This document shows positions 1 through 64,000 of a stretch of 64,000 bases of DNA, in pieces (position 1 is the stretch's first letter; each line of letters opens with the position of its first letter). The stretch covers positions 62,001 through 126,000 of the forward strand of contig JAFSAR010000023.1 of the NCBI GenBank assembly GCA_017442225.1. Direction: 5' to 3'. This stretch comes from Clostridia bacterium. Its GTDB lineage: Bacteria > Bacillota > Clostridia > Oscillospirales > Acutalibacteraceae. The position numbers and the translations under genes are program-made. The notes below the pieces were generated by a model. It saw only the letters and a program-made list of their open reading frames with translations. It ran no database searches and was not told the DNA's origin.

Positions 1-72
1 ATGTTCGCGCTGCTTGGCAAACCAGGATACGAGGATATGAAAGCCGAGCTTGAGGCAAGACTTTCAAAATAA
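1..72 (+). CDS. C-terminal end of an unidentified protein (partial)
   Basis: The frame is open from base 1 and reads 23 residues ending in ELEARLSK before TAA at 70-72. The ATG at base 1 is probably internal, since no ribosome site can be seen and the window edge cuts the gene. Helix-forming, charged residues make up the tail, which is too short to assign to a family. A small hairpin, ACCGTG-GCAA-CACGGT at about 85-100, separates it from the next gene. Confidence 0.5.
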   Translation: MFALLGKPGYEDMKAELEARLSK

Positions 73-122
73 AGACGTAAAATAACCGTGGCAACACGGT
101 AAATATAAAGGAGTTGTTTTAT

Positions 123-530
123 ATGATTAAACTTATTATCGGAAAAAAAGGCGCAGGCAAAACCAAACGCTTGGTAGAGTTTGTAAACAATGCTGCTGAA
201 ACCAGTCTTGGTAACGTTGTATGCATAGAAAAGGGCGGCACACTTACATTTTCCGTTAGTCATAAAGCCCGTTTGATTTATGCAGATGATTTTTCAATCT
301 GCGGTTATGATGAATATTACGGCCTTCTTGCAGGCGTAAAAGCAGGCAATAACGACATAACACATATCTTTGGTGACGCTACTCTTCGCATCGGCTCACG
401 TAATTATGATGAACTAGCAGCATTCTTAAAGCGCCTTTCAAAGATTGAGGATGTTGAATTTGTATTCACCGTATCTTGCGACGAATCAGAGCTTCCCGCA
501 GACGTTTTCGAGGTTGCAGAGAAAATTTAA
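123..530 (+). CDS. Small P-loop protein of unknown function
   Basis: A 135-residue protein. The ATG at 123 is chosen because AAAGGAG lies at 107-113; a TTG at 114 in the same frame would overlap that site. A Walker A motif, GKKGAGKT, sits at residues 7-14, so it should bind a nucleotide. A later beta-strand region ending in the acidic run CDESE could serve as Walker B, but this is weak. Similar short P-loop proteins occur in gut Clostridia, where they are often loosely labelled PilT-like from the P-loop alone; I know of no demonstrated function. There is no membrane segment or signal peptide. It ends just before a bidirectional terminator shared with the convergent symporter gene. Confidence 0.8.
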   Translation: MIKLIIGKKGAGKTKRLVEFVNNAAETSLGNVVCIEKGGTLTFSVSHKARLIYADDFSICGYDEYYGLLAGVKAGNNDITHIFGDATLRIGSRNYDELAAFLKRLSKIEDVEFVFTVSCDESELPADVFEVAEKI

Positions 531-546
531 ATCGTACTTAAAATTT

Positions 547-577
547 AAAACTCCAAGGCTATTTGCCTTGGAGTTTT
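547..577. terminator. Bidirectional terminator between the P-loop gene and the symporter
   Basis: The arms AAAACTCCAAGGC (547-559) and GCCTTGGAGTTTT (565-577) pair perfectly around a five-base loop, with A and T runs on the two sides. The stop codon of the minus-strand symporter gene (559-561) lies inside the hairpin. Confidence 0.85.
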
Positions 578-1920
578 CTTTTATATGAATATGTAATGTC
601 CGCGACTTCATTTGTTAAAAACAGCAGTGCCGTTATATTCGGCAGAGCCATAATTCCATTCAGTATTTCGGCTATGACCCATACCGCGTCTGCGCGGAAA
701 ACTGCGGCGGGTAACATTGCCGCGACAAATAAAAACAAAAACGGACCTTTGGCTTTTTCGCCCGATAAAAACGTTATAAACTTTGCGCCGTAAAGTCCCC
801 AGCCAACAGTCGACGAAAAGGCGAAAAAGCAAACTACGGGGCAAAAGATAAATATAATATTTTTGCCGTAAACTTGTGTCAGTGCGTTAAGCGTAAGGGC
901 GGACGCCGTATCCACCCCATAGGTAATATCTCCCGCGCAAAGCAGCGTTAAAGCGGTCAGAGTGCAGACTGCAATTGTGTCAATAAATACCTCCATCACG
1001 CCCATCAGTCCAAGATTTACCTCGTCACCGTCGCTGCAAGCATAGGCTGTGGGCGCAGTGCCAAGCCCCGCCTCGTTAGAAAAAACGCCGCGCGACATAC
1101 CAAATCGCACACCCACAAATGCCGAGCCCACAACACCGCCTGTCACACCTTGCGGACGTAGCGCGCCCATAAAAATCTGCGCAAGGGCGGCGGGAAGTTT
1201 TGTATAGTTTACGGCAATAGCGCCTACTGTCATAGCAATATACAAAACGGTCATAATGGGAATTACCTTTTCACAAAAGGCGCCGATAGAGCCGTCGTTT
1301 TTAAGCACAATAATGCCGACTGTTGCGCAAATGATACCAACCGTAAGCTTTATAAAAAAATCGGAGCGAGGCGAAATGTCGGTAACCGTTTTTGCAAGCT
1401 GGCTAACGCTTGCCGACATAGTGTTTATCTGCGTCATATTGCCAACGCCAAAAGCCGCCGCCACACCGCAGATGCAAAAAAATGTGGCAAGAGGTGAGAA
1501 AAAACGCGGCAGAGCGTTTTTTATGTAATACATAGCTCCGCCAGAGTAACTGCCGTCGCGGTTTGTTTCGCGGTAGCGCACAGCAAGGGCAATCTCTGAA
1601 AATTTTATAGTCATACAAACTGTCGCCGATACCCACATCCAGAACACAGCACCCGGTCCGCCCAAGGCAATAGCGCCCGCCACGCCCACAATATTGCCCG
1701 TGCCCATCGTAGCCGACAACGCCGCGCTTGCCGATTGCAAAGGCGTCAAGCGGTTCGGGCTCTTTGTTTTATTGCCTTTAAAAAACTGTTTTGCCGCCAA
1801 ACCGAAATTTTTTATTGTAAAAAAATTTGTGCGTATTGTAAGTATCACACCCGTAAAAAAAATTAGCAGCAATGTGGGTGTTCCCCATACAAAAGAGTTG
1901 ATTTTATTAAGTGTTTCCAT
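559..1920 (-). CDS. alsT: Sodium:alanine/glycine symporter (AGCS family)
   Basis: A 453-residue integral membrane protein of the AGCS family, which imports alanine or glycine with Na+. Family features are the N-terminal TIRTNFFTIKNF segment, the strongly conserved SATMGTGNIVGVAGAIALGGPGA region (about residues 75-98) and FSNEAGLGTAP (about 288-298). About ten to eleven hydrophobic helices can be counted. I take the ATG at 1920 (METLNK) because it is preceded by a G-rich GGGGCGG site; a TTG at 1941 would add seven residues. The length is normal for the family (about 450). It is a single-gene transcript, convergent with the P-loop gene. The exact substrate cannot be read from the sequence. Confidence 0.93.
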   Translation of the reverse strand: METLNKINSFVWGTPTLLLIFFTGVILTIRTNFFTIKNFGLAAKQFFKGNKTKSPNRLTPLQSASAALSATMGTGNIVGVAGAIALGGPGAVFWMWVSATVCMTIKFSEIALAVRYRETNRDGSYSGGAMYYIKNALPRFFSPLATFFCICGVAAAFGVGNMTQINTMSASVSQLAKTVTDISPRSDFFIKLTVGIICATVGIIVLKNDGSIGAFCEKVIPIMTVLYIAMTVGAIAVNYTKLPAALAQIFMGALRPQGVTGGVVGSAFVGVRFGMSRGVFSNEAGLGTAPTAYACSDGDEVNLGLMGVMEVFIDTIAVCTLTALTLLCAGDITYGVDTASALTLNALTQVYGKNIIFIFCPVVCFFAFSSTVGWGLYGAKFITFLSGEKAKGPFLFLFVAAMLPAAVFRADAVWVIAEILNGIMALPNITALLFLTNEVADITYSYKRKLQGK

Positions 1921-1972
1921 TTGCTTTTCACCGCCCCACAAAAAGAAATTTTAAATTTTTTAAAATTAACTA

Positions 1973-2001
1973 TTGATTTTATGAAAGTTTTGTGCTATTA
2001 T
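1973..2001 (+). promoter_or_regulatory. Sigma-A promoter for tRNA-Arg
   Basis: TTGATT at 1973-1978, a 17-base spacer, then TATTAT at 1996-2001. Transcription would start about 35 bases before the tRNA. Confidence 0.65.
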
Positions 2002-2043
2002 ACTATGGCGGTTTAAAAAGCCGCGCACATTTCAATATGTTTT

Positions 2044-2120
2044 GCGCCGGTAGCTCAGTTGGATAGAGCGTCTGGCTACGGACCAGAAGGTCATGGGTTC
2101 GAATCCTCTTCGGCGCGCCA
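2044..2120 (+). tRNA. tRNA-Arg (anticodon ACG)
   Basis: A 77-base cloverleaf. The acceptor stem GCGCCGG (2044-2050) pairs with TCGGCGC (2110-2116), followed by discriminator G and an encoded CCA (2118-2120). The D-arm is GCTC...GAGC. The anticodon stem TCTGG/CCAGA encloses the loop CTACGGA, giving ACG at 2078-2080; A34 is normally edited to inosine so that CGU, CGC and CGA are read. The T-loop is TTCGAAT. The T-stem ATGGG/CCTCT contains one T-C mismatch, which is slightly irregular. Its own promoter lies upstream and a terminator follows immediately. The last 21 bases are repeated downstream (see 2168-2288). Confidence 0.95.
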
Positions 2121-2157
2121 AAATAAAGTTCACTCTTTAGAGTGGACTTTATTTTTT
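2120..2157 (+). terminator. Rho-independent terminator of tRNA-Arg
   Basis: A long stem, AAAATAAAGTTCACTC with GAGTGGACTTTATTTT, has one wobble pair and a four-base loop and is followed by a T run. It starts directly after the CCA end. Confidence 0.85.
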
Positions 2158-2167
2158 GTTTCTTTGA

Positions 2168-2288
2168 GAAGAGGATTCGAAAAGCACGGTTTGCCGTAAG
2201 GCAAATTGCGAGCCTTCGGGGAAGGGTTGCAAAGTGCGTGGGCGTGTCGGCGGCGTTGCCGCCGAGCGAATCCTCTTCGGCGCGCCAA
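2168..2288. repeat. Inverted-repeat element carrying a copy of the tRNA-Arg 3' end
   Basis: A 12-bp perfect terminal inverted repeat, GAAGAGGATTCG (2168-2179) and CGAATCCTCTTC (2267-2278), bounds about 110 bp. The right end continues as an exact 22-base copy of the tRNA 3' end plus one base (2267-2288 equals 2100-2121). The interior is more GC-rich than its surroundings and holds small hairpins, such as TTGCCGTAAGGCAA and CGGCGGCGTTGCCGCCG. It has no open reading frame of note. It may be an attachment-site remnant or a non-coding repeat family; I cannot name it. Confidence 0.6.
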
Positions 2289-2321
2289 GAAAAAAGCACC
2301 GACAACGTCGATGCTTTTTTC
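2289..2321 (+). terminator. Second terminator, after the tRNA-end copy
   Basis: AAAAAAGCACCGAC pairs with GTCGATGCTTTTTT (one C-A mismatch) around a short loop and is followed by CAATG. It repeats the layout of the true tRNA: tRNA 3' end, then terminator. Confidence 0.6.
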
Positions 2322-2347
2322 AATGAAATAAATTCCTGACGGGATTT

Positions 2348-2497
2348 GTGAAATATGCTGCTGCATATGAAATAGCTATCGCTATGAAATACGCTGCGGC
2401 GTATAAGAAATTTATTTTATTTCACATTTTTGCTGCAGCAAAAATATTTCATAATTCGTAAGAATTATTTCATATTGCGTAGCAATATTTCATTGAG
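2348..2497. repeat. Symmetric array of six small hairpins
   Basis: Three short hairpins on the left are separated by GAAAT and three on the right by ATTTC, arranged around an AT-rich centre (about 2408-2422). Left stems are ATATGC/GCATAT, ATAGC/GCTAT and ATACGC/GCGTAT. Right stems are ATTTTTGC/GCAAAAAT, AATTC/GAATT and ATTGC/GCAAT. All loops are three or four bases. The GAAAT and ATTTC separators are complementary, so the whole block is also a large imperfect palindrome. It encodes no protein. It fills most of the 438-base gap between the tRNA and the next gene. Confidence 0.75.
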
Positions 2498-2558
2498 TAT
2501 GTTATAATGTTTGTAGAAGTGATATTTTTGAAGGAAACATCGCAAAGGAGAACATACT

Positions 2559-2882
2559 ATGAAAAAAGCAATATCAATTATCTTAAATATATTATCAATC
2601 ATATCGGCGGTTATCACGCTGATTTTAGGCGCTTTTTGTGTGTATGATTGGATCAGTTTTTCAAATCAGGGTTACGCGTATACCGTTGAGTTATGGTTGG
2701 TGGTTGATTATTATGCTGTTGGTATGCAGATCTTTTCGGGTCTTGGTCTTGCAACGGCTTTACCAAACTGTTTTATCGCTCAAAGTGGAGAAACAAAGAA
2801 AACAGCCAAGCTTTTAACCGTTGCCTTTGCTATAGTTATTGTTATATCCTTTGTTTTATATCTATTACCGTTTAATTTTTAA
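2559..2882 (+). CDS. Small three-helix membrane protein of unknown function
   Basis: A 107-residue hydrophobic protein with a strong ribosome site (AAAGGAG, eight bases before ATG). Hydrophobic helices lie at about residues 5-28, 45-70 and 84-103, joined by short loops. The KK at residues 2-3 suggests a cytoplasmic N-terminus. I recognise no motif or family. A TATAAT at 2503-2508, just after the hairpin array, could be its -10 box, but I see no convincing -35 box. It is followed by a terminator shared with the convergent protease gene, so it stands alone. Confidence 0.7.
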   Translation: MKKAISIILNILSIISAVITLILGAFCVYDWISFSNQGYAYTVELWLVVDYYAVGMQIFSGLGLATALPNCFIAQSGETKKTAKLLTVAFAIVIVISFVLYLLPFNF

Positions 2883-2888
2883 TTTGTT

Positions 2889-2918
2889 AAGGCTCACGGC
2901 TGTGGGCCTTTTATTTTT
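2889..2918. terminator. Terminator between two convergent genes
   Basis: AAGGCTCAC (2889-2897) pairs with GTGGGCCTT (2902-2910) around a four-base loop and is followed by TTATTTTTTT. It serves mainly the plus-strand small membrane protein. Confidence 0.75.
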
Positions 2919-3504
2919 TTATTAAGCTACACACGCCAAGATACACCGCAACTATAAACACCGATATATTAACCGTTCCGCTGACCCAAAGATATACACC
3001 GAGTAAAAACGCAACAAACGCAAACACGGCGGTTATAATCCTCACAATTCTTTCGGCGCGGTATATGTCGGTAAAGTGCGCTACAAAAAGTGTCAGAAGC
3101 GTTCCGCCGTCAAGTCCCGATACGGGCAGCAGATTAAATACGGCGATTACTAAATTAAGTAGTGCAAAGGTAATTGACTGTTCACTTTTAAAAATAAAGT
3201 AGTTAGCTGTTAGTACACCGAATATCACAAGATTTGCCGCAGGCCCGCAAAACGCAATCGCCGTCTCTCCACATCGCTTTGGCGAAAAGCTGCGCACTAT
3301 CTGTACACTTGACGGAATAAGCCTGATTTGTTTTGGCTGACAGTCTGCCGCCCACATAGCAAGCAGATGTCCCGTTTCGTGAATAAACACGGCAAAAAGC
3401 GTTGGTATCACAAGCCCTGTGCGGTCGACCGCTAACATAAAGCAAACCACCGCGCAAAACAAAAAGGATACGTAAATCTCGGTTCCAAAAAAATTAAATT
3501 TCAC
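2911..3504 (-). CDS. SpoIVFB-like intramembrane metalloprotease (M50, site-2 protease)
   Basis: A 197-residue membrane protein. The zinc-binding HEXXH motif is HETGH at residues 42-46 inside the second helix. The family's second motif, N-x-x-P-x-x-x-x-DG, is NLLPVSGLDGG at 124-134, whose Asp is the third metal ligand. About five to six helices are predicted. In endospore formers SpoIVFB cleaves pro-sigma-K in the mother cell; with SpoIID also in this window that role is plausible, but other M50 substrates are possible. The start overlaps the upstream gene by four bases (ATGA), so translation is coupled and the two products probably act together. The protein is shorter than B. subtilis SpoIVFB and lacks an obvious C-terminal CBS domain. 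Confidence 0.85.
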   Translation of the reverse strand: MKFNFFGTEIYVSFLFCAVVCFMLAVDRTGLVIPTLFAVFIHETGHLLAMWAADCQPKQIRLIPSSVQIVRSFSPKRCGETAIAFCGPAANLVIFGVLTANYFIFKSEQSITFALLNLVIAVFNLLPVSGLDGGTLLTLFVAHFTDIYRAERIVRIITAVFAFVAFLLGVYLWVSGTVNISVFIVAVYLGVCSLIKK

Positions 3505-3719
3505 GCGTTTTCTTCCTCGTCAAATATGTTGCTTATAACGGTTTCTTCTAAAAAGTTATCCTTGCACCAATCCTGCAATTTCACATAGCTACCCTCGAAA
3601 AAGAACTTGATTATCAATACCGCGATTAAAATCACAGCAACACAAACGGCTTGTGTGATACATATAGGTACGTACATATTTTTGGGCTTTATTTCTGTTA
3701 TTTCGGTTTGGCTATCCAT
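3501..3719 (-). CDS. Small single-pass membrane partner of the M50 protease
   Basis: A 72-residue protein with a good ribosome site (GAGGGG, eight bases upstream). One membrane helix lies at about residues 15-40 between a charged N-terminus and an acidic C-terminal tail ending FDEEENA. It overlaps the protease gene by ATGA. In Bacillus the protease SpoIVFB is held inactive by SpoIVFA, a single-pass protein with an M23/LytM-like domain encoded just upstream. This protein has the same position and topology but no LytM-like domain, so it may be a minimal SpoIVFA analogue. That link is inference from context, not from sequence similarity. Confidence 0.65.
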   Translation of the reverse strand: MDSQTEITEIKPKNMYVPICITQAVCVAVILIAVLIIKFFFEGSYVKLQDWCKDNFLEETVISNIFDEEENA

Positions 3720-3733
3720 TTGTTTAACCCCTC

Positions 3734-3762
3734 TTGTAACAAATTAAAAATTATGATACAAT
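3734..3762 (+). promoter_or_regulatory. Sigma-A promoter for the YgiQ-mnmA-LUD operon
   Basis: TTGTAA at 3734-3739, a 17-base spacer, TACAAT at 3757-3762. The ATG follows 28 bases later, with AGAGG as ribosome site. Confidence 0.65.
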
Positions 3763-3790
3763 ATAATATATTTAATTAGAGGTTATATTT

Positions 3791-5674
3791 ATGCCATTTT
3801 TACCCCTTACTGCAAAAGAGATGAAAGAGCGCGGCTGGGACCGCGCAGATATAATAATTGTTACGGGTGACGCGTATGTCGACCACCCGTCTTTTGGCAC
3901 GGCTATTGTGTCGCGTGTGTTGGAAAATGCAGGGTTTAAGGTGTGCATTATCTCACAACCGCGAAGCGATGAAGATTACAAACGCTTTGGCACGCCGAGA
4001 CTTGCATTTTTTGTAAACAGCGGAAATATCGATTCGATGGTGGCGCACTACACTGCCGCAAAAAGAAAGCGAAGTGATGACGCGTACACACCCGGCGGCA
4101 AGGCAGGCGCGCGTCCTGACCGCGCGGTTATTGTGTATTCAAAGGCTTTGCGCCGACTTTTTGGCGATATACCAATCTGCATTGGCGGTATTGAGGCGTC
4201 TTTGCGCCGCTTTGCGCATTATGATTATTGGGATGATAAAGTCCGCCCGTCAATTCTTATTGACTCTACCGCCGACCTACTTATGTACGGAATGGGCGAA
4301 AAACACGTTGTTGAAATTGCAACGCGACTTGACGCGGGCGAAAATATCCGCGATATGCACAATATTCTTGGCACTTGCTATGCCGTGCCGACCACCGACT
4401 ATCAGGTGCAAAGCGCAAAAGAGTGTCCGTCTTTTGAGGCGATAAGCGACGACAGCGAGCAAGGAAAACGTAAATACGCCGAGTCGACGTACATTCAGCA
4501 AACCGAGCACGATGCCGTGCGAGGTAAAACTGTGATTCAGCGTCACGGCAACAAAATCGTGGTGCAAAACCCACCGATGCCACCGCTTACTACTGAAGAA
4601 ATGGACGCAGTTTACAGTCTTTCCTTTATGCGAGATTATCATCCAAGCTACGACGCCTTGGGCGGTGTACCTGGTATCGAAGAGGTTAAATTTTCGGTAA
4701 TACACAACCGCGGCTGTTTTGGTGCGTGCAATTTCTGCGCGCTCGCTTACCATCAGGGCAGACAAATCAGCTGTCGCAGTCACGAATCGGTGATAGACGA
4801 GGTAAAGGCGATTACCGATATGCCCGATTTTAAGGGATATATTCACGATATAGGCGGACCGACTGCCAATTTTAGAGCGCCGAGTTGTAAAGGTCAGCTT
4901 GAACGCGGACTTTGTAAAGATAAAAAATGTTTGGCGCCCACAATGTGCCCTGCAGTAGAGGTAGACCATAGCGATTATCTTGACCTTTTGCGAAAACTGC
5001 GAAAACTTCCAAAGATTAAAAAAATCTTTATCCGCTCGGGAATTCGTTTTGACTACCTTATCGCAGATAAGGATGAGGAGTTTTTTGAAGAATTGGTAGA
5101 GCACCACGTAAGCGGGCAGTTAAAGGTAGCGCCAGAGCATTGTTCGGCCCGCGTGCTTGACTGTATGGGTAAGCCGCATATAAACGTATATGAAAAGTTC
5201 AAAAAACGTTTTTATGAACTTACTGAAAAAGTGGGCAAAAAGCAGTTTTTGGTGCCGTACCTTATGTCGTCACACCCAGGCAGTACCATAAACGACGCGA
5301 TCGAGCTGTCGCTATTTCTTAAAAAAGAGGGGCTTCATCCCGAGCAGGTGCAGGATTTTTACCCCACCCCAGGCACGATTTCAACATGTATGTTTTATAC
5401 GGGACTTAATCCTATGAATATGCAAAAGGTTTACGTGCCGCGAACATCTGAGGAAAAGGCGCAGCAAAGGGCATTATTGCAATACTACAAGCCCGAAAAC
5501 CGACAGTTTGTATTATCAGCGCTAAAAAAGGCAGGTAGAACCGACCTTATCGGCTACGGCAAAAAATGTCTTATTGCGCCCGACAAAACACCGATAAACA
5601 AAGGCAGTCAACAAAGACCGTCTCAAAAGAAAAAGAAAACTATAAGAAATATCCACAAACCCAAAAAGAAGTGA
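3791..5674 (+). CDS. YgiQ family radical SAM protein
   Basis: A 627-residue protein matching the YgiQ family along its length: an N-terminal B12-binding-like region (residues 1-190, with VTGDAYVDHPSFG near the start), then a radical SAM core. The 4Fe-4S ligands are Cys309, Cys313 and Cys316 in CFGACNFC. The family motif VAPEH is at about residue 446, and the C-terminus is Lys-rich (QKKKKTIRN...KPKKK), as is common for YgiQ. The reaction of YgiQ proteins is unknown; they are widespread in anaerobes. Four bases separate it from mnmA, so the two are probably co-transcribed, which hints at, but does not prove, an RNA-related role. Confidence 0.93.
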   Translation: MPFLPLTAKEMKERGWDRADIIIVTGDAYVDHPSFGTAIVSRVLENAGFKVCIISQPRSDEDYKRFGTPRLAFFVNSGNIDSMVAHYTAAKRKRSDDAYTPGGKAGARPDRAVIVYSKALRRLFGDIPICIGGIEASLRRFAHYDYWDDKVRPSILIDSTADLLMYGMGEKHVVEIATRLDAGENIRDMHNILGTCYAVPTTDYQVQSAKECPSFEAISDDSEQGKRKYAESTYIQQTEHDAVRGKTVIQRHGNKIVVQNPPMPPLTTEEMDAVYSLSFMRDYHPSYDALGGVPGIEEVKFSVIHNRGCFGACNFCALAYHQGRQISCRSHESVIDEVKAITDMPDFKGYIHDIGGPTANFRAPSCKGQLERGLCKDKKCLAPTMCPAVEVDHSDYLDLLRKLRKLPKIKKIFIRSGIRFDYLIADKDEEFFEELVEHHVSGQLKVAPEHCSARVLDCMGKPHINVYEKFKKRFYELTEKVGKKQFLVPYLMSSHPGSTINDAIELSLFLKKEGLHPEQVQDFYPTPGTISTCMFYTGLNPMNMQKVYVPRTSEEKAQQRALLQYYKPENRQFVLSALKKAGRTDLIGYGKKCLIAPDKTPINKGSQQRPSQKKKKTIRNIHKPKKK

Positions 5675-5678
5675 TTTT

Positions 5679-6734
5679 ATGAAAACATTAGTAGGTATGA
5701 GTGGCGGTGTTGATTCTGCTGTGACTGCTGCGCTTATCTCAAAGAACGCAGATGCCGCAGGCATTACCTTACAGCTTTATGACGGCGGTAATGCCGATAT
5801 GATAGAAAAATTTAACCGCGAGGCAAGTGACGCCGCCGACGTGTGCAAAAAACTCAGCATTCCGCATACGGTGCTCGACTTAAAGGATGAATTTAACGAT
5901 TTTGTTATAAAGTATTTTATTGATGAATATATCAAGGGTCGCACGCCAAACCCTTGCATACAGTGCAATATCAATATAAAATTCGGCGCTATGCTGGAAT
6001 TTGCTGAAAAAAACGGTTTTGATAAAATTGCCACGGGTCACTATGCCCGTGTTGAAAAGTCGGGTGATAGATATCTGCTCAAAAAAGCCGCGGATATTAC
6101 CAAAGACCAGAGCTACGTGCTTTACGGCCTTACGCAAGAACAACTGCCAAAAACCGTATTACCTTTAGGCGACTATACCAAAGCACAGGCTCGCGAGATT
6201 GCTGAGAGCTTAAACCTTTGTGTCGCGCGCAAATCTGACAGTCAGGACATCTGCTTTGTGCCCGACGGCGATTACGCCGCGTTTATAAAAAGAAACACGG
6301 GACTAAGCTTTGCCGCAGGCGACTATCTTGACCTTGATGGCAAGGTGCTTGGCAAGCATAAAGGAGTTATTCACTATACCGTCGGTCAGCGAAAGGGACT
6401 CGGCATAGCACTTGGTAAACACGCATTTGTGCTTTCTAAAAATGCTGACACAAATCAAATTGTACTTGGCGACGAGGAACACCTTTTTTATAAACAGGTA
6501 GAGGTAAGCGGCGTTAATATTATAGCGGCAGACAGTCTTGATGGCACACGCGCCGCAGGAAAACTACGTTACCGCCACCAAGAGCAGCCCTGCACGATTC
6601 ACCAAACGGGCAAGGATACTGTTATATTGGAGTTTGACACACCGCAACGCGCCCCGTCATCGGGGCAAGCGGCAGTGTTTTATGACGGCGACACCGTTTT
6701 GGGCGGCGGAACAATAGTGAAAGGAATAAAATAA
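5679..6734 (+). CDS. mnmA: tRNA-specific 2-thiouridylase MnmA
   Basis: A 351-residue protein. It makes 2-thiouridine at wobble U34 of tRNA for Lys, Glu and Gln, using ATP to adenylate the base and sulfur relayed through its cysteines. The PP-loop motif SGGVDS is at residues 8-13. The two catalytic cysteines lie in NPCIQCN (about residue 90) and SDSQDICF (about 190). The C-terminal beta-barrel typical of MnmA is present, with the RKGLGIA region at about 240. Its length is normal. It starts four bases after the YgiQ gene and shares its last base with the start of the LUD gene, so it is the middle gene of a three-gene operon. No cysteine desulfurase gene is nearby. Confidence 0.97.
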   Translation: MKTLVGMSGGVDSAVTAALISKNADAAGITLQLYDGGNADMIEKFNREASDAADVCKKLSIPHTVLDLKDEFNDFVIKYFIDEYIKGRTPNPCIQCNINIKFGAMLEFAEKNGFDKIATGHYARVEKSGDRYLLKKAADITKDQSYVLYGLTQEQLPKTVLPLGDYTKAQAREIAESLNLCVARKSDSQDICFVPDGDYAAFIKRNTGLSFAAGDYLDLDGKVLGKHKGVIHYTVGQRKGLGIALGKHAFVLSKNADTNQIVLGDEEHLFYKQVEVSGVNIIAADSLDGTRAAGKLRYRHQEQPCTIHQTGKDTVILEFDTPQRAPSSGQAAVFYDGDTVLGGGTIVKGIK

Positions 6735-7387
6735 TGACCGAACAAATTGAGAAATTATTTAAAAATTTAGAGAAAAACAAAATGCAACCTCTGTTTGCCG
6801 AAACAAAAGAGGACGCAAAAAATATGGTTAAAGATATGCTGTTTGACGGTTGCGTTATCACTTGGGGCGGCTCAATGTCAGTTATAGAATGCGGCGTTGA
6901 CGAATTGTTAAGAGATAATAAATATAACTTTATGGATAGAGGCAGAGCCGATATTACAGCAGAAGAACAGCAAGAATGCTTTAAAGCATCTATAGGTGCT
7001 GACTTTTTCTTTTGCTCGGCAAATGCTGTTACCGAAAACGGCGAGATAGTAAACGTTGACGGGCTTGCCAACCGCATATCGTCAATTGCCTTTGGACCTA
7101 AAAAGGTGGTTATGATTGTAGGCAAAAATAAAATTGTCCCCGATTTAAAAGAGGCGTTTTTGCGTGTTAAAAAAATAGCCGCGCCAAAAAACTGCGTGCG
7201 ACTAAATAAAAACACGCCGTGCGCAAAACTTGGTCACTGCGTATCGCTGCTAAATAATCCTAATCCCGATTTTGCCGACGGCTGCAACTGCGATGACCGC
7301 ATTTGCTGTGATTATATGATAAGCGCAATGCAAAGACAAAGGGATAGAATAACCGTTATTATTGTAAACGAAAATTTAGGATACTAA
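6734..7387 (+). CDS. LUD domain protein (LutC/YkgG-like)
   Basis: A 217-residue single-domain protein. The LUD fold is recognised by VITWGGSMSV (about residues 40-49), then a DRG segment, the GADFFFCSANAVTENGEI region (about 88-105) and FGPKKVVMIVGKNK (about 123-136). In B. subtilis LutC forms part of the lactate-oxidation complex with LutA and LutB, but solitary LUD proteins like this are common in anaerobes and their substrate is unknown. A Cys-rich stretch near the C-terminus (CAKLGHC, then CNCDDRICC) is typical of these solitary forms. The start codon overlaps the mnmA stop by one base. Confidence 0.85.
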   Translation: MTEQIEKLFKNLEKNKMQPLFAETKEDAKNMVKDMLFDGCVITWGGSMSVIECGVDELLRDNKYNFMDRGRADITAEEQQECFKASIGADFFFCSANAVTENGEIVNVDGLANRISSIAFGPKKVVMIVGKNKIVPDLKEAFLRVKKIAAPKNCVRLNKNTPCAKLGHCVSLLNNPNPDFADGCNCDDRICCDYMISAMQRQRDRITVIIVNENLGY

Positions 7388-7396
7388 ATAAATTTG

Positions 7397-7442
7397 AAAT
7401 TACGGATTGCCGCATTTTGTGATGTGCGACAATCCGTAATTT
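7397..7442. terminator. Bidirectional terminator after the LUD gene
   Basis: AAATTACGGATTG (7397-7409) pairs perfectly with CAATCCGTAATTT (7430-7442); the loop contains a small inner CGCA/TGCG stem. It separates the convergent LUD and ABC-F genes. Confidence 0.8.
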
Positions 7443-7452
7443 TGTGTTATTT

Positions 7453-9342
7453 TTATTCCGACAATCCTTCCCAAATTTCCATTTGCTCAAGGAGTTCCAT
7501 TTCGCAAGCATCAATTTGTTCTTGCAATTCAGAGAGTTTTTGGTAATCGGCAAGGTTTTCGGGTAGTTGCTGTTCGCGCTTTAGCTCGTCGAGCCTTGTT
7601 TCTAACTCGTTGATTTTTTCTTCCGCTTTTTTTAGCGCTTTTTCGCGTTTTTGCTTTTCTTTAAGCGGGGTAGTATAGGTTTTCTTTTCTTTCCTTTCTG
7701 CTTTTTGCGGCGTTTTGGATAAAGTTTCTTCTTTCGGCTCACGCAGCATATATTCGTCGTAACCAAAGTCGTGCATCGCGGCACCGTCATTTTCAAAAGT
7801 AATAAGACGGTCGGCAAGCTTTTTTACAAAATATCGGTCGTGCGATACAAAAATCAGCGTGCCGCTGTAGGACGTCAAAATATCCTCAAGCGTTTCCTTG
7901 GAAATAATATCCATATGGTTGGTAGGCTCGTCAAGTATTAACAGGTTAGGAGACCTGCGGAACAGTTTGCAAAGAGCAAGCCTTACACGCTCTCCGCCCG
8001 AGAGCATATCAATTGTTTTAAATACCGCCTCTCCGCTAAAAAGAAATGCGCCCAGCGCGCTTCGTGCCTCAAACTCGGTCATAGAGGGAAATGCCGACAT
8101 CATATTGTCGAGCACCGTTTCACTGCCTCTTATCTGCGCCATCTGCTGATCAAAATAGCCGACATTTACTAACGCGCCTGTGCTGAAATTACCCGAAAGA
8201 GCAGGTAATTTACTTACAAGAGTTTTAAGCAGCGTTGATTTTCCCTTGCCGTTGCCGCCGATAATTCCCACGCGGTCTCCGCGGTAAACGTTAAAAGAAA
8301 GCGTGGCAAGAGGCGAATCAAAACCGATTGTAAGATTGCTTACAGTAAGCACCTCTTTTGCGCTTTGAACCGCGGGCTCTAAGGTCGCTTTAAAGGTGCG
8401 GTTGTCGTATACTTCGGGCGCGTCTATCTTTTCCATACGGTCTATAGCTTTTAATTTGCTTTGCGCCATAGCCGCCTTGGTGGCTTTATAACGAAAACGC
8501 TCGGCAGTAGCCGATATACGCGCGATTTCCTTTTGCTGAGCCTCAAAGGCTTTAGCCTGCAGGTCGCAACTCTCACGCTTTTTAACTACAAACTGCGAAT
8601 AGTTACCCACATATCGCGTGGTTTTGCCGTGTTCTATTTCATAAATTTCATTTACGGTGTTATCCAAAAACATACGGTCGTGCGATACAATGAGCACGGC
8701 TTTTTTATAATTTTTTATATAGTCTTCAAGCCACGATACCGCTTCTATATCAAGGTGGTTGGTAGGCTCGTCCAAAAGCAACAGGTCGGGCTTTGAAAGC
8801 AACAGCTTTAAAAAGGCGATTTTTGTACGCTGACCGCCCGAAAATTCGCTCAGCGGCCGCAGTTTTTGTTCCTCGGTAAACCCGAACTTTTTAATCGCCG
8901 CTTCATATTCTTTTTCAAAATAAAAGCCACCCTCGCGGGTAAATAAATCAAGCAAAATGGTATAGCGCTTTATGTTTTCCTCGGTCTGATTTTCTTCCAT
9001 ATCGCGCTGCGCGGAATCAAGGGACGCTTTCATTTGGAGGATATCTTTATAGGCACTGCGGATTTCCTCTACCAGAGTAACGCTGTCATCAAGAAAAGTC
9101 ATCTGATTTAGCGCCGATATAACGGGATTACCGCTTATTGACATAAAGCCTCCGTCAGATTCCATATTGGCAAGACTCAACTCGCCGCTAAGCAATCTTA
9201 ACAGCGTTGTTTTTCCGCAACCGTTTCTGCCTACAAGACCTATGCGGCTGTTTGTGTTTATAATAATATTTATATCGTTTAAAATAGGCTCGCCCGAAAG
9301 GTCTACCCGACCCTTATGAATTTCTATCTGCAAAGCAATCAC
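7453..9342 (-). CDS. ABC-F family ATPase (ribosome-associated)
   Basis: About 629 residues with two ABC domains in one chain and no membrane segment, which is the ABC-F layout; members act on the ribosome in translation quality control or antibiotic protection. Domain 1 has Walker A GRNGCGKT at residues 38-45, signature SGGQR and Walker B LLLDEPTNHLD. Domain 2 has GGNGKGKST, LSGGER and LILDEPTNHMD. The interdomain linker (P-site tRNA interaction motif) is charged and rich in Lys. A coiled coil of about 80 residues ends the protein, as in the YdiF group. The start is uncertain: GTG at 9342 or TTG at 9345 gives the usual N-terminus but has no ribosome site, and the only good promoter would yield a leaderless message. 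A GTG at 9390 would add 16 residues. Resistance cannot be inferred. Confidence 0.92.
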   Translation of the reverse strand: MIALQIEIHKGRVDLSGEPILNDINIIINTNSRIGLVGRNGCGKTTLLRLLSGELSLANMESDGGFMSISGNPVISALNQMTFLDDSVTLVEEIRSAYKDILQMKASLDSAQRDMEENQTEENIKRYTILLDLFTREGGFYFEKEYEAAIKKFGFTEEQKLRPLSEFSGGQRTKIAFLKLLLSKPDLLLLDEPTNHLDIEAVSWLEDYIKNYKKAVLIVSHDRMFLDNTVNEIYEIEHGKTTRYVGNYSQFVVKKRESCDLQAKAFEAQQKEIARISATAERFRYKATKAAMAQSKLKAIDRMEKIDAPEVYDNRTFKATLEPAVQSAKEVLTVSNLTIGFDSPLATLSFNVYRGDRVGIIGGNGKGKSTLLKTLVSKLPALSGNFSTGALVNVGYFDQQMAQIRGSETVLDNMMSAFPSMTEFEARSALGAFLFSGEAVFKTIDMLSGGERVRLALCKLFRRSPNLLILDEPTNHMDIISKETLEDILTSYSGTLIFVSHDRYFVKKLADRLITFENDGAAMHDFGYDEYMLREPKEETLSKTPQKAERKEKKTYTTPLKEKQKREKALKKAEEKINELETRLDELKREQQLPENLADYQKLSELQEQIDACEMELLEQMEIWEGLSE

Positions 9343-9349
9343 CAACGGT

Positions 9350-9378
9350 ATTTTATCATTAAATTTTAATAATTGCAA
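9350..9378 (-). promoter_or_regulatory. Possible promoter for the ABC-F gene
   Basis: On the minus strand, TTGCAA (9378-9373), a 17-base spacer and TAAAAT (9355-9350). Transcription would then begin within a few bases of the GTG/TTG start codons. Confidence 0.45.
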
Positions 9379-9380
9379 TA

Positions 9381-9409
9381 TTGATAACACGGAAACAATA
9401 TGTTAAAAT
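9381..9409 (+). promoter_or_regulatory. Sigma-A promoter for the amidase-proS pair
   Basis: TTGATA at 9381-9386, a 17-base spacer, TAAAAT at 9404-9409. The ATG is at 9441 with GAGGAC as ribosome site. Confidence 0.65.
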
Positions 9410-9440
9410 AAAATATATATTTAAACTACGAGGACATATA

Positions 9441-11618
9441 ATGAAAGAATTTTACAATAGGCACAAAAAATTGATATTGATTATGTTAAGCGTATGCCTT
9501 GCTATAGTGTTGGCTGTGGTGCTGGCGTTTGCTTTGGCAGATACGGCAAAGACAGTCTTTTCGGACGAAGACTATATGTCTTATATAAACGGAAGTCTTA
9601 GTTCGGACCCTCTTTTATCACAGGACAGTTCGGCTTCCAAACCCACAGATACCACACCACCGCTTGTTATAACATCACCCCAAAAGACCGACGTCACAGT
9701 GTCTGAGCCATTTTATTCCATAACGGGAACAAGCGACCCCACGCTACCGCTGATGTTAAACGGTAACGAGGTAGAACGGCTTTCAAGCGGCGATTTTACC
9801 GTTGAGGTGGAATTAAAGCCCGGTAGCAACAACTTTACTTTTACGTACAACGGTCAGAGTGTGACCTATAACATACGTTATTCTTTTACCGTTATAAAAG
9901 CCTATGCCCCTTACGAAAAGCAAAGCTATGAGGCGGGCTCGTCGTTTGTTGTAATAGCCTATGCCCGCGTGGATTCAAGCTCGGTTACTGCCAAATTTAA
10001 CGGACAGACCATAAATCTGACGGCGCAGCCGTATAAAGACGGCGAGACGTTTACCAACTTTACGGGCAGCTTCACTCTGCCGTCGGGAAATGATAGCGAC
10101 CTTAACCTTGGCGGAGTAAAATTCACAGGCAGTTGTCAAGGTCTTACAAAAAGCTACACCTCTCCGTCGATAATTTGTCTGCGTGACAAAGCGCTTGACG
10201 GAACGCAGATTGTTGAAATCGTGGCAAGTCAGGCAGAAACCTTTAACGGCGACACAACAGATGATTGGTCGCGACCTACAAACAGTTATCTGCCCGAGGG
10301 TACCGTCGATTACAAGGTAGGCGGCATTGTTTACGAAGCCGAAAGCGGCAACAGTTATTATAACCTGCGTTGCGGCAAGCGTGTGTATGTAGACAAGAAA
10401 AACGCACCCGACACACAGCGCGTTACCGTTTCAAAGCTGTATGCAGGTGAATTGCCCGAATATAACACGATTTCACTCGCCCAAAGTACGACAGACGGCA
10501 AGCATTCGGTACTTACCTTTGATACCGATTGGCGCGCGCCTTTTGCGGTAGAAATAGGACCGCAGAGCTATACCAATCCCGCAAAACAGGATTACACCAT
10601 CTCGAGTGTTACATACAGCTATGTTGATATTAAATTTTATTATACGCAGGGAATAGGCGGCGACTTTACTATAAAAAATCATCCGCTGTTTTCGTCTACC
10701 CAGATAATACCGGGAAGCGACGGATACACACTGCGACTCTATCTTAAATCGATAGGAGCGTTTTACGGCTGGAACGCGGAGTACAATTCAAATGGTCAGC
10801 TTGAATTCAAGTTTTTGAACGCGCCAAAAATAACCCAAAAGAACGACCTTTCGGGAATAAAGATAGTAATAGACGCGGGACACGGCGGCAGAGACGTTGG
10901 CGCGCTAGGGCTACGACCTGATACTAATCCCGAAGCCGAGCGCAATCTGTCTCTTGCTTTCAAGTTAAAGGCTCAGCTTGAGTCTTATGGCGCTACCGTA
11001 GTGATGACGCGCACGTCTAACGTCGAATTGTCGTCAGATGCAAGGTGTGAATTTTTGCGACAACAAGCGCCTGACCTTTGTATTTCAATACATCACGACT
11101 CAAGCACGCGCGCGTCGGCAAACGGTGCAGGATTCTTCTGCTTTAATGCTTTTTCGGACAAGGCGGTAAAATATGTTTACGACAGAACGGTAGCGGGTAA
11201 TTTTTACAGCAAAACACAAAAAAGCTGGCACTATTTTTATCTCGCGCGTGTAACAAGCTGTCCCGTAATACTTACCGAAAACGGCTTTATTTCAAACCAA
11301 CAAGATTTTAACGGTATAATAAGCGACAGCATTAACACCCAAAAGGCAACCGCCATAACACAGGGAGTGCTTGATTACTTTAATTCTTTTTATAAAAATG
11401 TTGCAAATGACGGCGATAATAGTTATAATGATGATAATTCTGCAAATGACCAAACCTCGTCCGAGCAACCACCTGACGTCGAGCCAAATCAGCCGCTCGA
11501 GAGCGAACCCGAACAGCCATCCGAGGTAGAGCCTGAGCAACCGCAAGAGCCCGAAACGGACGAAGATACAGAAAGTCAAGAAAATAATAATACTGGTGAT
11601 GAAAATGAAAACAAATGA
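9441..11618 (+). CDS. N-acetylmuramoyl-L-alanine amidase with Ig-like N-terminal region
   Basis: A 725-residue secreted or membrane-anchored cell-wall hydrolase. Residues 1-30 are a Lys-rich start followed by a long hydrophobic helix ending ALADTAKT, a signal or anchor. Residues 70-160 look like an Ig-like domain ([14 protein letters not shown]...GTSDP) and the middle is beta-rich. An Amidase_3 domain at about 473-660 cleaves the amide bond between MurNAc and L-Ala. Likely zinc ligands are His in DAGHGG, Glu in NPEAERN and His in SIHHDS. The last 60 residues are a Pro/Glu/Gln tail. ATG at 9441 is chosen for its ribosome site. The end overlaps the start of proS by 14 bases in another frame. 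Confidence 0.9.
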
Positions 11619-13041
11619 AAAATTGGTTAAAGCAATAACCTCTATGGACGAGGATTTTGCAAAATGGTATACCGACGTCTGCATCAAGGCAGAGCTTATC
11701 GATTATTCGTCGGTTAAAGGATGTATGATTATTCGCCCGTACGGTTATGCTATATGGGAGAACATTCAGCATATTATGGACGGTATGTTTAAGGAACTCG
11801 GCCATGAAAACGTGTATATGCCGATGTTTATACCCGAAAGCCTTTTACAGAAAGAAAAGGATCACGTCGAGGGATTTGCGCCCGAGGTTGCTTGGGTAAC
11901 ACACGGCGGCGAAGAAAGGTTAGAAGAACGCCTTTGCGTGCGTCCTACAAGTGAAACTCTTTTCTGTGACCACTTCAAAAACATCGTTCATTCCTACCGC
12001 GACCTGCCTAAGCTTTATAACCAATGGTGCAGTGTGGTCAGATGGGAAAAGACCACCCGTCCATTCCTACGCTCACGCGAATTTTTGTGGCAAGAAGGTC
12101 ACACCCTGCATGCAACCGCCGATGAAGCAAGACAAGAAACCGAGCAGATGTTAAATGTTTATGCTCGCTTTGCCGAAGAAGCTCTTGCTATGCCTGTTGT
12201 AAAGGGTCAAAAAACCGATAAAGAGCGTTTTGCAGGTGCCGAGGCGACCTACACAATCGAGGCGCTTATGCACGACGGCAAGGCGCTTCAAAGCGGTACT
12301 TCGCACTACTTTGGCGACGGTTTTTCACGCGCGTTTGAGGTGCAATACACAGACAAGGAAAACAAGCTTGTTCACCCTTATCAAACCTCATGGGGTACCA
12401 CAACCCGTCTTATCGGCGCAGTTATTATGACACACGGCGACGATAACGGTCTTGTACTGCCGCCTGCTATCGCGCCTATTCAGGTTGTGATTGTGCCTAT
12501 TGCGTCACATAAAGAGGGCGTTGTAGAGAAAGCAAGTGAAGTTTGTGATAGACTTAAAAAGGTTTGCCGCGTAAAGCTTGATAATTCTGACCAAACTCCA
12601 GGTTGGAAATTTGCCGAATACGAAATGAAGGGTGTGCCTCTGCGTATTGAAATAGGTCCTCGTGATATCGAAAACAATCAATGTGTTGTAGTTCGCCGCG
12701 ACAACCGCGAAAAGATTTTTGTAAAGCTTGATGAGCTTGAGGCGCGTATACCCGAGCTGTTGGCTGAATATCGCGACGCGCTTTTCAATAAGGCGCTCGC
12801 TCACCGCGAAGAGATGACCTACGACGCAAAGACGCTTGATGAAATCAAAGAAATTGCTGATAATAAGCCTGGTTTTATCCGCGCTATGTGGTGCGGCGAC
12901 CGCGAATGCGAGGACAAACTTAAAGAGGTAGCGGGTATTACCTCGCGTTGCGCACCGTTTAACCAAGAGCATATATCCGATACCTGCGTTTGCTGTGGCA
13001 AAAAGGCAGACAAAATGCTCTATTGGGGCAAGGCATATTAA
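11605..13041 (+). CDS. proS: Prolyl-tRNA synthetase, short archaeal/eukaryotic-type
   Basis: About 478 residues; it charges tRNA-Pro with proline. It belongs to the short class without the editing insertion found in E. coli ProRS. Class II motifs are visible: motif 2 in [19 protein letters not shown] (about residues 145-163) and motif 3 in [17 protein letters not shown]. The anticodon-binding domain begins at [13 protein letters not shown]-terminal zinc-type domain has Cys in CGDREC and CVCCGKK and ends in Tyr (WGKAY), as in this subgroup. I chose ATG 11605 because GGTGAT lies just upstream; ATG 11599 is possible. It overlaps the amidase gene by 14 bases, so it is probably co-transcribed and coupled. 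The next feature is a strong terminator. Confidence 0.95.
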
Positions 13042-13055
13042 TAATAAATAAAACG

Positions 13056-13088
13056 AAAACCCTGCTGAATTTCAGCAGGGTTTTGAAA
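13056..13088. terminator. Terminator after proS
   Basis: AAAACCCTGCTGAA (13056-13069) and TTCAGCAGGGTTTT (13071-13084) are perfectly complementary. The hairpin is nearly symmetric, so it can also end the convergent SPFH transcript. Confidence 0.9.
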
Positions 13089-13095
13089 TTATTAA

Positions 13096-14040
13096 TTAGT
13101 CACAGCATTCGTCTTTTTTAACCGCCTTTTTTGGCTTTGGCGCGGACTGTGTGTTGTCGCCAAGACCAGTAGTCTCAGAGAAAATCGCATTGTTTGTAAC
13201 GGCCGATACCGCATCGGTAGGTATAATCAACTTTGCGGCGGTGCCGTTTGACATATTTACAAGAGCCTCGTATTTTTTAAGCTCAAGCACAGCTGCGTCA
13301 ACGCCTGCTTCTTTTAGCGCTGCAAGACCGTCGGCCTCGGCTTTTTTAGAAAGGTAGATAGCCTTTGCTTCACCCTCGGCGCGAGCGATACGCGCGTCGC
13401 GTTCACCCTCGGCCTCAAGTATCATAGCCTGCTTGTCACCTTCAGCGCGAGTAATGGCAGCAGCCTTGTGACCCTCAGCCTGCAAAAGCGTTTCACGGCG
13501 GTCACGTTCAGCTTTCATCTGCTTTTCCATCGCGTTTTGAATTTCAGCGGGTGGAATAATGTTTTTAAGCTCAACGCGGCTTACCTTCATACCCCACTGG
13601 TCAGTAGCCTCGTCCAAGATTTCAGCCATTTTGGTGTTTATAATATCGCGCGAGGTGAGCGTGCCGTCAAGCTCCATTTCACCAACAATGTTACGCAGTG
13701 TGGTAGCGGTCAAATTTTCGAGCGCGCGGATAGGATTTACAACGCCATATGTGTAGAGCTTTGCGTCAAAAATTCGGAAGAACACAACCGTATCAATCTG
13801 CATGGTAACATTATCTTTTGTGATAACGGGCTGTGGCGGGGAGTCCATAACCTGCTCTTTTAATGTGATTTTGTTAGCTATTCTTTCAAGGAAAGGAATT
13901 TTAACGTGGATTCCTGCATCCCAAGTACACTTATACTTTCCCAAAAACTCAATAACATACTGAGTTGCTTGGGGAACTATGCGCACGTTTGGAATAATAA
14001 CCACCAAAAGAATCACTACAACAGCAATAAACCAACCCAT
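13096..14040 (-). CDS. SPFH/band 7 (stomatin-like) membrane protein
   Basis: A 314-residue protein: one N-terminal helix (residues 2-20), then a band 7 domain from about residue 22 (PNVRIVPQATQYVIEFLGKY) to about 170. This is followed by a long Ala/Glu/Arg helical region with repeated AEG steps (AEGHKAA, AEGDKQA, AEGERDA, AEGEAKA), the usual oligomerising coiled coil. The tail is unusual: it is Lys-rich and ends DECCD. QmcA/stomatin-type proteins form large membrane rings that organise proteases and lipid domains. ATG 14040 has AAGGAG eight bases upstream; the longer start at 14049 would overlap that site. It lies 23 bases after an unknown 248-residue protein in the same operon. No NfeD partner gene is present. 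Confidence 0.92.
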   Translation of the reverse strand: MGWFIAVVVILLVVIIPNVRIVPQATQYVIEFLGKYKCTWDAGIHVKIPFLERIANKITLKEQVMDSPPQPVITKDNVTMQIDTVVFFRIFDAKLYTYGVVNPIRALENLTATTLRNIVGEMELDGTLTSRDIINTKMAEILDEATDQWGMKVSRVELKNIIPPAEIQNAMEKQMKAERDRRETLLQAEGHKAAAITRAEGDKQAMILEAEGERDARIARAEGEAKAIYLSKKAEADGLAALKEAGVDAAVLELKKYEALVNMSNGTAAKLIIPTDAVSAVTNNAIFSETTGLGDNTQSAPKPKKAVKKDECCD

Positions 14041-14063
14041 AAATAACACTCCTTAAAAATATT

Positions 14064-14810
14064 TTACTTTAACAAAGCCGCATGCAGCTTTTTGTTAGAC
14101 GATACAACGGGGATAAACTGTATTACAGAGTCGATAAAATGCTTATTGTCGCCAAGCGCTGCGATAACGTTTGTTTTTACGGTGTCATCATTAACGCAAG
14201 CGGCGGCAACTACCGCAACGATAGTGTTAACGGTGTCACGGTCACCTTGCAAATATCCGTTTTGCAAAATGTCAAAAAGCTTTTTAACGCTCTTTTTATT
14301 ATTCTCAAGCATAACCGATTTTATTTGCGGCACCAACTTTTCACCAAAGAAATTAAGATATAAAAAGTTTCCGTAAACCGCTACGTGAACCTTGTATTCG
14401 TCTTTAAGAGCGGGGAATACGTCAAGCACCTTTTTTGTAAAAGCGGCAATGTTATAATTACCGTCCTTTGATGCAGTAGGCAGGTCAACTGCGTTTGCCG
14501 CGGTTGCCGAACGGGTGCGCTTGATGCCAAGTTCGTCGCGAAGGGTTGAGGTAAAGTCAATGCCTACAGCCTCTGCATCCTTTGCGTTCTGGCTGTCGTC
14601 AAAAAGCCACGCGTTTACTTCTACAAGTTCGTAACTTCCGTCCTCGACAATATCGGCGGTTTTAAGAATATACATCTGGCGTTCGTCGCTGTATTCAACA
14701 GTGGCTGCCTTCTTGTCATTTTTATAAACGCCGTCTACCAATTTAAAACCGTTTTCATCCAAAAAAGGTTGCATCTCATTTATTACGTTTTCTAAATATC
14801 TGTTATCCAT
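14064..14810 (-). CDS. Uncharacterised soluble protein encoded with the SPFH protein
   Basis: A 248-residue protein with GGAAGG as ribosome site and no signal or membrane segment. The N-terminal half (1-105) is alpha/beta and acidic (FLDENGFKLVDGVYKND; EYSDERQMYILKT). A variable linker at about 110-120 is followed by a mostly helical C-terminal half (FTKKVLDVFPALKDEYK; LFDILQNGYLQGD). I recognise no catalytic motif and cannot name a family. It is the first gene of a two-gene operon with the SPFH protein. Because SPFH proteins often act with a dedicated partner, a functional link is likely but untested. Confidence 0.75.
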   Translation of the reverse strand: MDNRYLENVINEMQPFLDENGFKLVDGVYKNDKKAATVEYSDERQMYILKTADIVEDGSYELVEVNAWLFDDSQNAKDAEAVGIDFTSTLRDELGIKRTRSATAANAVDLPTASKDGNYNIAAFTKKVLDVFPALKDEYKVHVAVYGNFLYLNFFGEKLVPQIKSVMLENNKKSVKKLFDILQNGYLQGDRDTVNTIVAVVAAACVNDDTVKTNVIAALGDNKHFIDSVIQFIPVVSSNKKLHAALLK

Positions 14811-14846
14811 TTTTTAAATACCTTCCAAAAAATTTGTATTTTTTAT

Positions 14847-14875
14847 ATTGTAGCACAAAAAAACGCAGTTGTCAC
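14847..14875 (-). promoter_or_regulatory. Sigma-A promoter for the unknown-SPFH operon
   Basis: On the minus strand: GTGACA (14875-14870), a 17-base spacer, TACAAT (14852-14847). Confidence 0.65.
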
Positions 14876-14886
14876 CTAAAAATTTC

Positions 14887-14915
14887 TTGAAAGGTACGGA
14901 ATTGTTATATATAAT
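14887..14915 (+). promoter_or_regulatory. Sigma-A promoter for rsmA
   Basis: TTGAAA at 14887-14892, a 17-base spacer, TATAAT at 14910-14915. It is back-to-back with the minus-strand promoter at 14847-14875. Confidence 0.75.
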
Positions 14916-14935
14916 GTATTTGGCAGGTGAAATAT

Positions 14936-15784
14936 GTGAAAATTTCAAATAAAAAAGATCTAAAGAGCGTACTTGAAGCAGAGGGCTTTTCGTTTAAAAA
15001 ATCTTTGGGACAAAACTTTTTAATAGACGATACCGTGTGTCCACGAATGGCTTGTGCCGTGTCGGGCGAAAACGTCGGTGTGCTTGAAATAGGCCCCGGT
15101 GCAGGTGTGCTTACAGCGCAGCTGTCGTCATCTTGCAAAAAGGTTGTATCAGTAGAGCTTGATACCCGACTTAAACCCGTGCTACAAGAGACGCTCAAAG
15201 ATTGCCACAACGTAAAAATAATATGGAACGATATTTTAAAGCTCGATTTAAAAACCGTTTTAGCAGAAGAATTCGCTGACTGTGACACGATAAATGTATG
15301 CGCAAATCTGCCCTATTATATTACCTCGCCCGTTATAATGATGTTGCTCGAAAGTCACTTGCCCATTAACACAATCGCAGTTATGGTGCAAAAGGAAGCC
15401 GCTGACCGCCTTTGTGCCGACGTAGGCTCACGCGCCGCAGGCGCTGTGACGGTTGCGGTAAATTATTATGCTGAGGCAGAAACTCTCTTCGGTGTGCCAA
15501 GGGGCTCATTTATGCCGCCGCCAAACGTTGATTCGGCGGTTATAAAACTTACCTTGCGTGACAAACCGCCCGTTGAGGTAACGGATGAAAAGCTGTTCTT
15601 TAAAATTGTAAAAGCCTGCTTTGCCCAGCGCAGAAAAATATTGCTTAACACCGTTTGCAATACATTAAATATACAAAAAGATGTTTTGCGAAAAGCGCTA
15701 AACGAAGCAAATATTTCCGAAACGGTGCGCGGAGAAACGCTGACTATGCAAAACCTTGCCGACCTTACAAATGCACTATTGTAG
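14936..15784 (+). CDS. rsmA: 16S rRNA dimethyladenosine transferase RsmA (KsgA)
   Basis: About 282 residues. It dimethylates A1518 and A1519 of 16S rRNA with S-adenosylmethionine, late in 30S assembly. The N-terminal FKKSLGQNFLIDD is the family hallmark. The SAM-binding loop EIGPGAGVLT follows at about residues 47-56, and the catalytic NLPYYITSPV motif (N-L-P-Y) at about 122-131. Length is normal. I take GTG at 14936, since AGGTGA lies five bases upstream; GTG at 14927 would sit inside that site. It is monocistronic in this window, with its own promoter. A palindromic repeat and the pheS T-box follow. Confidence 0.96.
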   Translation: MKISNKKDLKSVLEAEGFSFKKSLGQNFLIDDTVCPRMACAVSGENVGVLEIGPGAGVLTAQLSSSCKKVVSVELDTRLKPVLQETLKDCHNVKIIWNDILKLDLKTVLAEEFADCDTINVCANLPYYITSPVIMMLLESHLPINTIAVMVQKEAADRLCADVGSRAAGAVTVAVNYYAEAETLFGVPRGSFMPPPNVDSAVIKLTLRDKPPVEVTDEKLFFKIVKACFAQRRKILLNTVCNTLNIQKDVLRKALNEANISETVRGETLTMQNLADLTNALL

Positions 15785-15808
15785 GGTTGAGCCTGTGTGC
15801 TTGACCGC

Positions 15809-15830
15809 GGAACGACACATAGGTCGTTCC
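15809..15830. repeat. Short palindromic intergenic repeat (copy 1)
   Basis: GGAACGAC and GTCGTTCC are perfect 8-bp arms around a six-base loop. A second copy with the same arms and a near-identical loop lies at 39513-39534. There is no T run, so it is not an ordinary terminator. Confidence 0.7.
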
Positions 15831-15847
15831 CTACGATAAAAAAACAC

Positions 15848-15875
15848 TTGCAATTTAAAAAAATTGTGTTATAAT
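15848..15875 (+). promoter_or_regulatory. Sigma-A promoter for pheST
   Basis: TTGCAA at 15848-15853, a 16-base spacer, TATAAT at 15870-15875, just ahead of the T-box leader. Confidence 0.75.
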
Positions 15876-15882
15876 TTTTTTG

Positions 15883-16140
15883 TTAAATGCGTTGATAAAG
15901 AAAAGTAAAATCATTTGTGATTTGAAGAGAAGGCGCGCCCTGGGCTGTAAGCGTACCTATTTTGCGGTGATTTGAAGTTCCCTTTTGAGCAGTGTCGCTG
16001 AACAAAGCAGTAGGTGACAACGGGTCATCGGTTCCGTTACAGACCGACGAGAGTGTTTGCTCTTTGAGCGAAAATGCGGGTGGTACCGCGGAGTTTGTAT
16101 ATTCAGACTTCGTCCTGTAATATCAGGACGAAGTCTTTTT
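15883..16140 (+). promoter_or_regulatory. T-box leader (Phe) controlling pheST
   Basis: A leader of about 260 bases senses uncharged tRNA-Phe. The T-box antiterminator core AATGCGGGTGGTACCGCGG lies at 16073-16091 and contains TGG, which pairs with an uncharged CCA end. The probable specifier codon is TTC (Phe) at 15978-15980, in the context GAAGTTCCC on the 3' side of stem I. The terminator arms AGACTTCGTCCTG (16105-16117) and CAGGACGAAGTCT (16124-16136) are followed by TTTTTGTTTTT. The downstream genes encode Phe-tRNA synthetase, which fits the specifier. Exact stem I boundaries are approximate. This leader accounts for most of the gap between rsmA and pheS. Confidence 0.95.
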
Positions 16141-16198
16141 GTTTTTGTCGATATATTCGACACCGAAACTATTAATTAAGTGACAAAGGAGATAGATT

Positions 16199-17218
16199 AT
16201 GAAACAACAGCTTGAACAAATCAAGTCTGCGGCACTTTCGGCTATTGCCGCCGCAGAAAACAGTGCCGACTGTGAAAATGTCAGAGTAAAATACCTCGGT
16301 AAAAAAGGTGAGCTTACCGCAATACTTAAAATGATGGGTGGGCTCTCCCCCGAAGAACGTCCAATTATGGGTCAGCTTGTAAACACTGCAAAAGCGGAAG
16401 TTGATGCGGCTTTAGGCGAAAAGATTGCTGAAATGAAAGCAAAGGCTACCGAGCTTAAGCTCAAGGAAGAAACAATTGACATCACCATGCCTGCAAAGGT
16501 ATCCAAAACGGGTAAATTGCATCCGCTTAATACCGTACTTAACGATATGATTGATATATTTCAGTCAATGGGCTTTGACGTGGTAGACGGCCCTGAGGTT
16601 GAAACCGACCACTATAATTTTGAATGTCTTAATGTGCCCGCCGACCACCCTGCACGCGATATGCAGGATACATTTTATCTGGCAGAAAATATTCTTCTTC
16701 GCACACAGACCTCTGCCGCTCAAATCAGAACAATGGAAACCCGCAAGCCGCCTATCCGTGTTATCTGCCCAGGTCGAGTTTTCCGCGCAGATGAGGTTGA
16801 CGCAACACATTCGCCCGTTTTCCACCAGATAGAAGGTCTTGTTGTTGATAAGGGTATCACGATGTGCGACCTCAAGGGTGTGCTCGAGCAGTTTGCTCAC
16901 GAAATTTACGGCAAAGACACCAAGGTGAAATTTCGCCCATCCTTCTTCCCTTTTACCGAGCCGTCGGTTGAGGTTGATGTTTCTTGCAGCGAGTGTGGCG
17001 GTAAGGGATGTCGCGTTTGCAAGGGCGCAGGTTGGATAGAAATTTTGGGCGCGGGTATGGTTCATCCCAATGTGTTGCGCTCTTGTGGTATTGACCCCGA
17101 AGAATATAGCGGCTTTGCATTTGGTATCGGTCTTGACCGACTCACAACTACACGCTACAAGATAAGCGACATACGCTTGCTCTTTGAAAACGATAAGCGT
17201 TTTCTTGACCAATTTTAA
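16199..17218 (+). CDS. pheS: Phenylalanyl-tRNA synthetase alpha subunit
   Basis: A 339-residue catalytic subunit of the alpha2-beta2 enzyme that charges tRNA-Phe. The N-terminal helical hairpin (coiled coil, about residues 1-85) precedes the class II core. Motif 2 is around RVFRADEVDATHSPVFHQIEGL (about 198-219) and motif 3 is GFAFGIGLDRLTTTRY. The region CSECGGKGCRVCKGAGWIEILG (about 262-283) is the usual bacterial PheS form. AAAGGAG lies eight bases before ATG. It is 18 bases ahead of pheT and under T-box control. Confidence 0.98.
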   Translation: MKQQLEQIKSAALSAIAAAENSADCENVRVKYLGKKGELTAILKMMGGLSPEERPIMGQLVNTAKAEVDAALGEKIAEMKAKATELKLKEETIDITMPAKVSKTGKLHPLNTVLNDMIDIFQSMGFDVVDGPEVETDHYNFECLNVPADHPARDMQDTFYLAENILLRTQTSAAQIRTMETRKPPIRVICPGRVFRADEVDATHSPVFHQIEGLVVDKGITMCDLKGVLEQFAHEIYGKDTKVKFRPSFFPFTEPSVEVDVSCSECGGKGCRVCKGAGWIEILGAGMVHPNVLRSCGIDPEEYSGFAFGIGLDRLTTTRYKISDIRLLFENDKRFLDQF

Positions 17219-17236
17219 GGAAAGGAGTCACCAACA

Positions 17237-19627
17237 ATGAAAATTTCATTTAATCACTTGAAAAACTACGTTGATATAAATGTGCCTGTAAACGAGCTTT
17301 GTGACCGTATGGTTATGGCGGGCTTCGAGGTTGAAAGCATTGGGGCAGAGGGTGAAAACATTAAAAACGTTGTGGCCGCCCGCATCGTAAAATTGGAGCC
17401 ACATGGGGATAGTGACCATCTTCAGATTTGTCAGATGGATATAGGTGCCGAAAATCTTGTCCAAATAGTTACAGGCGCGCAGAATATAAAAGAGGGTGAC
17501 CTCGTTCCTGCCGCTCTTGACAACAGCGATTTACCAAACGGTATGCATATAAAAGCAGGAAAGCTTCGCGGCGTAGAGTCAAACGGTATGCTCTGTTCCG
17601 GTGAAGAGCTTTGCCTTACCGAAGAGGATTACGAGGGCGCAAGTGTTCACGGTATTCTCATTTTAAAAGACGAGTGGGCAACAGGCACCGATATGCGCAA
17701 GGTTTTGGGTCTTGATGATTATATAATTGATTTTAAAATCACCGCAAACCGCCCCGACTGCAACTGCTTTTTGGGTGTAGCCAAAGAGGCGTCTGTTGTA
17801 CTTGGCACAGCATATCATCCCCCTGTTCCCACCTACAAGACCGTAGGCGGCGATATTAAGGATTTTATTGATGTAGAGGTTAAAAACTATGACCTTTGTC
17901 CGCGTTATATAGGCAGGGTTGTAAAAAATCTCCGTATTAAGCCGTCACCCGCATGGATGCAAAAGGCAATCTCCGCGTCGGGCATGAGACCTATAAACAA
18001 TATTGTCGATATCACCAACTTTGTTATGCTTGAAACAGGTCAGCCCATGCACGCGTTTAACTACAACGATTTAGCTGATAAAAAGATTATTGTTCGTAAC
18101 GCTCGCGACGGTGAAAAAATCACAACACTTGACGGTAAGGACTATAACTTAACCCCCGATATGCTGGTTATCGCCGACGGCGAAAAGCCTTCCTGTATAG
18201 CAGGTATTATGGGCGGTAAAGAGAGTGAAATCGAGGACGATACAAAGGATTTATTCTTAGAGTCTGCCAAATTCCGCCGCGACAGTGTGCGTAAAACAGG
18301 CAGAGCGCTCGGTATTCGCACCGAAGCAAGCGGTCGCTTTGAAAAGGGCGTTGACATTGTAAATGTTGGATTTGCTATGGATCGCGCTTTACAGCTTATT
18401 GACGAGCTTGACGCAGGTGATATTATCGACGGTGCGCTTGACCGAAATCAAGGGCTCCCCGAAGACAAAATTTTAAACGTAACATCAAAAAGTATAGTTG
18501 ATCTTTTGGGTGTGGATATCCCGGAAAGCAAAATGTTAGAAATTTTAAATAGCCTTTGCTTGCCAACTACCGCAAACGATGGCGTTCTTACAGTTCGTGT
18601 ACCATCAATTCGTGATGACATAGAGGGTAGAGCCGACCTTGCCGAAGAGGTTATGCGTATCTACGGATACGATCACATTGTAGGCTCTGCTATGCGCGGC
18701 GATGTTGTCCGCGGAACAAAGCTCCCCTCTCGCATCAAGTCCGACAAATTAAAGTCGTTGCTTTGCGGTATGGGTTGTTATGAAATTGCTACCTATTCAT
18801 TTATCGCGTCGGGTGCAGTTGACACCTTAAAGCTTGCCGCAGACGATGCTCGTCGCAACGCAATCAAGCTTATAAATCCCCTTGGTGATGAGTATTCGAC
18901 ACTGCGCACCCAGCTTGTAAGCAGTATGCTTACCGTTATGGCTACCAATATTAACCGCAAGATTGATTCTGGCAGATTTTTCGAAGAAAGTAAACGCTTT
19001 GTTGCAAAATCACTTCCTCTTAACGAACAGCCCGACGAGCTGCCCACTCTTTGCATAGGTCTTTACGGTAAGGATGAGGATTTCTTTACACTTAAAGGCA
19101 TTGTCGAAGAGGTTATGACACTTTGCGGCGCGCATACACAGTATAAGCGTAGCAGTGAACCGTATCTACACCCAGGCAGACAGGCAGAAGTTCTTGCTAA
19201 CAATGTTTCTGCCGCAGTTCTCGGTGAGGTTCACCCCGAGGTTGCCGCAAGCTATGGTATAGACACACGCGTCTATGTTGCAGAAATCAAGCTTGACGTG
19301 CTATACGCAATAAACAAGCGCAAGACAACCTATAAACCACTGCCCAAATTCCCCGCTGTTGAGCGTGACTTTGCTATGCTTTGTGATGCCGACATACCCG
19401 TAGGCGATTTAGAAAAGGCTATCATATCGGGTGGCGGAAGAGTACTTGAAAAGGTAGAGCTTTTTGACGTATATCAAGGCTCACAAATACCCGAGGGTAA
19501 AAAGAGCGTTGCATATAGCGTGTGGCTTCGCTCTGCTGAAGGCACCCTTACCGACGCTCAGATTGAAGAAATAAGCGCAAAAATCATTGCAAAGCTCGAA
19601 AAATTGGGCGCAGAACTTCGTAAATAA
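17237..19627 (+). CDS. pheT: Phenylalanyl-tRNA synthetase beta subunit
   Basis: A 796-residue subunit that binds and positions tRNA-Phe and edits Tyr-tRNA-Phe. Domains in order: an EMAP-like tRNA-binding domain (about residues 40-155, CQMDIGAENLVQIVTGAQN), the B3/B4 editing domain (about 205-370), the B5 domain (about 400-475), the catalytic-like core, and a C-terminal FDX-ACB anticodon-binding domain (about 700-796, starting YKPLPKFPAVERDFAM). Full length; the ribosome site is GGAAAGGAG. It is co-transcribed with pheS. Only a weak GGGAACGAAGCCCC remnant follows; I see no strong terminator. Confidence 0.98.
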   Translation: MKISFNHLKNYVDINVPVNELCDRMVMAGFEVESIGAEGENIKNVVAARIVKLEPHGDSDHLQICQMDIGAENLVQIVTGAQNIKEGDLVPAALDNSDLPNGMHIKAGKLRGVESNGMLCSGEELCLTEEDYEGASVHGILILKDEWATGTDMRKVLGLDDYIIDFKITANRPDCNCFLGVAKEASVVLGTAYHPPVPTYKTVGGDIKDFIDVEVKNYDLCPRYIGRVVKNLRIKPSPAWMQKAISASGMRPINNIVDITNFVMLETGQPMHAFNYNDLADKKIIVRNARDGEKITTLDGKDYNLTPDMLVIADGEKPSCIAGIMGGKESEIEDDTKDLFLESAKFRRDSVRKTGRALGIRTEASGRFEKGVDIVNVGFAMDRALQLIDELDAGDIIDGALDRNQGLPEDKILNVTSKSIVDLLGVDIPESKMLEILNSLCLPTTANDGVLTVRVPSIRDDIEGRADLAEEVMRIYGYDHIVGSAMRGDVVRGTKLPSRIKSDKLKSLLCGMGCYEIATYSFIASGAVDTLKLAADDARRNAIKLINPLGDEYSTLRTQLVSSMLTVMATNINRKIDSGRFFEESKRFVAKSLPLNEQPDELPTLCIGLYGKDEDFFTLKGIVEEVMTLCGAHTQYKRSSEPYLHPGRQAEVLANNVSAAVLGEVHPEVAASYGIDTRVYVAEIKLDVLYAINKRKTTYKPLPKFPAVERDFAMLCDADIPVGDLEKAIISGGGRVLEKVELFDVYQGSQIPEGKKSVAYSVWLRSAEGTLTDAQIEEISAKIIAKLEKLGAELRK

Positions 19628-19699
19628 TAAAAATGTCGGGAACGAAGCCCCTACGAACTCTCTTAATAAAAAATTAAGCGGATTTTATTAAAATTTTTC

Positions 19700-19728
19700 T
19701 TGAAATTTTGTATAATGCGGTATAGAAT
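19700..19728 (+). promoter_or_regulatory. Sigma-A promoter for ireB
   Basis: TTGAAA at 19700-19705, a 17-base spacer, TAGAAT at 19723-19728. A TATAAT at 19711-19716 lacks a matching -35 box. Confidence 0.55.
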
Positions 19729-19763
19729 AAAGATAATAATGAATCAATAGTGAGGTGCTTATT

Positions 19764-20009
19764 ATGAATGATAAAACTATGACCTTTTCAATCGGTGACC
19801 AAACCGAGCAGGAAATCCGTCGTACATTGACGGTTGTATATGACTCTTTAAAAGAAAAGGGTTATAACCCCATAAACCAGATTGTCGGCTACATTTTGTC
19901 CGAAGACCCGACATATATTACAACTCATAATAACGCCCGAAACCTTATCCGCCGCATAGACCGCGACACATTGTTGCAGTCGCTTGTGCGTTATTATCTT
20001 ACTGCTTAA
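19764..20009 (+). CDS. ireB: IreB family regulatory phosphoprotein
   Basis: An 81-residue protein of the IreB (UPF0297/YrzL) family. In Enterococcus it is phosphorylated by the PASTA kinase IreK and affects cephalosporin tolerance. The family is recognised by [20 protein letters not shown] (about residues 17-36) and [22 protein letters not shown], ending in a [12 protein letters not shown] helix. Full length, soluble. ATG 19764 has GAGGTG upstream. In many Firmicutes it sits in alaS-ireB-ruvX-yrzB; here it stands alone with its own promoter and terminator, which is a local rearrangement. Confidence 0.95.
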
Positions 20010-20011
20010 TT

Positions 20012-20080
20012 AAAGCACAATTCAAAATGCACAATGCACAATTATCTAAAACAAAAGCCTCTGCTAAAGCAGGGGCTTTG
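20012..20080. repeat. Repeat-linked terminator (copy 1) after ireB
   Basis: Tandem ATGCACA units (CAAAATGCACAATGCACAA) lead into ATTATCTAAAACAAAAG and then a terminator with arms AAAGCCTCTGC and GCAGGGGCTTT (about 20054-20079). The same layout, with similar sequence, follows the stop codon at 34315-34348. It begins directly after the ireB stop codon. The rest of the gap to murI shows only a promoter. Confidence 0.65.
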
Positions 20081-20185
20081 TTATGTGTTGGCAAAAATTA
20101 AAATATAATACTTAAAATTAAACGCACAATCTTAATTACAAGGTAATTGCGCACCAGAATTATGCACCGCGCAATCATTTTTATC

Positions 20186-20217
20186 TTGCTAAAACTCATA
20201 TTATATGTTAATATAAT
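20186..20217 (+). promoter_or_regulatory. Promoter region for the murI-argS operon
   Basis: TTGCTA at 20186-20191 with TAATAT 17 bases later (20209-20214), or TATAAT at 20212-20217 with a long 20-base spacer. Which pair is used cannot be told. Confidence 0.4.
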
Positions 20218-20253
20218 ATGAATATATATCGTTTGCAGAAAGGGGTCGGGGTT

Positions 20254-21072
20254 ATGGCAGATAATCGCGCGATTGGCGTTTTCGATTCGGGGCTTGGCGG
20301 TCTTACCGTTGCTCGTGAAATTATGAAGCTGTTACCAAACGAAAACATAGTCTATTTTGGCGACACCGGTCGTGTGCCTTACGGTACCAAAGGTCGTGAA
20401 ACCATTCGTAAATATGCGCTTCAAGACGAGCGTTTTTTGCTGTCGTGTAATGTAAAAATGATAGTTGCTGCTTGCGGTACGGTATCATCGGTAGCATCTG
20501 ATACGGCAGAGCAGTTGCCTGTTCCTTTTGTCGAGGTAGTATCACACTCTGTTAATGCGGCGATAGCGGCTACAAAATCGGGGAAAATAGGTGTTCTTGC
20601 GACCAATGCTACCATATCAAGCGGCGCTCACAAAAAACAGATTTTAAAGCTTATGCCCGATGCTCAGGTTGTTGAAGCGGCAGGCACGTTGCTTGTGCCC
20701 ATTGTCGAAGAGGGTTGGATTGGCGAGGATGATGCCGTGGCTATAGAAACCTTGAAACGTTATCTCGCGCCAATGATTGAAAACAATATTGACACATTGA
20801 TTTTAGGCTGTACCCATTTTCCTGTTTTATCGAGTATTATAAGAAATATTTTAGGAGATTCAGTTGCACTAATAAATATGGGTGAGGCTACAGCTAAAGC
20901 AATAGAAAAAATGCTCGAAAACACCGATTGCCTTAACGACGGGGCAAAAACCGCTCAATATAAATTTTATGCAAGCGATAAAACAAAGTCCTTTGAAAAG
21001 ACTGTAAAGGTATTGCTTGGTAATTACAACAAAGATTTTGAAATTGAACAGGTAGATATAGAAAAGGTATGA
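20254..21072 (+). CDS. murI: Glutamate racemase
   Basis: A 272-residue cytoplasmic enzyme that makes D-glutamate for peptidoglycan. The N-terminal AIGVFDSGLGGLTVAREI (about residues 6-23) is the family signature, and GDTGRVPYGTKG follows at about 42-53. The two catalytic cysteines are in AACGTVSS (about residue 75) and LGCTHFPVL (about 185). The first motif has CGT where many species have CNT, an ordinary variation within Clostridia. ATG 20254 is chosen because a G-rich ribosome site precedes it. It overlaps the DUF1934 gene by ATGA, starting an operon that runs through argS. Confidence 0.96.
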   Translation: MADNRAIGVFDSGLGGLTVAREIMKLLPNENIVYFGDTGRVPYGTKGRETIRKYALQDERFLLSCNVKMIVAACGTVSSVASDTAEQLPVPFVEVVSHSVNAAIAATKSGKIGVLATNATISSGAHKKQILKLMPDAQVVEAAGTLLVPIVEEGWIGEDDAVAIETLKRYLAPMIENNIDTLILGCTHFPVLSSIIRNILGDSVALINMGEATAKAIEKMLENTDCLNDGAKTAQYKFYASDKTKSFEKTVKVLLGNYNKDFEIEQVDIEKV

Positions 21073-21488
21073 AAAAGGTATTAGTAAAGGTAAAGGGTAC
21101 GCAGGATGTTGACGGCGAAAAGGCGGTTGTAGAGCTTTCAACCGAAGGTACTATTCGTGAATTTGATGGCGATTATATTATAACCTATAATGACGACCCT
21201 ACCGAATCAGGCGGTCAAACAAAAACCCAGCTTACCGTACAAAAAAACGGTACGGTTATTTTGGATAGACGAGGTGACCTTAATTCTCGCCTTGTTATAA
21301 CCGAGGGTGAGCGAAACAGTTGCCTTTACGCTATACCGCAGGGCAGTTTAACCCTTGGTATTTATGGCAAAACGGTAAAAAATACTATGACTGCAAACGG
21401 CGGTACAGTAAAAATGGTTTATTCAATAGATATGAATCTCGAGCCTTTAAGTGATAACGAGGTTGAGATTTTTGTGGAGGAAAGATAA
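21069..21488 (+). CDS. DUF1934 beta-barrel protein (YwiB-like)
   Basis: A 139-residue small soluble protein with alternating beta strands, matching the DUF1934/YwiB family: KVLVKVKGTQDVDGEK at the start, then YIITYNDD and VQKNGTVILDRRG in the middle, and GSLTLGIYGKTVKN towards the end. The fold is lipocalin-like; its function is unknown. The gene overlaps murI by four bases (ATGA) and touches argS with no gap. DUF1934-argS adjacency is a recurrent Firmicutes arrangement, so a link to translation or to regulation of argS is possible. Confidence 0.88.
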   Translation: MKKVLVKVKGTQDVDGEKAVVELSTEGTIREFDGDYIITYNDDPTESGGQTKTQLTVQKNGTVILDRRGDLNSRLVITEGERNSCLYAIPQGSLTLGIYGKTVKNTMTANGGTVKMVYSIDMNLEPLSDNEVEIFVEER

Positions 21489-23177
21489 ATGTCAGTTTTA
21501 GTAAATGAAGCAAAAAAACAAATTGAAGAATTACTTATAAATGCGGCAAAGACCGCAATAGAAAAGGGTGAACTTTGCGAAGCGGAGCTTGCGCCCTTTA
21601 AGGTAGAGGTTCCTGCTGACCGCAAAAACGGCGACTATGCTGTAAATGCGGCTATGGTTTGGGCACGTGGCTTTAAATCGGCGCCGCGCGCTATTGCTGA
21701 AAAGCTAATGTCAAACATAGATTTTGACGGAACATTTATTGAAAAATATGAAATTGCCGGCCCTGGTTTTATAAACCTTTTCTTGTCGGACAAGTATTAT
21801 GCTGACATAGTTGCCGACGTTATTACAAAGGGTGACGACTACGGCAAAAGCAATTACGGCGAAGGCAAAAGGGTACTTGTTGAATTTGTTTCCGCCAACC
21901 CTACAGGCCCTATGCATATAGGTAACGCTCGCGGCGGTGCTTTGGGCGACTGCTTGGCGGCAGTAATGTCGGCTGCAGGTTATTATACCGAGCGTGAATT
22001 TTATATAAACGATGCGGGCAATCAAATAAACAAATTTGGTTTATCTCTGGATTTGCGTTATCAACAGATTTTTGCCGACGGTGTTGAAATGCCCGAAGAC
22101 TCATACCACGGTGAAGACATTGTTGCTCACGCAAAGGCTTTTGCCGAAATTAACGGAGACAAATATATGTCGGTTGACGAGGCTACTCGTCGCAAGGCTT
22201 TGGTAGAATTCGCTCTGCCTAAAAATATTCAGGGCCTTCAGGACGACCTTCGTAAATATCGCATTGAATACAACACCTGGTTTCGTGAAAGCGCACTTCA
22301 CAACAATGGCGAAGCCGCCAGAATTATTGAACTTTTAAAGCAAAGCGGTCATACCTATACGCAAGAAGATGCTCTTTGGTTTAAGGCTACCGATTTTGGC
22401 TGTGACAAAGACTTTGTGCTTGTTCGCGCTAACGGTGTGCCAACCTATGTTGTACCCGATATTGCATACCATTATAACAAGCTCGAGGTTCGTAAGTTTG
22501 ACAAGGCTATAGACATTTTAGGCGCTGACCACCACGGCTATGTGCCACGTCTTAAAGCGGCGCTCACAGCCTTGGGAGTTGATGCCGACCGCCTTGACGT
22601 TGTTCTTATGCAAATGGTACGTCTTGTACGTGACGGCGAGGTTATAAAGGCTTCTAAGCGTTCGGGTAAAGCGATTACCCTTGTAACGCTTCTTGACGAA
22701 GTGCCGATTGATGCCGCGAGATTTTTCTTTAATTTGCGCGAACCCAACTCTCACTTTGATTTTGACCTTGACCTTGCAGTTAGCGAGTCTAACAGCAACC
22801 CTGTTTTCTATGTGCAGTACGCATACGCCCGTATTTGCAGTATTTTGCGCAACCTCGCAGAAGATGGTATTAACAAACGTGACTGCACAGCGGAAGAGTT
22901 GTGTTTGCTTAATGCTCCCGAAGAGCGCGAGCTTATCATTCATATTTCATCCCTTACCGACGAAATTATTCAATCGGCAAAATCGTATGACCCTGCGCGT
23001 CTTACACACTATGTAAACGAGCTTGCTACCAAATTCCACAAGTTCTATGCGGCGTGTCGTGTTAAGGGCGACGACGAAGTGCTTACACAAGCGCGTCTTA
23101 ACCTCTGCTATGCAACGGGCATTGTTATTAAAAACGTGCTTGATATGATGAAAATTTCTGCTCCCGAAAAAATGTAA
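21489..23177 (+). CDS. argS: Arginyl-tRNA synthetase
   Basis: A 562-residue class I synthetase. The N-terminal additional domain (residues 1-115) contacts the tRNA D-loop. The HIGH motif occurs as HIGN in NPTGPMHIGNARGGALGD (about residues 138-155). The KMSKS-like segment is degenerate (IKASKRSGKAITL), as is common in ArgRS, which needs its tRNA for activation. The C-terminal DALR helical anticodon-binding domain ends the protein. GAGGAAAG precedes ATG. It lies directly after the DUF1934 gene. The tRNA-Arg(ACG) gene at 2044 encodes one of its substrates. Confidence 0.97.
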   Translation: MSVLVNEAKKQIEELLINAAKTAIEKGELCEAELAPFKVEVPADRKNGDYAVNAAMVWARGFKSAPRAIAEKLMSNIDFDGTFIEKYEIAGPGFINLFLSDKYYADIVADVITKGDDYGKSNYGEGKRVLVEFVSANPTGPMHIGNARGGALGDCLAAVMSAAGYYTEREFYINDAGNQINKFGLSLDLRYQQIFADGVEMPEDSYHGEDIVAHAKAFAEINGDKYMSVDEATRRKALVEFALPKNIQGLQDDLRKYRIEYNTWFRESALHNNGEAARIIELLKQSGHTYTQEDALWFKATDFGCDKDFVLVRANGVPTYVVPDIAYHYNKLEVRKFDKAIDILGADHHGYVPRLKAALTALGVDADRLDVVLMQMVRLVRDGEVIKASKRSGKAITLVTLLDEVPIDAARFFFNLREPNSHFDFDLDLAVSESNSNPVFYVQYAYARICSILRNLAEDGINKRDCTAEELCLLNAPEERELIIHISSLTDEIIQSAKSYDPARLTHYVNELATKFHKFYAACRVKGDDEVLTQARLNLCYATGIVIKNVLDMMKISAPEKM

Positions 23178-23196
23178 AAAGAAAGGATGATCTGCT

Positions 23197-24651
23197 ATGA
23201 AAATGGATAATAGAAATCTTACAATGCTTATGGATCTTTATGAAATGACTATGGCGAACGGAATTATGCAAAGTGATATGCGTGATACTATCACGTACTT
23301 TGATATGTTCTTCCGCCGCGTGCCCGACCAGGGCGGTTATGCCATTATGGCAGGCATTGAGCAACTTATTGATTATCTTAATAATCTGCATTTCGACGAT
23401 AGCGATATCAAATATTTAAAATCACTGGGACTTTTTTGCGACGAATTCATAGATTATTTGCGCAATTTTAAGTTTGAATGTGACGTTTGGGCAGTGCCCG
23501 AGGGTACGCCAATATTTCCTAACGAGCCTATAGTTACCGTTCGCGGTCCGGCAATACAGGCAATGCTTATTGAAACGATGGTGCTGCTTACAATTAACCA
23601 TCAATCTCTTATAGCAACCAAGGCAAATCGTATTGTTCGCGCTGCAAAGGGTCGTCCTGTTATGGAATTCGGCGCACGCCGTGCACAGGGCGCTGATGCC
23701 GCATATTATGGCGCGCGAGCTGCAATAATCGGCGGTTGTAGTGGTACGTCCGACCTAAAAACAGCAAAAGATTTCGGCACCAAAGCAGTTGGTACTATGG
23801 CGCACAGCTGGGTACAGCTTTTTTCCGACGAATACACTGCCTTTAAGACTTATGCAGAGACTTATCCAGACAGCTGTATGCTGCTTGTCGATACCTTCAA
23901 CGTTTTAAAATCCGGTATACCAAATGCTATTAAGGTTTTTGACGAGGTATTAAAACCCAAAGGCTTCCGTCCTCTTGGTATTAGAATTGACAGTGGTGAT
24001 ATAGCCTATTTGTCAAAAAAAGCCCGTCAAATGCTTGACGAAGCGGGTTATCCCGATGCAAAAATTTGCGTTTCAAATTCTCTTGACGAGCATCTTATAC
24101 GCGATATGGATATTCAGGGTGCTTGTATTGACAGCTACGGCGTGGGCGAACGACTAATCACTGCGTCAAGCGAGGCTGTTTTTGGCGGTGTTTACAAGCT
24201 TGTCGCTACCGAGCAGGACGGCGTTATTACACCAAAAATAAAAATCAGCGAAAATATCGCTAAAATCACAGTCCCTGGTGTTAAAATTCCGTGGCGACTT
24301 TATGATAGGACTACAAACAAGGCGATCGCCGATGTTATCACACTTAATTACGAAAAGATTGATGACAGTAAGCCTTATGAAATCTTCGACCCGACATATA
24401 CCTGGAAGCGTAAAACCGTTACCGATTTTTATGCGCGCAAATTACAGGTAAAGATTTTCGAAAAGGGAGAACAGGTTTATACTTCACCCTCTGTATCGGA
24501 AATTTCCGCCGTGCGCGAAGAACTTGTTAACAATTTGTGGGACGAGGTTAAGCGTTTTGAAAAACCGCACACCTATTACGTTGACCTAAGCCAAGACCTC
24601 TGGGACCAGCGTAACGAGCTTTTAAATAAAGCCAATAAAAAGGAAGTATAA
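23197..24651 (+). CDS. pncB: Nicotinate phosphoribosyltransferase
   Basis: A 484-residue enzyme that joins nicotinate to PRPP with ATP hydrolysis, salvaging NAD. The N-terminal LTMLMDLYEMTMANGIM is typical, followed by the family signature around EFGARRAQGADAAYYGARAA (about residues 155-174), with the catalytic His in MAHSWVQLF (about 205). The active-site loop RIDSGDIAYLSK lies at about 265. Length is normal for the long Gram-positive type. Nineteen bases separate it from argS, and the next gene starts two bases after its stop, so it probably belongs to the murI-argS operon. Confidence 0.95.
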   Translation: MKMDNRNLTMLMDLYEMTMANGIMQSDMRDTITYFDMFFRRVPDQGGYAIMAGIEQLIDYLNNLHFDDSDIKYLKSLGLFCDEFIDYLRNFKFECDVWAVPEGTPIFPNEPIVTVRGPAIQAMLIETMVLLTINHQSLIATKANRIVRAAKGRPVMEFGARRAQGADAAYYGARAAIIGGCSGTSDLKTAKDFGTKAVGTMAHSWVQLFSDEYTAFKTYAETYPDSCMLLVDTFNVLKSGIPNAIKVFDEVLKPKGFRPLGIRIDSGDIAYLSKKARQMLDEAGYPDAKICVSNSLDEHLIRDMDIQGACIDSYGVGERLITASSEAVFGGVYKLVATEQDGVITPKIKISENIAKITVPGVKIPWRLYDRTTNKAIADVITLNYEKIDDSKPYEIFDPTYTWKRKTVTDFYARKLQVKIFEKGEQVYTSPSVSEISAVREELVNNLWDEVKRFEKPHTYYVDLSQDLWDQRNELLNKANKKEV

Positions 24652-24653
24652 AA

Positions 24654-25196
24654 ATGAAAAAGATTTTAAGTCTTGTTCTTTGTATGATTTTTGCACTCTC
24701 TCTTACCGCTTGCGGCAATAAATCAGGTGGCGGCAGTGAGCACGGCGTGGATATTGAGTACTACGCCAGACTCGGTCAGATTTCCGACCTCCGATATAAG
24801 CTTGGCGACAGCGTAGAGGATGCAAAAGCCGCTCTCGGCGAAACGCTTGACGACCACGGCGAATCAAATTATTTTGACTACGAATCGGGCGAATACACAA
24901 TTATGACCGACGGTTCAGTTTGTTGCTGTTATAAAACCGACGACGAGTCGGCAGGCATTACCCATATTGTAAAATACGGCGACGCTTACGGCTTTACCGT
25001 GGGCGCAGTATCCACTCAGGTGCGCGATACTATGAGCGATATGGGCTATGAGAGCCAAGAACGCGAGGCAAAAAGCGGCGAATTGTTCTTTTTGCCCGCA
25101 AGTGCAGGCATTACCGTTTTAGAATACCAAATCAAAGAAAACACCGTTTTGTTCGTGTTTCAGGAGCACGCGCTTAGCGCTACAGTGATTTATTAA
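24654..25196 (+). CDS. Small lipoprotein of unknown function
   Basis: A 180-residue protein with a clear lipoprotein signal: KK at residues 2-3, a hydrophobic core, and lipobox LTAC with Cys20 as the lipidated residue. A Gly/Ser linker follows. The exported part (about 30-180) is rich in Asp, Glu, Gly and Tyr, with a CCCY run near residue 85, which is odd for an extracellular protein unless it binds metal or forms disulfides. I recognise no family. It starts two bases after pncB, so it is probably the last gene of that operon. Confidence 0.8.
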   Translation: MKKILSLVLCMIFALSLTACGNKSGGGSEHGVDIEYYARLGQISDLRYKLGDSVEDAKAALGETLDDHGESNYFDYESGEYTIMTDGSVCCCYKTDDESAGITHIVKYGDAYGFTVGAVSTQVRDTMSDMGYESQEREAKSGELFFLPASAGITVLEYQIKENTVLFVFQEHALSATVIY

Positions 25197-25220
25197 ATTA
25201 AATAATTTTTAGGAGACCCT

Positions 25221-27620
25221 ATGTTGTTAGACGAAAAACAAATTACAGGCACTTTTCCCGCAATGGCGTTGCGCGGTGTGGTTGCCTTTCCCGATATGAT
25301 GCTGACGCTTGACGTCGGCAGAAAAAAGTCGGTGCGGGCGCTAAGCTACGCTATGGACAAAAACGTGCCGATTTATCTTGTAACACAAAAAGATATCGCG
25401 GTCGAAGACCCAAACGCGTCACACCTTTACGATATGGGTTGTCTTTGCCGCGTGCGTCAGGTGCTTAAAATGCCCGACGGCGGCGCAAAGGTGCTGGTAA
25501 AAGGGCTTTATCGTGCGCGTCATCTTAATTTTACCGATAACGGCTCGCACTATGTTGCCACAATAGAAAAGTGCGAGGACAAACCAATTAAAAATCGCGA
25601 GGTTTATATTGAGAGCCTTATCCGCCGCATCCGTAATGAATTTGAGCGCTACGCAGGCGTTGCGCAAAATTTGCCAAACGATATCATTCTTAATGTGGCG
25701 ACCAACGAAAACCTTTCTAATCTCTGCGATTTTATCGCGTTTAATATCCCCGCGCCTTACGATGATAAGCAGTACGTGCTTGAACAGTTGAACGTTGTAA
25801 CCAAAGCAAAAATTTTGCTTGAGCTGCTGTCAAAAGAGCGAGAGGTCACCGAGATTGACAACCGCATAGGTCAGAAAACACGCGCGCATATTGACGAAAA
25901 TCAGCGTGATTATTACCTCAAAGAGCAGATGCGTGTTATCAGCGAAGAGCTTTACGGTGACGATACGCCAGGCGAGATTGACGAGTATCATGAAAAGACA
26001 GAGCAGCTTAATGTAAGTGACAAAATCAAAGAAAAAATTCATATCGAAATAAACAAGCTTTCAAAAATGCCGCAGGGCGCTCACGAAGGCACGGTATCCC
26101 GTGCTTATATCGAGACCTGTCTCGCACTGCCTTGGAACAAGTGTGATAATGCGGTAGTAGATATCAAAAAAGCCGAAAAAATACTCGACCGTGATTTTTA
26201 CGGTATGAAAAGGGTAAAAGAACGCATTTTAGAGATGCTGTCGGTTTACGCTTTATCTCCCGAATCAAAGGGTAATATACTCTGCCTTTACGGTCCTCCA
26301 GGCGTTGGTAAAACCTCGATTGGCAAAACCATCGCCGAATGTATGGGCAGAAAATATCAGCGTATATCCTTAGGCGGTATGCACGACGAGGCGGAAATTC
26401 GCGGTCACCGCAAAACCTACATAGGCGCTATGACAGGCAAAATTCTGACCGCCATCAAAAATGCCGGCACGTCCAATCCTCTCATACTGCTTGACGAGGT
26501 TGACAAATTAGGCTCTGACTACAAGGGCGACCCCTCGAGCGCATTGCTTGAAGTGCTTGACCCCGAGCAAAATTGCAACTTTACCGATAATTTCCTTGAA
26601 ATTCCATATGATTTGAGCAAGGTTGTATTTGTTACCACGGCAAACTCACTGGATACTATCCCCGCTCCCCTACTTGACCGTATGGAAGTTGTATCACTTG
26701 ACGGATATACAAGAGAAGAAAAGTTTAATATCGCAAAGCGCCATATCGTGCCGCGCGAGATAGCCTCACACGGACTCACAACCAAAAACTGCCACTTTGC
26801 CGATAACGCGCTTTACGGAATTATAGATTTTTATACTCGCGAGGCAGGCGTGCGCAAGCTGCAACGAACCGTAGGTTCACTTTGTGGCAAAGCGGCAAAG
26901 CAAATTGCAGACGGTAGCGCCGATAAAGTTACAATCAAAGGCTCTGACCTTGAAACTATGATAGGTCACAAAAAATACCGTCCTGAAATGATACTACCGC
27001 ACGATGAGGTTGGCACTATAAACGGCCTTGCGTGGACACAGGTAGGCGGCGAAATTATGCAGATGGAAGTAGCTGTGCTTGAAGGCTCGGGAAAAACCGT
27101 GCTTACAGGCAATCTTGGCGAAGTTATGAAAGAATCAGCCGAGGCGGCTATCACATTTGTGCGCGCAAATGCCGCGAAGTACGGCATTGACATCGAGTTT
27201 TACAAGACCAAAGATATCCACATTCACGCAACCGAATCCGCCGTTCCAAAGGACGGACCAAGCGCGGGCGTTACTATTATCACAGCGCTTATTTCTGCTC
27301 TTACAGGTAGAGCGGTGCGACGTGATATCGCCATGACAGGCGAGGTATCAATACGAGGTCGTGTGCTCGCTATCGGAGGACTAAAAGAAAAAGCAATGGC
27401 GGCGTACCGTGGTGGCGTAAAGCGCGTATTTATACCCAGTGACAATATACCCGATATAGACGAGGTCGATGAAAAAGTACGCGAGAATATTGAGTTTATA
27501 CCCGTACAGTATGTATCGGAAATTATTGACCGCGCACTGTTACCGCTTGAAGAAGACAGTTACAAAAAGGAAGCATATATCGAACCCAGCGGCACAAAAT
27601 CCATTGCTATAAGAAACTAA
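25221..27620 (+). CDS. lon: ATP-dependent protease Lon
   Basis: A 799-residue hexameric serine protease that degrades misfolded and regulatory proteins. The N-terminal substrate-binding domain (about residues 10-210, ALRGVVAFPDMMLTLDVGR) and a helical region precede the AAA+ domain, with Walker A GPPGVGKTS at about 357-365 and Walker B around LILLDEVDK. The protease domain has the catalytic Ser in KDGPSAG (about residue 679) and the catalytic Lys in GGLKEKAMA (about 722). Full length, with AGGAG upstream of ATG. It is followed 20 bases later by engB, the usual Firmicutes lon-engB pair. Confidence 0.98.
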   Translation: MLLDEKQITGTFPAMALRGVVAFPDMMLTLDVGRKKSVRALSYAMDKNVPIYLVTQKDIAVEDPNASHLYDMGCLCRVRQVLKMPDGGAKVLVKGLYRARHLNFTDNGSHYVATIEKCEDKPIKNREVYIESLIRRIRNEFERYAGVAQNLPNDIILNVATNENLSNLCDFIAFNIPAPYDDKQYVLEQLNVVTKAKILLELLSKEREVTEIDNRIGQKTRAHIDENQRDYYLKEQMRVISEELYGDDTPGEIDEYHEKTEQLNVSDKIKEKIHIEINKLSKMPQGAHEGTVSRAYIETCLALPWNKCDNAVVDIKKAEKILDRDFYGMKRVKERILEMLSVYALSPESKGNILCLYGPPGVGKTSIGKTIAECMGRKYQRISLGGMHDEAEIRGHRKTYIGAMTGKILTAIKNAGTSNPLILLDEVDKLGSDYKGDPSSALLEVLDPEQNCNFTDNFLEIPYDLSKVVFVTTANSLDTIPAPLLDRMEVVSLDGYTREEKFNIAKRHIVPREIASHGLTTKNCHFADNALYGIIDFYTREAGVRKLQRTVGSLCGKAAKQIADGSADKVTIKGSDLETMIGHKKYRPEMILPHDEVGTINGLAWTQVGGEIMQMEVAVLEGSGKTVLTGNLGEVMKESAEAAITFVRANAAKYGIDIEFYKTKDIHIHATESAVPKDGPSAGVTIITALISALTGRAVRRDIAMTGEVSIRGRVLAIGGLKEKAMAAYRGGVKRVFIPSDNIPDIDEVDEKVRENIEFIPVQYVSEIIDRALLPLEEDSYKKEAYIEPSGTKSIAIRN

Positions 27621-27640
27621 ATTTTTTCGAGGTGAAAGCA

Positions 27641-28231
27641 TTGAACTGGAACAAAGTAGATTTTGAAGCCGCTTTTGGCACATTAGAGCAATTAAGTGAG
27701 TCGGGTCTGCCCGAAATTTGCTTTTCGGGTCGTTCTAATGTTGGCAAATCATCGCTTATAAATAAAATTTTGAACCGCAAATCAATCGCGCGCGTAAGCT
27801 CTACCCCCGGCAAAACGGTTACAATCAATTTTTACCGTCTTGACGAATTCCGCTTGGTCGACCTCCCCGGCTACGGCTATGCGAAGGTTGCTGACCGTGA
27901 CCGCGAGCGTTGGGCAGAATTGATGGAGGGATATTTCCGCACGGGCCGTAATATCAAACTTTGCTTACAGCTTATAGATATGCGCCACAAAGCCACCGAG
28001 TTTGACATTTCAATGCTTGAATTTTTGTCACATTTCAAAATTCCGTACGCTGTGGTACTCACTAAGTGCGATAAACTGAATAAAACCGAGTTTAATAATC
28101 GTCTTAATTCCTTAAAGGAGGAATTGGGGGACCTTGGCGACGGCATTACAATTATTCCGTTTAGCGCGCTTAAAGGCACGGGTGCCGAGGACGTGCGAAA
28201 AGCAGTAGAAATTGCTATAGAGGAAAACTAA
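27641..28231 (+). CDS. engB: Ribosome-assembly GTPase EngB (YsxC/YihA)
   Basis: A 196-residue GTPase needed for late 50S subunit assembly. G motifs in order: G1 GRSNVGKSS (about residues 30-38), G2 TPGKT, G3 DLPGYG (about 76-81), G4 TKCDK (about 142-146). The order and spacing match EngB. I chose TTG 27641 because GAGGTG lies six bases before it; a GTG at 27632 would overlap that site and add three residues. It is co-transcribed with lon. Confidence 0.96.
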   Translation: MNWNKVDFEAAFGTLEQLSESGLPEICFSGRSNVGKSSLINKILNRKSIARVSSTPGKTVTINFYRLDEFRLVDLPGYGYAKVADRDRERWAELMEGYFRTGRNIKLCLQLIDMRHKATEFDISMLEFLSHFKIPYAVVLTKCDKLNKTEFNNRLNSLKEELGDLGDGITIIPFSALKGTGAEDVRKAVEIAIEEN

Positions 28232-28238
28232 AAGGAAT

Positions 28239-28340
28239 ATGCAATCTCAACGGCGAAGCGAGTTTTTTATTTGCATAGGCTATGCAAAATCCGATGACAA
28301 ATTAGACGGCAAAAGCAAAAAAATTCAGATGAGCTTGTGA
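28239..28340 (+). CDS. Possible 33-residue small protein
   Basis: ATG at 28239 follows AAAGGA by three to four bases and opens a 33-residue frame (begins MQSQRRSEFF, ends KKIQMSL). It is basic and has no helix long enough for a membrane. It lies directly after engB. The short spacing and lack of homology that I can see make this uncertain; the sequence could equally be a conserved non-coding segment. The rest of the gap to the terminators holds nothing I recognise. Confidence 0.25.
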   Translation: MQSQRRSEFFICIGYAKSDDKLDGKSKKIQMSL

Positions 28341-28372
28341 GTTATAAATGAATTTGAATAGATAAATACAAA

Positions 28373-28403
28373 AAGCGGACGACCATTGGTCGTCCGCTTA
28401 TAC
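28373..28403. terminator. Bidirectional terminator after engB
   Basis: AAGCGGACGACCA (28373-28385) and TGGTCGTCCGCTT (28387-28399) are perfectly complementary, with an A run before and TTA after. Confidence 0.8.
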
Positions 28404-28410
28404 TATAAAC

Positions 28411-28436
28411 ATCGCGACGAGCAAGCCCGTCGCGAT
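28411..28436 (-). terminator. Hairpin after the rubrerythrin gene
   Basis: ATCGCGACG (28411-28419) pairs with CGTCGCGAT (28428-28436). On the minus strand it lies about 20 bases after the rubrerythrin stop, followed by GTTTATAG, so it is a weak terminator or a stability hairpin. Confidence 0.5.
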
Positions 28437-28456
28437 GCGATAAAATTTGGTTTTAA

Positions 28457-29005
28457 TCAATAATTCTTTGCGTTGATTTCAAAGTATGCCTTTGGATGTG
28501 CGCAAACGGGGCACATTTCGGGCGCCTTTGTACCTACTACAATATGACCACAGTTGCGACATTCCCAAACCTTAACTTCGCTTCTCTCAAAAACTTGTGC
28601 TGTTTCTACGTTGTTAAGAAGTGCGCGATAACGTTCTTCGTGGTGTTTTTCAATCTCGGCTACCATTCTGAATTTTGCGGCAAGCTCTTTAAAGCCTTCC
28701 GCTTCTGCTGTTTCTGCAAAACCAGCGTACATATCGGTCCACTCATAGTTTTCGCCCTCTGCTCCAGAAAGCAAATTTTCTGCTGTATCGCCAAGGCCGT
28801 TTAATTCTTTAAACCACATTTTTGCGTGTTCTTTTTCGTTGTCGGCAGTCTTCTGGAAAAGAGCGGCAATCTGCTCAAAGCCCTCTTTTTTTGCCTTTGA
28901 CGCAAAGTATGTGTATTTGTTGCGAGCCTCTGACTCACCGCTGAAAGCAGCCATAAGGTTCTTTTCGGTCTGGGTGCCTGAATATTTGTTAGGTTTTACT
29001 GACAT
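28457..29005 (-). CDS. Rubrerythrin
   Basis: A 182-residue non-haem iron protein that reduces hydrogen peroxide in anaerobes. The N-terminal ferritin-like four-helix domain (about residues 1-140) has diiron ligands in [15 protein letters not shown] and the E-x-x-H motifs EKEHAKMW and EIEKHHEER. The C-terminal rubredoxin-like domain has CRNCGH and CPVCAHPK as the Fe(Cys)4 site. AGGAGG lies upstream of ATG 29005, and a longer in-frame start at 29068 lacks such a site. It is monocistronic, divergent from pth. A perfect-spacing promoter precedes it; I see no clear PerR box. Confidence 0.97.
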
Positions 29006-29035
29006 TGGTAAATTCCTCCTTTTTTTGATAATAAT

Positions 29036-29064
29036 AGTATATATCTTTTTTTGCAAATTATCAA
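29036..29064 (-). promoter_or_regulatory. Sigma-A promoter for rubrerythrin
   Basis: On the minus strand: TTGATA (29064-29059), a 17-base spacer, TATACT (29041-29036). Confidence 0.75.
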
Positions 29065-29075
29065 GCATATTATTC

Positions 29076-29104
29076 TTGAATAAATTTATGTCTTGTGGTA
29101 ATAT
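29076..29104 (+). promoter_or_regulatory. Sigma-A promoter for pth-mfd
   Basis: TTGAAT at 29076-29081, a 17-base spacer, TAATAT at 29099-29104. The start codon is only 17 bases further on, so the leader is very short. Confidence 0.55.
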
Positions 29105-29120
29105 ATTTTCGGTGATAAAA

Positions 29121-29714
29121 ATGTTTTTAAAAAAGGCTACAGGTAGCTTTGATTATCTTGTTGTAGGCCTCGGTAACCCGGGCAAAGAGTACGAAAATAC
29201 CCGTCATAACGCGGGTTTTGTTGCGGCTGATATTCTGGCTGATAAGTTCAATATAAATCTTTCAAAGAATAAGTTTGACGCGATTTATGGCGATGGAACT
29301 ATTGCGGGAGCGCGTGTAATTGTGGAAAAACCGCAGACCTTTATGAATTTGTCGGGCAGGGCGGTGCAAAAAATATCGGCATTTTATAAGATACCGAAAG
29401 AGAAAATCATAGTTATGCACGACGACGTTTCGCTCGATGTGGGAAAGATAAGAATTCGCCGCAAGGGAAGCTCGGGAGGACAGAAGGGTCTTGCTAACAT
29501 AATCGAGCTTATGGGCAGCGAGGAAATTCCCCGCATAAAAATAGGCGTCGGCGCAAAACCGCACCCTGATTATGATATGAAGGATTGGGTGTTGGGGCAT
29601 ATCCCCGCCGAGCAGCAAGCCGATTTTAAAACCGCTTGCGAAAACGCGGCAAAGGCTGTTGAAGAGATTATAGCCCGCGGCATTGACTCGGCTATGAACA
29701 AATACAGCAAATAA
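29121..29714 (+). CDS. pth: Peptidyl-tRNA hydrolase
   Basis: A 197-residue enzyme that releases tRNA from peptides dropped by the ribosome. [20 protein letters not shown] (about residues 13-32) contains the catalytic His. Asn in QTFMNLSG and Asp in [11 protein letters not shown] complete the known active site, and [12 protein letters not shown] (about 111-122) binds tRNA. ATG 29121 gives the normal length; the same frame extends upstream through the divergent promoter region but without a ribosome site. It starts the pth-mfd operon, a classical Firmicutes pair, with six bases between them. Confidence 0.97.
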
Positions 29715-29720
29715 TTTTGT

Positions 29721-32700
29721 ATGAAATGTTTGTTTAATATACTTAAAACCGAGCCTGATTACGCGCGAATGTTAAAGGCGGTGCAAAACGGCGATTTGCC
29801 GCTTGCCGCAAGCGGTCTGTCGGGGGTGCACAAGGCCTTTGTAACAGCGTCGCTTGTAACCCATACGGGCAAAAAGGCGGTGGTTATAACCCACGACGAG
29901 CCGTCGGCGGTAAGTTTAAAAAATGACCTTACGGCAATGGGACTTAACGCGCTGCTTTTTCACACCCGTGATTACAACACCACGCGTATGACAGGCTACT
30001 CAAAAGAATACGAGCACAAGCGCATTGACACCCTATCAAGAGTTCTTGATGGGGCTTTTGACGTGGTTGTAATGCCTATCGACGCCGCAGTTCAGTACAC
30101 CGTACCGCCCGAGATTTTGTCAGAAAATATAATTACCGTAACTGGCGCCGACATACTTGATATACAGCAGTTTTGTGACGCTTTAGTCTGTGCAGGTTAC
30201 GTCCGCAGCGATTTGTGCGAGGGCGTAGGTCAGTTTGCCGTGCGCGGCGGAATAATCGACGTTTTTGCAACGGGCAGTGAAAACCCCGTAAGAATAGAGC
30301 TGTGGGGCGATGAGGTTGACAGCCTGTCCTATTTTGATATAGCAACGCAGCGTCGAACGGAAAATATCGACAGCATTAAAATTTATCCCGCAAACGAACT
30401 TCCCTTTAAAGCCGAAGAACTTGCGCAAAAAATAGAGGATTATTTAAAATCAACCAAAAAACTCACCGATAAAATGCGTGAATTTTTGCAAAACGATATC
30501 GAAAGATTAAAATCAGGGCTCTCGGTGTCGCCCGACTTGTATATACCTTTTCTTTATGACAACGTGGGCACGGTGTTTGATTATTTTAACGATACAATTA
30601 CCGTGGTTTGTGAGTCGGGCAATATAAACGAGCGGCTCAAAAGTATTTTTGATATTGAAAAAGAGGATATAACCGCGTTGCTTGAAAGCGGAGGTATTTG
30701 CCCAAAATCTGCAAAGCTGCGTCTTGGTGCCGCAGAGCTACAAACAAAATTTGCAACCGCTTTATATTTTGAAAATTTTCCGCGCGCGTCTTATGAGATA
30801 TCGCTAAAAGGGCTTACAACCTTTAATTTTAAGCGCTCTACCGCATGGGGCGGCGATATCAACGTGCTGTGCGAGGATATTTCCTATATTACCCATATAA
30901 AAGGTATCGCGGTTATTTTGGCGGGTGAGCCGAAGACCGCAAGAGTGCTCTCTGGCGAGCTTTGTGACCGCGGCATAAACGCCGCTTATCTTGAAAATCC
31001 CGAAGCCTTACCGCAAAGCGGTGTGTTTGTGTTCTCGGGCGGTCTGTCGGGCGGCTTTGAGATACCAAGCGCCAAACTAAGCGTGATTACGCATAGGCAT
31101 ATTGCCGCCGAAGGTAAGCTCATACGGCGCCGCCACAAAGACGGCAAGCAAATCAACTCGCTTGAAGAACTGCATCGCGGAGATTACGTTGTTCACGCGT
31201 CCCACGGCATAGGAATTTTTGATGGCATAAACCGAATTAAAAACGGTAACATCACCAAGGATTATATAAAAATCAAGTACGCAGGCAGCGATATACTCTA
31301 CGTTCCTGTAACACAACTTGACTTGGTTTCTAAATATATTGGCGCGGCAGAGGACAGCGGCATAAAGCTTAATAAACTCGGTGGCAGCGAGTGGCAAAAA
31401 ACACGCGCGCGTGTAAAACGTGCCGTAAAAGATATGGCAAAGCAGCTCACCGCTTTATATGCCAAGCGTATGACGACAAAGGGCTATGCCTTTAGCGAGG
31501 ATACCGACCTGCAAAGCGGTTTTGAAAGCCGTTTTGAATATGAGGAAACCGATGACCAGCTGCGTTGTATTGATGAAATCAAACGCGATATGCAGCGCGA
31601 TGTGCCTATGGACCGTCTGCTATGCGGTGACGTTGGTTTTGGCAAGACTGAGGTGGCTTTGCGTGCCGCCTTTAAGTGCGTAAGCGAGGGCAAACAGTGC
31701 GCGCTGCTTGTTCCCACTACTATACTCGCCATGCAGCACTATAACACAGTTATCCGACGTTTTGGCGATTTGCCGCTTAACGTCCGACTGCTTAACCGAT
31801 TTGTGCCCAAGCGCGAGCAGGAAAAAACCGTTGCGGGACTGAAATCAGGCAGAGTGGATATGGTAGTCGGCACGCACCGACTTATTTCAAAAGACGTTAC
31901 CTTTAAAAATATTGGTCTTGTAATTATCGACGAAGAGCAGCGTTTTGGTGTGGCGCAAAAAGAAAGGCTGAAAGAATTATATCCCTTTGTGGATATACTC
32001 ACTCTTTCGGCAACGCCGATACCGCGTACGCTCAATATGGCGATGAGCGGACTTCGCGATATGTCTTCTATCGACGAGGCACCGAGTGACCGACACCCTG
32101 TGCAGACCTACGTGTTAGAGCAAAATGACGGCGTACTTATTGATGCTGTAAATAAAGAACTGCGTCGTGGCGGTCAGGTGTATTACCTGCACAACCGCGT
32201 CGAGAGTATTGCTCAACGCGCCGCAAAGCTAAAGCAGCTTTTGCCCGAGGCGCGCATAGGTATAGCTCACGGTAAGATGAGCGAGGACGAACTAAGTGAT
32301 ATTTGGCAAAAACTGCTTGAACACGAAATTGATATACTTGTTTGCACCACCATAATTGAAACAGGGGTCGACGTGCCAAACGCCAATACCCTTATAATTG
32401 AGGATGCCGACCGTTTCGGGCTGTCGCAGCTGCATCAGCTGCGTGGTAGAGTAGGTCGTTCACCGCGACGCGCGTATGCATATTTTTGTTTCCGTCGCGG
32501 CAGGGAACTAAGCGAGGTAGCGTCAAAGCGTCTTGAGGCGATAAGGCAGTTTACCGAATTTGGCTCGGGCTTTAAAATCGCTATGCGCGACCTTGAAATA
32601 CGGGGTGCCGGCAGCATTTTAGGCGGCGAACAGCACGGTAATATGGAGGCTGTAGGTTACGATATGTACCTAAAATTACTTGCCGACGCCGTCAACGAGG

Positions 32701-33149
32701 AAAAGGGTATAGAATCACACGAGGATTTAAATTGTACCGTCGACCTTAACATTTCGGCTCATATTCCCGAGCGATATATCGAATCTCTACCCGCGCGTCT
32801 TGGAATTTACCGCCGCATTGCTGATATCCGCGACGACGGTGACGCTGCGGACGTTATCGACGAGCTGTGCGACCGTTTTGGCGAGCCGCCACGCGCTGTT
32901 ATGGGGCTGATTGAGATATCCCTGCTTCGCAGTCGCGCGTCGGGGGCGGGGATTACCGAGATCACAGGCACACCGACTACAGCGGTATTGCACACGGTAA
33001 AAATCGACGAAAAAGTGGCGTCGCGCCTTGCTGATGAATTTAAAGCTTCCTTTACCTTGTCAACCTCGGGCGCCCCTGCGTATATAATACGGCTTGCAAA
33101 CGGACTTAAACTTACTGATGTCGTATCGCGGCTTTCAAAGATTTTGTAA
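29721..33149 (+). CDS. mfd: Transcription-repair coupling factor Mfd
   Basis: A 1142-residue DNA translocase that removes stalled RNA polymerase and recruits UvrA. Domains in order: a UvrB-homology region (about residues 1-340); the RNA-polymerase-interacting CarD/RID domain (about 480-550, GDYVVHASHGIGIFDG); the translocase with Walker A GDVGFGKTE (about 634-642) and DEEQRFGV (about 737); helicase motif VI in QLHQLRGRVGRS; the TRG region; and the C-terminal D7 domain (about 1000-1142). Full length. It begins six bases after pth. A PrsA-like lipoprotein with its own promoter follows, another common mfd neighbour. Confidence 0.98.
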   Translation: MKCLFNILKTEPDYARMLKAVQNGDLPLAASGLSGVHKAFVTASLVTHTGKKAVVITHDEPSAVSLKNDLTAMGLNALLFHTRDYNTTRMTGYSKEYEHKRIDTLSRVLDGAFDVVVMPIDAAVQYTVPPEILSENIITVTGADILDIQQFCDALVCAGYVRSDLCEGVGQFAVRGGIIDVFATGSENPVRIELWGDEVDSLSYFDIATQRRTENIDSIKIYPANELPFKAEELAQKIEDYLKSTKKLTDKMREFLQNDIERLKSGLSVSPDLYIPFLYDNVGTVFDYFNDTITVVCESGNINERLKSIFDIEKEDITALLESGGICPKSAKLRLGAAELQTKFATALYFENFPRASYEISLKGLTTFNFKRSTAWGGDINVLCEDISYITHIKGIAVILAGEPKTARVLSGELCDRGINAAYLENPEALPQSGVFVFSGGLSGGFEIPSAKLSVITHRHIAAEGKLIRRRHKDGKQINSLEELHRGDYVVHASHGIGIFDGINRIKNGNITKDYIKIKYAGSDILYVPVTQLDLVSKYIGAAEDSGIKLNKLGGSEWQKTRARVKRAVKDMAKQLTALYAKRMTTKGYAFSEDTDLQSGFESRFEYEETDDQLRCIDEIKRDMQRDVPMDRLLCGDVGFGKTEVALRAAFKCVSEGKQCALLVPTTILAMQHYNTVIRRFGDLPLNVRLLNRFVPKREQEKTVAGLKSGRVDMVVGTHRLISKDVTFKNIGLVIIDEEQRFGVAQKERLKELYPFVDILTLSATPIPRTLNMAMSGLRDMSSIDEAPSDRHPVQTYVLEQNDGVLIDAVNKELRRGGQVYYLHNRVESIAQRAAKLKQLLPEARIGIAHGKMSEDELSDIWQKLLEHEIDILVCTTIIETGVDVPNANTLIIEDADRFGLSQLHQLRGRVGRSPRRAYAYFCFRRGRELSEVASKRLEAIRQFTEFGSGFKIAMRDLEIRGAGSILGGEQHGNMEAVGYDMYLKLLADAVNEEKGIESHEDLNCTVDLNISAHIPERYIESLPARLGIYRRIADIRDDGDAADVIDELCDRFGEPPRAVMGLIEISLLRSRASGAGITEITGTPTTAVLHTVKIDEKVASRLADEFKASFTLSTSGAPAYIIRLANGLKLTDVVSRLSKIL

Positions 33150-33168
33150 AATCGTTTACAATTTCGTA

Positions 33169-33197
33169 TAGACTTTTTCTAAATTATGTTATATAAT
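33169..33197 (+). promoter_or_regulatory. Sigma-A promoter for the PrsA-like gene
   Basis: TAGACT at 33169-33174, a 17-base spacer, TATAAT at 33192-33197. Confidence 0.55.
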
Positions 33198-33231
33198 TAT
33201 TTTAATATAAAAAATTAAGGAGAATTTTAAA

Positions 33232-34317
33232 ATGAATACCTTAAAAAGAATATTTGCAACAGCACTTTGCTTGTTGCTAATACTTACCTGCCTTGCGGGA
33301 TGTCACCAAAAAGGCGAGATAGCAGTAAAAATAGGCGACGTTGAGTTTACGTCGGGTTATTATGCTTGCGCGCTTGTTTTTTCTGACAATGAAGCTCGCG
33401 CTATGGTTGAGGAAGACCTTTCCGAAAAGGGAGACCTACCCGATGAAATCAACTATTGGAATTATAAGGTTGAAGATACCGATTACGTAGAGTGGGTCCA
33501 AACCAATACACTTAACACTCTGAAAGATTTAGCTGCTGTTAAAACACTCTGCAAAGAGGCTGGTGTCCAGTTGGATGCAGAGACTATATCTCTGGCAGAA
33601 AGCAATGCCGATTATCTTTGGGATTCATACGGCTATTCTGCGCTTTTAGAGGGAAACGGCGTGAGTGAAACAACCTTTAGGCAGTATATGCAGGACACCT
33701 ATCTTGCGGACACATATTTTGAACACATTTACGGTAAGGGCGGCGAAAAAGAAATTTCTGCCGACAAGCTAACCGAACAGCTTACAGGAAATTATGCGCT
33801 TGTAAATATCATCAAGGTTGATTTTTCAGGTCTTAAGGCCGATCAGATTGCAGACAAAAAAGAACAACTTTCGGTTTACGAAACCGCACTTAAAAACGGC
33901 ACCAAAACCTTTGAGGAAATTTATCTTGAATATAACGGAGTTTCCGCTGAGGATCACACCCACGAGGAAGTCGAGGAGGGTGAAAGCGAACCTCTCGACC
34001 ACCACGCTACCGTTTTAGGCAGTGAGGATACCGATTATGCATCTGATTACTATGAAGATGCAAAGGCAATGGCAACAGGTGAGGTTAAGGTTGTAACCAA
34101 AGACGAAAGCTCAATGGCGCTGATTGTTAAGCAGGATATAGTGGCTGACCCGTACTATATTGAAGAATTGGACACTACCTTGCGTAATGATATCGCAGGG
34201 GAAGATTATCAGGATGAAATCGCCGAGTACGGCGAAGGTCTTGATTGTGACGTAAACACGTCTTCCACAAAACAGTTTAAGGTTAAGAAAATAAAATATC
34301 CTGAAACCACCTACTAA
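33232..34317 (+). CDS. PrsA/SurA-like lipoprotein foldase
   Basis: A 361-residue exported lipoprotein: signal with RNA-proximal Lys residues, hydrophobic core, lipobox LAGC with Cys24. The segment AVKIGDVEFTSGYYACAL begins the SurA N-terminal type helical domain. The middle has a parvulin-like part at most: QLTGNYALVNIIKVDF resembles the start of a PPIase domain, and a His/Glu-rich loop (DHTHEEVEEGESEPLDHH) interrupts it at about 242-260. Classical PPIase motifs are poorly kept, so a chaperone role without isomerase activity is possible. AAGGAG lies nine bases before ATG. Position after mfd supports the PrsA assignment. Its stop codon lies in an inverted repeat (34315-34325). Confidence 0.82.
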   Translation: MNTLKRIFATALCLLLILTCLAGCHQKGEIAVKIGDVEFTSGYYACALVFSDNEARAMVEEDLSEKGDLPDEINYWNYKVEDTDYVEWVQTNTLNTLKDLAAVKTLCKEAGVQLDAETISLAESNADYLWDSYGYSALLEGNGVSETTFRQYMQDTYLADTYFEHIYGKGGEKEISADKLTEQLTGNYALVNIIKVDFSGLKADQIADKKEQLSVYETALKNGTKTFEEIYLEYNGVSAEDHTHEEVEEGESEPLDHHATVLGSEDTDYASDYYEDAKAMATGEVKVVTKDESSMALIVKQDIVADPYYIEELDTTLRNDIAGEDYQDEIAEYGEGLDCDVNTSSTKQFKVKKIKYPETTY

Positions 34318-34406
34318 TGCATAATTAACTAAAAAACAAACCTCTGCTTTATATTAAAAGCAGAGGTTTAATTATATAGTCATTGTAAATTGTGCATTAT
34401 GCATTA
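34315..34406. repeat. Inverted-repeat element with shared terminator (copy 2)
   Basis: The perfect 11-bp inverted repeat TAATGCATAAT (34315-34325) and ATTATGCATTA (34396-34406) encloses a bidirectional terminator. The stop codons of both convergent genes lie inside the repeat arms. The left half (ATGCATAATTAACTAAAAAA then CCTCTGCT) closely resembles the sequence after ireB at 20034-20065. Confidence 0.7.
34338..34369. terminator. Bidirectional terminator, PrsA-like gene and GH78 gene
   Basis: AAACCTCTGCTTT (34338-34350) pairs perfectly with AAAGCAGAGGTTT (34357-34369) around a six-base loop. Confidence 0.85.
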
Positions 34407-36643
34407 ATAAGAGTGTATTCACCACTTGCTAACGGCTTTTCGATACTGCCATCGGCAAAACGGTAGTTGTTCTGCGGCGAGATAACGCCTGTCATACCGT
34501 CGGGGACCGTAACGTTAAGGGTTACCTTGCCGTCACTCTTTGCCCAAGAAGCTTCAATCCTACCGAAGTTGCTGTCATAATAAGCGGCAGCATCGTTAAG
34601 ATCGTTTACAATATGCGGCTTAATGTCAACACGGTTTAAATCATCAAACGAGGGGTTATAGTCTATGCCTGCAAGAACCTTTACAAACCAGGCGGTGATG
34701 TCACCCCAGAAATGATGGTTCATAGAGTCGACAGGCTCTTTGGTAAAACGCTCCCACAAGGTGTTAAGACCAAGCTCAACAATATATCCGTAGGACGGAA
34801 AATCGGGGCGGGCAATCATTTTAAGCGCCAAATCGCTGTAGCCAAACTGTGACAGAACGTGGAAGATAACTCTTGCGCCCAAAACACCGCAATCGATATG
34901 CTCGTCAGATGACTTTATAAAGTCAAGCAGTCGCGTCATAGCCGCGGGCTTTTCGTCCTCTGTGAACACATTGTAAAATATTGCCATTGCCTGACATGTC
35001 TGACACGCGCCCTCTACTGTCATAGTATTAAAGTCGATAAGGTGCGCTCTGAATGCGTCACGGTACTGTTTTGCTATTGTCCGCGCAAAGTCAGCCTGCG
35101 CTTTTTGGTTGACAATGTCAAACATTGCCGCCATTTTATCGGCTATATCAATAGCCATAATGGTGTCTGTTACAACAAGAGGTGCTTTTATCTTGCCGTA
35201 ACGCTCGCCTACATGGCACCAGTCGCCAAGACCAAATGAAAGTAGACCGTTTTCGTTATTACGAGTGGTGAGATAATGCAGATATTTTATAAACGCAGGG
35301 GTGCTTTCAAGTATTATCTGCTTATCGCCGCGGTATTTATAGTTAAAATACGGTAGATACGCAAGCGCACAGTCCCACGCGGGTCCGTTACCCCAACTAA
35401 AGCCCCAACCGCCTGTTGGAACAATACCCGGTAGCGCTCCTTTTGTGTCTTGCGCCTTGCATATATTGCGTATCCACTCGCGATTGCTGGTAGAAGAATC
35501 AAATTTAAGCAGCATCTGTTCGGCAGAAAGCGCCGCGTCGGCAGTCCAGCCGTTCTTTTCGCGCTGAGGGCAGTCGGTCGGGAAGTAGTAAAAGTTTGCA
35601 AGGTCTGAGCGTAATGTCATATCCTGTAATGCGGCAAGAGTTTTGTCGCTTGTAGTAAAACCACCGCACATTTTAAGGTCGGAATTCATAACAAGGTATG
35701 TAAGTAGCTCAGGCGTAGCCTGTTGTTCGGTAATGCCTGTTACCGTTACATACTGAAAACCGTGATAGGTAAATGACGGGGTATATGTTTCAACACCTTC
35801 ACCGCAACAGGTATATATATCATTGTGAACATATTGCTTATCAAAGGGCCAGTTTTTTCCGTCATTATTACGTGGAAACCAAATATACTCAATATCCATT
35901 TTGCCGTCAATTAGCAACTCGCCGTGACGAAGTTCAATACGTTGGTCTTTTTCGCCCTTTACGGTAAGACGGCAAACACCCGCGCAGTTTTGACCGAAAT
36001 CATATAGATAACCATCATCAAGCTTTGTAATTGACACAGGCTTTAACTCTTTTTGAATTTTTATTGGCTCTGCCTCGCAAACACGTATTTCACCGCGAGG
36101 TGTAGCGGCGACAAGCGCGTTATCCCAAGCACTGTCGTCAAAATCTACGGTATTCCAGCCGTCAATCGCAAGATTTGCATTATAATGCTCACCAAAGCGA
36201 TAATCGTCAAAGGTGATTGCCGATGGCGCAGTTTTAAAGCTGCTGTCGCTTTCGATGCATAAATCGCCGCAGGTAAGCTGTAATGCAAAGTGCGGAGCGC
36301 TGCGAAATACCGCTTTGTCAAAATCCCATATATGACCACCGAGATTATTGACAAAACCGTTGCCGAGCATCACGCCGATAACATTTTTGCCTTTGTTCAG
36401 ATTAACGGTGTAATCGTCTTCGTAAACAATATCGTCGGGGTTGCTAATATATGGCGCCAATGCGCCTTTTGTAATGTCTTCACCGTTTATAAAAAGTTTA
36501 TAAAAGCCGCAGGCGGCAATTTTTATTTGCGCTTCTGCGGCTGTATCGATGGTGAAAACCTTTCTATAATACGGAGCCGCTACAAATTTTTCGTTAGTAG
36601 TAAATTGGTTTGTGGCTTTTATAAAGCATTTAGGAAATTTCAT
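34397..36643 (-). CDS. GH78 alpha-L-rhamnosidase-like glycoside hydrolase
   Basis: A 748-residue cytoplasmic enzyme (no signal peptide). The N-terminal beta-sandwich (about residues 1-140) includes ACGFYKLFINGEDITKGALAPY, typical of the Bac_rhamnosid_N domain. A second beta domain follows, with YDFGQNCAGVCRLTVKG. The (alpha/alpha)6 catalytic barrel contains the family motif as TDCPQREKNGWTADA (about 353-367). The usual form is DCPQRxERxGWxGDA; here one residue is missing, but the Asp, Glu and final Asp remain. A C-terminal beta domain ends the chain. It should release a terminal alpha-L-rhamnose-like sugar, but the exact substrate is unknown. It is the last gene of the nagB operon. AGGTG precedes ATG. 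Confidence 0.88.
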   Translation of the reverse strand: MKFPKCFIKATNQFTTNEKFVAAPYYRKVFTIDTAAEAQIKIAACGFYKLFINGEDITKGALAPYISNPDDIVYEDDYTVNLNKGKNVIGVMLGNGFVNNLGGHIWDFDKAVFRSAPHFALQLTCGDLCIESDSSFKTAPSAITFDDYRFGEHYNANLAIDGWNTVDFDDSAWDNALVAATPRGEIRVCEAEPIKIQKELKPVSITKLDDGYLYDFGQNCAGVCRLTVKGEKDQRIELRHGELLIDGKMDIEYIWFPRNNDGKNWPFDKQYVHNDIYTCCGEGVETYTPSFTYHGFQYVTVTGITEQQATPELLTYLVMNSDLKMCGGFTTSDKTLAALQDMTLRSDLANFYYFPTDCPQREKNGWTADAALSAEQMLLKFDSSTSNREWIRNICKAQDTKGALPGIVPTGGWGFSWGNGPAWDCALAYLPYFNYKYRGDKQIILESTPAFIKYLHYLTTRNNENGLLSFGLGDWCHVGERYGKIKAPLVVTDTIMAIDIADKMAAMFDIVNQKAQADFARTIAKQYRDAFRAHLIDFNTMTVEGACQTCQAMAIFYNVFTEDEKPAAMTRLLDFIKSSDEHIDCGVLGARVIFHVLSQFGYSDLALKMIARPDFPSYGYIVELGLNTLWERFTKEPVDSMNHHFWGDITAWFVKVLAGIDYNPSFDDLNRVDIKPHIVNDLNDAAAYYDSNFGRIEASWAKSDGKVTLNVTVPDGMTGVISPQNNYRFADGSIEKPLASGEYTLINA

Positions 36644-36666
36644 AGTTCACACCTACTGTATTAAGT

Positions 36667-37515
36667 TTAAATTATTTCGAAGCAGTGCATACGGTAAAAA
36701 CTACCGCCTTTTTCTATTTTTTCGATGCCTTCTTTTTGACTTAACTGCTTGTTGGTATCAATGCTGTCGGTGATACCGCACCAAGGCTCTATGCAAATAA
36801 ACGGAGCGTTTGGCGCTGTCCAGATAAGTAAATATGGGAATCCCTCGAAATCGATCTTAATTTTTTGGTCGGTTATCTTGTTGCGTAAAGTAACACCGCG
36901 GGAATTAAGATTTTTAAAAATAAGGCAGTCGTTTGAAAACAACGAATGGTCAAGCTGTAGCGTGGCAATGTCTTTGCCGTAGTTTACGGTATCGTAAGAA
37001 AGCAGTGGACCTACAAGCTGATATGCGTCAAGATTTTCTTTTTTATCAAAGATAATCTCATAATTTTCAATTCCCTCGGGACAGTTGTACGCCTCGTGTG
37101 CGCCGACCGAAAAGTACATATCGCCATCTGTGAGATTTTTGATATTGTACTCCACAACAACCTTTTTGCCGATGAGAGTATATGTAATTCTGAATTCATA
37201 TTCGAATGGGAAATTATCGTGTGGGCAATTGCCAGAACTTAACAAAAAAGTTGCGGTGTTCCCTTCGGCAAACTCAACAGCCCACTCGCTACGGCGAGCA
37301 AAGCCGTGTTTTTGCAGAGAATATGTTTTGCCTTGGTATATAAATTCATCATCCTTAAGTCCGCTGCAGATGGGGAATAACACAGGGGATGAGCCTGTCC
37401 AAAAGGCAGGGTCGCCATACCATATATATTCCTTGTCGTCATATTTCAGACTTTTTAACTCTGCGCCGATTTCACTAAACGTCGCGGTTAAATATTCGTT
37501 TGAAATGGTAATCAT
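36667..37515 (-). CDS. Aldose 1-epimerase family protein (LacX-like)
   Basis: A 282-residue soluble protein of the galactose mutarotase superfamily, closest in layout to the LacX branch. ITISNEYLTATFSEIGAELKSLK at the start, SPVLFPICSGLKDD (about residues 43-56) and QKHGFARRSEW (about 68-78, with a likely active-site His) are seen. YFSVGAHEAYNCPEG (about 131-145) carries the second likely His, and FICIEPWCGITDS (about 240-252) carries a probable catalytic Glu. It should interconvert sugar anomers; the sugar is not known. It sits 11 bases after the kinase gene and 23 bases before the GH78 gene, in one operon. Confidence 0.88.
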   Translation of the reverse strand: MITISNEYLTATFSEIGAELKSLKYDDKEYIWYGDPAFWTGSSPVLFPICSGLKDDEFIYQGKTYSLQKHGFARRSEWAVEFAEGNTATFLLSSGNCPHDNFPFEYEFRITYTLIGKKVVVEYNIKNLTDGDMYFSVGAHEAYNCPEGIENYEIIFDKKENLDAYQLVGPLLSYDTVNYGKDIATLQLDHSLFSNDCLIFKNLNSRGVTLRNKITDQKIKIDFEGFPYLLIWTAPNAPFICIEPWCGITDSIDTNKQLSQKEGIEKIEKGGSFYRMHCFEII

Positions 37516-37526
37516 AAAGTTAATCC

Positions 37527-38612
37527 TTATTTGATAGAATCTACTATTGCGCGAAGCTCAGCCTCTTTTGCTTCCATATCGGCAACAAGCTTAAACTGTG
37601 TACGGCAACGGTCAAGGTTGTGATTTTCTCTATGTATTTTGAAATAAACGTCACCGTTCAGGTAGTCTGTAAGGAAACGCACGCCACATTCAAGCGTCAT
37701 AAGATATGCGCCTGTTACAAGACTATCTTTTTCGGCAGGAGTAAGGAATTTGTTGGCGGTTGAAAGATAACCCTTTGCAAAAACTTCAAATAAATGCGTG
37801 TCAACGCTTATTTTTGAAAGGTCGGTTTCGTCCTCCGCACCTGTTGATGCGCCGAAACGGATGCTGTCACCAAAGTCGTATGCTGCGGCGCCTGGCATTA
37901 CAGTATCAAGGTCAATAACGCATTTTGCCTTACCTGTTTCATTATCAATAAGAATATTATTAAGCTTGGTATCATTGTGTGTTACGCGATAGGGGATTTC
38001 GCCGCTTTCGAGCTTTGATGTAATACCGTCAGCCTTGCCTTCGCGAGCAAGCACAAAATCAATTTCGGGCTGTACATCCTTTGCACGACCCATTTTGTCT
38101 TCGGCAAGCGCTTTTTTGAAGTCGGCATAGCGGCTTGGTGTGTTGTGGAAATTAACGATTGTTTCGTGTAACTTTTCAGCAGGATATTCTGCAAGCATTT
38201 GCTGGAATTCACCAAATGCCAAACCGCAAATGTAAAAGTCATTATCGTTTTCAATCTGCTGATATGCAATAGCATCATCAATAAATTTATACACACGCCA
38301 ATAGTTGCCGAATTCATCAATGTAAATGTTTTTGCCATCGAGTGTCTTGATAACGGTAAGCGTACCGTCCTCTTCTACCTTGTCGCGCAAAAATTCGGTA
38401 ACACCCACAATGTTTTCCATAAGCTCATCGGGCTTTTTGAAAGCAACGGTGCTAATCTTTTGCAAAAGATTTTTTGCTTCTTTTCCATCGTCAGATTTAT
38501 GTATAGCAAGCCATGTCGCATTGATATGGCCGTTGCCGTAAGGTTCTATAGAAACAATTTCGTTTGGGTTAAACTGCTTTGCCGCAAGTATTGCAATTTC
38601 TCTATCAGTCAT
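37527..38612 (-). CDS. nahK: N-acetylhexosamine 1-kinase homologue (NahK/LnpB-like)
   Basis: A 361-residue kinase of the aminoglycoside phosphotransferase fold. It resembles Bifidobacterium longum NahK along its length: IEPYGNGHINATWL near the N-terminus, WRVYKFIDDAIAY (about residues 104-116), then the catalytic loop VTHNDTKLNNILID (about 210-223), the metal-binding IDLDTVMPG (about 231-239) and FGDSIRFGAST. In bifidobacteria NahK phosphorylates GlcNAc or GalNAc at C1 after lacto-N-biose or galacto-N-biose cleavage. Here there is no biose phosphorylase, uridylyltransferase or epimerase gene nearby, so the substrate may differ. Its neighbour NagB suggests amino-sugar use. GAGGT precedes ATG. 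Confidence 0.88.
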   Translation of the reverse strand: MTDREIAILAAKQFNPNEIVSIEPYGNGHINATWLAIHKSDDGKEAKNLLQKISTVAFKKPDELMENIVGVTEFLRDKVEEDGTLTVIKTLDGKNIYIDEFGNYWRVYKFIDDAIAYQQIENDNDFYICGLAFGEFQQMLAEYPAEKLHETIVNFHNTPSRYADFKKALAEDKMGRAKDVQPEIDFVLAREGKADGITSKLESGEIPYRVTHNDTKLNNILIDNETGKAKCVIDLDTVMPGAAAYDFGDSIRFGASTGAEDETDLSKISVDTHLFEVFAKGYLSTANKFLTPAEKDSLVTGAYLMTLECGVRFLTDYLNGDVYFKIHRENHNLDRCRTQFKLVADMEAKEAELRAIVDSIK

Positions 38613-38636
38613 TTTAAATACCTCGTTTTTATAATA

Positions 38637-39347
38637 TTAGTTTTCACTATAAATTACTGTAACATCGGGGTGAAGCTGTAAAATAGATGCAGGAACCTGT
38701 GGAGTGATAGGACCAAAGAAAGCTTTTTCGAGTATTTCTTTCTTGTTAGCGCCGTTAGCTACAAGAAGAACCTTTTTAGCGTTCATAATAGCGCCCATAC
38801 CCATTGTGATTGCCTTTTTTGGAACATCGTCAATAGATTCAAAAAAACGAGCGTTAGCCTCGATTGTAGATTCGTGAAGATCTACAACGTGGGTTTCCTT
38901 TACAAAAACGTCAGCGGGCTCGTTAAAGCCGATGTGACCGTCAAGGCCGATACCAAGAAGTTGTAAATCAATGCCGCCAAGGTCAGCAATGTGCTTGTCA
39001 TAAGCTGCACCTTCAGCCTCGAGGTCGCCCGAAATACCGCTTGGTACAGCGGTTTTTGACTTGTCAATATTTACATGGTCAAAAAGGTTGGTGTTCATAA
39101 AATAGCGATAGCTTTGGTCGTGGTCGCCGTTAAGACCAACGTATTCGTCAAGATTTACAGAAGTAACGGTAGAAAAATCAAGCTCGCCCGCCGCGCACTT
39201 TTCAATAAGCTTTTTATAAGTGCCAACAGGTGAAGATCCTGTTGCAAGACCTAAAACGCAATTTGGCTTCATAATAATTTGTGAAGCGATAATGTTAGCA
39301 GCTTTTACGCTTAATTCATCATAACTTTTTACTGTGATAAAATTCAT
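38637..39347 (-). CDS. nagB: Glucosamine-6-phosphate deaminase
   Basis: A 236-residue enzyme that converts glucosamine 6-phosphate to fructose 6-phosphate and ammonia. LGLATGSSPVGTYKKL (about residues 33-48) binds the phosphate. VNLDEYVGL (about 64-72) carries the general-base Asp, and LLGIGLDGHIGFNEPAD (about 130-146) carries the catalytic His and Glu; AITMGMGAIMNAKKVLLVANG follows. It is the short Firmicutes form (about 240 residues) lacking part of the E. coli allosteric C-terminus. GGGAGG precedes ATG. First gene of the operon nagB-nahK-epimerase-GH78. No nagA is nearby. Confidence 0.96.
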   Translation of the reverse strand: MNFITVKSYDELSVKAANIIASQIIMKPNCVLGLATGSSPVGTYKKLIEKCAAGELDFSTVTSVNLDEYVGLNGDHDQSYRYFMNTNLFDHVNIDKSKTAVPSGISGDLEAEGAAYDKHIADLGGIDLQLLGIGLDGHIGFNEPADVFVKETHVVDLHESTIEANARFFESIDDVPKKAITMGMGAIMNAKKVLLVANGANKKEILEKAFFGPITPQVPASILQLHPDVTVIYSEN

Positions 39348-39373
39348 AATAAAATTCCTCCCGAAATTTTTGT

Positions 39374-39393
39374 CGCAACCTTTTGCCGTTGCG
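39374..39393 (-). promoter_or_regulatory. Hairpin in the nagB 5' untranslated region
   Basis: CGCAAC (39374-39379) and GTTGCG (39388-39393) form a 6-bp stem with an eight-base loop, between the promoter and the ribosome site. It could be an operator half-pair or an RNA stability or control element. It is not a match I can name. Confidence 0.4.
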
Positions 39394-39408
39394 TACCATA
39401 TCTATTAT

Positions 39409-39437
39409 ATTATAAGTATATCCATATAAAAAGTCAA
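39409..39437 (-). promoter_or_regulatory. Sigma-A promoter for the nagB sugar operon
   Basis: On the minus strand: TTGACT (39437-39432), an exact 17-base spacer, TATAAT (39414-39409). Confidence 0.8.
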
Positions 39438-39512
39438 ATAAAATTCCTTTTTTTAGAAATAAAAAAGGAAGTTACGCGAAGGAGGATTGGTGTATATGTG
39501 TCCGACTGTAAC

Positions 39513-39534
39513 GGAACGACACACAGGTCGTTCC
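39513..39534. repeat. Short palindromic intergenic repeat (copy 2)
   Basis: GGAACGAC (39513-39520) and GTCGTTCC (39527-39534) enclose ACACAG. Copy 1 at 15809-15830 has the same arms and the loop ACATAG. Both copies are followed by CCT and an A-rich stretch. Confidence 0.7.
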
Positions 39535-39552
39535 CTGCAATAACCCAAACAA

Positions 39553-39587
39553 AAAGGACTACGACATTTCGTGTGTCATAGTCCTTT
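39553..39587 (-). terminator. Second terminator-like hairpin downstream of rpsI
   Basis: AAAGGACTA (39553-39561) pairs with TAGTCCTTT (39579-39587), extended by an inner GACA/TGTC. On the minus strand a TTGTTT run follows. With the rpsI terminator, the nagB promoter and the palindrome it accounts for the 335-base gap. Confidence 0.6.
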
Positions 39588-39626
39588 AAAATAATTTGCA
39601 CCAAATCAAAAAATAAGACAAAAAGA

Positions 39627-39660
39627 AACCCCCGAAAACCGTGATGGTTTCGGGGTTTTT
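39627..39660 (-). terminator. Terminator of rplM-rpsI
   Basis: On the minus strand AACCCCGAAACC pairs with GGTTTTCGGGG (one bulged base), followed by a TTTCTTTTT tract, about 25 bases after the rpsI stop. Confidence 0.85.
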
Positions 39661-39682
39661 GAATACTCTGTAAGATAACTGA

Positions 39683-40081
39683 TTATCTCTTTGAGAACTG
39701 TGGAGCACGACGTGCGCCTTTAAGACCGTATTTCTTTCTTTCCTTCATACGTGGGTCACGAGTGAGGAAACCAGCCTTCTTAAGCTCTGGACGAAGCTCA
39801 GCATCTGCCTGCAAGAGTGCGCGAGCGATACCGTGACGGATAGCACCAGCCTGACCGGTAACACCGCCGCCTGCAACACGGCAAACAATGTCAAACTTGT
39901 CAGCATTCTCGGTAAGAACGAGTGGCTGACGAACAATAACCTTTAAGGTTTCAAGGCCAAAGTAATCATCAATATCTCTTTCGTTGATAGTGATTTTACC
40001 AGTGCCCTGATATACTCTAACACGGGCAACAGAACTCTTTCTTCTGCCGGTGCCGTAAAAATATGGCTTTCCTTCAAACAT
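39683..40081 (-). CDS. rpsI: 30S ribosomal protein S9
   Basis: A 132-residue basic protein of the small subunit whose C-terminal tail reaches the P-site tRNA. It starts [20 protein letters not shown] (about residues 7-26), contains [19 protein letters not shown] (about 72-90) and ends in [11 protein letters not shown], the invariant S9 tail. Length is normal. GGGAG precedes ATG. It is the second gene of the rplM-rpsI operon, 18 bases after rplM, and is followed by a strong terminator. Confidence 0.98.
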
Positions 40082-40099
40082 TATATTCTGTCTCCCTTC

Positions 40100-40531
40100 T
40101 TAAAATTCATACTTTTCAGGTTTCTGTGCTACCTGAACGTAGTTTTCGCCTGCATAGATATGAAGACGAGTAAGAGCCTTGCGGCCGATTGTAGTATCGG
40201 GAACCATACCCTTTACTGCAAGCTCCATAGCAAGCTCAGGACGGGTGTTCATAAGGGTTGAATATTTAACCTCTTTGAGACCGCCGATGTAACCTGTATG
40301 ACGACGATAGTACTTGCTATTAAGCTTATTGCCTGTTAAAACTGCCTTGTCAGCGTTGATTACGATAACGTGGTCGCCACAGTCAACATGAGGAGTGAAT
40401 GTGGGCTTTAACTTACCGCGAAGCAAATCGGCAACTCTGGCAGCGGTGCGACCAAGCGGACGGTTTGCTGCATCTACGATATACCATTTGCGCTGAACCT
40501 CGGCAGGTTTTGCCATAAATGTTTTTGACAT
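40100..40531 (-). CDS. rplM: 50S ribosomal protein L13
   Basis: A 143-residue early-assembly protein of the large subunit. Recognised by VQRKWYIVDAANRPLGRTAA (about residues 12-31), HVDCGDHVIVINADK, the conserved YYRRHTGYIGGLK (about 75-87) and LHIYAGENY near the C-terminus. ATG 40531 has TTGGAGG upstream; a longer in-frame start exists at 40585 but would lie inside the promoter's transcribed leader and has no ribosome site. The leader is only about 40 bases, and I see no folded L13 control element. Confidence 0.98.
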   Translation of the reverse strand: MSKTFMAKPAEVQRKWYIVDAANRPLGRTAARVADLLRGKLKPTFTPHVDCGDHVIVINADKAVLTGNKLNSKYYRRHTGYIGGLKEVKYSTLMNTRPELAMELAVKGMVPDTTIGRKALTRLHIYAGENYVQVAQKPEKYEF

Positions 40532-40575
40532 AACCAAAACCTCCAAATTTAATTGTACTTTTTTAGTGCCCGAAT

Positions 40576-40604
40576 ATAATACCACAGCGAAAATGGTTTG
40601 TCAA
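40576..40604 (-). promoter_or_regulatory. Consensus promoter for rplM-rpsI
   Basis: On the minus strand: TTGACA (40604-40599), an exact 17-base spacer, TATTAT (40581-40576). Confidence 0.85.
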
Positions 40605-40766
40605 CACTAAATTTTGAAAAATTTAATTTAAAAAACAAAATCTTTAATTTCCTCTTGTTTTCTCGTTTTTTCTCTTAAATGCTCACTTGCGATTTTTAAA
40701 AAATCACATTTGCCGCAGGCAATTCATTTATATTTGTTAGTGTTTTGTTAAATTTTATAATTTTAA

Positions 40767-40795
40767 TTGAATTAAAATATAATATATGTTATTAT
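40767..40795 (+). promoter_or_regulatory. Promoter for ymdB
   Basis: TTGAAT at 40767-40772, a 17-base spacer, TATTAT at 40790-40795. The AT-rich gap from 40605 to 40766 shows nothing else that I recognise. Confidence 0.5.
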
Positions 40796-40827
40796 GAATA
40801 TGTATGACGATATGAAAGTGATGATAT

Positions 40828-41631
40828 ATGAAGGTTTTGGCAGTGGGCGACGTTTGCGCGCCCGACGGTTGTGCTTTTGCGCTTAAAATGATACCACGTA
40901 TAAAACGCGAAGAAAATATTGATTTTGTTATAGTAAACGGCGAGAACTCGGCTGCGGGTAACGGTATTACACCCGAGAGCGCCGACACACTTTTTGCCGC
41001 AGGCGCCGATGTTATCACGGGTGGCAACCATACTCTGCGGCGCAAAGAGTTTTATGACACACTTGACTCTAACCCCTTTGTGTTGCGTCCGCACAACTTA
41101 AAAGACGCTGACGCAGGTCAGGGATACTGTCTTTTTGATATGGGTAAATACTCCGCTGCGGTTATAAATCTTTCTGGGCAGATATATCTTGAAAGGCTAA
41201 ACGCCGATAATCCATTTAAATGCGTTGACGAGCTTGTAGACCGAGCGAAAAGCGACGGGGTAAGATTTATATTTGTAGATTTTCATGCCGAGGCGACAAG
41301 TGAAAAGCGCGCTATAGGATTTTATCTTGACGGTAAAGTCAGCGCTGTTTTTGGTACTCATACCCACGTGCAGACTGCTGACGCGCAGGTGCTGCCCAAA
41401 GGTACGGGATATATCACCGACCTTGGTATGACGGGTGTTATAAATTCGGTGCTGGGCGTTAAAAATGATATTATAATAAACCGACTGAAAGATAACGATA
41501 TGTCACGTTTTGAACAGGCAAGCGGCGAATGTATGCTGAACGGCTGCATATTTGATGTTGATGAAAAAACGGGACTGACCAAAGCGGTAAAGAGAATATA
41601 TATAGGATCACGAGTGATAAATAGTGAATAA
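40828..41631 (+). CDS. ymdB: YmdB family metallophosphoesterase
   Basis: A 267-residue cytoplasmic phosphoesterase of the TIGR00282 family. B. subtilis YmdB hydrolyses 2',3'-cyclic nucleotides and affects biofilm and late adaptive gene expression. Metal-binding motifs: GDVCAPDG near the N-terminus (residues 7-14), NGENSAAGNGIT (about 38-49), GGNHTLRRKE (about 65-74), VDFHAEATSEK (about 150-160) and GTHTHVQTAD (about 177-186). In most homologues the first motif reads GDIVG or similar; the CAPDG here is a slight variation. Only a weak ribosome site precedes ATG. Upstream of a peptide-binding lipoprotein, separated by 59 AT-rich bases. Confidence 0.93.
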   Translation: MKVLAVGDVCAPDGCAFALKMIPRIKREENIDFVIVNGENSAAGNGITPESADTLFAAGADVITGGNHTLRRKEFYDTLDSNPFVLRPHNLKDADAGQGYCLFDMGKYSAAVINLSGQIYLERLNADNPFKCVDELVDRAKSDGVRFIFVDFHAEATSEKRAIGFYLDGKVSAVFGTHTHVQTADAQVLPKGTGYITDLGMTGVINSVLGVKNDIIINRLKDNDMSRFEQASGECMLNGCIFDVDEKTGLTKAVKRIYIGSRVINSE

Positions 41632-41690
41632 TAGATAATTTTTCATTTTTTATTCTTCATTATTCATTTTGAAAAGGTAGGTGAAGCAGA

Positions 41691-43247
41691 TTGAAAAAAA
41701 TAATTTGTGTTTTTTTAGCATTGTGTATACTTTTAACGTTTGCGGGTTGCAGAAACATAACCGATACAGGCAGCGGTTCTGAATATACGGAGGTAGCGCC
41801 GTTACAGTCTTCAGACACAAAAACGGTTAGTCTGCTTTATTCCTACAGCGACAGCTTTAATCCCTACACGGCAAAAACGGCGGCAAACCGAGAGATTTCC
41901 TCTCTTTTGTATGACAGCCTTATAAAAACAGATAATAATTTTGAGCCGATTTACGTATTGGCTCTCTCTGCCGAAACGGTGGATAAAGTGTGCACTGTAA
42001 AGTTGCGTGACGCTGTCTTTACTGACGGTAGTACAGTGACTGCCGACGATGTAATATATTCGTACAATACGGCAAAGGCATCGGCGCGATACACCCATAA
42101 TTTTTACGAGGTAGTATCGGTATCTGCTGTCGATTCAAAAACGGTTGTTTTTAAGCTGTCCCAGAACGATCCGTATTTTACAAATCTGCTTGACTTTCCA
42201 ATTATAAAATCGGGCACGTCGGGCATTACAGATGCCGACGGCAAGGAAATACCGCCCACAGGCTGCGGCAGATATTACATCGCCGAGGACGGCGTAAGTT
42301 TTAAACAAAATCAAAACTACTACGGCAAAAAGGGTAGTATCGAGACTGTAAAGCTTATAAATTCGCCCGATGCGGCATCTACCTCACATTACGTAGAGGT
42401 TGGCGCTACCGCGGTTTACTACACCGAGGGCGACAACATTGTGCGTATGAGCGGTAAAAAGACAGAGGTTAACCTGAACCGCCTTATATATATAGGTGTA
42501 AACAGTAGCTACGGCTCGTTAAATTCACGCGAAATGCGTTACGCAATATCTTCAGCGCTCGACCGCGACGCTATTTGTCAGACCGCTTATTACAATAACG
42601 CGGTGTCTGCAACAGGATTTTTTAACCCGTATTTTAAGGCTACAAATTCGCTTCAAACCATTGAAAGCACACCTAATTCAAAAATAACGGTTGAAAATCT
42701 TGCTAAAATAGGATATAATAATATGAATTCTAATGGCTTTTATGCAAATACGTCGGGCAATAACCCCGTATTTACGTTGCTTGTGAATTCAGAAAACAGC
42801 TCGCGTGTTACTGCGGCAAACCTTATAGCAGCGCAGTGCAAAAGCGCGGGTATACAGATAAACGTTGTAAAGTGCAGTTACGAGCAATATGTTGAGCGTC
42901 TTGCAAGCGGCAGTTTTCAGTTATATCTGGGCGAAATTAAAGTGCTTAACAATATGGATTTCAGCCAGCTTGTAATACCTGGTGGCAGCGCGGCTTATGG
43001 CGTAGGTGTTGTAGAGGACGATGCCGATACCGACGAGCCGCAGATTCGCGGTTGCGAGCAGATTCTTGCGGCTTATCATAGCGGAAGCTGCGGTATAAGC
43101 GACGTAGCGGGTACGCTGCTTACCGAGATGCCGCAAATTCCTGTGTGCTACTTAAACGGCGTACTGTTTTACGACTCTGCGATAATTGGCGGGGTGCAGG
43201 CTTCTGGCAGCGACGTTTATTTAAGTTTTGAAAATTATGAATTTTAG
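41691..43247 (+). CDS. Peptide-type ABC transporter substrate-binding lipoprotein (orphan)
   Basis: A 518-residue exported lipoprotein: K-rich start, hydrophobic core, lipobox FAGC with Cys20. It matches the SBP_bac_5 family that delivers oligopeptides or nickel to ABC importers: FNPYTAKTAANREISSLLYDSL (about residues 56-77), VKLRDAVFTDGSTVTADDVIYSY (about 103-125) and INSPDAAS. The start is TTG, with AGGTGAAG upstream. No permease or ATPase gene is near it; its downstream neighbours are Asp23, YloV and RecG. Either it works with a distant permease or it has another role at the membrane. Confidence 0.88.
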   Translation: MKKIICVFLALCILLTFAGCRNITDTGSGSEYTEVAPLQSSDTKTVSLLYSYSDSFNPYTAKTAANREISSLLYDSLIKTDNNFEPIYVLALSAETVDKVCTVKLRDAVFTDGSTVTADDVIYSYNTAKASARYTHNFYEVVSVSAVDSKTVVFKLSQNDPYFTNLLDFPIIKSGTSGITDADGKEIPPTGCGRYYIAEDGVSFKQNQNYYGKKGSIETVKLINSPDAASTSHYVEVGATAVYYTEGDNIVRMSGKKTEVNLNRLIYIGVNSSYGSLNSREMRYAISSALDRDAICQTAYYNNAVSATGFFNPYFKATNSLQTIESTPNSKITVENLAKIGYNNMNSNGFYANTSGNNPVFTLLVNSENSSRVTAANLIAAQCKSAGIQINVVKCSYEQYVERLASGSFQLYLGEIKVLNNMDFSQLVIPGGSAAYGVGVVEDDADTDEPQIRGCEQILAAYHSGSCGISDVAGTLLTEMPQIPVCYLNGVLFYDSAIIGGVQASGSDVYLSFENYEF

Positions 43248-43258
43248 GAGGATTTATT

Positions 43259-43609
43259 ATGATATCTTATGAAACCAGAACAGGCTCCATTTGCTTTACC
43301 GAAAACTTTTTAAGCAAACTTATCGGTCACGCGGTGACCTCCTGCTTTGGCGTTGTTGGTATGATGCCATCGTCAAACCGTCAGCGCTTGTTTGGTCTTG
43401 TGTCAAAGGAGCAGTCGCTCGACACAGGTATCAAGGTAATGGGTAATGCCAACCAAATTGACGTTGAAATTCATATAATGGTAACCTTTGGTATGAATAT
43501 TCCCGCTATCGCGGCAAGCATTACCGAAAAGGTTAAATACGTGGTATTAGATTCTACCGGTATTACCGTAAATAAGGTAAATGTAAAGGTAGACGGAATT
43601 AAAGAGTAA
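43259..43609 (+). CDS. Asp23/Gls24 family envelope stress protein (YloU-like)
   Basis: A 116-residue soluble protein of the Asp23 family, which gathers at the membrane in Gram-positive bacteria and is tied to envelope stress. YETRTGSICFTENFLSKLIGHAVTSCFGVVGM (residues 4-35) and VEIHIMVTFGMNIPAIAASITEKVKYVV (about 69-96) are the family's two conserved segments. AGGAGG precedes ATG. It is followed 30 bases later by the DAK protein; yloU-yloV adjacency is a standard Firmicutes arrangement and supports both names. Confidence 0.94.
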   Translation: MISYETRTGSICFTENFLSKLIGHAVTSCFGVVGMMPSSNRQRLFGLVSKEQSLDTGIKVMGNANQIDVEIHIMVTFGMNIPAIAASITEKVKYVVLDSTGITVNKVNVKVDGIKE

Positions 43610-43639
43610 TTTCCGAGACTTTAAAAGGAGTGTTTATTT

Positions 43640-45316
43640 TTGTTTAACGGTAATATTTTAAGAGACGCAATTATATCTGCCGCAAACAATCTTGCAAACA
43701 ATCGCAAGCAGGTGGATGACCTTAACGTTTTCCCTGTACCAGACGGTGATACAGGTACAAATATGTCCATGACTCTTTCAAATGCTGTGCGCGAGCTTGA
43801 AAAGGTAAGCGGTGAGACCGCAGGTAAGGTGGCGCAGATTAACGCATCTGCTCTGCTTCGCGGCGCGCGCGGCAACTCGGGCGTTATAACCTCGTTGCTT
43901 TTCCGTGGCTTTGCTAAGGGTATCGGCGCGGATGAGACCGTCACCGCCCAAAATCTTGCCGCCGCATTCAAGCTTGGCGTAGAGGCGGCGTACAAAGCTG
44001 TTATGAAGCCTACCGAGGGCACTATTTTGACCGTTGCCCGTATAGCAAGCGAAAAAGCAACCGCCGCGTATGAATCGGGCAAGGATGCTTTAGGTGTGTT
44101 TGCCGATGCAATTGATGGCGCAAAAGAAGCTCTTGCCGAGACACCCGAGCTTTTGCCGATGCTTAAAAAAGCAGGTGTTGTTGACGCGGGCGGTCAGGGC
44201 TTTGTAATTATACTTGAAGGTATGATGTCGGTATTCCGCGACGGTGTTATTATTGCATCTAACAGCGGTAGCACCGAAATTGTAGAAGAGGAAGAAAACG
44301 AAAGCCGAAATGCAGCGGGCGAGTTTGAAACCGAAATCACCTTTACTTATTGCACCGAGTTTATCGTAAAACGCGATCCCGAGTGTCAGAAAGAACCTTC
44401 TGAGCTTCGCGCATACCTTGAAACCATCGGTGACTGTGTCGTTGTGGTTGACGACGAGGAGATTATTAAGGTTCACGTTCATACCGACCACCCTGGTAAT
44501 GCATTTGAAAACGGCCTTACCTTTGGCTCGCTTACCAATATGAAGGTCGAGAATATGCGCGACCAGCACGAGCGCGCCAAGCACGATGCAGCAAACGCTA
44601 AAAAGGCGCCCGCAAAGACCGTAGATAACGAAAAGATTGAATCTGTAGAGATTACAAAACCCGTAGGCTTTGTATCGGTTTGCGCAGGCGATGGTATTGC
44701 GGAGCTGTTTCGCGATCTTGGTGTTGATACTATCGTTTCGGGCGGTCAGACAATGAACCCCAGCACCGATAATATTTTACGCGCTATTGAAAGCACACCT
44801 GCAGAAACTGTTTATGTATTACCAAATAACAAAAATATTATAATGGCGGCTGAACAGGCAATTCCTATTAGCACACGTAAGGTAATTGTTCTTCACACAA
44901 GAACTATTCCACAGGGCATCACCGCTATGCTTAACTTTGACGAAAGTGTTGACTGTGAAGCAAACGCTATCGCTATGCAAAAGGCGGCAGAAGCTATCGC
45001 TACAGGTCAGGTTACCTTTGCGGCTCGTGACTCTGATTTTGACGGTCACAAGATTAAGCAGGGCGAAATAATGGCTATGACGGGCGGTAAGATTTCGTTT
45101 GTTGATACCGATGTGGAAAAAGCCACTATGAAGCTTATTAAGTCTATGATAAAGCGCGATAGCGAGTTTGTAACCGTGATTTACGGCGAGGGTATTACCG
45201 AAACGCAGGCGGCAGCCTTGGAAGAACAGCTTAACGAAAAGTTTGGCTCTAAGGTAGAAATCACCTTTGTAAACGGCGGTCAACCCGTATATTATTACAT
45301 TATTTCTGTAGAGTGA
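43640..45316 (+). CDS. DAK2-type fatty acid kinase-like protein YloV/FakA
   Basis: A 558-residue protein. The N-terminal DAK2 (DhaL-like) ATP-binding domain has NVFPVPDGDTGTNMSMTL (about residues 29-46), whose aspartates bind Mg-ATP, and RGARGNSGVI (about 73-82). A middle domain includes FTYCTEFIVK and VVVDDEEIIKVHVHTDHPG (about 271-289). The C-terminal DegV/EDD-like part starts near residue 340. FakA phosphorylates fatty acids bound to FakB so that they enter phospholipids. TTG start with AAAGGAG upstream. No fakB gene is close by. It lies between asp23 and recG, as in many Firmicutes. Confidence 0.94.
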   Translation: MFNGNILRDAIISAANNLANNRKQVDDLNVFPVPDGDTGTNMSMTLSNAVRELEKVSGETAGKVAQINASALLRGARGNSGVITSLLFRGFAKGIGADETVTAQNLAAAFKLGVEAAYKAVMKPTEGTILTVARIASEKATAAYESGKDALGVFADAIDGAKEALAETPELLPMLKKAGVVDAGGQGFVIILEGMMSVFRDGVIIASNSGSTEIVEEEENESRNAAGEFETEITFTYCTEFIVKRDPECQKEPSELRAYLETIGDCVVVVDDEEIIKVHVHTDHPGNAFENGLTFGSLTNMKVENMRDQHERAKHDAANAKKAPAKTVDNEKIESVEITKPVGFVSVCAGDGIAELFRDLGVDTIVSGGQTMNPSTDNILRAIESTPAETVYVLPNNKNIIMAAEQAIPISTRKVIVLHTRTIPQGITAMLNFDESVDCEANAIAMQKAAEAIATGQVTFAARDSDFDGHKIKQGEIMAMTGGKISFVDTDVEKATMKLIKSMIKRDSEFVTVIYGEGITETQAAALEEQLNEKFGSKVEITFVNGGQPVYYYIISVE

Positions 45317-45324
45317 TAAATTTA

Positions 45325-47349
45325 ATGTCTAATTTTAATACCGACATAAGATTTTTAAAGGGCGTTGGTGAAAAACGCGCCCAGCATCTGTATTCACTGG
45401 GCATCGATACAATCGGTGCCCTTTTGCGTTATTATCCGCGCGGATATGAGGATTTTGGCAATATCAAGCAGATTTTTGATAGCAACGCAGACGAAAAGGT
45501 GTGCGTTAAAGCGCGTATTGTTACCCCTGTTACCGAGCATATTATTCGAAAAAATATGACGCTTTATAAATTTGTAGTAAGTGACGGTACAGCGCAACTG
45601 CAGATAACGATTTTTAATAACAAATATCTCGCAAACCGCCTAAATCAAGGCTCGGAATATCTGTTTTTAGGCAAAATACAAGGCGGTACATTTTTGCCCG
45701 CAATGTCCTCGCCCGAAATTCGCGAGGTAGGCAGTACGGGTATTGCGCCTATATATCCTGCGTCAAAAAATATGACCTCTGCCGCTATAGCAAAGCTTGT
45801 TAAAACGGCGCTCGAGGGCTGTGAAATACAGGACGTTTTGCCCGAAAGCATCAGAAATAAATACAAACTGTGTAACCTCAAAACCGCTATAGAAAATATT
45901 CATTTCCCAAAAAGCGAGGAGTCGCTCGCACAGGCTAAAAAACACCTTGTTTTTGAGGAACTTTTTGTTTTGCGCACGGGGCTTATGTTGCTTAAAAATA
46001 AGCGCCGCATACGGTCGCAATTTGTTTTAAACTACGATTTTACAAAAGAGTATATAAAATCTTTGCCCTTTGAAATGACAAACGCGCAAAAGCGTGTAAT
46101 AGCAGACTGCGTCTATGATATGGCATCGGGCTCTGTTATGAACCGTTTGGTGCAGGGCGACGTGGGTTGCGGAAAAACAGCAGTGGCATCAGCGCTTATG
46201 TATCATACTGCGCGGTCAGGATTTCAGTCGGCGATAATGGCTCCAACCGAAATTCTTGCCGAACAGCATTATAAAAATTTATGCGAAAGCCTTAAAAACA
46301 GCGATATAAAATGTGTGTTGCTTACAGGCTCTCTCAAAAAAAGTGAAAAACAACGCGCAAAGGAAATGCTGGTTTCGGGTGAGGCGCAAATTGCCGTAGG
46401 CACTCACGCACTTATAAGCGGCGACGTGGAATTTAAAAATTTAGCGCTGGTTATTACCGACGAACAGCACCGTTTCGGTGTGTCACAAAGGGCTGAATTA
46501 TCATCAAAAGGTATGCGTCCGCACACCCTTGTAATGTCGGCAACGCCTATTCCGCGTACACTTGGTCTTATAATATACGGCGACCTTGATATAAGCATTA
46601 TCGACGAATATCCGCGTGGCAGACAGAAAATAGAAAATTACTGTGTGGAGTCGGCATTGCGCCCCCGCGTTTTCGGCTACATAAAAAAGCATCTTGACGA
46701 GGGCAGGCAGGGTTATATAGTGTGCCCTATGGTAGAGGAAAACGAGGAGCTGAATATAAAAAGTGCCGAGAGGTACTATGACGAAATAAAAGACGGTGCA
46801 TTCCGTGATTATCGCGTAGGACTTCTTCACGGACAGATGAAAGCAGCCGACAAGGACAAAATTATGCGTGCTTTTAAAGACGGCGAAATCGAGCTTCTTG
46901 TATGCACAACCGTAATTGAGGTGGGTATAGATGTGCCCAATGCCGCGATAATGGTAATAGAAAATGCCGAACGATTCGGACTATCACAACTGCATCAGCT
47001 ACGTGGCAGAATAGGTAGGGGTAGGTATAAATCAACCTGTATTTTTATATCGGATTACAAAAAAGGCGCTACTGCCGATAGACTACAGGTTATAAAGGAA
47101 AATACCGACGGCTTTAAAATTGCTGACGAGGATTTACGACTTCGAGGTCCAGGTGACTTTTTAGGCTCAAGGCAACACGGATTGCCGAGCCTCAAGATAG
47201 CAGACATTTACGCCGATACCGACACCTTGCGTATGGCAGGTATGGCTGCGGCAAATCTGCTTGAGAGCGATCCTAAATTGATTGAAAGCAGTAATGCAAA
47301 TTTAAGACAAGAAATAATAAAAATGTATAAACGTTTAAACGAAAATTAG
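45325..47349 (+). CDS. recG: ATP-dependent DNA helicase RecG
   Basis: About 674 residues. It remodels stalled replication forks and Holliday junctions. The N-terminal wedge/OB domain (about residues 1-230, IRFLKGVGEKRAQHLYSLGI at the start) binds the fork. The helicase has Walker A GDVGCGKTA (about 278-286), DEQHRFGV (about 379) and SATPIPRTLG, and motif VI is QLHQLRGRIGRG. The C-terminal RLRGPGDFLGSRQHGLP wedge completes it. I chose ATG 45325, with GAGTGAT upstream; GTG 45313 would overlap the yloV stop. Full length. Confidence 0.97.
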   Translation: MSNFNTDIRFLKGVGEKRAQHLYSLGIDTIGALLRYYPRGYEDFGNIKQIFDSNADEKVCVKARIVTPVTEHIIRKNMTLYKFVVSDGTAQLQITIFNNKYLANRLNQGSEYLFLGKIQGGTFLPAMSSPEIREVGSTGIAPIYPASKNMTSAAIAKLVKTALEGCEIQDVLPESIRNKYKLCNLKTAIENIHFPKSEESLAQAKKHLVFEELFVLRTGLMLLKNKRRIRSQFVLNYDFTKEYIKSLPFEMTNAQKRVIADCVYDMASGSVMNRLVQGDVGCGKTAVASALMYHTARSGFQSAIMAPTEILAEQHYKNLCESLKNSDIKCVLLTGSLKKSEKQRAKEMLVSGEAQIAVGTHALISGDVEFKNLALVITDEQHRFGVSQRAELSSKGMRPHTLVMSATPIPRTLGLIIYGDLDISIIDEYPRGRQKIENYCVESALRPRVFGYIKKHLDEGRQGYIVCPMVEENEELNIKSAERYYDEIKDGAFRDYRVGLLHGQMKAADKDKIMRAFKDGEIELLVCTTVIEVGIDVPNAAIMVIENAERFGLSQLHQLRGRIGRGRYKSTCIFISDYKKGATADRLQVIKENTDGFKIADEDLRLRGPGDFLGSRQHGLPSLKIADIYADTDTLRMAGMAAANLLESDPKLIESSNANLRQEIIKMYKRLNEN

Positions 47350-47361
47350 AAAGGCAAAGCA

Positions 47362-49077
47362 ATGTTAAAAAGATTTTTAAGCTACTACAAACCGCACAAG
47401 AAAATCTTCATACTCGATATGCTGGCGGCATTTACAATGTCGGTTATAGGAATTTTTTATCCTATGATAACACGTGAGTTGTTAAACGATTTTATGCCCA
47501 ACAAAAAATATACCGAAATTATTGTTTGCGGTAGTTTGCTTTTGATTGTGTACTTAATGCGGATGGGACTTTCGTATTTTGTGCAATACCAAGGTCATAT
47601 GATGGGCGTTCGTATGCAGGAGCAAATGCGCAGCGACCTATTTTCACATATTGAAAAACTGCCGATTTCTTTTTTTGATAATAATGAAACGGGCAAAATT
47701 ATGACACGAATGACAAGCGACCTCTTTGATATTGTAGAGCTCGCTCACCACGGCCCCGAAAACGTATTGATAACAAGCACTTCCATTATAATTTCGTTTG
47801 CTTATCTTATGTCGATAAACGTGCCGCTTTCACTCATATTGCTTGTATGCGTACCGATACTCATATTTATATCTTCGGTTCTTCGCAAAAAGATGCGAGA
47901 CGCGTTTAAAAAACGTCGCGAAGCAAACGCTGTTATAAACGCGGCGCTTGAAAGCAGTATTTCGGGTATCCGCGTTACAAAAGCGTTTACAAACCACGAG
48001 AAAGAAATCGAAAAATTTTCGGTAGGAAATATAGAATTTGTTGAGAACAGCCGTAAGGCATACAAGGCAATGGGTCAGTTTCATTCAAGCACGACCTTTG
48101 TTACCGATGTTTTTAATGTTATTTTGCTTATCGCAGGCGGATTTTTGCTTCTTACCGATTCGGAGCATTTTGGTGACTATTCGGCGTTTATAGTATCTAT
48201 AAACCTATTTATTAACCCCGTGAACACCCTTATTCGTTTTATGGAATCCTTCCAAAACGGCGTAACGGGCTTTGAGCGATTTATTGAAATTCTTGACACA
48301 CCGATTGAAACAGATTGTCCCGATGCAAAGGATATAGAAAATATTGATGGCGTTATACAGTTTAAAAATGTTACCTATGGCTACGGCGACGGCGACAACG
48401 TGCTTAAGGGCGTTAGCCTAAAAATCGAAAAGGGGCAAACCTTTGCGCTTGTCGGTCCCTCGGGTGGAGGAAAAACAACTATTTGCCACCTTATTCCGCA
48501 TTTTTATGATATTCGAGAGGGACAGATTCTGATTGACGGCGTTGATATAAACAATATCACTCGTGACTCGCTTCGCAAAAATATCGGCATTGTGCAACAA
48601 GATGTATATCTCTTTAACTCAAGTATTAAAGACAACATACTCTACGGTAGACTTGATGCTACCGACGACGAGGTTATCGAGGCGGCAAAGCGCGCTAATA
48701 TCCACGACTACGTTATGACCTTGCCAAACGGATATGATACCGTGATAGGCGAGCGCGGGGTTAAGCTTTCGGGCGGACAAAAACAGCGCCTTAGTATTGC
48801 GCGCGTTTTCCTTAAAAACCCACCGATACTTATACTTGATGAAGCGACAAGCGCGCTTGATAACGCAACCGAAATTATGATTCAGCAAGCGCTTGACGAG
48901 CTGTGTAAAGGCAGAACGACACTCGTTGTGGCGCACCGCCTTTCTACCATTAAAAATGCTGATGAAATAGCCGTTGTGTCAGGCGGCGAAATCTGCGAAC
49001 AGGGCACCCACGACGAGCTTATAGAGCAAGACGGCATCTACGCCATGCTACACAAACAACAATTTAGAGAAGAATAA
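47362..49077 (+). CDS. ABC exporter, fused permease and ATPase (homodimer or half-transporter)
   Basis: A 571-residue protein with six membrane helices in residues 1-320, then a nucleotide-binding domain: Walker A GPSGGGKTT (about 365-373), Q-loop, signature LSGGQKQR (about 469-476), Walker B ILILDEATSALD (about 489-500) and the switch His in VAHRLS (about 525). It is the MsbA/MdlB type, which exports lipids, peptides or drugs; the substrate cannot be told. It starts 12 bases after recG and so is probably the last gene of that operon. The second half-transporter found in heterodimeric systems is absent, so it likely forms a homodimer. Confidence 0.93.
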   Translation: MLKRFLSYYKPHKKIFILDMLAAFTMSVIGIFYPMITRELLNDFMPNKKYTEIIVCGSLLLIVYLMRMGLSYFVQYQGHMMGVRMQEQMRSDLFSHIEKLPISFFDNNETGKIMTRMTSDLFDIVELAHHGPENVLITSTSIIISFAYLMSINVPLSLILLVCVPILIFISSVLRKKMRDAFKKRREANAVINAALESSISGIRVTKAFTNHEKEIEKFSVGNIEFVENSRKAYKAMGQFHSSTTFVTDVFNVILLIAGGFLLLTDSEHFGDYSAFIVSINLFINPVNTLIRFMESFQNGVTGFERFIEILDTPIETDCPDAKDIENIDGVIQFKNVTYGYGDGDNVLKGVSLKIEKGQTFALVGPSGGGKTTICHLIPHFYDIREGQILIDGVDINNITRDSLRKNIGIVQQDVYLFNSSIKDNILYGRLDATDDEVIEAAKRANIHDYVMTLPNGYDTVIGERGVKLSGGQKQRLSIARVFLKNPPILILDEATSALDNATEIMIQQALDELCKGRTTLVVAHRLSTIKNADEIAVVSGGEICEQGTHDELIEQDGIYAMLHKQQFREE

Positions 49078-49082
49078 TTCTT

Positions 49083-49111
49083 CAACCCCGCATTTGCGGG
49101 GTTGATTTTTT
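49083..49111 (+). terminator. Terminator after the ABC exporter
   Basis: CAACCCCGCA (49083-49092) and TGCGGGGTTG (49095-49104) pair perfectly, followed by ATTTTTTAT. Confidence 0.9.
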
Positions 49112-49183
49112 ATTTGTTTTTTGGGATAATAAGTTTTGCTAAACAAAATTGATTTTTATATTAAATATTTTTTGCTTTCTTTA

Positions 49184-49192
49184 TGCTAAAAT
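49184..49192 (+). promoter_or_regulatory. Extended -10 promoter for the araC operon
   Basis: TG-C-TAAAAT (TG at 49184-49185, TAAAAT at 49187-49192) without a recognisable -35 box; this would suit an activator-dependent promoter. Confidence 0.4.
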
Positions 49193-49210
49193 CGAAACGA
49201 GGTAATTGAT

Positions 49211-50089
49211 ATGGCGGATTTTGTAAAATTTCATTTTGACAACACCTTTTATGATAAACCAATATCGTTCTCACCTTTTGAAATTGTGCAGGTAGGCGAT
49301 ATTGATACCTATTCGGGTTATAAATGTGTTAAACATACGCAAATTGCCCATGAAATTACATATATTGTGCACGGCAATGCGACAATGCTTTGCGACGATA
49401 AAACCTACCTTTGCAAAACAGGCGACCTTATTTTTAATCCAAAGGGTACGGCGCACGCCATTGACAGCGCAGATGGGCATGCGCTTAGGTATTATTACAT
49501 TGCGTTTGATATTGCTGATAAATCAGGTGATTGCGAGCGACAACTTTACGATTTTTTTGCCACGGCAAAAGCGGGGTGCGTTACAGCCGACCGCAGTATT
49601 CCGCATACCTTCCACGATATATTTTTAAACCTTTACGGCAAAGACGAGTTTTCATCAGCCATTGTTGCTGATAGTATACGAAAACTTTTGATATATGCCC
49701 TGCGCTCACTTGAGGGCGCGGCAAATCAGGTTTACGTGCCCGATGTTCGTTTTGGTAAAAAACGGACCGTCGCGCAGATATGCTCATTTATCGACTCTAA
49801 TATCGAGGACATATCCGTTCTTAAAAAACTGCCCGAAAAATTCGGCTACAGTTATTCGCATATATATTCGTTTTTTTCTAAATCTATGGGGCTGAGCCTT
49901 AAGGAATATTTTTTAATGAGCCGTCACAGACGCGCCTGCGAGCTGCTGGGCAGAGGAATGAGCGTCACAGCGGTTGCCGAACGTATGGGCTATAGTAGTA
50001 TTCACGTTTTCAGCAAAGCGTTTTCAAACAGAGAAAACATAAGTCCAAGTGCTTATGCGCTAAAATATAAAAGCGAGGTTAAATTATGA
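49211..50089 (+). CDS. AraC family transcriptional regulator
   Basis: A 292-residue regulator. The N-terminal cupin-like ligand domain (about residues 20-150) contains HEITYIVHGNATMLCDDKTY and GDLIFNPKGTAHAID. The C-terminal AraC DNA-binding region (about 190-290) has two helix-turn-helix motifs: ISVLKKLPEKFGYSYSHIYSFFSKSMG and MSVTAVAERMGYSSIHVFSKAFSNREN. It probably senses a sugar and controls its own operon, since its last four bases overlap the first Gfo/Idh/MocA gene (ATGA). GAGGTAATT precedes ATG. The nearby GH95 fucosidase, transcribed towards it, could be a second target. Confidence 0.92.
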   Translation: MADFVKFHFDNTFYDKPISFSPFEIVQVGDIDTYSGYKCVKHTQIAHEITYIVHGNATMLCDDKTYLCKTGDLIFNPKGTAHAIDSADGHALRYYYIAFDIADKSGDCERQLYDFFATAKAGCVTADRSIPHTFHDIFLNLYGKDEFSSAIVADSIRKLLIYALRSLEGAANQVYVPDVRFGKKRTVAQICSFIDSNIEDISVLKKLPEKFGYSYSHIYSFFSKSMGLSLKEYFLMSRHRRACELLGRGMSVTAVAERMGYSSIHVFSKAFSNRENISPSAYALKYKSEVKL

Positions 50090-51141
50090 AGGTTGCAATC
50101 ATTGGCTGCGGTACTATCGCCAACAGACAACATATACCAGCATACCTAAAAAACGAAAAGGCAGAAATTAAATATTTCTGCGATATTATTCCCGAAAGGG
50201 CACAAAAGGCAGTAGAAGACTATGGCTGTGGTATTGCCATTACCGATTATAAGGTGGCACTAAAAGACCCCGAGATAGAGGCTGTTTCGGTCTGCACACC
50301 AAATAATATGCACGCAATTATCTCTATTGACGCTATGCGAGCGGGCAAAAATGTGCTTTGCGAAAAGCCTGCCGCCCGTACATACGCAGAGGCGCTCGAA
50401 ATGCAAAAGGTTCAGCACAAGACAGGAAAGGTGCTCAATATCGGTGTTTGCAACCGTTTCCACAATGGTGTAAACGCACTTAAAAAGCTTATTGACGAGG
50501 GAGCATTCGGCGATATTTTCCACGTTTACGTAAGCTTTCGCGCATTCCGCTCAATCCCAGGTCTTGGCGGAGATTTTACTACTAAGGCGGTGTCCGGCGG
50601 CGGCGCGCTGATTGATTGGGGTGTACATTTTCTTGACATAGTTATGTACTGCTGCGGCGACCCAAAGCCCCTTACTGTAACAAGCGAGGCTTTTTGCAAA
50701 TTGGGAAAAAATATTTCAGAATATGTTTATCCCAATACTATGTGGGCGGGTCCGCCAAAGCTCGACGGCATTTATGACGTAGAGGACTCTATCACCGCGC
50801 TTATTCGCACCGAAGGCCCTACAATCACGCTAAACGGCGCATGGGCACAAAATATAAATAATGAAGAAATGTTTATAGATTTTATGGGGGATAAGGGCGG
50901 TTGTCGTATCGATTATTACACTAAAGATTTTACCGTTTATACAACAAAAGATGGTGAGCTTTATGAATACAAACCCAAATTTGAGCAGAATATTCAGATC
51001 GCTTCAGAGATTGACGCGTTTCTTGACTGCATTCGCTCTGGCAAAAAATTGCCAAACCATATTGATACCAACATTATTACTGCAAAAATGATGCAGGCAA
51101 TTTATGATTCGGCATATATGCATGAGGAGATACAGTTATGA
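50086..51141 (+). CDS. Gfo/Idh/MocA family oxidoreductase
   Basis: A 351-residue NAD(P)-dependent sugar dehydrogenase-type protein. The Rossmann motif is VAIIGCGTIA (residues 3-12). The family's EKP motif with the catalytic Lys is in NVLCEKPAARTYAEALEM (about 92-109). The C-terminal substrate domain has GGGALIDWGVHFLDIVMYCCG (about 176-196), whose His and Asp are usual catalytic candidates. It oxidises or reduces a ring hydroxyl of a sugar or inositol; the substrate is unknown. It overlaps both neighbours by four bases, so regulator and two oxidoreductases are translated as one unit. Confidence 0.93.
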   Translation: MKVAIIGCGTIANRQHIPAYLKNEKAEIKYFCDIIPERAQKAVEDYGCGIAITDYKVALKDPEIEAVSVCTPNNMHAIISIDAMRAGKNVLCEKPAARTYAEALEMQKVQHKTGKVLNIGVCNRFHNGVNALKKLIDEGAFGDIFHVYVSFRAFRSIPGLGGDFTTKAVSGGGALIDWGVHFLDIVMYCCGDPKPLTVTSEAFCKLGKNISEYVYPNTMWAGPPKLDGIYDVEDSITALIRTEGPTITLNGAWAQNINNEEMFIDFMGDKGGCRIDYYTKDFTVYTTKDGELYEYKPKFEQNIQIASEIDAFLDCIRSGKKLPNHIDTNIITAKMMQAIYDSAYMHEEIQL

Positions 51142-51989
51142 TTAAGGTTGGCTTTATTGACTATTATTTAGATGAATGGCATGCACAAAATGCACCTGCA
51201 CACCTTGAAAAGCAGTCAAATGGTGAGGTTAAGGTGTGCTATGCATACGGCGAAATTCCCCACCCCATAAAAGGCACTACCAGCGAGCAGTGGTGTGACA
51301 AAATGGGCATAGAGTGTTGCTCTACGATTGATGAAGTTATCGAAAAAGCTGATGTTTTAATGGTTTTGGCGCCCGACAATTGCGAAAGAAAAGAAGATTT
51401 ATGTCGCAAAGCGTTATCAAGCGGCAAGCCCTGCTTTGTTGATAAGCCTTTTGGTACAGATTTAGCGTCGGCAAAGCGTATGTTCGAAATAGCCGAAAAA
51501 AGCGGTACACCCTGTTATAGCTGCTCTTCACTTCGCTATGCTCAGGAATACACTACGGTTGACCGCAAGGCTATTAAATCACTTGTGGCAATGTCACCGC
51601 AAAACTCTTATGACAACTATATTCTTCATACCTTAGAGCCCGCTATGATGCTGATGGAAGAACCCGCTAAGCGCGTTATGGCAGTAAATCACGGTGATGA
51701 TTTCTATTCGGTAACATTAGAAATGGCAAGTGGCAGATACATAGTTATCAACAGCTTTAACTATAACTCGCCTTATATGATGAATATATCAATTCCAACA
51801 GCTAACCAGCTTATAGATTGCAGTTATGATTTCTGGATTTATCATTACAAAACAATGGTAGAATTCTTTAAAACAGGCGTTGAGCCCGTTTCTCACAAAG
51901 AAACCTTAACGATTGCCGCCGCTCGCGAAGCAGGTAAAAAAGGTATGGCAAATCCTGGAGAGTGGATAATGGTTGATAACAACTACTGA
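51138..51989 (+). CDS. Divergent Gfo/Idh/MocA-like protein
   Basis: A 283-residue protein, shorter than its upstream neighbour (351). The N-terminus reads VGFIDYYLDEWHAQNAPAH, without a GxGxxG Rossmann loop. The later part keeps family features: ADVLMVLAPDNCERKEDLCRKAL (about residues 70-92) and a KP motif in GKPCFVDKPFGTDLASAKRMF (about 95-115). The C-terminal domain is reduced. It may bind NAD(P) differently, or act as a partner or isomerase of the first oxidoreductase rather than as a full enzyme. The start overlaps the previous stop by ATGA. Confidence 0.8.
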   Translation: MIKVGFIDYYLDEWHAQNAPAHLEKQSNGEVKVCYAYGEIPHPIKGTTSEQWCDKMGIECCSTIDEVIEKADVLMVLAPDNCERKEDLCRKALSSGKPCFVDKPFGTDLASAKRMFEIAEKSGTPCYSCSSLRYAQEYTTVDRKAIKSLVAMSPQNSYDNYILHTLEPAMMLMEEPAKRVMAVNHGDDFYSVTLEMASGRYIVINSFNYNSPYMMNISIPTANQLIDCSYDFWIYHYKTMVEFFKTGVEPVSHKETLTIAAAREAGKKGMANPGEWIMVDNNY

Positions 51990-52004
51990 TAACGGACGAA
52001 ATAA

Positions 52005-52038
52005 AAACACCCGAGATTCAAATCTCGGGTGTTTAATG
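52005..52038. terminator. Terminator after the oxidoreductase operon
   Basis: AAACACCCGAGATT (52005-52018) pairs perfectly with AATCTCGGGTGTTT (52021-52034). It lies between two convergent genes. Confidence 0.85.
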
Positions 52039-52116
52039 TTTGTTAAGCGCAGGACAAGGAACCGTCCTCCGTCTTCTACCTCCCCTGTTCTCTTCTAATT
52101 TAACTTTCCTTGTAAA

Positions 52117-54723
52117 TTAGTCAAGTTTATTAATTGTTTTAAACAGCAATGCATAGCGGTCTTCTTCTAAATTGCTTGCAGGGTGCAAAACAGTTAGCGC
52201 GCCGACAGCTTCACAGCTGTGTTCGTTGCCGTTTGACACAACAACCTTGTAGGTAAGACGCGCCTTGCTTTGCGCGGTGTAGGCGCTGTCAACAAACTCG
52301 CATTTATCGGTAATACCGACAAGGGTATAATCTGCATCACTGTCTTTTGCGCGGTAAATTTCATATTGGTTGTTATCGGGCGCTTCCCATTTAAGTTTGG
52401 CGCCGCCGTCGGTCCAATATGAAACGAGCTCTGTTACAATCGTCCGCTTTACAACGGGCTTAAATCCATCTAACACATATACAGCGCCCTTTTGTGTGTT
52501 GAAGGTGAGATAAAATCCGTCACGTTCTACATCTATGGGAGTACCGTTACAGGTAACATTTACGCCGTCAATGCCTTCATAACGCAGTTTTAGAGTGCCG
52601 CCAACCTCTGATTTAATTTGACAGCGCTGTATTTTGTTGTTATACTCACAGTCTACTGTGAAGTTGCCGCGCGCTTTAAGACCTCGGAATGAAATGTTTT
52701 TCCAAGCGCTTGGTAGCGCAGGCAGTAATGAAACATATCCCTCATGGCTTTGAAGCAACATTTCGGTAATACCTGCGGTTGCGCCAAAATTACCGTCAAT
52801 CTGAAATGGGGGATGAACATCCCAAAGGTTTGGATATGTACGTTCTCGGAGTAGATTTTGAAGTAACAGGTATGTGTGCTCACCGTCACCCACGCGAGCC
52901 CACGCGCAAAGTCGGTGCGCAAGCGCCCAGCCTGTAGATTTGTCGCCACGCATTTCAAGGGTAATTCGCGCCGCATCAAGCCAGGCTGGTGTGCTATGGG
53001 TAATTGAACTGCCTGGAACTACACCGACAAGTTGTGAAATATGGCGATGCTTTGCCTCGCCTATTTCACCGTAAAAATGCTCTTCATCATACTCCTTGAC
53101 CTGACCGCTATAACCAATTCTAACAGGGTTATAACCGCAAAGTTGTCGGCTTTCAAGCTTGGTTATATCGTCGTATATATCTAAGATTTCGGCGCATTTT
53201 AAATCATCAAGGGCATTTTCATATATAAGCTGTTGGTCAAACGCGCATCCTACAGTATGATAATACTGTTGTTTTTTGTGAGTGGATATCCAGTCTCCTG
53301 ACAGTATCTGTTCGGGAGATGCAGAAAAATTGCATAAATATCTGCCGTCGTAATTCTTTACACATTTTGTAAGGAATTTTGACATACCGTGAATTGCAGG
53401 ATATGTATACTCTTTAAGCACTTTTTCGTTGCGGGTAAAATCGTAATAATCCCAAAACAATTTACTTGTCATTCCACCCGTTGCGGGACCTGAGTGTGTG
53501 TGAGGACTCATACCTTCAATTTGATACATACTGGCGGCAGTGCCGATAATCCATCCGCATTCATTCTCACCCTCGACATAGTTTTCGGGATTTTTATTTT
53601 TTATCCAACTTGATGCGCTGACACCTGCCGCCTTTACATAGCTTTTCCAATACTCGGCATAAGCCTCAAAGGTTTCGGTAAGGTTGGTATTAAAGGCAGG
53701 CCAATAGTTCATCTGAACATTTATATTGTGCCAGAAGCCACTGCCCCACGGCGATTTATCGTGTACCGTCCACACACCCTGAAGTGATGCGGGAGGTGTC
53801 CCTTTTCGCGAGGATGATACAAGCAAATGTCTGCCATAGGCATAGTAAACCTCTTCAAGATAGAGTTCGGGATTGCCGTTTTGATAAGATATTAAGAGTT
53901 CTTCGGTGCTTCTGCCGTCATCGGTACCCCCAAGGTCAAGCTCAACTCTGTCTATAAGTTCGGTATAATCGGCTATATGTCGTTCGTACAATTTGTCATA
54001 GCCAAGCTTTACCGCGTTTTCAAGACAAGCAATAACCTTTTCGTGCGGGTCATCACCGAGCGCTTTATGACAACCGCTCATAAACACCTCGGGACATAGC
54101 TTGTAAGAGGTATCAAGCGTGTAGTAAAGCGCGGTGTTTGTTGCGCCTTTTACCGTAAGACTGTCAGCATTTGATATTATATCTCCGTCGGTCACTACTG
54201 TAAGACGCGATTCATAAACAAGCTCACGAGAGGGAAGTGTTCCGCGCATAACAAGGGTGTTACCCTCAACCATTATTTCACCCGTTCTGCCGCCTTCTTG
54301 GGTGGTCCTTGTATCAAGGTACGGAATTACAAGGTGTATATCAAAGTCGATACTACCGTTTTGCGCATCTATTTTGTAGGCAAAAATTTTGTCGGGATAG
54401 CTTACAAAGGCTTTACGGTCAACCTTCATGCCGTTTGTCTCGTAATTTGAATAGGCAATACCCGTATTAAGCAACAGACCGCGTTCATAGTTAACGGTAT
54501 TGTTATGATTGAAATCAATAAGAATTTCGCAAAAATTTGCAACACCGCCACTGGAGAAATCATTTGCAAAGGTATTGGTAGTAAATTGTATTCTCTCGGT
54601 ATCAGTTCCACCGAACACACTCGCGCCGAAATAACCGTTACCAAGCGGCAGTGAATATTTTTCCCAACCCGCATCAGTGCGCTCGGCAGGAATAAAATAT
54701 CGCATTATAAGCTTTTTTCTCAT
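52117..54723 (-). CDS. GH95 alpha-L-fucosidase-like hydrolase with C-terminal Fn3-like domain
   Basis: An 868-residue protein. The N-terminal beta-sandwich starts RYFIPAERTDAGWEKYSLPLGNGYFGASVFGG, the GH95 entry. The (alpha/alpha)6 barrel contains SSRKGTPPASLQGVW (about residues 303-317), HNINVQMNYWPAFN with the two family-type Asn (about 330-343), NFSASPEQ with a likely acid Glu, and HPPFQIDGNFGATAGITEML with a likely Asp (about 634-653). These match the known inverting GH95 machinery. A C-terminal domain of about 85 residues (TDGGAKLKWEAPDNNQYEIYRA...) looks like fibronectin type III. There is no signal peptide, so fucosides must be imported. GH95 also includes alpha-L-galactosidases. GAGGG precedes ATG. 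Confidence 0.9.
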   Translation of the reverse strand: MRKKLIMRYFIPAERTDAGWEKYSLPLGNGYFGASVFGGTDTERIQFTTNTFANDFSSGGVANFCEILIDFNHNNTVNYERGLLLNTGIAYSNYETNGMKVDRKAFVSYPDKIFAYKIDAQNGSIDFDIHLVIPYLDTRTTQEGGRTGEIMVEGNTLVMRGTLPSRELVYESRLTVVTDGDIISNADSLTVKGATNTALYYTLDTSYKLCPEVFMSGCHKALGDDPHEKVIACLENAVKLGYDKLYERHIADYTELIDRVELDLGGTDDGRSTEELLISYQNGNPELYLEEVYYAYGRHLLVSSSRKGTPPASLQGVWTVHDKSPWGSGFWHNINVQMNYWPAFNTNLTETFEAYAEYWKSYVKAAGVSASSWIKNKNPENYVEGENECGWIIGTAASMYQIEGMSPHTHSGPATGGMTSKLFWDYYDFTRNEKVLKEYTYPAIHGMSKFLTKCVKNYDGRYLCNFSASPEQILSGDWISTHKKQQYYHTVGCAFDQQLIYENALDDLKCAEILDIYDDITKLESRQLCGYNPVRIGYSGQVKEYDEEHFYGEIGEAKHRHISQLVGVVPGSSITHSTPAWLDAARITLEMRGDKSTGWALAHRLCAWARVGDGEHTYLLLQNLLRERTYPNLWDVHPPFQIDGNFGATAGITEMLLQSHEGYVSLLPALPSAWKNISFRGLKARGNFTVDCEYNNKIQRCQIKSEVGGTLKLRYEGIDGVNVTCNGTPIDVERDGFYLTFNTQKGAVYVLDGFKPVVKRTIVTELVSYWTDGGAKLKWEAPDNNQYEIYRAKDSDADYTLVGITDKCEFVDSAYTAQSKARLTYKVVVSNGNEHSCEAVGALTVLHPASNLEEDRYALLFKTINKLD

Positions 54724-54755
54724 AAGGGTGCCCTCTTTTTTATTTTTACAGGTTA

Positions 54756-54784
54756 ATTATACCTACTATATTATTTTATTGCAA
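54756..54784 (-). promoter_or_regulatory. Sigma-A promoter for the GH95 gene
   Basis: On the minus strand: TTGCAA (54784-54779), an exact 17-base spacer, TATAAT (54761-54756). The -35 box is next to the rplL terminator. Confidence 0.75.
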
Positions 54785-54789
54785 TAAAA

Positions 54790-54825
54790 AAAGAAGATGT
54801 TTTACAAAAAACATCTTCTTTAAAT
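54790..54825 (-). terminator. Terminator of rplJ-rplL
   Basis: AAAGAAGATGTTTT (54790-54803) pairs perfectly with AAAACATCTTCTTT (54808-54821); on the minus strand the stem runs into TTTTTTATTG. It ends the operon about 20 bases after rplL. Confidence 0.85.
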
Positions 54826-54842
54826 TTTGATTAGAGTTTAAA

Positions 54843-55220
54843 TTACTTAAGCTCAACCTTTGCGCCAACTTCTTCAAGCTTAGCCTTGATTGCTTCAGCG
54901 TCTTCTTTGCTTGCTGCTTCTTTAAGGGTCTTAGGAGCGCCATCAACAACAGCCTTTGCATCAGCAAGGCCAAGACCTGTGATTTCGCGAACAACCTTAA
55001 TAACCTTAATCTTTTCAGCGCCTGCTTCTGCGAGAACAACGTCAAACTCAGTTTTCTCTTCAGCGGCTGCTGCTGCGCCTGCTGCGGGAGCTGCTACTGC
55101 TACTGCAGCTGCTGCAGATACGCCAAATTCCTCTTCTACTGCTTTAACGAGCTCAGAAAGCTCAAGAACGGTAAGAGTTTTTAACTCTTCAATCATAGCT
55201 GTAATCTTTTCAGATGCCAT
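54843..55220 (-). CDS. rplL: 50S ribosomal protein L7/L12
   Basis: A 125-residue acidic stalk protein that recruits translation factors. The N-terminal dimerisation helix pair ([26 protein letters not shown]), the Ala-rich hinge (about residues 37-53) and the globular C-terminal domain ([42 protein letters not shown]...) are all present. ATG 55220 has TTGGAGG upstream. It is the second gene of rplJ-rplL. Unusually, no rpoB follows: a terminator and the GH95 promoter come next. Confidence 0.98.
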
Positions 55221-55265
55221 TTTAGTTTCCTCCAATAAATGTTTTTGTTTTAGTTTTGTTTTTAA

Positions 55266-55787
55266 TTATTCAGCTGCTTCTTCAGCTGCGGGCTCACCGT
55301 CTTTGTCAACGATAGCCTGTACAGCACGTGCAAATGCTGCGATAGGTGCCTGGAAGGCACTGAGAACTGTTGCAAGAAGAACTTCTCTGGAAGGAAGCTT
55401 TGCAAGTTCTGCGATGGTTTCAACACTTACAACTTTGCCATCAAGGAAGCCAGATTTTACGTTGAAGTTGTCGTGGCTGTCGGCAAATTTGCAAAGTATT
55501 CTTGCTGCTGCGGTGTAATCCTCGTTAGCGATTGCGATAGCGGTTGTGCCCTCGCATACGCTTGCGATGTCGCCGAGGTCTGTACCCTCAACTGCGCGCT
55601 TTAAGATAGAGTTCTTAACTACAAAGTACTGTACGCCTGCTTCACGAAGCTCTTTACGGAGAGCTGTATCATCAGCAACGGTGATACCCTTATAATCAAC
55701 AACAACACCTGTAATAGCGGCGCCGAGTTTTTCGGAGAGTTCAGCAACAGCCTGCTTTTTTGCTTCTAAAACCTTTGCGTTTGGCAA
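55266..55787 (-). CDS. rplJ: 50S ribosomal protein L10
   Basis: A 173-residue base of the L7/L12 stalk. The N-terminal rRNA-binding domain is recognised by EAKKQAVAELSEKLGAAITGVVVDYKGITV (about residues 8-37) and VQYFVVKNSILKRAV (about 52-66). LPSREVLLATVLSAFQAPIAAFARAVQAI (about 131-159) and the acidic tail form the C-terminal helix that binds L12 dimers. TTG start with GGAGGTGAAA upstream. It is preceded by an L10-type leader that should respond to free L10-L12 complex. Confidence 0.97.
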   Translation of the reverse strand: MPNAKVLEAKKQAVAELSEKLGAAITGVVVDYKGITVADDTALRKELREAGVQYFVVKNSILKRAVEGTDLGDIASVCEGTTAIAIANEDYTAAARILCKFADSHDNFNVKSGFLDGKVVSVETIAELAKLPSREVLLATVLSAFQAPIAAFARAVQAIVDKDGEPAAEEAAE

Positions 55788-55927
55788 TGTGTTTCACCTC
55801 CGAGTGAAAATAAAAAATGTCCACCCAAGGACACAAGGGTAGACATGAAAAATTCAAAAAATCATTCACGCTCACCTCGGTAGGCGTTAAAACTTACGGC
55901 AAATGCCACCTACTGTCTTTGGATTGC
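55788..55927 (-). promoter_or_regulatory. L10-type ribosomal protein leader with attenuator
   Basis: About 140 bases of untranslated leader. Near its 5' end the minus strand has GTAGGTGGCATTTGCC and, after a short loop, CGCCTACCGAGGTGAGCG, the kind of stem seen in L10 leader RNAs (L10-L12 binding). Further down, ATGTCTACCC (55846-55837) pairs with GGGTGGACAT (55826-55817), followed by TTTTTTATTTT: a terminator that would be controlled by L10 binding. The assignment rests on position plus these paired segments. Confidence 0.8.
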
Positions 55928-55933
55928 TAAACC

Positions 55934-55962
55934 ATTATATACAACACGTATTCGTTTGTCAA
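55934..55962 (-). promoter_or_regulatory. Consensus promoter for rplJ-rplL
   Basis: On the minus strand: TTGACA (55962-55957), an exact 17-base spacer, TATAAT (55939-55934); a full match to the consensus. Confidence 0.9.
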
Positions 55963-55971
55963 GTAAAATTT

Positions 55972-56940
55972 TTAATTTTTTTGCAATTGTGCGTTAGAAT
56001 AATAGTGCAATAATATTTCTTTGTAATTGCTGCCTTGCTTTGCCATATAATCGGCGCCCGTTTGACTTAATCCTACGCCGTGACCGTAGCCCTTTACGGT
56101 GAAGGTGAAATTACCGTCGGCAAATTTGATTTCGAAATTGGCAGAACGCAACTGGAGCGATTCGGCAATCTGCGCGCCAGTGGTATCTGCGCCGCAATAG
56201 GTGATTTTTTTGACGTATCCGTTGTCCGCGGTTTTAATATCGGTAAAATAATCTTGCGGCGCGCCTTTTGGCGACGTTATACTTTTTAGTTTTTCGACAA
56301 GCTCGTCGGCGGTAAAGGTGGCTTCGCTTAAATATCCGTCGGCAAGACTGTCACCTGCGCTGTTTACAGATTTAAGATATGATAGGTCACTGCCCCATAC
56401 GTCGGCGCAAGAGTTTGTAGTTCCTGCCGATATCGCGTGATATGCTGCAAAAATCGGCTCGCCGTCGTAGGTCAGAATTTCGCCCTCTACCGCATTTATA
56501 CAATTATCTATCTTTTTAGCGTATTCGTCAGACTTTTCTCCCCAGCGGGCTGCGGCTTCCTCACGCGTGATAAAGCATTGCGCGGTATCACTGTCTGACG
56601 ATATATCATACTCGGCGCTTGTATTATTCTGCATTCGGTAGCAAGCGAAGGTATATGCCGCTACAGCCTGCGCCTTTAACGCCTCGGCTTCGTAAAGCGC
56701 GGGCATCTCGGCGGCAACTACGCCAAAAATATAATCGTTTGCCGAATATTCGGTGATTTCACCGTCCTTTAAAACCTTGATTTTTTCAAAGCCTATATCA
56801 TCATTTTTCTTTTGGTAAACAACGTCACTTTGTGGCTTTGCCGTGGGCACAGCGACGCTATCTGCCTTTGAAAGCGCGGACAGCGGTATCACCAACATGG
56901 AAAAAATCACAACAAGAGATATAAAAAACGTTCCTTTCAT
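55972..56940 (-). CDS. spoIID: Stage II sporulation protein D (SpoIID/LytB)
   Basis: A 322-residue lytic transglycosylase that removes peptidoglycan during engulfment in endospore formation. A signal/anchor helix occupies residues 3-23. The SpoIID domain is recognised by YIFGVVAAEMPALYEAEALKAQAVAAYTFACYRM (about 70-103, with the catalytic Glu in AAEMP), GEILTYDGEPIFAAYHAISAGTTNSCADVWG (about 154-184), and the terminal GYGHGVGLSQTGADYMAKQG (about 284-303), with conserved His. AGGTGAG precedes ATG. No SpoIIQ or SpoIIIAH gene is near it. A mother-cell sigma-E promoter is expected, but I cannot pick one out with confidence. Confidence 0.95.
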   Translation of the reverse strand: MKGTFFISLVVIFSMLVIPLSALSKADSVAVPTAKPQSDVVYQKKNDDIGFEKIKVLKDGEITEYSANDYIFGVVAAEMPALYEAEALKAQAVAAYTFACYRMQNNTSAEYDISSDSDTAQCFITREEAAARWGEKSDEYAKKIDNCINAVEGEILTYDGEPIFAAYHAISAGTTNSCADVWGSDLSYLKSVNSAGDSLADGYLSEATFTADELVEKLKSITSPKGAPQDYFTDIKTADNGYVKKITYCGADTTGAQIAESLQLRSANFEIKFADGNFTFTVKGYGHGVGLSQTGADYMAKQGSNYKEILLHYYSNAQLQKN

Positions 56941-56962
56941 ATTGCGCTCACCTTTAATTTTA

Positions 56963-56991
56963 TTGACTTTTTGTGGTCATATATATAAAAT
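56963..56991 (+). promoter_or_regulatory. Promoter for the 270-residue membrane protein
   Basis: TTGACT at 56963-56968, a 17-base spacer, TAAAAT at 56986-56991. Confidence 0.6.
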
Positions 56992-57034
56992 ATATGTTGT
57001 AATTGTAAGTTAAATTCTTTAGAGGTGATATATT

Positions 57035-57847
57035 ATGAAACATCGCCACGCGTTGATGCTTTTATCCGTCGCGCTTCCTATCTGTGTTTTATTGCGCGCA
57101 ATACAGATATGTTTTACAGTGGACAGCGCAACGGGTTTTATAAAACAGCAGTATTCCGTAATAAGTGTGCTAATAACAGTGATTATCTGCGCGGCAGTGG
57201 CATCAATAGGCCTGCTTGCAACAACACTTGAGGGTGTAAAGCAAAATTCTGTAAAGCCGCGTCCCGCCGTGGCGATAGCAAGCGCGCTTGCGGGCGGTAT
57301 GTTTATTTATCAGACGGTAGCTGGATTTTCTGCTGCCTACGGTGCTTGGTATGATATGTTGCTTGTGCTTTTGTCCCTTGCGTCAGCGTTTGTTTTTGTT
57401 GCTTACGGACTCAAAAACATTTATGAATACAAATTCCCGCCTTTAATTCTCGTTATCCCTGTAGTTTACTACGTTGTTAAGCTTATAAGCGTTTTTGTAA
57501 GCACGTCGGCGTTGGCGCTTGTTACTGAAAATATTTTTCTTATTTTTACAAACAGCGTTTTACTGTGGTTCACCTTTGAGTTTGCAAGCTTTGAAAACGA
57601 AATCGGTGATACTGCAAAAAAACCAAAAAGACTTTTTGCATCGGGACTTGCGGCGGTTATATTGTGCGCGGTGGCGTCCTTGCCAAAACTGTTTTTATCA
57701 ACGCTTGGAAAAATGCAGCTATCAAACGGCGATATTTCTGCGGCTCTTGGTAATGCGGCAATGGGAATTTTTATACTCGTATATATCGTATGCAACTTTA
57801 TTGATAAATTCGAAAACACAAAAAGCGTCGGAAAGCATTCGGCATAG
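57035..57847 (+). CDS. Polytopic membrane protein of unknown function
   Basis: A 270-residue protein with about seven hydrophobic helices (roughly residues 7-27, 42-63, 79-98, 105-125, 136-157, 163-180 and 208-226, with a possible eighth at 240-260). The loops are short and basic on the cytoplasmic side (KPRP, KKPKRL). I recognise no transport or enzyme motif and cannot name a family. GAGGTG precedes ATG. It has its own promoter and stands between the divergent spoIID gene and murA. A role in the envelope or sporulation is possible from its neighbours only. Confidence 0.75.
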   Translation: MKHRHALMLLSVALPICVLLRAIQICFTVDSATGFIKQQYSVISVLITVIICAAVASIGLLATTLEGVKQNSVKPRPAVAIASALAGGMFIYQTVAGFSAAYGAWYDMLLVLLSLASAFVFVAYGLKNIYEYKFPPLILVIPVVYYVVKLISVFVSTSALALVTENIFLIFTNSVLLWFTFEFASFENEIGDTAKKPKRLFASGLAAVILCAVASLPKLFLSTLGKMQLSNGDISAALGNAAMGIFILVYIVCNFIDKFENTKSVGKHSA

Positions 57848-57857
57848 GTCTTTTCAA

Positions 57858-57886
57858 TTGACAAAATATGTTTTCTATTGTATAAT
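57858..57886 (+). promoter_or_regulatory. Consensus promoter for murA
   Basis: TTGACA at 57858-57863, an exact 17-base spacer, TATAAT at 57881-57886; full consensus. Confidence 0.9.
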
Positions 57887-57966
57887 TGGTATCGGATTTA
57901 GTTTTTTGGCAATACTTTAAAAGAGTTTTAATATTTCTCTAATTTCAAAAGACGGGAGTGCCGTAT

Positions 57967-59253
57967 TTGGAAAAGTTTGTAATAAACGGGGGAAAGCGGC
58001 TTACGGGCAGTGTTCACATAAGCGGCGCAAAAAATGCCGCTGTTGCAATATTGCCTGCAGTATTACTTGCTGACAGCCCTTGTGTTATTGAAAATTTACC
58101 CGAAATCTCTGATGTCGCAACATTGCTTCGCGCAATAAAGCAATTGGGCGCAGAGGTTCGCACTATAAATAAATCAACGGTAGAGATAAACCCTGTACCT
58201 GCAAATTCCTTTGTTATCGATAAAAAGATGGCAGAGGGTATGCGTGCGTCCAGTTATTTTTTGGGTGCCCTTTTAGGTCGCCACAACAAAGCTCGCGTAG
58301 CGCCTCCCGGCGGTTGCGATTTTGGCGTTCGTCCGATTGACCAGCATATTAAGGGCTTTGAGGCGCTTGGCGCTAAGGTTATAATCGAAAACGGTATGGT
58401 TGACGCCAGAGCGCAGACGCTTCGCGGCTGTTCGGTTTATCTTGACGTTGTATCGGTTGGCGCTACAATCAACATAATGCTCGCCGGCGCAAAGGCGAGC
58501 GGACTTACCGTAATTGAAAACGCCGCGCGCGAGCCGCATATAGTAGACCTCGCGAATTTCCTCAATTCTATGGGCGCAAATATTATGGGCGCGGGTACCA
58601 GCGTTATAAAAATACGCGGTGTAGAGCATCTTCACGGCACAACCTACAGCATTATTCCCGACCAGATAGAAGCAGGTACTTATATGGTAGCCGCCGCTGC
58701 AACACAGGGCGACGTGCTTATAGAAAATGTAATACCTAAGCACCTTGAGTCGATAATTGCAAAGTTGGTCGAAGCTGGCGCCGAGATTACCGAATACGAC
58801 GAGGCTGTGCGTGTTAAAATGACGGGCAGGCCTAAAAAATGCAACGTTAAAACCATGCCGCATCCAGGCTTCCCCACCGATATGCAGCCGCAGATAGCAA
58901 CTCTGCTTGCAGTATCGCAGGGAACGAGCATCGTAACCGAGGGCGTGTGGGACAATCGCTTCAGGTATGTTGAACAGCTTATAGGTATGGGCGCTAAAAT
59001 TCAGGTCGACGGCAAAATGGCGGTAATAACGGGTGTCGAAAAACTGACTCCCGCGCCTGTAAAGGCGGTTGATTTGCGTGCTGGCGCCGCAATGATTATA
59101 GCGGGTCTTATGGCAGAGGGCGTTACCGAGGTTGAAAACATTATATATATTGACCGCGGTTATGAAAACGTTGCCGAAAAGTTCAAAAAGCTTGGCGCTG
59201 ATATAAAGCGCGTACCTATTGTAAGCAAAGAAGCAGTTATAAAAAACGCATAA
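57967..59253 (+). CDS. murA: UDP-N-acetylglucosamine 1-carboxyvinyltransferase
   Basis: A 428-residue enzyme of the first committed step of peptidoglycan synthesis: it adds enolpyruvate from PEP to UDP-GlcNAc. The start VINGGKRLTGSVHISGAKNAAVA is typical, with the Lys-Asn pair at about residues 20-21. The mobile loop APPGGCDFGVRPIDQH (about 111-126) holds the Cys that fosfomycin alkylates; it is intact, so no fosfomycin resistance is predicted from this residue. TTG 57967 is chosen because GGGAG lies nine bases upstream; GTG 57958 would add three residues. A GGCGGCTT/AAGCCGCC hairpin without a T run follows at 59260-59278. Confidence 0.96.
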   Translation: MEKFVINGGKRLTGSVHISGAKNAAVAILPAVLLADSPCVIENLPEISDVATLLRAIKQLGAEVRTINKSTVEINPVPANSFVIDKKMAEGMRASSYFLGALLGRHNKARVAPPGGCDFGVRPIDQHIKGFEALGAKVIIENGMVDARAQTLRGCSVYLDVVSVGATINIMLAGAKASGLTVIENAAREPHIVDLANFLNSMGANIMGAGTSVIKIRGVEHLHGTTYSIIPDQIEAGTYMVAAAATQGDVLIENVIPKHLESIIAKLVEAGAEITEYDEAVRVKMTGRPKKCNVKTMPHPGFPTDMQPQIATLLAVSQGTSIVTEGVWDNRFRYVEQLIGMGAKIQVDGKMAVITGVEKLTPAPVKAVDLRAGAAMIIAGLMAEGVTEVENIIYIDRGYENVAEKFKKLGADIKRVPIVSKEAVIKNA

Positions 59254-59309
59254 ACTATTGGCGGCTTTAAAAGCCGCCATACTTATATATATAAGAAAGG
59301 GGGATTTTT

Positions 59310-60098
59310 ATGGCGCGACTGTGCACATTAGCCAGCGGTTCTTCGGGAAACAGTACGTATATATCAACCACAGACGGCGATATACTTATAGACGCGGGAA
59401 TTTCCTGCAAGGCTTTAATGACCGCGATTGATGAAGCAGGCGGCGATATTGCGCGTTTGCGCGCGGTTGCTGTAACGCATACGCACACCGACCATATAAA
59501 AGGACTTAAAACCTTTTTAAAAAAGACAAAAATTCCTCTTATCGCGTCGGGTAAAACATTAGAGAATTTGGCGGCGAATGATTTTATACCCGAGGGTATT
59601 GCAACGATTACAGTAGACGGCGGCATAGTAACCCTTGGTGATATTGCGGTAGATTTTTTTGCAACCAGCCACGACGCCGATGGTAGCGGCGGCTACGTTA
59701 TAACCCTGCCTGACGGCAGACGCGCGGCTGTTTGCACCGACCTTGGTGTTATGACCGATGATATACGAAAAAAAATATTGGGCTGCAACGTGACGGTGTT
59801 GGAATCAAATCACGATATAGAAATGCTGCGTCGCGGTCCATATCCCGCAAGCCTGAAATTACGGATACTTTCAGATGAGGGACACCTTTCAAATAGCGCT
59901 TGCGCGATAGAACTACCTGCTCTTTTAAAAAGTGGCACAACGCGCATAATCCTCGGTCACATAAGTCGCGAAAATAACACGCCGCTTTTGGCTTTGTCAG
60001 CGGCAAGGGCGACGCTTGAAGGCATTGGAGCTAAAGACGGCGTTGATTACATATTGGAAACGGCTAAACCGAAAACGGTAGGGGTGACTGTGTTTTGA
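59310..60098 (+). CDS. MBL-fold hydrolase, WalJ/YycJ-like
   Basis: A 262-residue metallo-beta-lactamase-fold protein, probably a metal-dependent phosphodiesterase or 5'-nuclease. LCTLASGSSGNSTYI at residues 4-18 is typical of the YycJ/WalJ family. The metal motif is THTHTDH (about 56-62), followed by SHDADGSGGY and CTDLG with the conserved Asp. VLESNHDIEMLRRGPYP and SDEGHLSN supply later ligands. In Firmicutes walJ lies in the walRK operon next to rlmH; here the last four bases overlap rlmH (TTGA), but walRK and htrA are absent. GAAAGGGGG precedes ATG. Confidence 0.93.
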   Translation: MARLCTLASGSSGNSTYISTTDGDILIDAGISCKALMTAIDEAGGDIARLRAVAVTHTHTDHIKGLKTFLKKTKIPLIASGKTLENLAANDFIPEGIATITVDGGIVTLGDIAVDFFATSHDADGSGGYVITLPDGRRAAVCTDLGVMTDDIRKKILGCNVTVLESNHDIEMLRRGPYPASLKLRILSDEGHLSNSACAIELPALLKSGTTRIILGHISRENNTPLLALSAARATLEGIGAKDGVDYILETAKPKTVGVTVF

Positions 60099-60574
60099 TA
60101 AAGATAACTCTTATAACACTTGGAAAACTCAAAGAGAAATATCTGCGTGACGCGGTAGGTGAGTACGCAAAACGACTGTCAAGATACTGTAAGCTTGATA
60201 TAGCTGAGCTTAATCCCGTATTATTGCCCGAAAAGCCGTCGCGAAGTGAAATTGACTCGGCGCTCGAAAGAGAAGCCGAAGGAATAGAGAAACGCATACC
60301 CGAGGGCAGCGTCGTTACTGCTCTTTGTGTTGAGGGTAAATCAATTGCGAGTGAGCAGCTTGCCGATTTTGTGGCAGGTAACACTAACAGCGGCAAAAAT
60401 ATGTGCTTTATAATAGGCAGCTCATATGGTTTAAGTGATAGTATAAAACAAAAGGCGGATTTTAAACTGTCGTTGTCAGCAATGACTTTTCCGCACCAGC
60501 TGTTTCGAGTAATGCTACTCGAACAGATTTACCGCGCCTTTAAAATAAACGAAGGCTCAACATATCATAAATAA
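60095..60574 (+). CDS. rlmH: 23S rRNA (pseudouridine1915-N3)-methyltransferase RlmH
   Basis: A 159-residue SPOUT methyltransferase that modifies pseudouridine 1915 in helix 69 on assembled ribosomes. ITLITLGKLKEKYLRDAVGEYAKRLSRY (residues 3-30) is the family start. CFIIGSSYGLSDSIKQKAD (about 106-124) forms the trefoil-knot SAM site, and the C-terminal FPHQLFRVMLLEQIYRAFKINEGSTYHK is strongly conserved. TTG start overlapping the previous stop. Full length. An atypical feature of SPOUT G-rich loops is absent here; it looks standard. Confidence 0.97.
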   Translation: MIKITLITLGKLKEKYLRDAVGEYAKRLSRYCKLDIAELNPVLLPEKPSRSEIDSALEREAEGIEKRIPEGSVVTALCVEGKSIASEQLADFVAGNTNSGKNMCFIIGSSYGLSDSIKQKADFKLSLSAMTFPHQLFRVMLLEQIYRAFKINEGSTYHK

Positions 60575-60587
60575 AATCAAAAAATAC

Positions 60588-60616
60588 TTGACCTTGCGGA
60601 TGAATTGTGGTATAAT
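60588..60616 (+). promoter_or_regulatory. Sigma-A promoter for rpmG-secE-nusG
   Basis: TTGACC at 60588-60593, an exact 17-base spacer, TATAAT at 60611-60616. Confidence 0.85.
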
Positions 60617-60622
60617 GCTACT

Positions 60623-60798
60623 ACCTCTGCAAGGCTTTTTTAAGCCTTATCAACACAGTTACACAATATACTGTATTGTGCTTTCCAAAGGTATTCAATA
60701 TATACCTTTTGGTACGGTGTATGTGCAGCTGTAATGAGGGAGGCATTCTCGCCCCTTAGGCGAGAAAAAAATAATTCCGTAAAGCGGGAGGTGCCGTT
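60623..60798 (+). promoter_or_regulatory. Structured untranslated leader of rpmG
   Basis: About 176 bases separate the predicted transcription start from the rpmG ATG. Four hairpins are visible: AAGGCTT/AAGCCTT (60631-60648), ACAATA/TATTGT, AAAGGTAT/ATACCTTT and CTCGCC/GGCGAG. A possible long-range TACGG/CCGTA pair would close the last one. None ends in a clear T run. I cannot match it to a named leader. Confidence 0.5.
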
Positions 60799-60948
60799 AT
60801 GAGAGTAAAAATTACACTCGCTTGCACAGAATGCAAGCAACGCAATTACAACACAATGAAAAACAAGAAGAACGACCCTGACAGACTTGAGATGAACAAG
60901 TATTGTAGGTTCTGCAGAAAGCACACCTTGCACAAGGAAACAAAGTAA
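60799..60948 (+). CDS. rpmG: 50S ribosomal protein L33
   Basis: A 49-residue basic protein of the large subunit. The sequence [19 protein letters not shown] begins it, followed by [28 protein letters not shown]-type residues, the typical L33 pattern. CTEC and CRFC form a zinc ribbon, so this is the zinc-containing (C+) form. GGGAGGTG precedes ATG. It starts the classical rpmG-secE-nusG cluster, 10 bases before secE. Confidence 0.96.
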
Positions 60949-60958
60949 GGAGGGTAAT

Positions 60959-61657
60959 ATGATGAAAACTGTCAATAGAATTTGTCAGATTCTTTCGGTT
61001 ATCTTCGCAGCTGTTTCTTTAGTACTCTTTTTCACCAATTTCGCAACCATTACAACCTCAGCAGGTTCTGTAGATGCAGTTGGTGCAGCGCTTGGCTTTG
61101 GCAGCAAGCTTACCATCGCTGATGTTGAGTACGATATGGCTAGATCGGCAGACATTCTTTTCTGCTTCTGGCTTACCGTAATAGGTCTGTTGCTCAGCGT
61201 TTTCTCGTTCAAGTCAAAAAAGGTACGTTATTTTGCGCCTGCATTTGGTCTTGGTACAGGTATCTATATGCTGGTTATCGCGCTTAGCGATGCTGCAAAA
61301 TTTGTAGATGCCCGTCCCCTTACCACAAAGGTTGCTCCTGTCAGCATTGAGTACGCAGGTTCCGTATTGCTTACAGCTATAGCGCTTTTGCTTTTTGCAG
61401 TTGCAGCAGCAGCGTATCTGCTTATTGATGACTATATCGAGGTAATGCAGTCAAAGGGCGCAAAACGCACGATCGCTCAGCGTGTAATCGGCTTCTTAAA
61501 GGATTACAAGAGCGAAATTAAAAAGATAGTATGGCCCGGCGTTAAGGACGTTGCTAAAAACACCTTAATCGTTCTTGTTATGTGCCTTATTGTCGGTGCG
61601 TTCATCTGGCTTCTTGACCTTGGCATTGGCAAACTCATTGACCTTATCCTCGGATAA
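60959..61657 (+). CDS. secE: SecE with a four-helix N-terminal extension
   Basis: A 232-residue protein. The last 60 residues are a standard bacterial SecE: an amphipathic segment with VIGFLKDYKSEIKKIVWPGVKDVAKNT (about 172-198) and one membrane helix (LIVLVMCLIVGAFIWLLDLGIG). Firmicutes SecE is normally only about 60-75 residues. Here about 165 residues precede it, with four predicted helices (about 9-29, 64-84, 91-110, 131-155) and a polar loop (about 30-62). SecE clamps the SecY translocon. AAGGAGGG precedes two adjacent ATGs (60959, 60962). The frame is open throughout, with no internal ribosome site obvious before the SecE part. Its place between rpmG and nusG confirms the identity. Confidence 0.92.
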   Translation: MMKTVNRICQILSVIFAAVSLVLFFTNFATITTSAGSVDAVGAALGFGSKLTIADVEYDMARSADILFCFWLTVIGLLLSVFSFKSKKVRYFAPAFGLGTGIYMLVIALSDAAKFVDARPLTTKVAPVSIEYAGSVLLTAIALLLFAVAAAAYLLIDDYIEVMQSKGAKRTIAQRVIGFLKDYKSEIKKIVWPGVKDVAKNTLIVLVMCLIVGAFIWLLDLGIGKLIDLILG

Positions 61658-61677
61658 GCGTTCGGGAGGTAGCGATT

Positions 61678-62205
61678 ATGTCAGAAACAACTGAAGCAAG
61701 ATGGTATGTTGTGCATACTTATTCTGGTTATGAGAATAAGGTTGCAACCGACCTTGCCACTGTGGTTGAAAATCGCGGTATGCAGGATTTAATTCAGGAT
61801 ATCAAAATCCCGATGGAAACCGTTACCGAGATAAAAGACGACAAGACACGCGAGGTTGAAAGAAAAATTTTCCCGGGATACGTTTTAATCAAGATGATTG
61901 TTACCGATGACAGTTGGTATGTTGTTCGCAACATCCGCGGTTGCACAGGCTTTGTAGGCCCTGCCTCAAAACCCGTACCGCTTACCGACGCAGAGGTTGC
62001 AGCTCTTGGCGTTGAAAAGCACAGCGTCGAGGTTGGCTACAGCGAGGGTGACACCGTTAAGATTATCAACGGTCCGCTTGAAGGCTACAGCGGCGTTATC
62101 AAATCGATTGATTTGGAAAACAATAACGTATGTGTTGTACTTTCAATGTTCGGTAGAGAAACGCCGGTTGAGCTTGAACTTGACCAGATCTCTCTCGACG
62201 ATTAA
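61678..62205 (+). CDS. nusG: Transcription termination/antitermination protein NusG
   Basis: A 175-residue elongation factor. The NGN domain (about residues 6-110) starts RWYVVHTYSGYENKVATDL and includes RKIFPGYVLIKMIVTDDSWYVVRNIRGCTGFVG. The C-terminal KOW domain has GDTVKIINGPLEGYSGVI (about 125-142). Length and layout are normal. GGGAGG precedes ATG. It is followed by a long structured gap before rplK. Confidence 0.98.
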   Translation: MSETTEARWYVVHTYSGYENKVATDLATVVENRGMQDLIQDIKIPMETVTEIKDDKTREVERKIFPGYVLIKMIVTDDSWYVVRNIRGCTGFVGPASKPVPLTDAEVAALGVEKHSVEVGYSEGDTVKIINGPLEGYSGVIKSIDLENNNVCVVLSMFGRETPVELELDQISLDD

Positions 62206-62401
62206 GTGTTAATACGCAGAAATGCTTATTAACTTCCGGCATACAGATTTTTTTGCGGTCAAGGTTAACCGTCCGTAAAAATGTGAGCATCTGTGTGTCA
62301 CGGTGGGAGGAGCGCGTATAGGAGTGCTCCGCCAAGTGTTAATTTAGCTGCGGACAAGACCGCGCTAAACACGGTTACCACGAATAATGGAGGTGCTATT
62401 T
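62206..62401 (+). promoter_or_regulatory. Structured leader between nusG and rplK
   Basis: A 196-base gap with strong folding potential: GTTAATA/TATTAAC near its start; GCATACAGAT with ATCTGTGTGT enclosing TTTTTGCGG/CCGTAAAAA; and GGAG...CTCC in GTGGGAGGAGCGCG...GGAGTGCTCCGCC. The closing GGTTACCAC could pair with the GTGGGAGG region. In many bacteria L1 or L11 controls this mRNA through a mimic of its rRNA site here, so a ribosomal-protein leader is the likely reading, but I cannot prove which protein binds. Confidence 0.6.
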
Positions 62402-62827
62402 ATGGCTCAGAAAATTACAGGTTATATTAAATTGCAGATTCCTGCAGGTAAGGCAACACCGGCTCCCCCGGTTGGTCCTGCACTCGGTCAGCATGGTGTT
62501 AACATCATGGAGTTTACCAAGGCATTCAACGAAAGAACTAAAAATGACGTAGGTATGATTATACCTGTTATCATCACTGTTTACGCAGACCGTTCTTTCA
62601 GTTTTATTACAAAAACCCCACCCGCAGCCGTTCTTATTAAAAAAGCATGCGGCATTGAAACTGCGTCGGGTACACCTAATAAAACAAAGGTTGCCAAGAT
62701 TACAAGCGAACAGGTTAGAAAGATCGCAGAAACTAAGATGCCCGACCTTAATGCAGCAAGCATTGAAGCAGCTATGAGTATGATAGCTGGTACAGCTCGC
62801 AGCATGGGCGTTGAAGTTGTCGATTAA
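62402..62827 (+). CDS. rplK: 50S ribosomal protein L11
   Basis: A 141-residue protein of the GTPase-associated centre. [34 protein letters not shown] (about residues 5-38) is the conserved Pro/Gly-rich N-terminal domain, the thiostrepton contact. The C-terminal rRNA-binding domain includes [25 protein letters not shown] and [13 protein letters not shown] 62402 has GGAGGTG upstream. It is 13 bases ahead of rplA. Confidence 0.98.
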
Positions 62828-62840
62828 GAGGTAAACGACT

Positions 62841-63536
62841 ATGAAACACGGAAAGAAATATAATGAAAGCGCAAAGCTTATCGAAAACGGCAAATTCTAC
62901 GATGTTGAAGAAGCAGTAGAGGTTGCAGTTAAGACAGCTTCTGCAAAATTTGATGAAACCGTTGAAATTCACGTTCGTCTCGGTGTTGACTCCCGTCACG
63001 CTGACCAGCAGGTAAGAGGCGCCGTTGTTCTTCCTAACGGTACAGGTAAAACTGTAAGAACTCTCGTTCTTGCAAAGGGCGATAAGGCTGACGCTGCTAC
63101 AGCTGCAGGCGCTGATTATGTTGGCGCTGAGGATATGGTAGCTAAAATCCAGAACGAAAACTGGATGGATTTTGACGTAGTTATCGCTACCCCCGATATG
63201 ATGGGTATGGTAGGTCGTCTTGGTAAGGTTCTTGGTCCTCGCGGTCTTATGCCTTCACCAAAGGCTGGTACTGTAACACCCGACGTTGCTAAGGCAGTTA
63301 CCGAGGCAAAGGCTGGTAAGATTGAGTACCGTCTTGACAAAACCAACATCATTCACTGCCCGATTGGTAAAGTATCTTTCGGCGCAGCTAAGCTTCAGGA
63401 AAACCTTGACGCTCTTATGGGCGCAATCATCAAGGCTAAGCCTGCTGCAACCAAAGGTCAGTACGTAAAATCTTGCACCTTGGCTACAACAATGGGCCCT
63501 GGCGTTAAGATTAACGTTGCTAAATTTGGCGCATAA
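62841..63536 (+). CDS. rplA: 50S ribosomal protein L1
   Basis: A 231-residue L1-stalk protein, often also the autoregulator of the rplK-rplA m[26 protein letters not shown] begins the protein. The signature [20 protein letters not shown] (about residues 126-145) and [19 protein letters not shown] (about 157-175) are conserved. Full length. It ends the cluster: a terminator follows at once, whereas rplJ-rplL usually come next; in this genome they lie about 7 kb away on the other strand. Confidence 0.98.
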
Positions 63537-63547
63537 GAAAAAATTTA

Positions 63548-63577
63548 AAGCCGTCCGCAAGGACGGCTTAATTTTTT
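63548..63577 (+). terminator. Terminator after rplA
   Basis: AAGCCGTCC (63548-63556) and GGACGGCTT (63561-63569) around a GCAA tetraloop, followed by AATTTTTT. Confidence 0.9.
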
Positions 63578-63641
63578 AGGTATAAAGTAATAGTGAAAAA
63601 TAATAAGTAAGGTGTTTCGTCTAAGACAAAAGGATATAAAA

Positions 63642-63663
63642 ATCCCCACCGTTCGGTGGGGAT
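63642..63663 (-). terminator. Terminator of the minus-strand gene at the right edge
   Basis: ATCCCCACC (63642-63650) and GGTGGGGAT (63655-63663) around a four-base loop; on the minus strand TTTTTATATCC follows. Confidence 0.8.
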
Positions 63664-63667
63664 GATT

Positions 63668-64000
63668 TTATTCTTCAGTATCAACTTGTTCTTCTGCCGA
63701 GTTTTCTTCAATCTGCATATCGGGCTGAGAGTTTGCAACAACCTCATTGTCGGGTACCGACTCGTTAACAGTGGGTCGGTAATAAGAATAATTTTTATTT
63801 ACAGGATTATAAATATATGCCATTGGGTCAGGGTGTTGATAGCCTTTATTTCTGCAAAGGAATAGACATATCGGCTGAGCAAGCGGCAACAGCAAGGATA
63901 ATAAGAAATATTTAAGCGCTTTGTCAGGCACGGTGGATTCGAAAATCTTGAAAAAGCATATATATGTTATAATCTGCAATGCGGTGGCGATAATCATAAT
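63668..64000 (-). CDS. Membrane protein of unknown function (5' end cut by window edge)
   Basis: At least 109 residues, in a frame open to the window edge. An ATG at 63997 exists, but the frame continues upstream, so the true start is probably outside. Two hydrophobic helices (about residues 3-15 and 27-48) are followed by a Cys/Arg turn and a polar Asn/Tyr/Pro-rich stretch (PMAYIYNPVNKNYSYYRP), then an acidic tail ending EEQVDTEE. I recognise no family. A terminator follows four bases after the stop. Confidence 0.65.
   Translation of the reverse strand: MMIIATALQIITYICFFKIFESTVPDKALKYFLLSLLLPLAQPICLFLCRNKGYQHPDPMAYIYNPVNKNYSYYRPTVNESVPDNEVVANSQPDMQIEENSAEEQVDTEE

Follow-up and report, generated by a model that had tools for sequence, protein, structure and literature searches.

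We found that the short element behind the tRNA-Arg(acg) gene of a Clostridia bacterium contig, in the 64,000-nucleotide stretch analyzed here (the window), belongs to a group of structured RNA families that carry an antisense arm matched to the T arm of the host tRNA and a second copy of the 3' part of that tRNA (the second tail). Two of these families are large and a third core was seen once, and they are present neither in Rfam nor in the papers searched. The reading that we favor, to which we give close to an even chance, is that of a structured RNA element that acts like an insertion into the T loop of the tRNA, within a family of repeats that spreads. The architecture is unusual and directly testable.

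The element of the window

The sequence-only reading of this locus had described an exact 22-nt copy of the tRNA 3' end, an inverted copy of part of it at 2168 to 2179, and a hairpin terminator after both the tRNA and the copy. The three descriptions held (Table 1). A repeat comparison confirmed that the direct copy is exact (2100 to 2121 and 2267 to 2288), and chance is ruled out for a repeat of this length at a distance of 167 nt. The inverted copy is real and longer than described, extending to 14 nt (2168 to 2181) when set against the tRNA itself (2098 to 2111) and to 12 nt against the direct copy (2267 to 2278). The first 12 nt of the sense copy can pair with the antisense arm and form helix P1. 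Hairpins with T runs are found behind both the tRNA and the copy; the sequence of the first is the same in the genomes G004 and G075 and differs in relatives with an empty site, and that of the second recurs in these genomes as a separate repeat, with many unlinked matches (query positions 129 to 170).

Table 1. Features of the element and its host gene in the window (positions within the 64,000-nucleotide stretch)
Feature	Position	Strand	Description
tRNA-Arg(acg), host gene with first tail	2044..2120	+	Intact, CCA encoded; ARAGORN; Rfam tRNA, 58.9 bits
First terminator-like hairpin and T run	2120..2160 (hairpin and T run 2120-2155)	+	Arms of 17 nt, complementarity 94%
Antisense arm	2168..2181	+	14 nt, exact complement of tRNA nt 54 onward (T loop, T-stem 3' strand)
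Family 1 structured core	2182..2266	+	P2 (GCAC/GTGC), P3, P4, linker, P5; fold, covariation
Sense copy (second tail)	2267..2288	+	tRNA nt 56 through CCA; 22 nt exact, 21 nt to CCA
Second terminator-like hairpin	2289..2321	+	15-nt arms, then T run

The stretch from 2160 to 2330 folds much better than its shuffled versions (z = -4.84, with 0 of 200 shuffles as good), and the window copy (L001) matches the covariance model of its family with 106.7 bits. Rfam scans of the window and of 12 relatives assigned the element to no family.

The minus strand contains an ORF of 106 amino acids (2003 to 2323, containing IRTHDLLVRSQTLYPTELPA) that is antisense to the tRNA and the element and is very probably spurious. 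Past the second terminator, two Gut-1-like (RF01706) matches face each other, at 2321 to 2395 (plus strand) and 2441 to 2509 (minus strand), scoring 47.6 and 43.7, slightly less than the gathering score of 50. Palindromic strings akin to them lie behind many tRNAs in relatives (L012, L013, L036, and L156).

Copies behind other tRNA genes

A repeat family had been regarded as unlikely in the event that the sequence was unique to this locus. It is not, and the repeat interpretation survives: the search for copies beside other tRNA genes found them in the same genome and in more than 200 places in related genomes. In the genome of the window, further interior copies lie behind tRNA-Ser(gct) (L002), tRNA-Arg(tct) (L003), and tRNA-Gln(ctg) (L089), and one more with Glu-type arms (L004) lies near a contig start; the inverted arm of these other copies fits the local tRNA and not tRNA-Arg(acg). 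The plan of this group (family 1) is a conserved core of about 85 nt between a 5' antisense arm and a 3' sense copy, and copies that share a core have been found next to 25 or more tRNA species, as well as next to tmRNA, always on the 3' side.

A covariance model of family 1 (R1) found about 135 copies in 37 of the 70 genomes of the genus, with up to 16 per genome, and matches in only 12 of the 295 genomes of the order. Some of the weakest matches at the order level have no tRNA context and are likely due to chance; those in G132, G148, G186, G188, G265, and G286 lie behind a tRNA or tmRNA and have fitted arms. The core is also present in four gut or rumen MAGs labeled as Clostridia, Oscillospiraceae, or Clostridiaceae. 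In plasmid and phage collections the element had no match, and the viral contigs that carry the P4 hairpin proved to be junctions of a prophage with a tRNA, or to contain other repeats. Paper searches found no description of the element, including in the part of PMC8040213 that was covered.

When the whole phylum was searched, an exact match to the P4 hairpin was retrieved from one further genome (G100), in 15 repeats. These repeats have the hairpin ACAGTCCGGTGGACTGT in common with P4, and the 10 that were read (L216 to L225) are intergenic and adjoin no tRNAs. Upstream they carry GCGCTCTGAGAGGG, as in family 2 (see below), and they could be a tRNA-free relative.

The comparison of occupied and empty sites showed that relatives have empty sites with a single terminator at tRNA-Arg(acg), and also truncated copies. 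The distribution is patchy even between close relatives, which carry from 0 to 16 copies, and cores at different tRNAs have a median identity of 0.69 within a genome versus 0.62 between genomes. Because terminators vary by species, these comparisons did not yield exact insertion boundaries. As in dispersed repeats, similar copies are found at different loci, with occupied and empty sites among relatives; constant terminal inverted repeats matching a transposase, as expected of MITE-like elements, are not found, and the arms change with the host tRNA. As for a possible mover, most genomes rich in copies lack reverse transcriptase (RVT_1), and genes for Y1 transposase (Y1_Tnp) show no association with the copies. 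Among the options of the sequence-only reading, a mobile noncoding repeat that targets tRNA ends comes closest, being supported by the presence of one core behind so many tRNA species, the patchiness, and the empty sites, from which we infer the mobility itself. Copies would spread with arms that come from, or are quickly refitted to, the new host tRNA.

A second family and a third core

When relatives were searched for an empty site behind tRNA-Arg(acg), a different core came up at the same position. The covariance model of this family 2 (R2) found it in 39 of the 70 genomes of the genus and in 34 of the 295 genomes of the order, distributed among 20 genera; jointly, families 1 and 2 are present in 54 of the 70 genus genomes. 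One genome (G304) has 12 copies of family 2 in an assembly of three contigs, which counts against assembly artifacts. The antisense arm of this family covers approximately tRNA nt 51 to 64 and its sense copy starts at nt 59, being matched to the CCA in at least 38 of 46 genus loci. Across the order, a tRNA or tmRNA was detectable at 36 loci, and at 34 of them the element has an arm to it that is 9 nt or longer. The third core, seen at one tRNA (L168), repeats the plan of arm, core, and tail.

In ten genomes, a family 2 copy lies behind tRNA-Thr(tgt), with the matched core beginning 29 to 33 nt past the CCA. This distance is too short to hold a terminator; hence, these copies should be cotranscribed with the tRNA. 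In the three of these loci shown in full, tRNA-Tyr(gta) is the next gene on the same strand. The sense copy is intact in 9 of the 10 copies, and the changes in the arm mostly track an A/G change at nt 57 of the tRNA.

Structure and strand

Among the 20 hand-picked copies of family 1, 19 of the 29 consensus pairs have compensatory changes on both sides. With the full alignments, two-sided changes are found in 22 of 29 pairs in family 1 and 35 of 42 in family 2, and standard pairs make up 96.3% and 92.3% of the cells, respectively; no shuffle equaled the real values, and slid structures were only 27 to 45% paired. On the tRNA-sense strand, G-U pairs outnumber A-C pairs by 142 to 22 (family 1) and 130 to 30 (family 2), counts that are biased toward this result by the fitting of the alignments to RNA models, and, independently of this fitting, individual G-U pairs are kept in most sequences. 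Judged from the sequences, these G-U pairs point to an RNA on the tRNA strand as the functional form. The idea of a decoy RNA, raised at the outset, was right as to the form, which looks like RNA, the role as a decoy being a speculative one.

Arms fitted to the host tRNA

The arm statistics of family 1 are based on 85 genus copies with a recognizable tRNA. Across these copies, the 5' arm complements the host tRNA in a single fixed register, with an agreement per position of 0.82 to 1.00 at nt 54 to 66 that falls to 0.55, 0.38, and 0.29 immediately after, so that the arm spans the T loop and the 3' strand of the T stem. The sense copy begins at tRNA nt 56. The tRNA next to the element was the best or tied match of the arm in 72 of the 85 copies, and the arm is fully pairable (Watson-Crick or G-U) with nt 54 to 64 of its own tRNA in 77, compared with 6.2% for other tRNA species. 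In 25 pairs of copies that sit at different tRNAs but have cores at least 88% identical, the positions at which the two tRNAs differ were scored; the arms agree with their own tRNA at 96% of these positions and with the other tRNA at 2%. Such near-identical cores with arms for their own tRNA indicate that the fitting of the arm is fast relative to core divergence. The arm of one copy at tRNA Ala-cgc (L110) is a better fit to Ala-ggc, as though it had been carried over from there.

Of the 85 copies, 34 have a sense copy that reaches the CCA, and the others have a shorter one. Where the sense copy is poor (41 copies), the antisense arm has an agreement of 0.90 to 1.00 at nt 54 to 66, compared with 0.34 to 0.73 for the sense copy at nt 62 to 66; the arm is thus kept where the sense copy is poor, and the retained feature is the pairing with the tRNA, beyond the internal helix P1. 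Tandem units of tail, terminator, arm, and core are common, and the last units end at varying points. Short sense copies, initially taken for decayed remnants, may rather be the primitive state, with long ones arising as the unit duplicated in tandem.

Predicted folding and proposed mechanism

Minimum-energy folds take no account of the tRNA folding first, while transcription is still under way, and for the most part they reproduce the complementarity. In such folds of read-through transcripts, the T-arm strand pairs with the antisense arm in 67 of 74 family 1 loci, and, where there is a full second tail, the acceptor 5' strand pairs with this second tail in 60 of 66 loci (31 of 33 in family 1 and 29 of 33 in family 2) and with the first tail in none (0 of 33 in each family). 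The predicted fold is a cloverleaf in which the first tail, the terminator, the antisense arm, and the core form a T-loop insertion. The minimum-energy fold of the whole transcript of the window copy did not rebuild the cloverleaf, and kinetics could favor the first tRNA over the rebuilt one.

In the mechanism that we propose, the tRNA is followed in most cases by a terminator and then by the antisense arm, the folded core, and the second tRNA 3' part. Most transcripts would end at the first terminator and yield a normal tRNA. In a run-on transcript, the antisense arm would pair with approximately nt 54 to 66 of the tRNA, removing the first tail from play, the core would fold independently, and a complete second tail would pair with the tRNA 5' half and re-form the cloverleaf, the element then being lodged in the T loop, between nt 55 and nt 56 in family 1 and between nt 58 and nt 59 in family 2. 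This refolding is a prediction of the model, and about half of the family 1 copies would not rebuild the cloverleaf because they have no complete second tail. By rebuilding the tRNA, the second tail would let an essential gene tolerate the insertion with little harm, even without a preceding terminator, and such harmless lodging would be the reason for the arms. An unlikely extension of this proposal is that the elements form a novel class of intron-like RNA in bacteria, with the T loop of tRNA and tmRNA genes as its site. Such an RNA would have a guide arm fitted to its host tRNA, would be either excised from run-on transcripts or tolerated in them thanks to the tRNA rebuilt by the second tail, and would spread between tRNA genes by refitting its guide.

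Alternative explanations

Conservation is highest in the antisense arm, which persists even where there is no full second tail, as would suit a regulator whose 3'-trailer RNA pairs with the T arm in cis or in trans, blocking folding or maturation or exposing the run-on pre-tRNA to decay, with the sense arm as the competing partner that sets the switch. The plan common to two cores and to the third seen once and the pairing of arm and tRNA favored in 67 of the 74 predicted folds are also consistent with regulation. However, a distribution as patchy as 0 to 16 copies among close relatives, the likeness of copies of the same genome across tRNAs, the position of many copies behind a terminator, where little RNA is expected, and the absence of a consistent downstream gene at the loci read make this explanation rather improbable. 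In the case of a true intron, the run-on transcript would lose the sequence from the first tail through the end of the core, and the second tail would be ligated to nt 55 (or 58). Such an intron would agree with the cloverleaf and insertion of the folds, with the T-loop boundaries fixed at nt 56 or 59, and with the copy of the Thr-Tyr operon, which is predicted to be transcribed and has an intact second tail. Yet the first tail is intact nearly everywhere and the second often degenerate, so that a second exon is not generally needed, and Rfam scans give no known ribozyme or splice motif; we consider it highly unlikely. Given a proximal tRNA that is already complete at almost every locus and a second tail that is often poor, we set aside obligatory splicing.

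The first interpretation offered for this locus was an att remnant. Crossover by a tyrosine integrase in the T loop would leave a second tRNA 3' end, and the element would be a mini-integrative element, a satellite, or a scar. The sense copy does run from a fixed T-loop position through the CCA, as in tRNA-integrated islands (PMC4383910), and is a displaced copy of the 3' end downstream of a regenerated tRNA (22 nt in the window; elsewhere starting at nt 56 or 59). The same tRNAs serve as attachment sites for prophages, with an integrase gene and a partial tRNA directly before the elements at L116, L227, L229, L232, L237, L273, and L312, but their crossover lies upstream in the tRNA, and tail and element stay together. 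What separates the two copies is only the terminator, the arm, and a structured core of 85 to 130 nt, a conserved, covarying RNA without an ORF, integrase, or island DNA, and the model predicts neither the inverted arm, which is the best-conserved part, nor its retention beside a poor sense copy. The att option is therefore unsupported, and we regard it as distinctly unlikely. Template switching in replication can correct inverted repeats that are separated by some 50 nt, and such correction could keep the arms matched in a DNA-level repeat (MITE or REP-like single-stranded-DNA hairpins) whose RNA has no role. Many kinds of repeats, such as Gut-1-like units, crowd these genomes, and tandem units with cut-off ends are common. 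However, the sharp boundary of the arm at the edge of the T stem, the conserved G-U pairs and strand asymmetry, and the constant orientation relative to the tRNA point to RNA, and Y1 transposase genes are not associated, making a DNA-level repeat very improbable.

Relation to known systems

T-box riboswitches lie upstream of the gene that they regulate and pair with the anticodon and the CCA end of a tRNA. Our element would likewise be a cis RNA that recognizes a particular tRNA by base pairing, but it lies behind the tRNA gene with its antisense arm on nt 54 to 66 (T arm), and the Rfam scan gave no T-box match at the window element. It resembles MITE or REP-like repeats, such as the Gut-1 units (RF01706) of the same intergenic regions, in being short, structured, multicopy, patchy, and noncoding; unlike them, it is bound to one kind of site (behind tRNA or tmRNA, in one orientation) and has host-specific arms and no fixed terminal repeats. 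Islands and prophages in tRNA and tmRNA genes (Islander) have a second tRNA 3' end downstream of the intact tRNA, which can start in the T loop (PMC4383910). The downstream 3'-end copy and the tRNA and tmRNA targets are shared with these islands, whereas the size of 100 to 150 nt, the lack of genes or an integrase, the RNA fold between the copies, and the extra antisense arm are not. Like the tRNA introns of archaea and eukaryotes (PMC4090602) and the bacterial group I introns in tRNAs, the element has a predicted placement inside the tRNA and an arm that pairs across the junction. In contrast to tRNA introns, its tRNA keeps an intact first tail and the gene functions without splicing, and in the Rfam scans the element matches no known intron or ribozyme family.

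If the T-loop insertion reading is true, common gut bacteria have a large RNA family with arms tailor-made for each neighboring tRNA. It would become testable how such elements enter essential tRNA genes harmlessly and refit their arms on moving, and whether bacteria control or protect their tRNAs through antisense pairing with the T arm. These elements would also account for the abundance of tRNA-tail fragments in these genomes, which annotation pipelines may take for island ends or partial tRNA genes.

Other repeats at tRNA loci

Behind a tRNA-Arg(ccg) gene (L357, 1150 to 2165; G232:C43), about 1 kb of other DNA splits a tandem array of elements, and similar sequence (ATAAAGCAGAT and ATCTGCTTTAT) is found inverted at both ends of this insert. 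A further type of tRNA-tail repeat, with units of about 100 nt that each close with a copy of the tRNA 3' end (CTCTGTCTCCACCA or TCCACCA) and do not contain the element core, is found at L013 (1590 to 1850), at L005 (1300 to 1480), and upstream of the element at L151. At another locus (L328; G004:C45), several tandem fragments of the 5' half of tRNA-Arg lie upstream of a complete tRNA-Arg, mirroring the copying of the 3' end.
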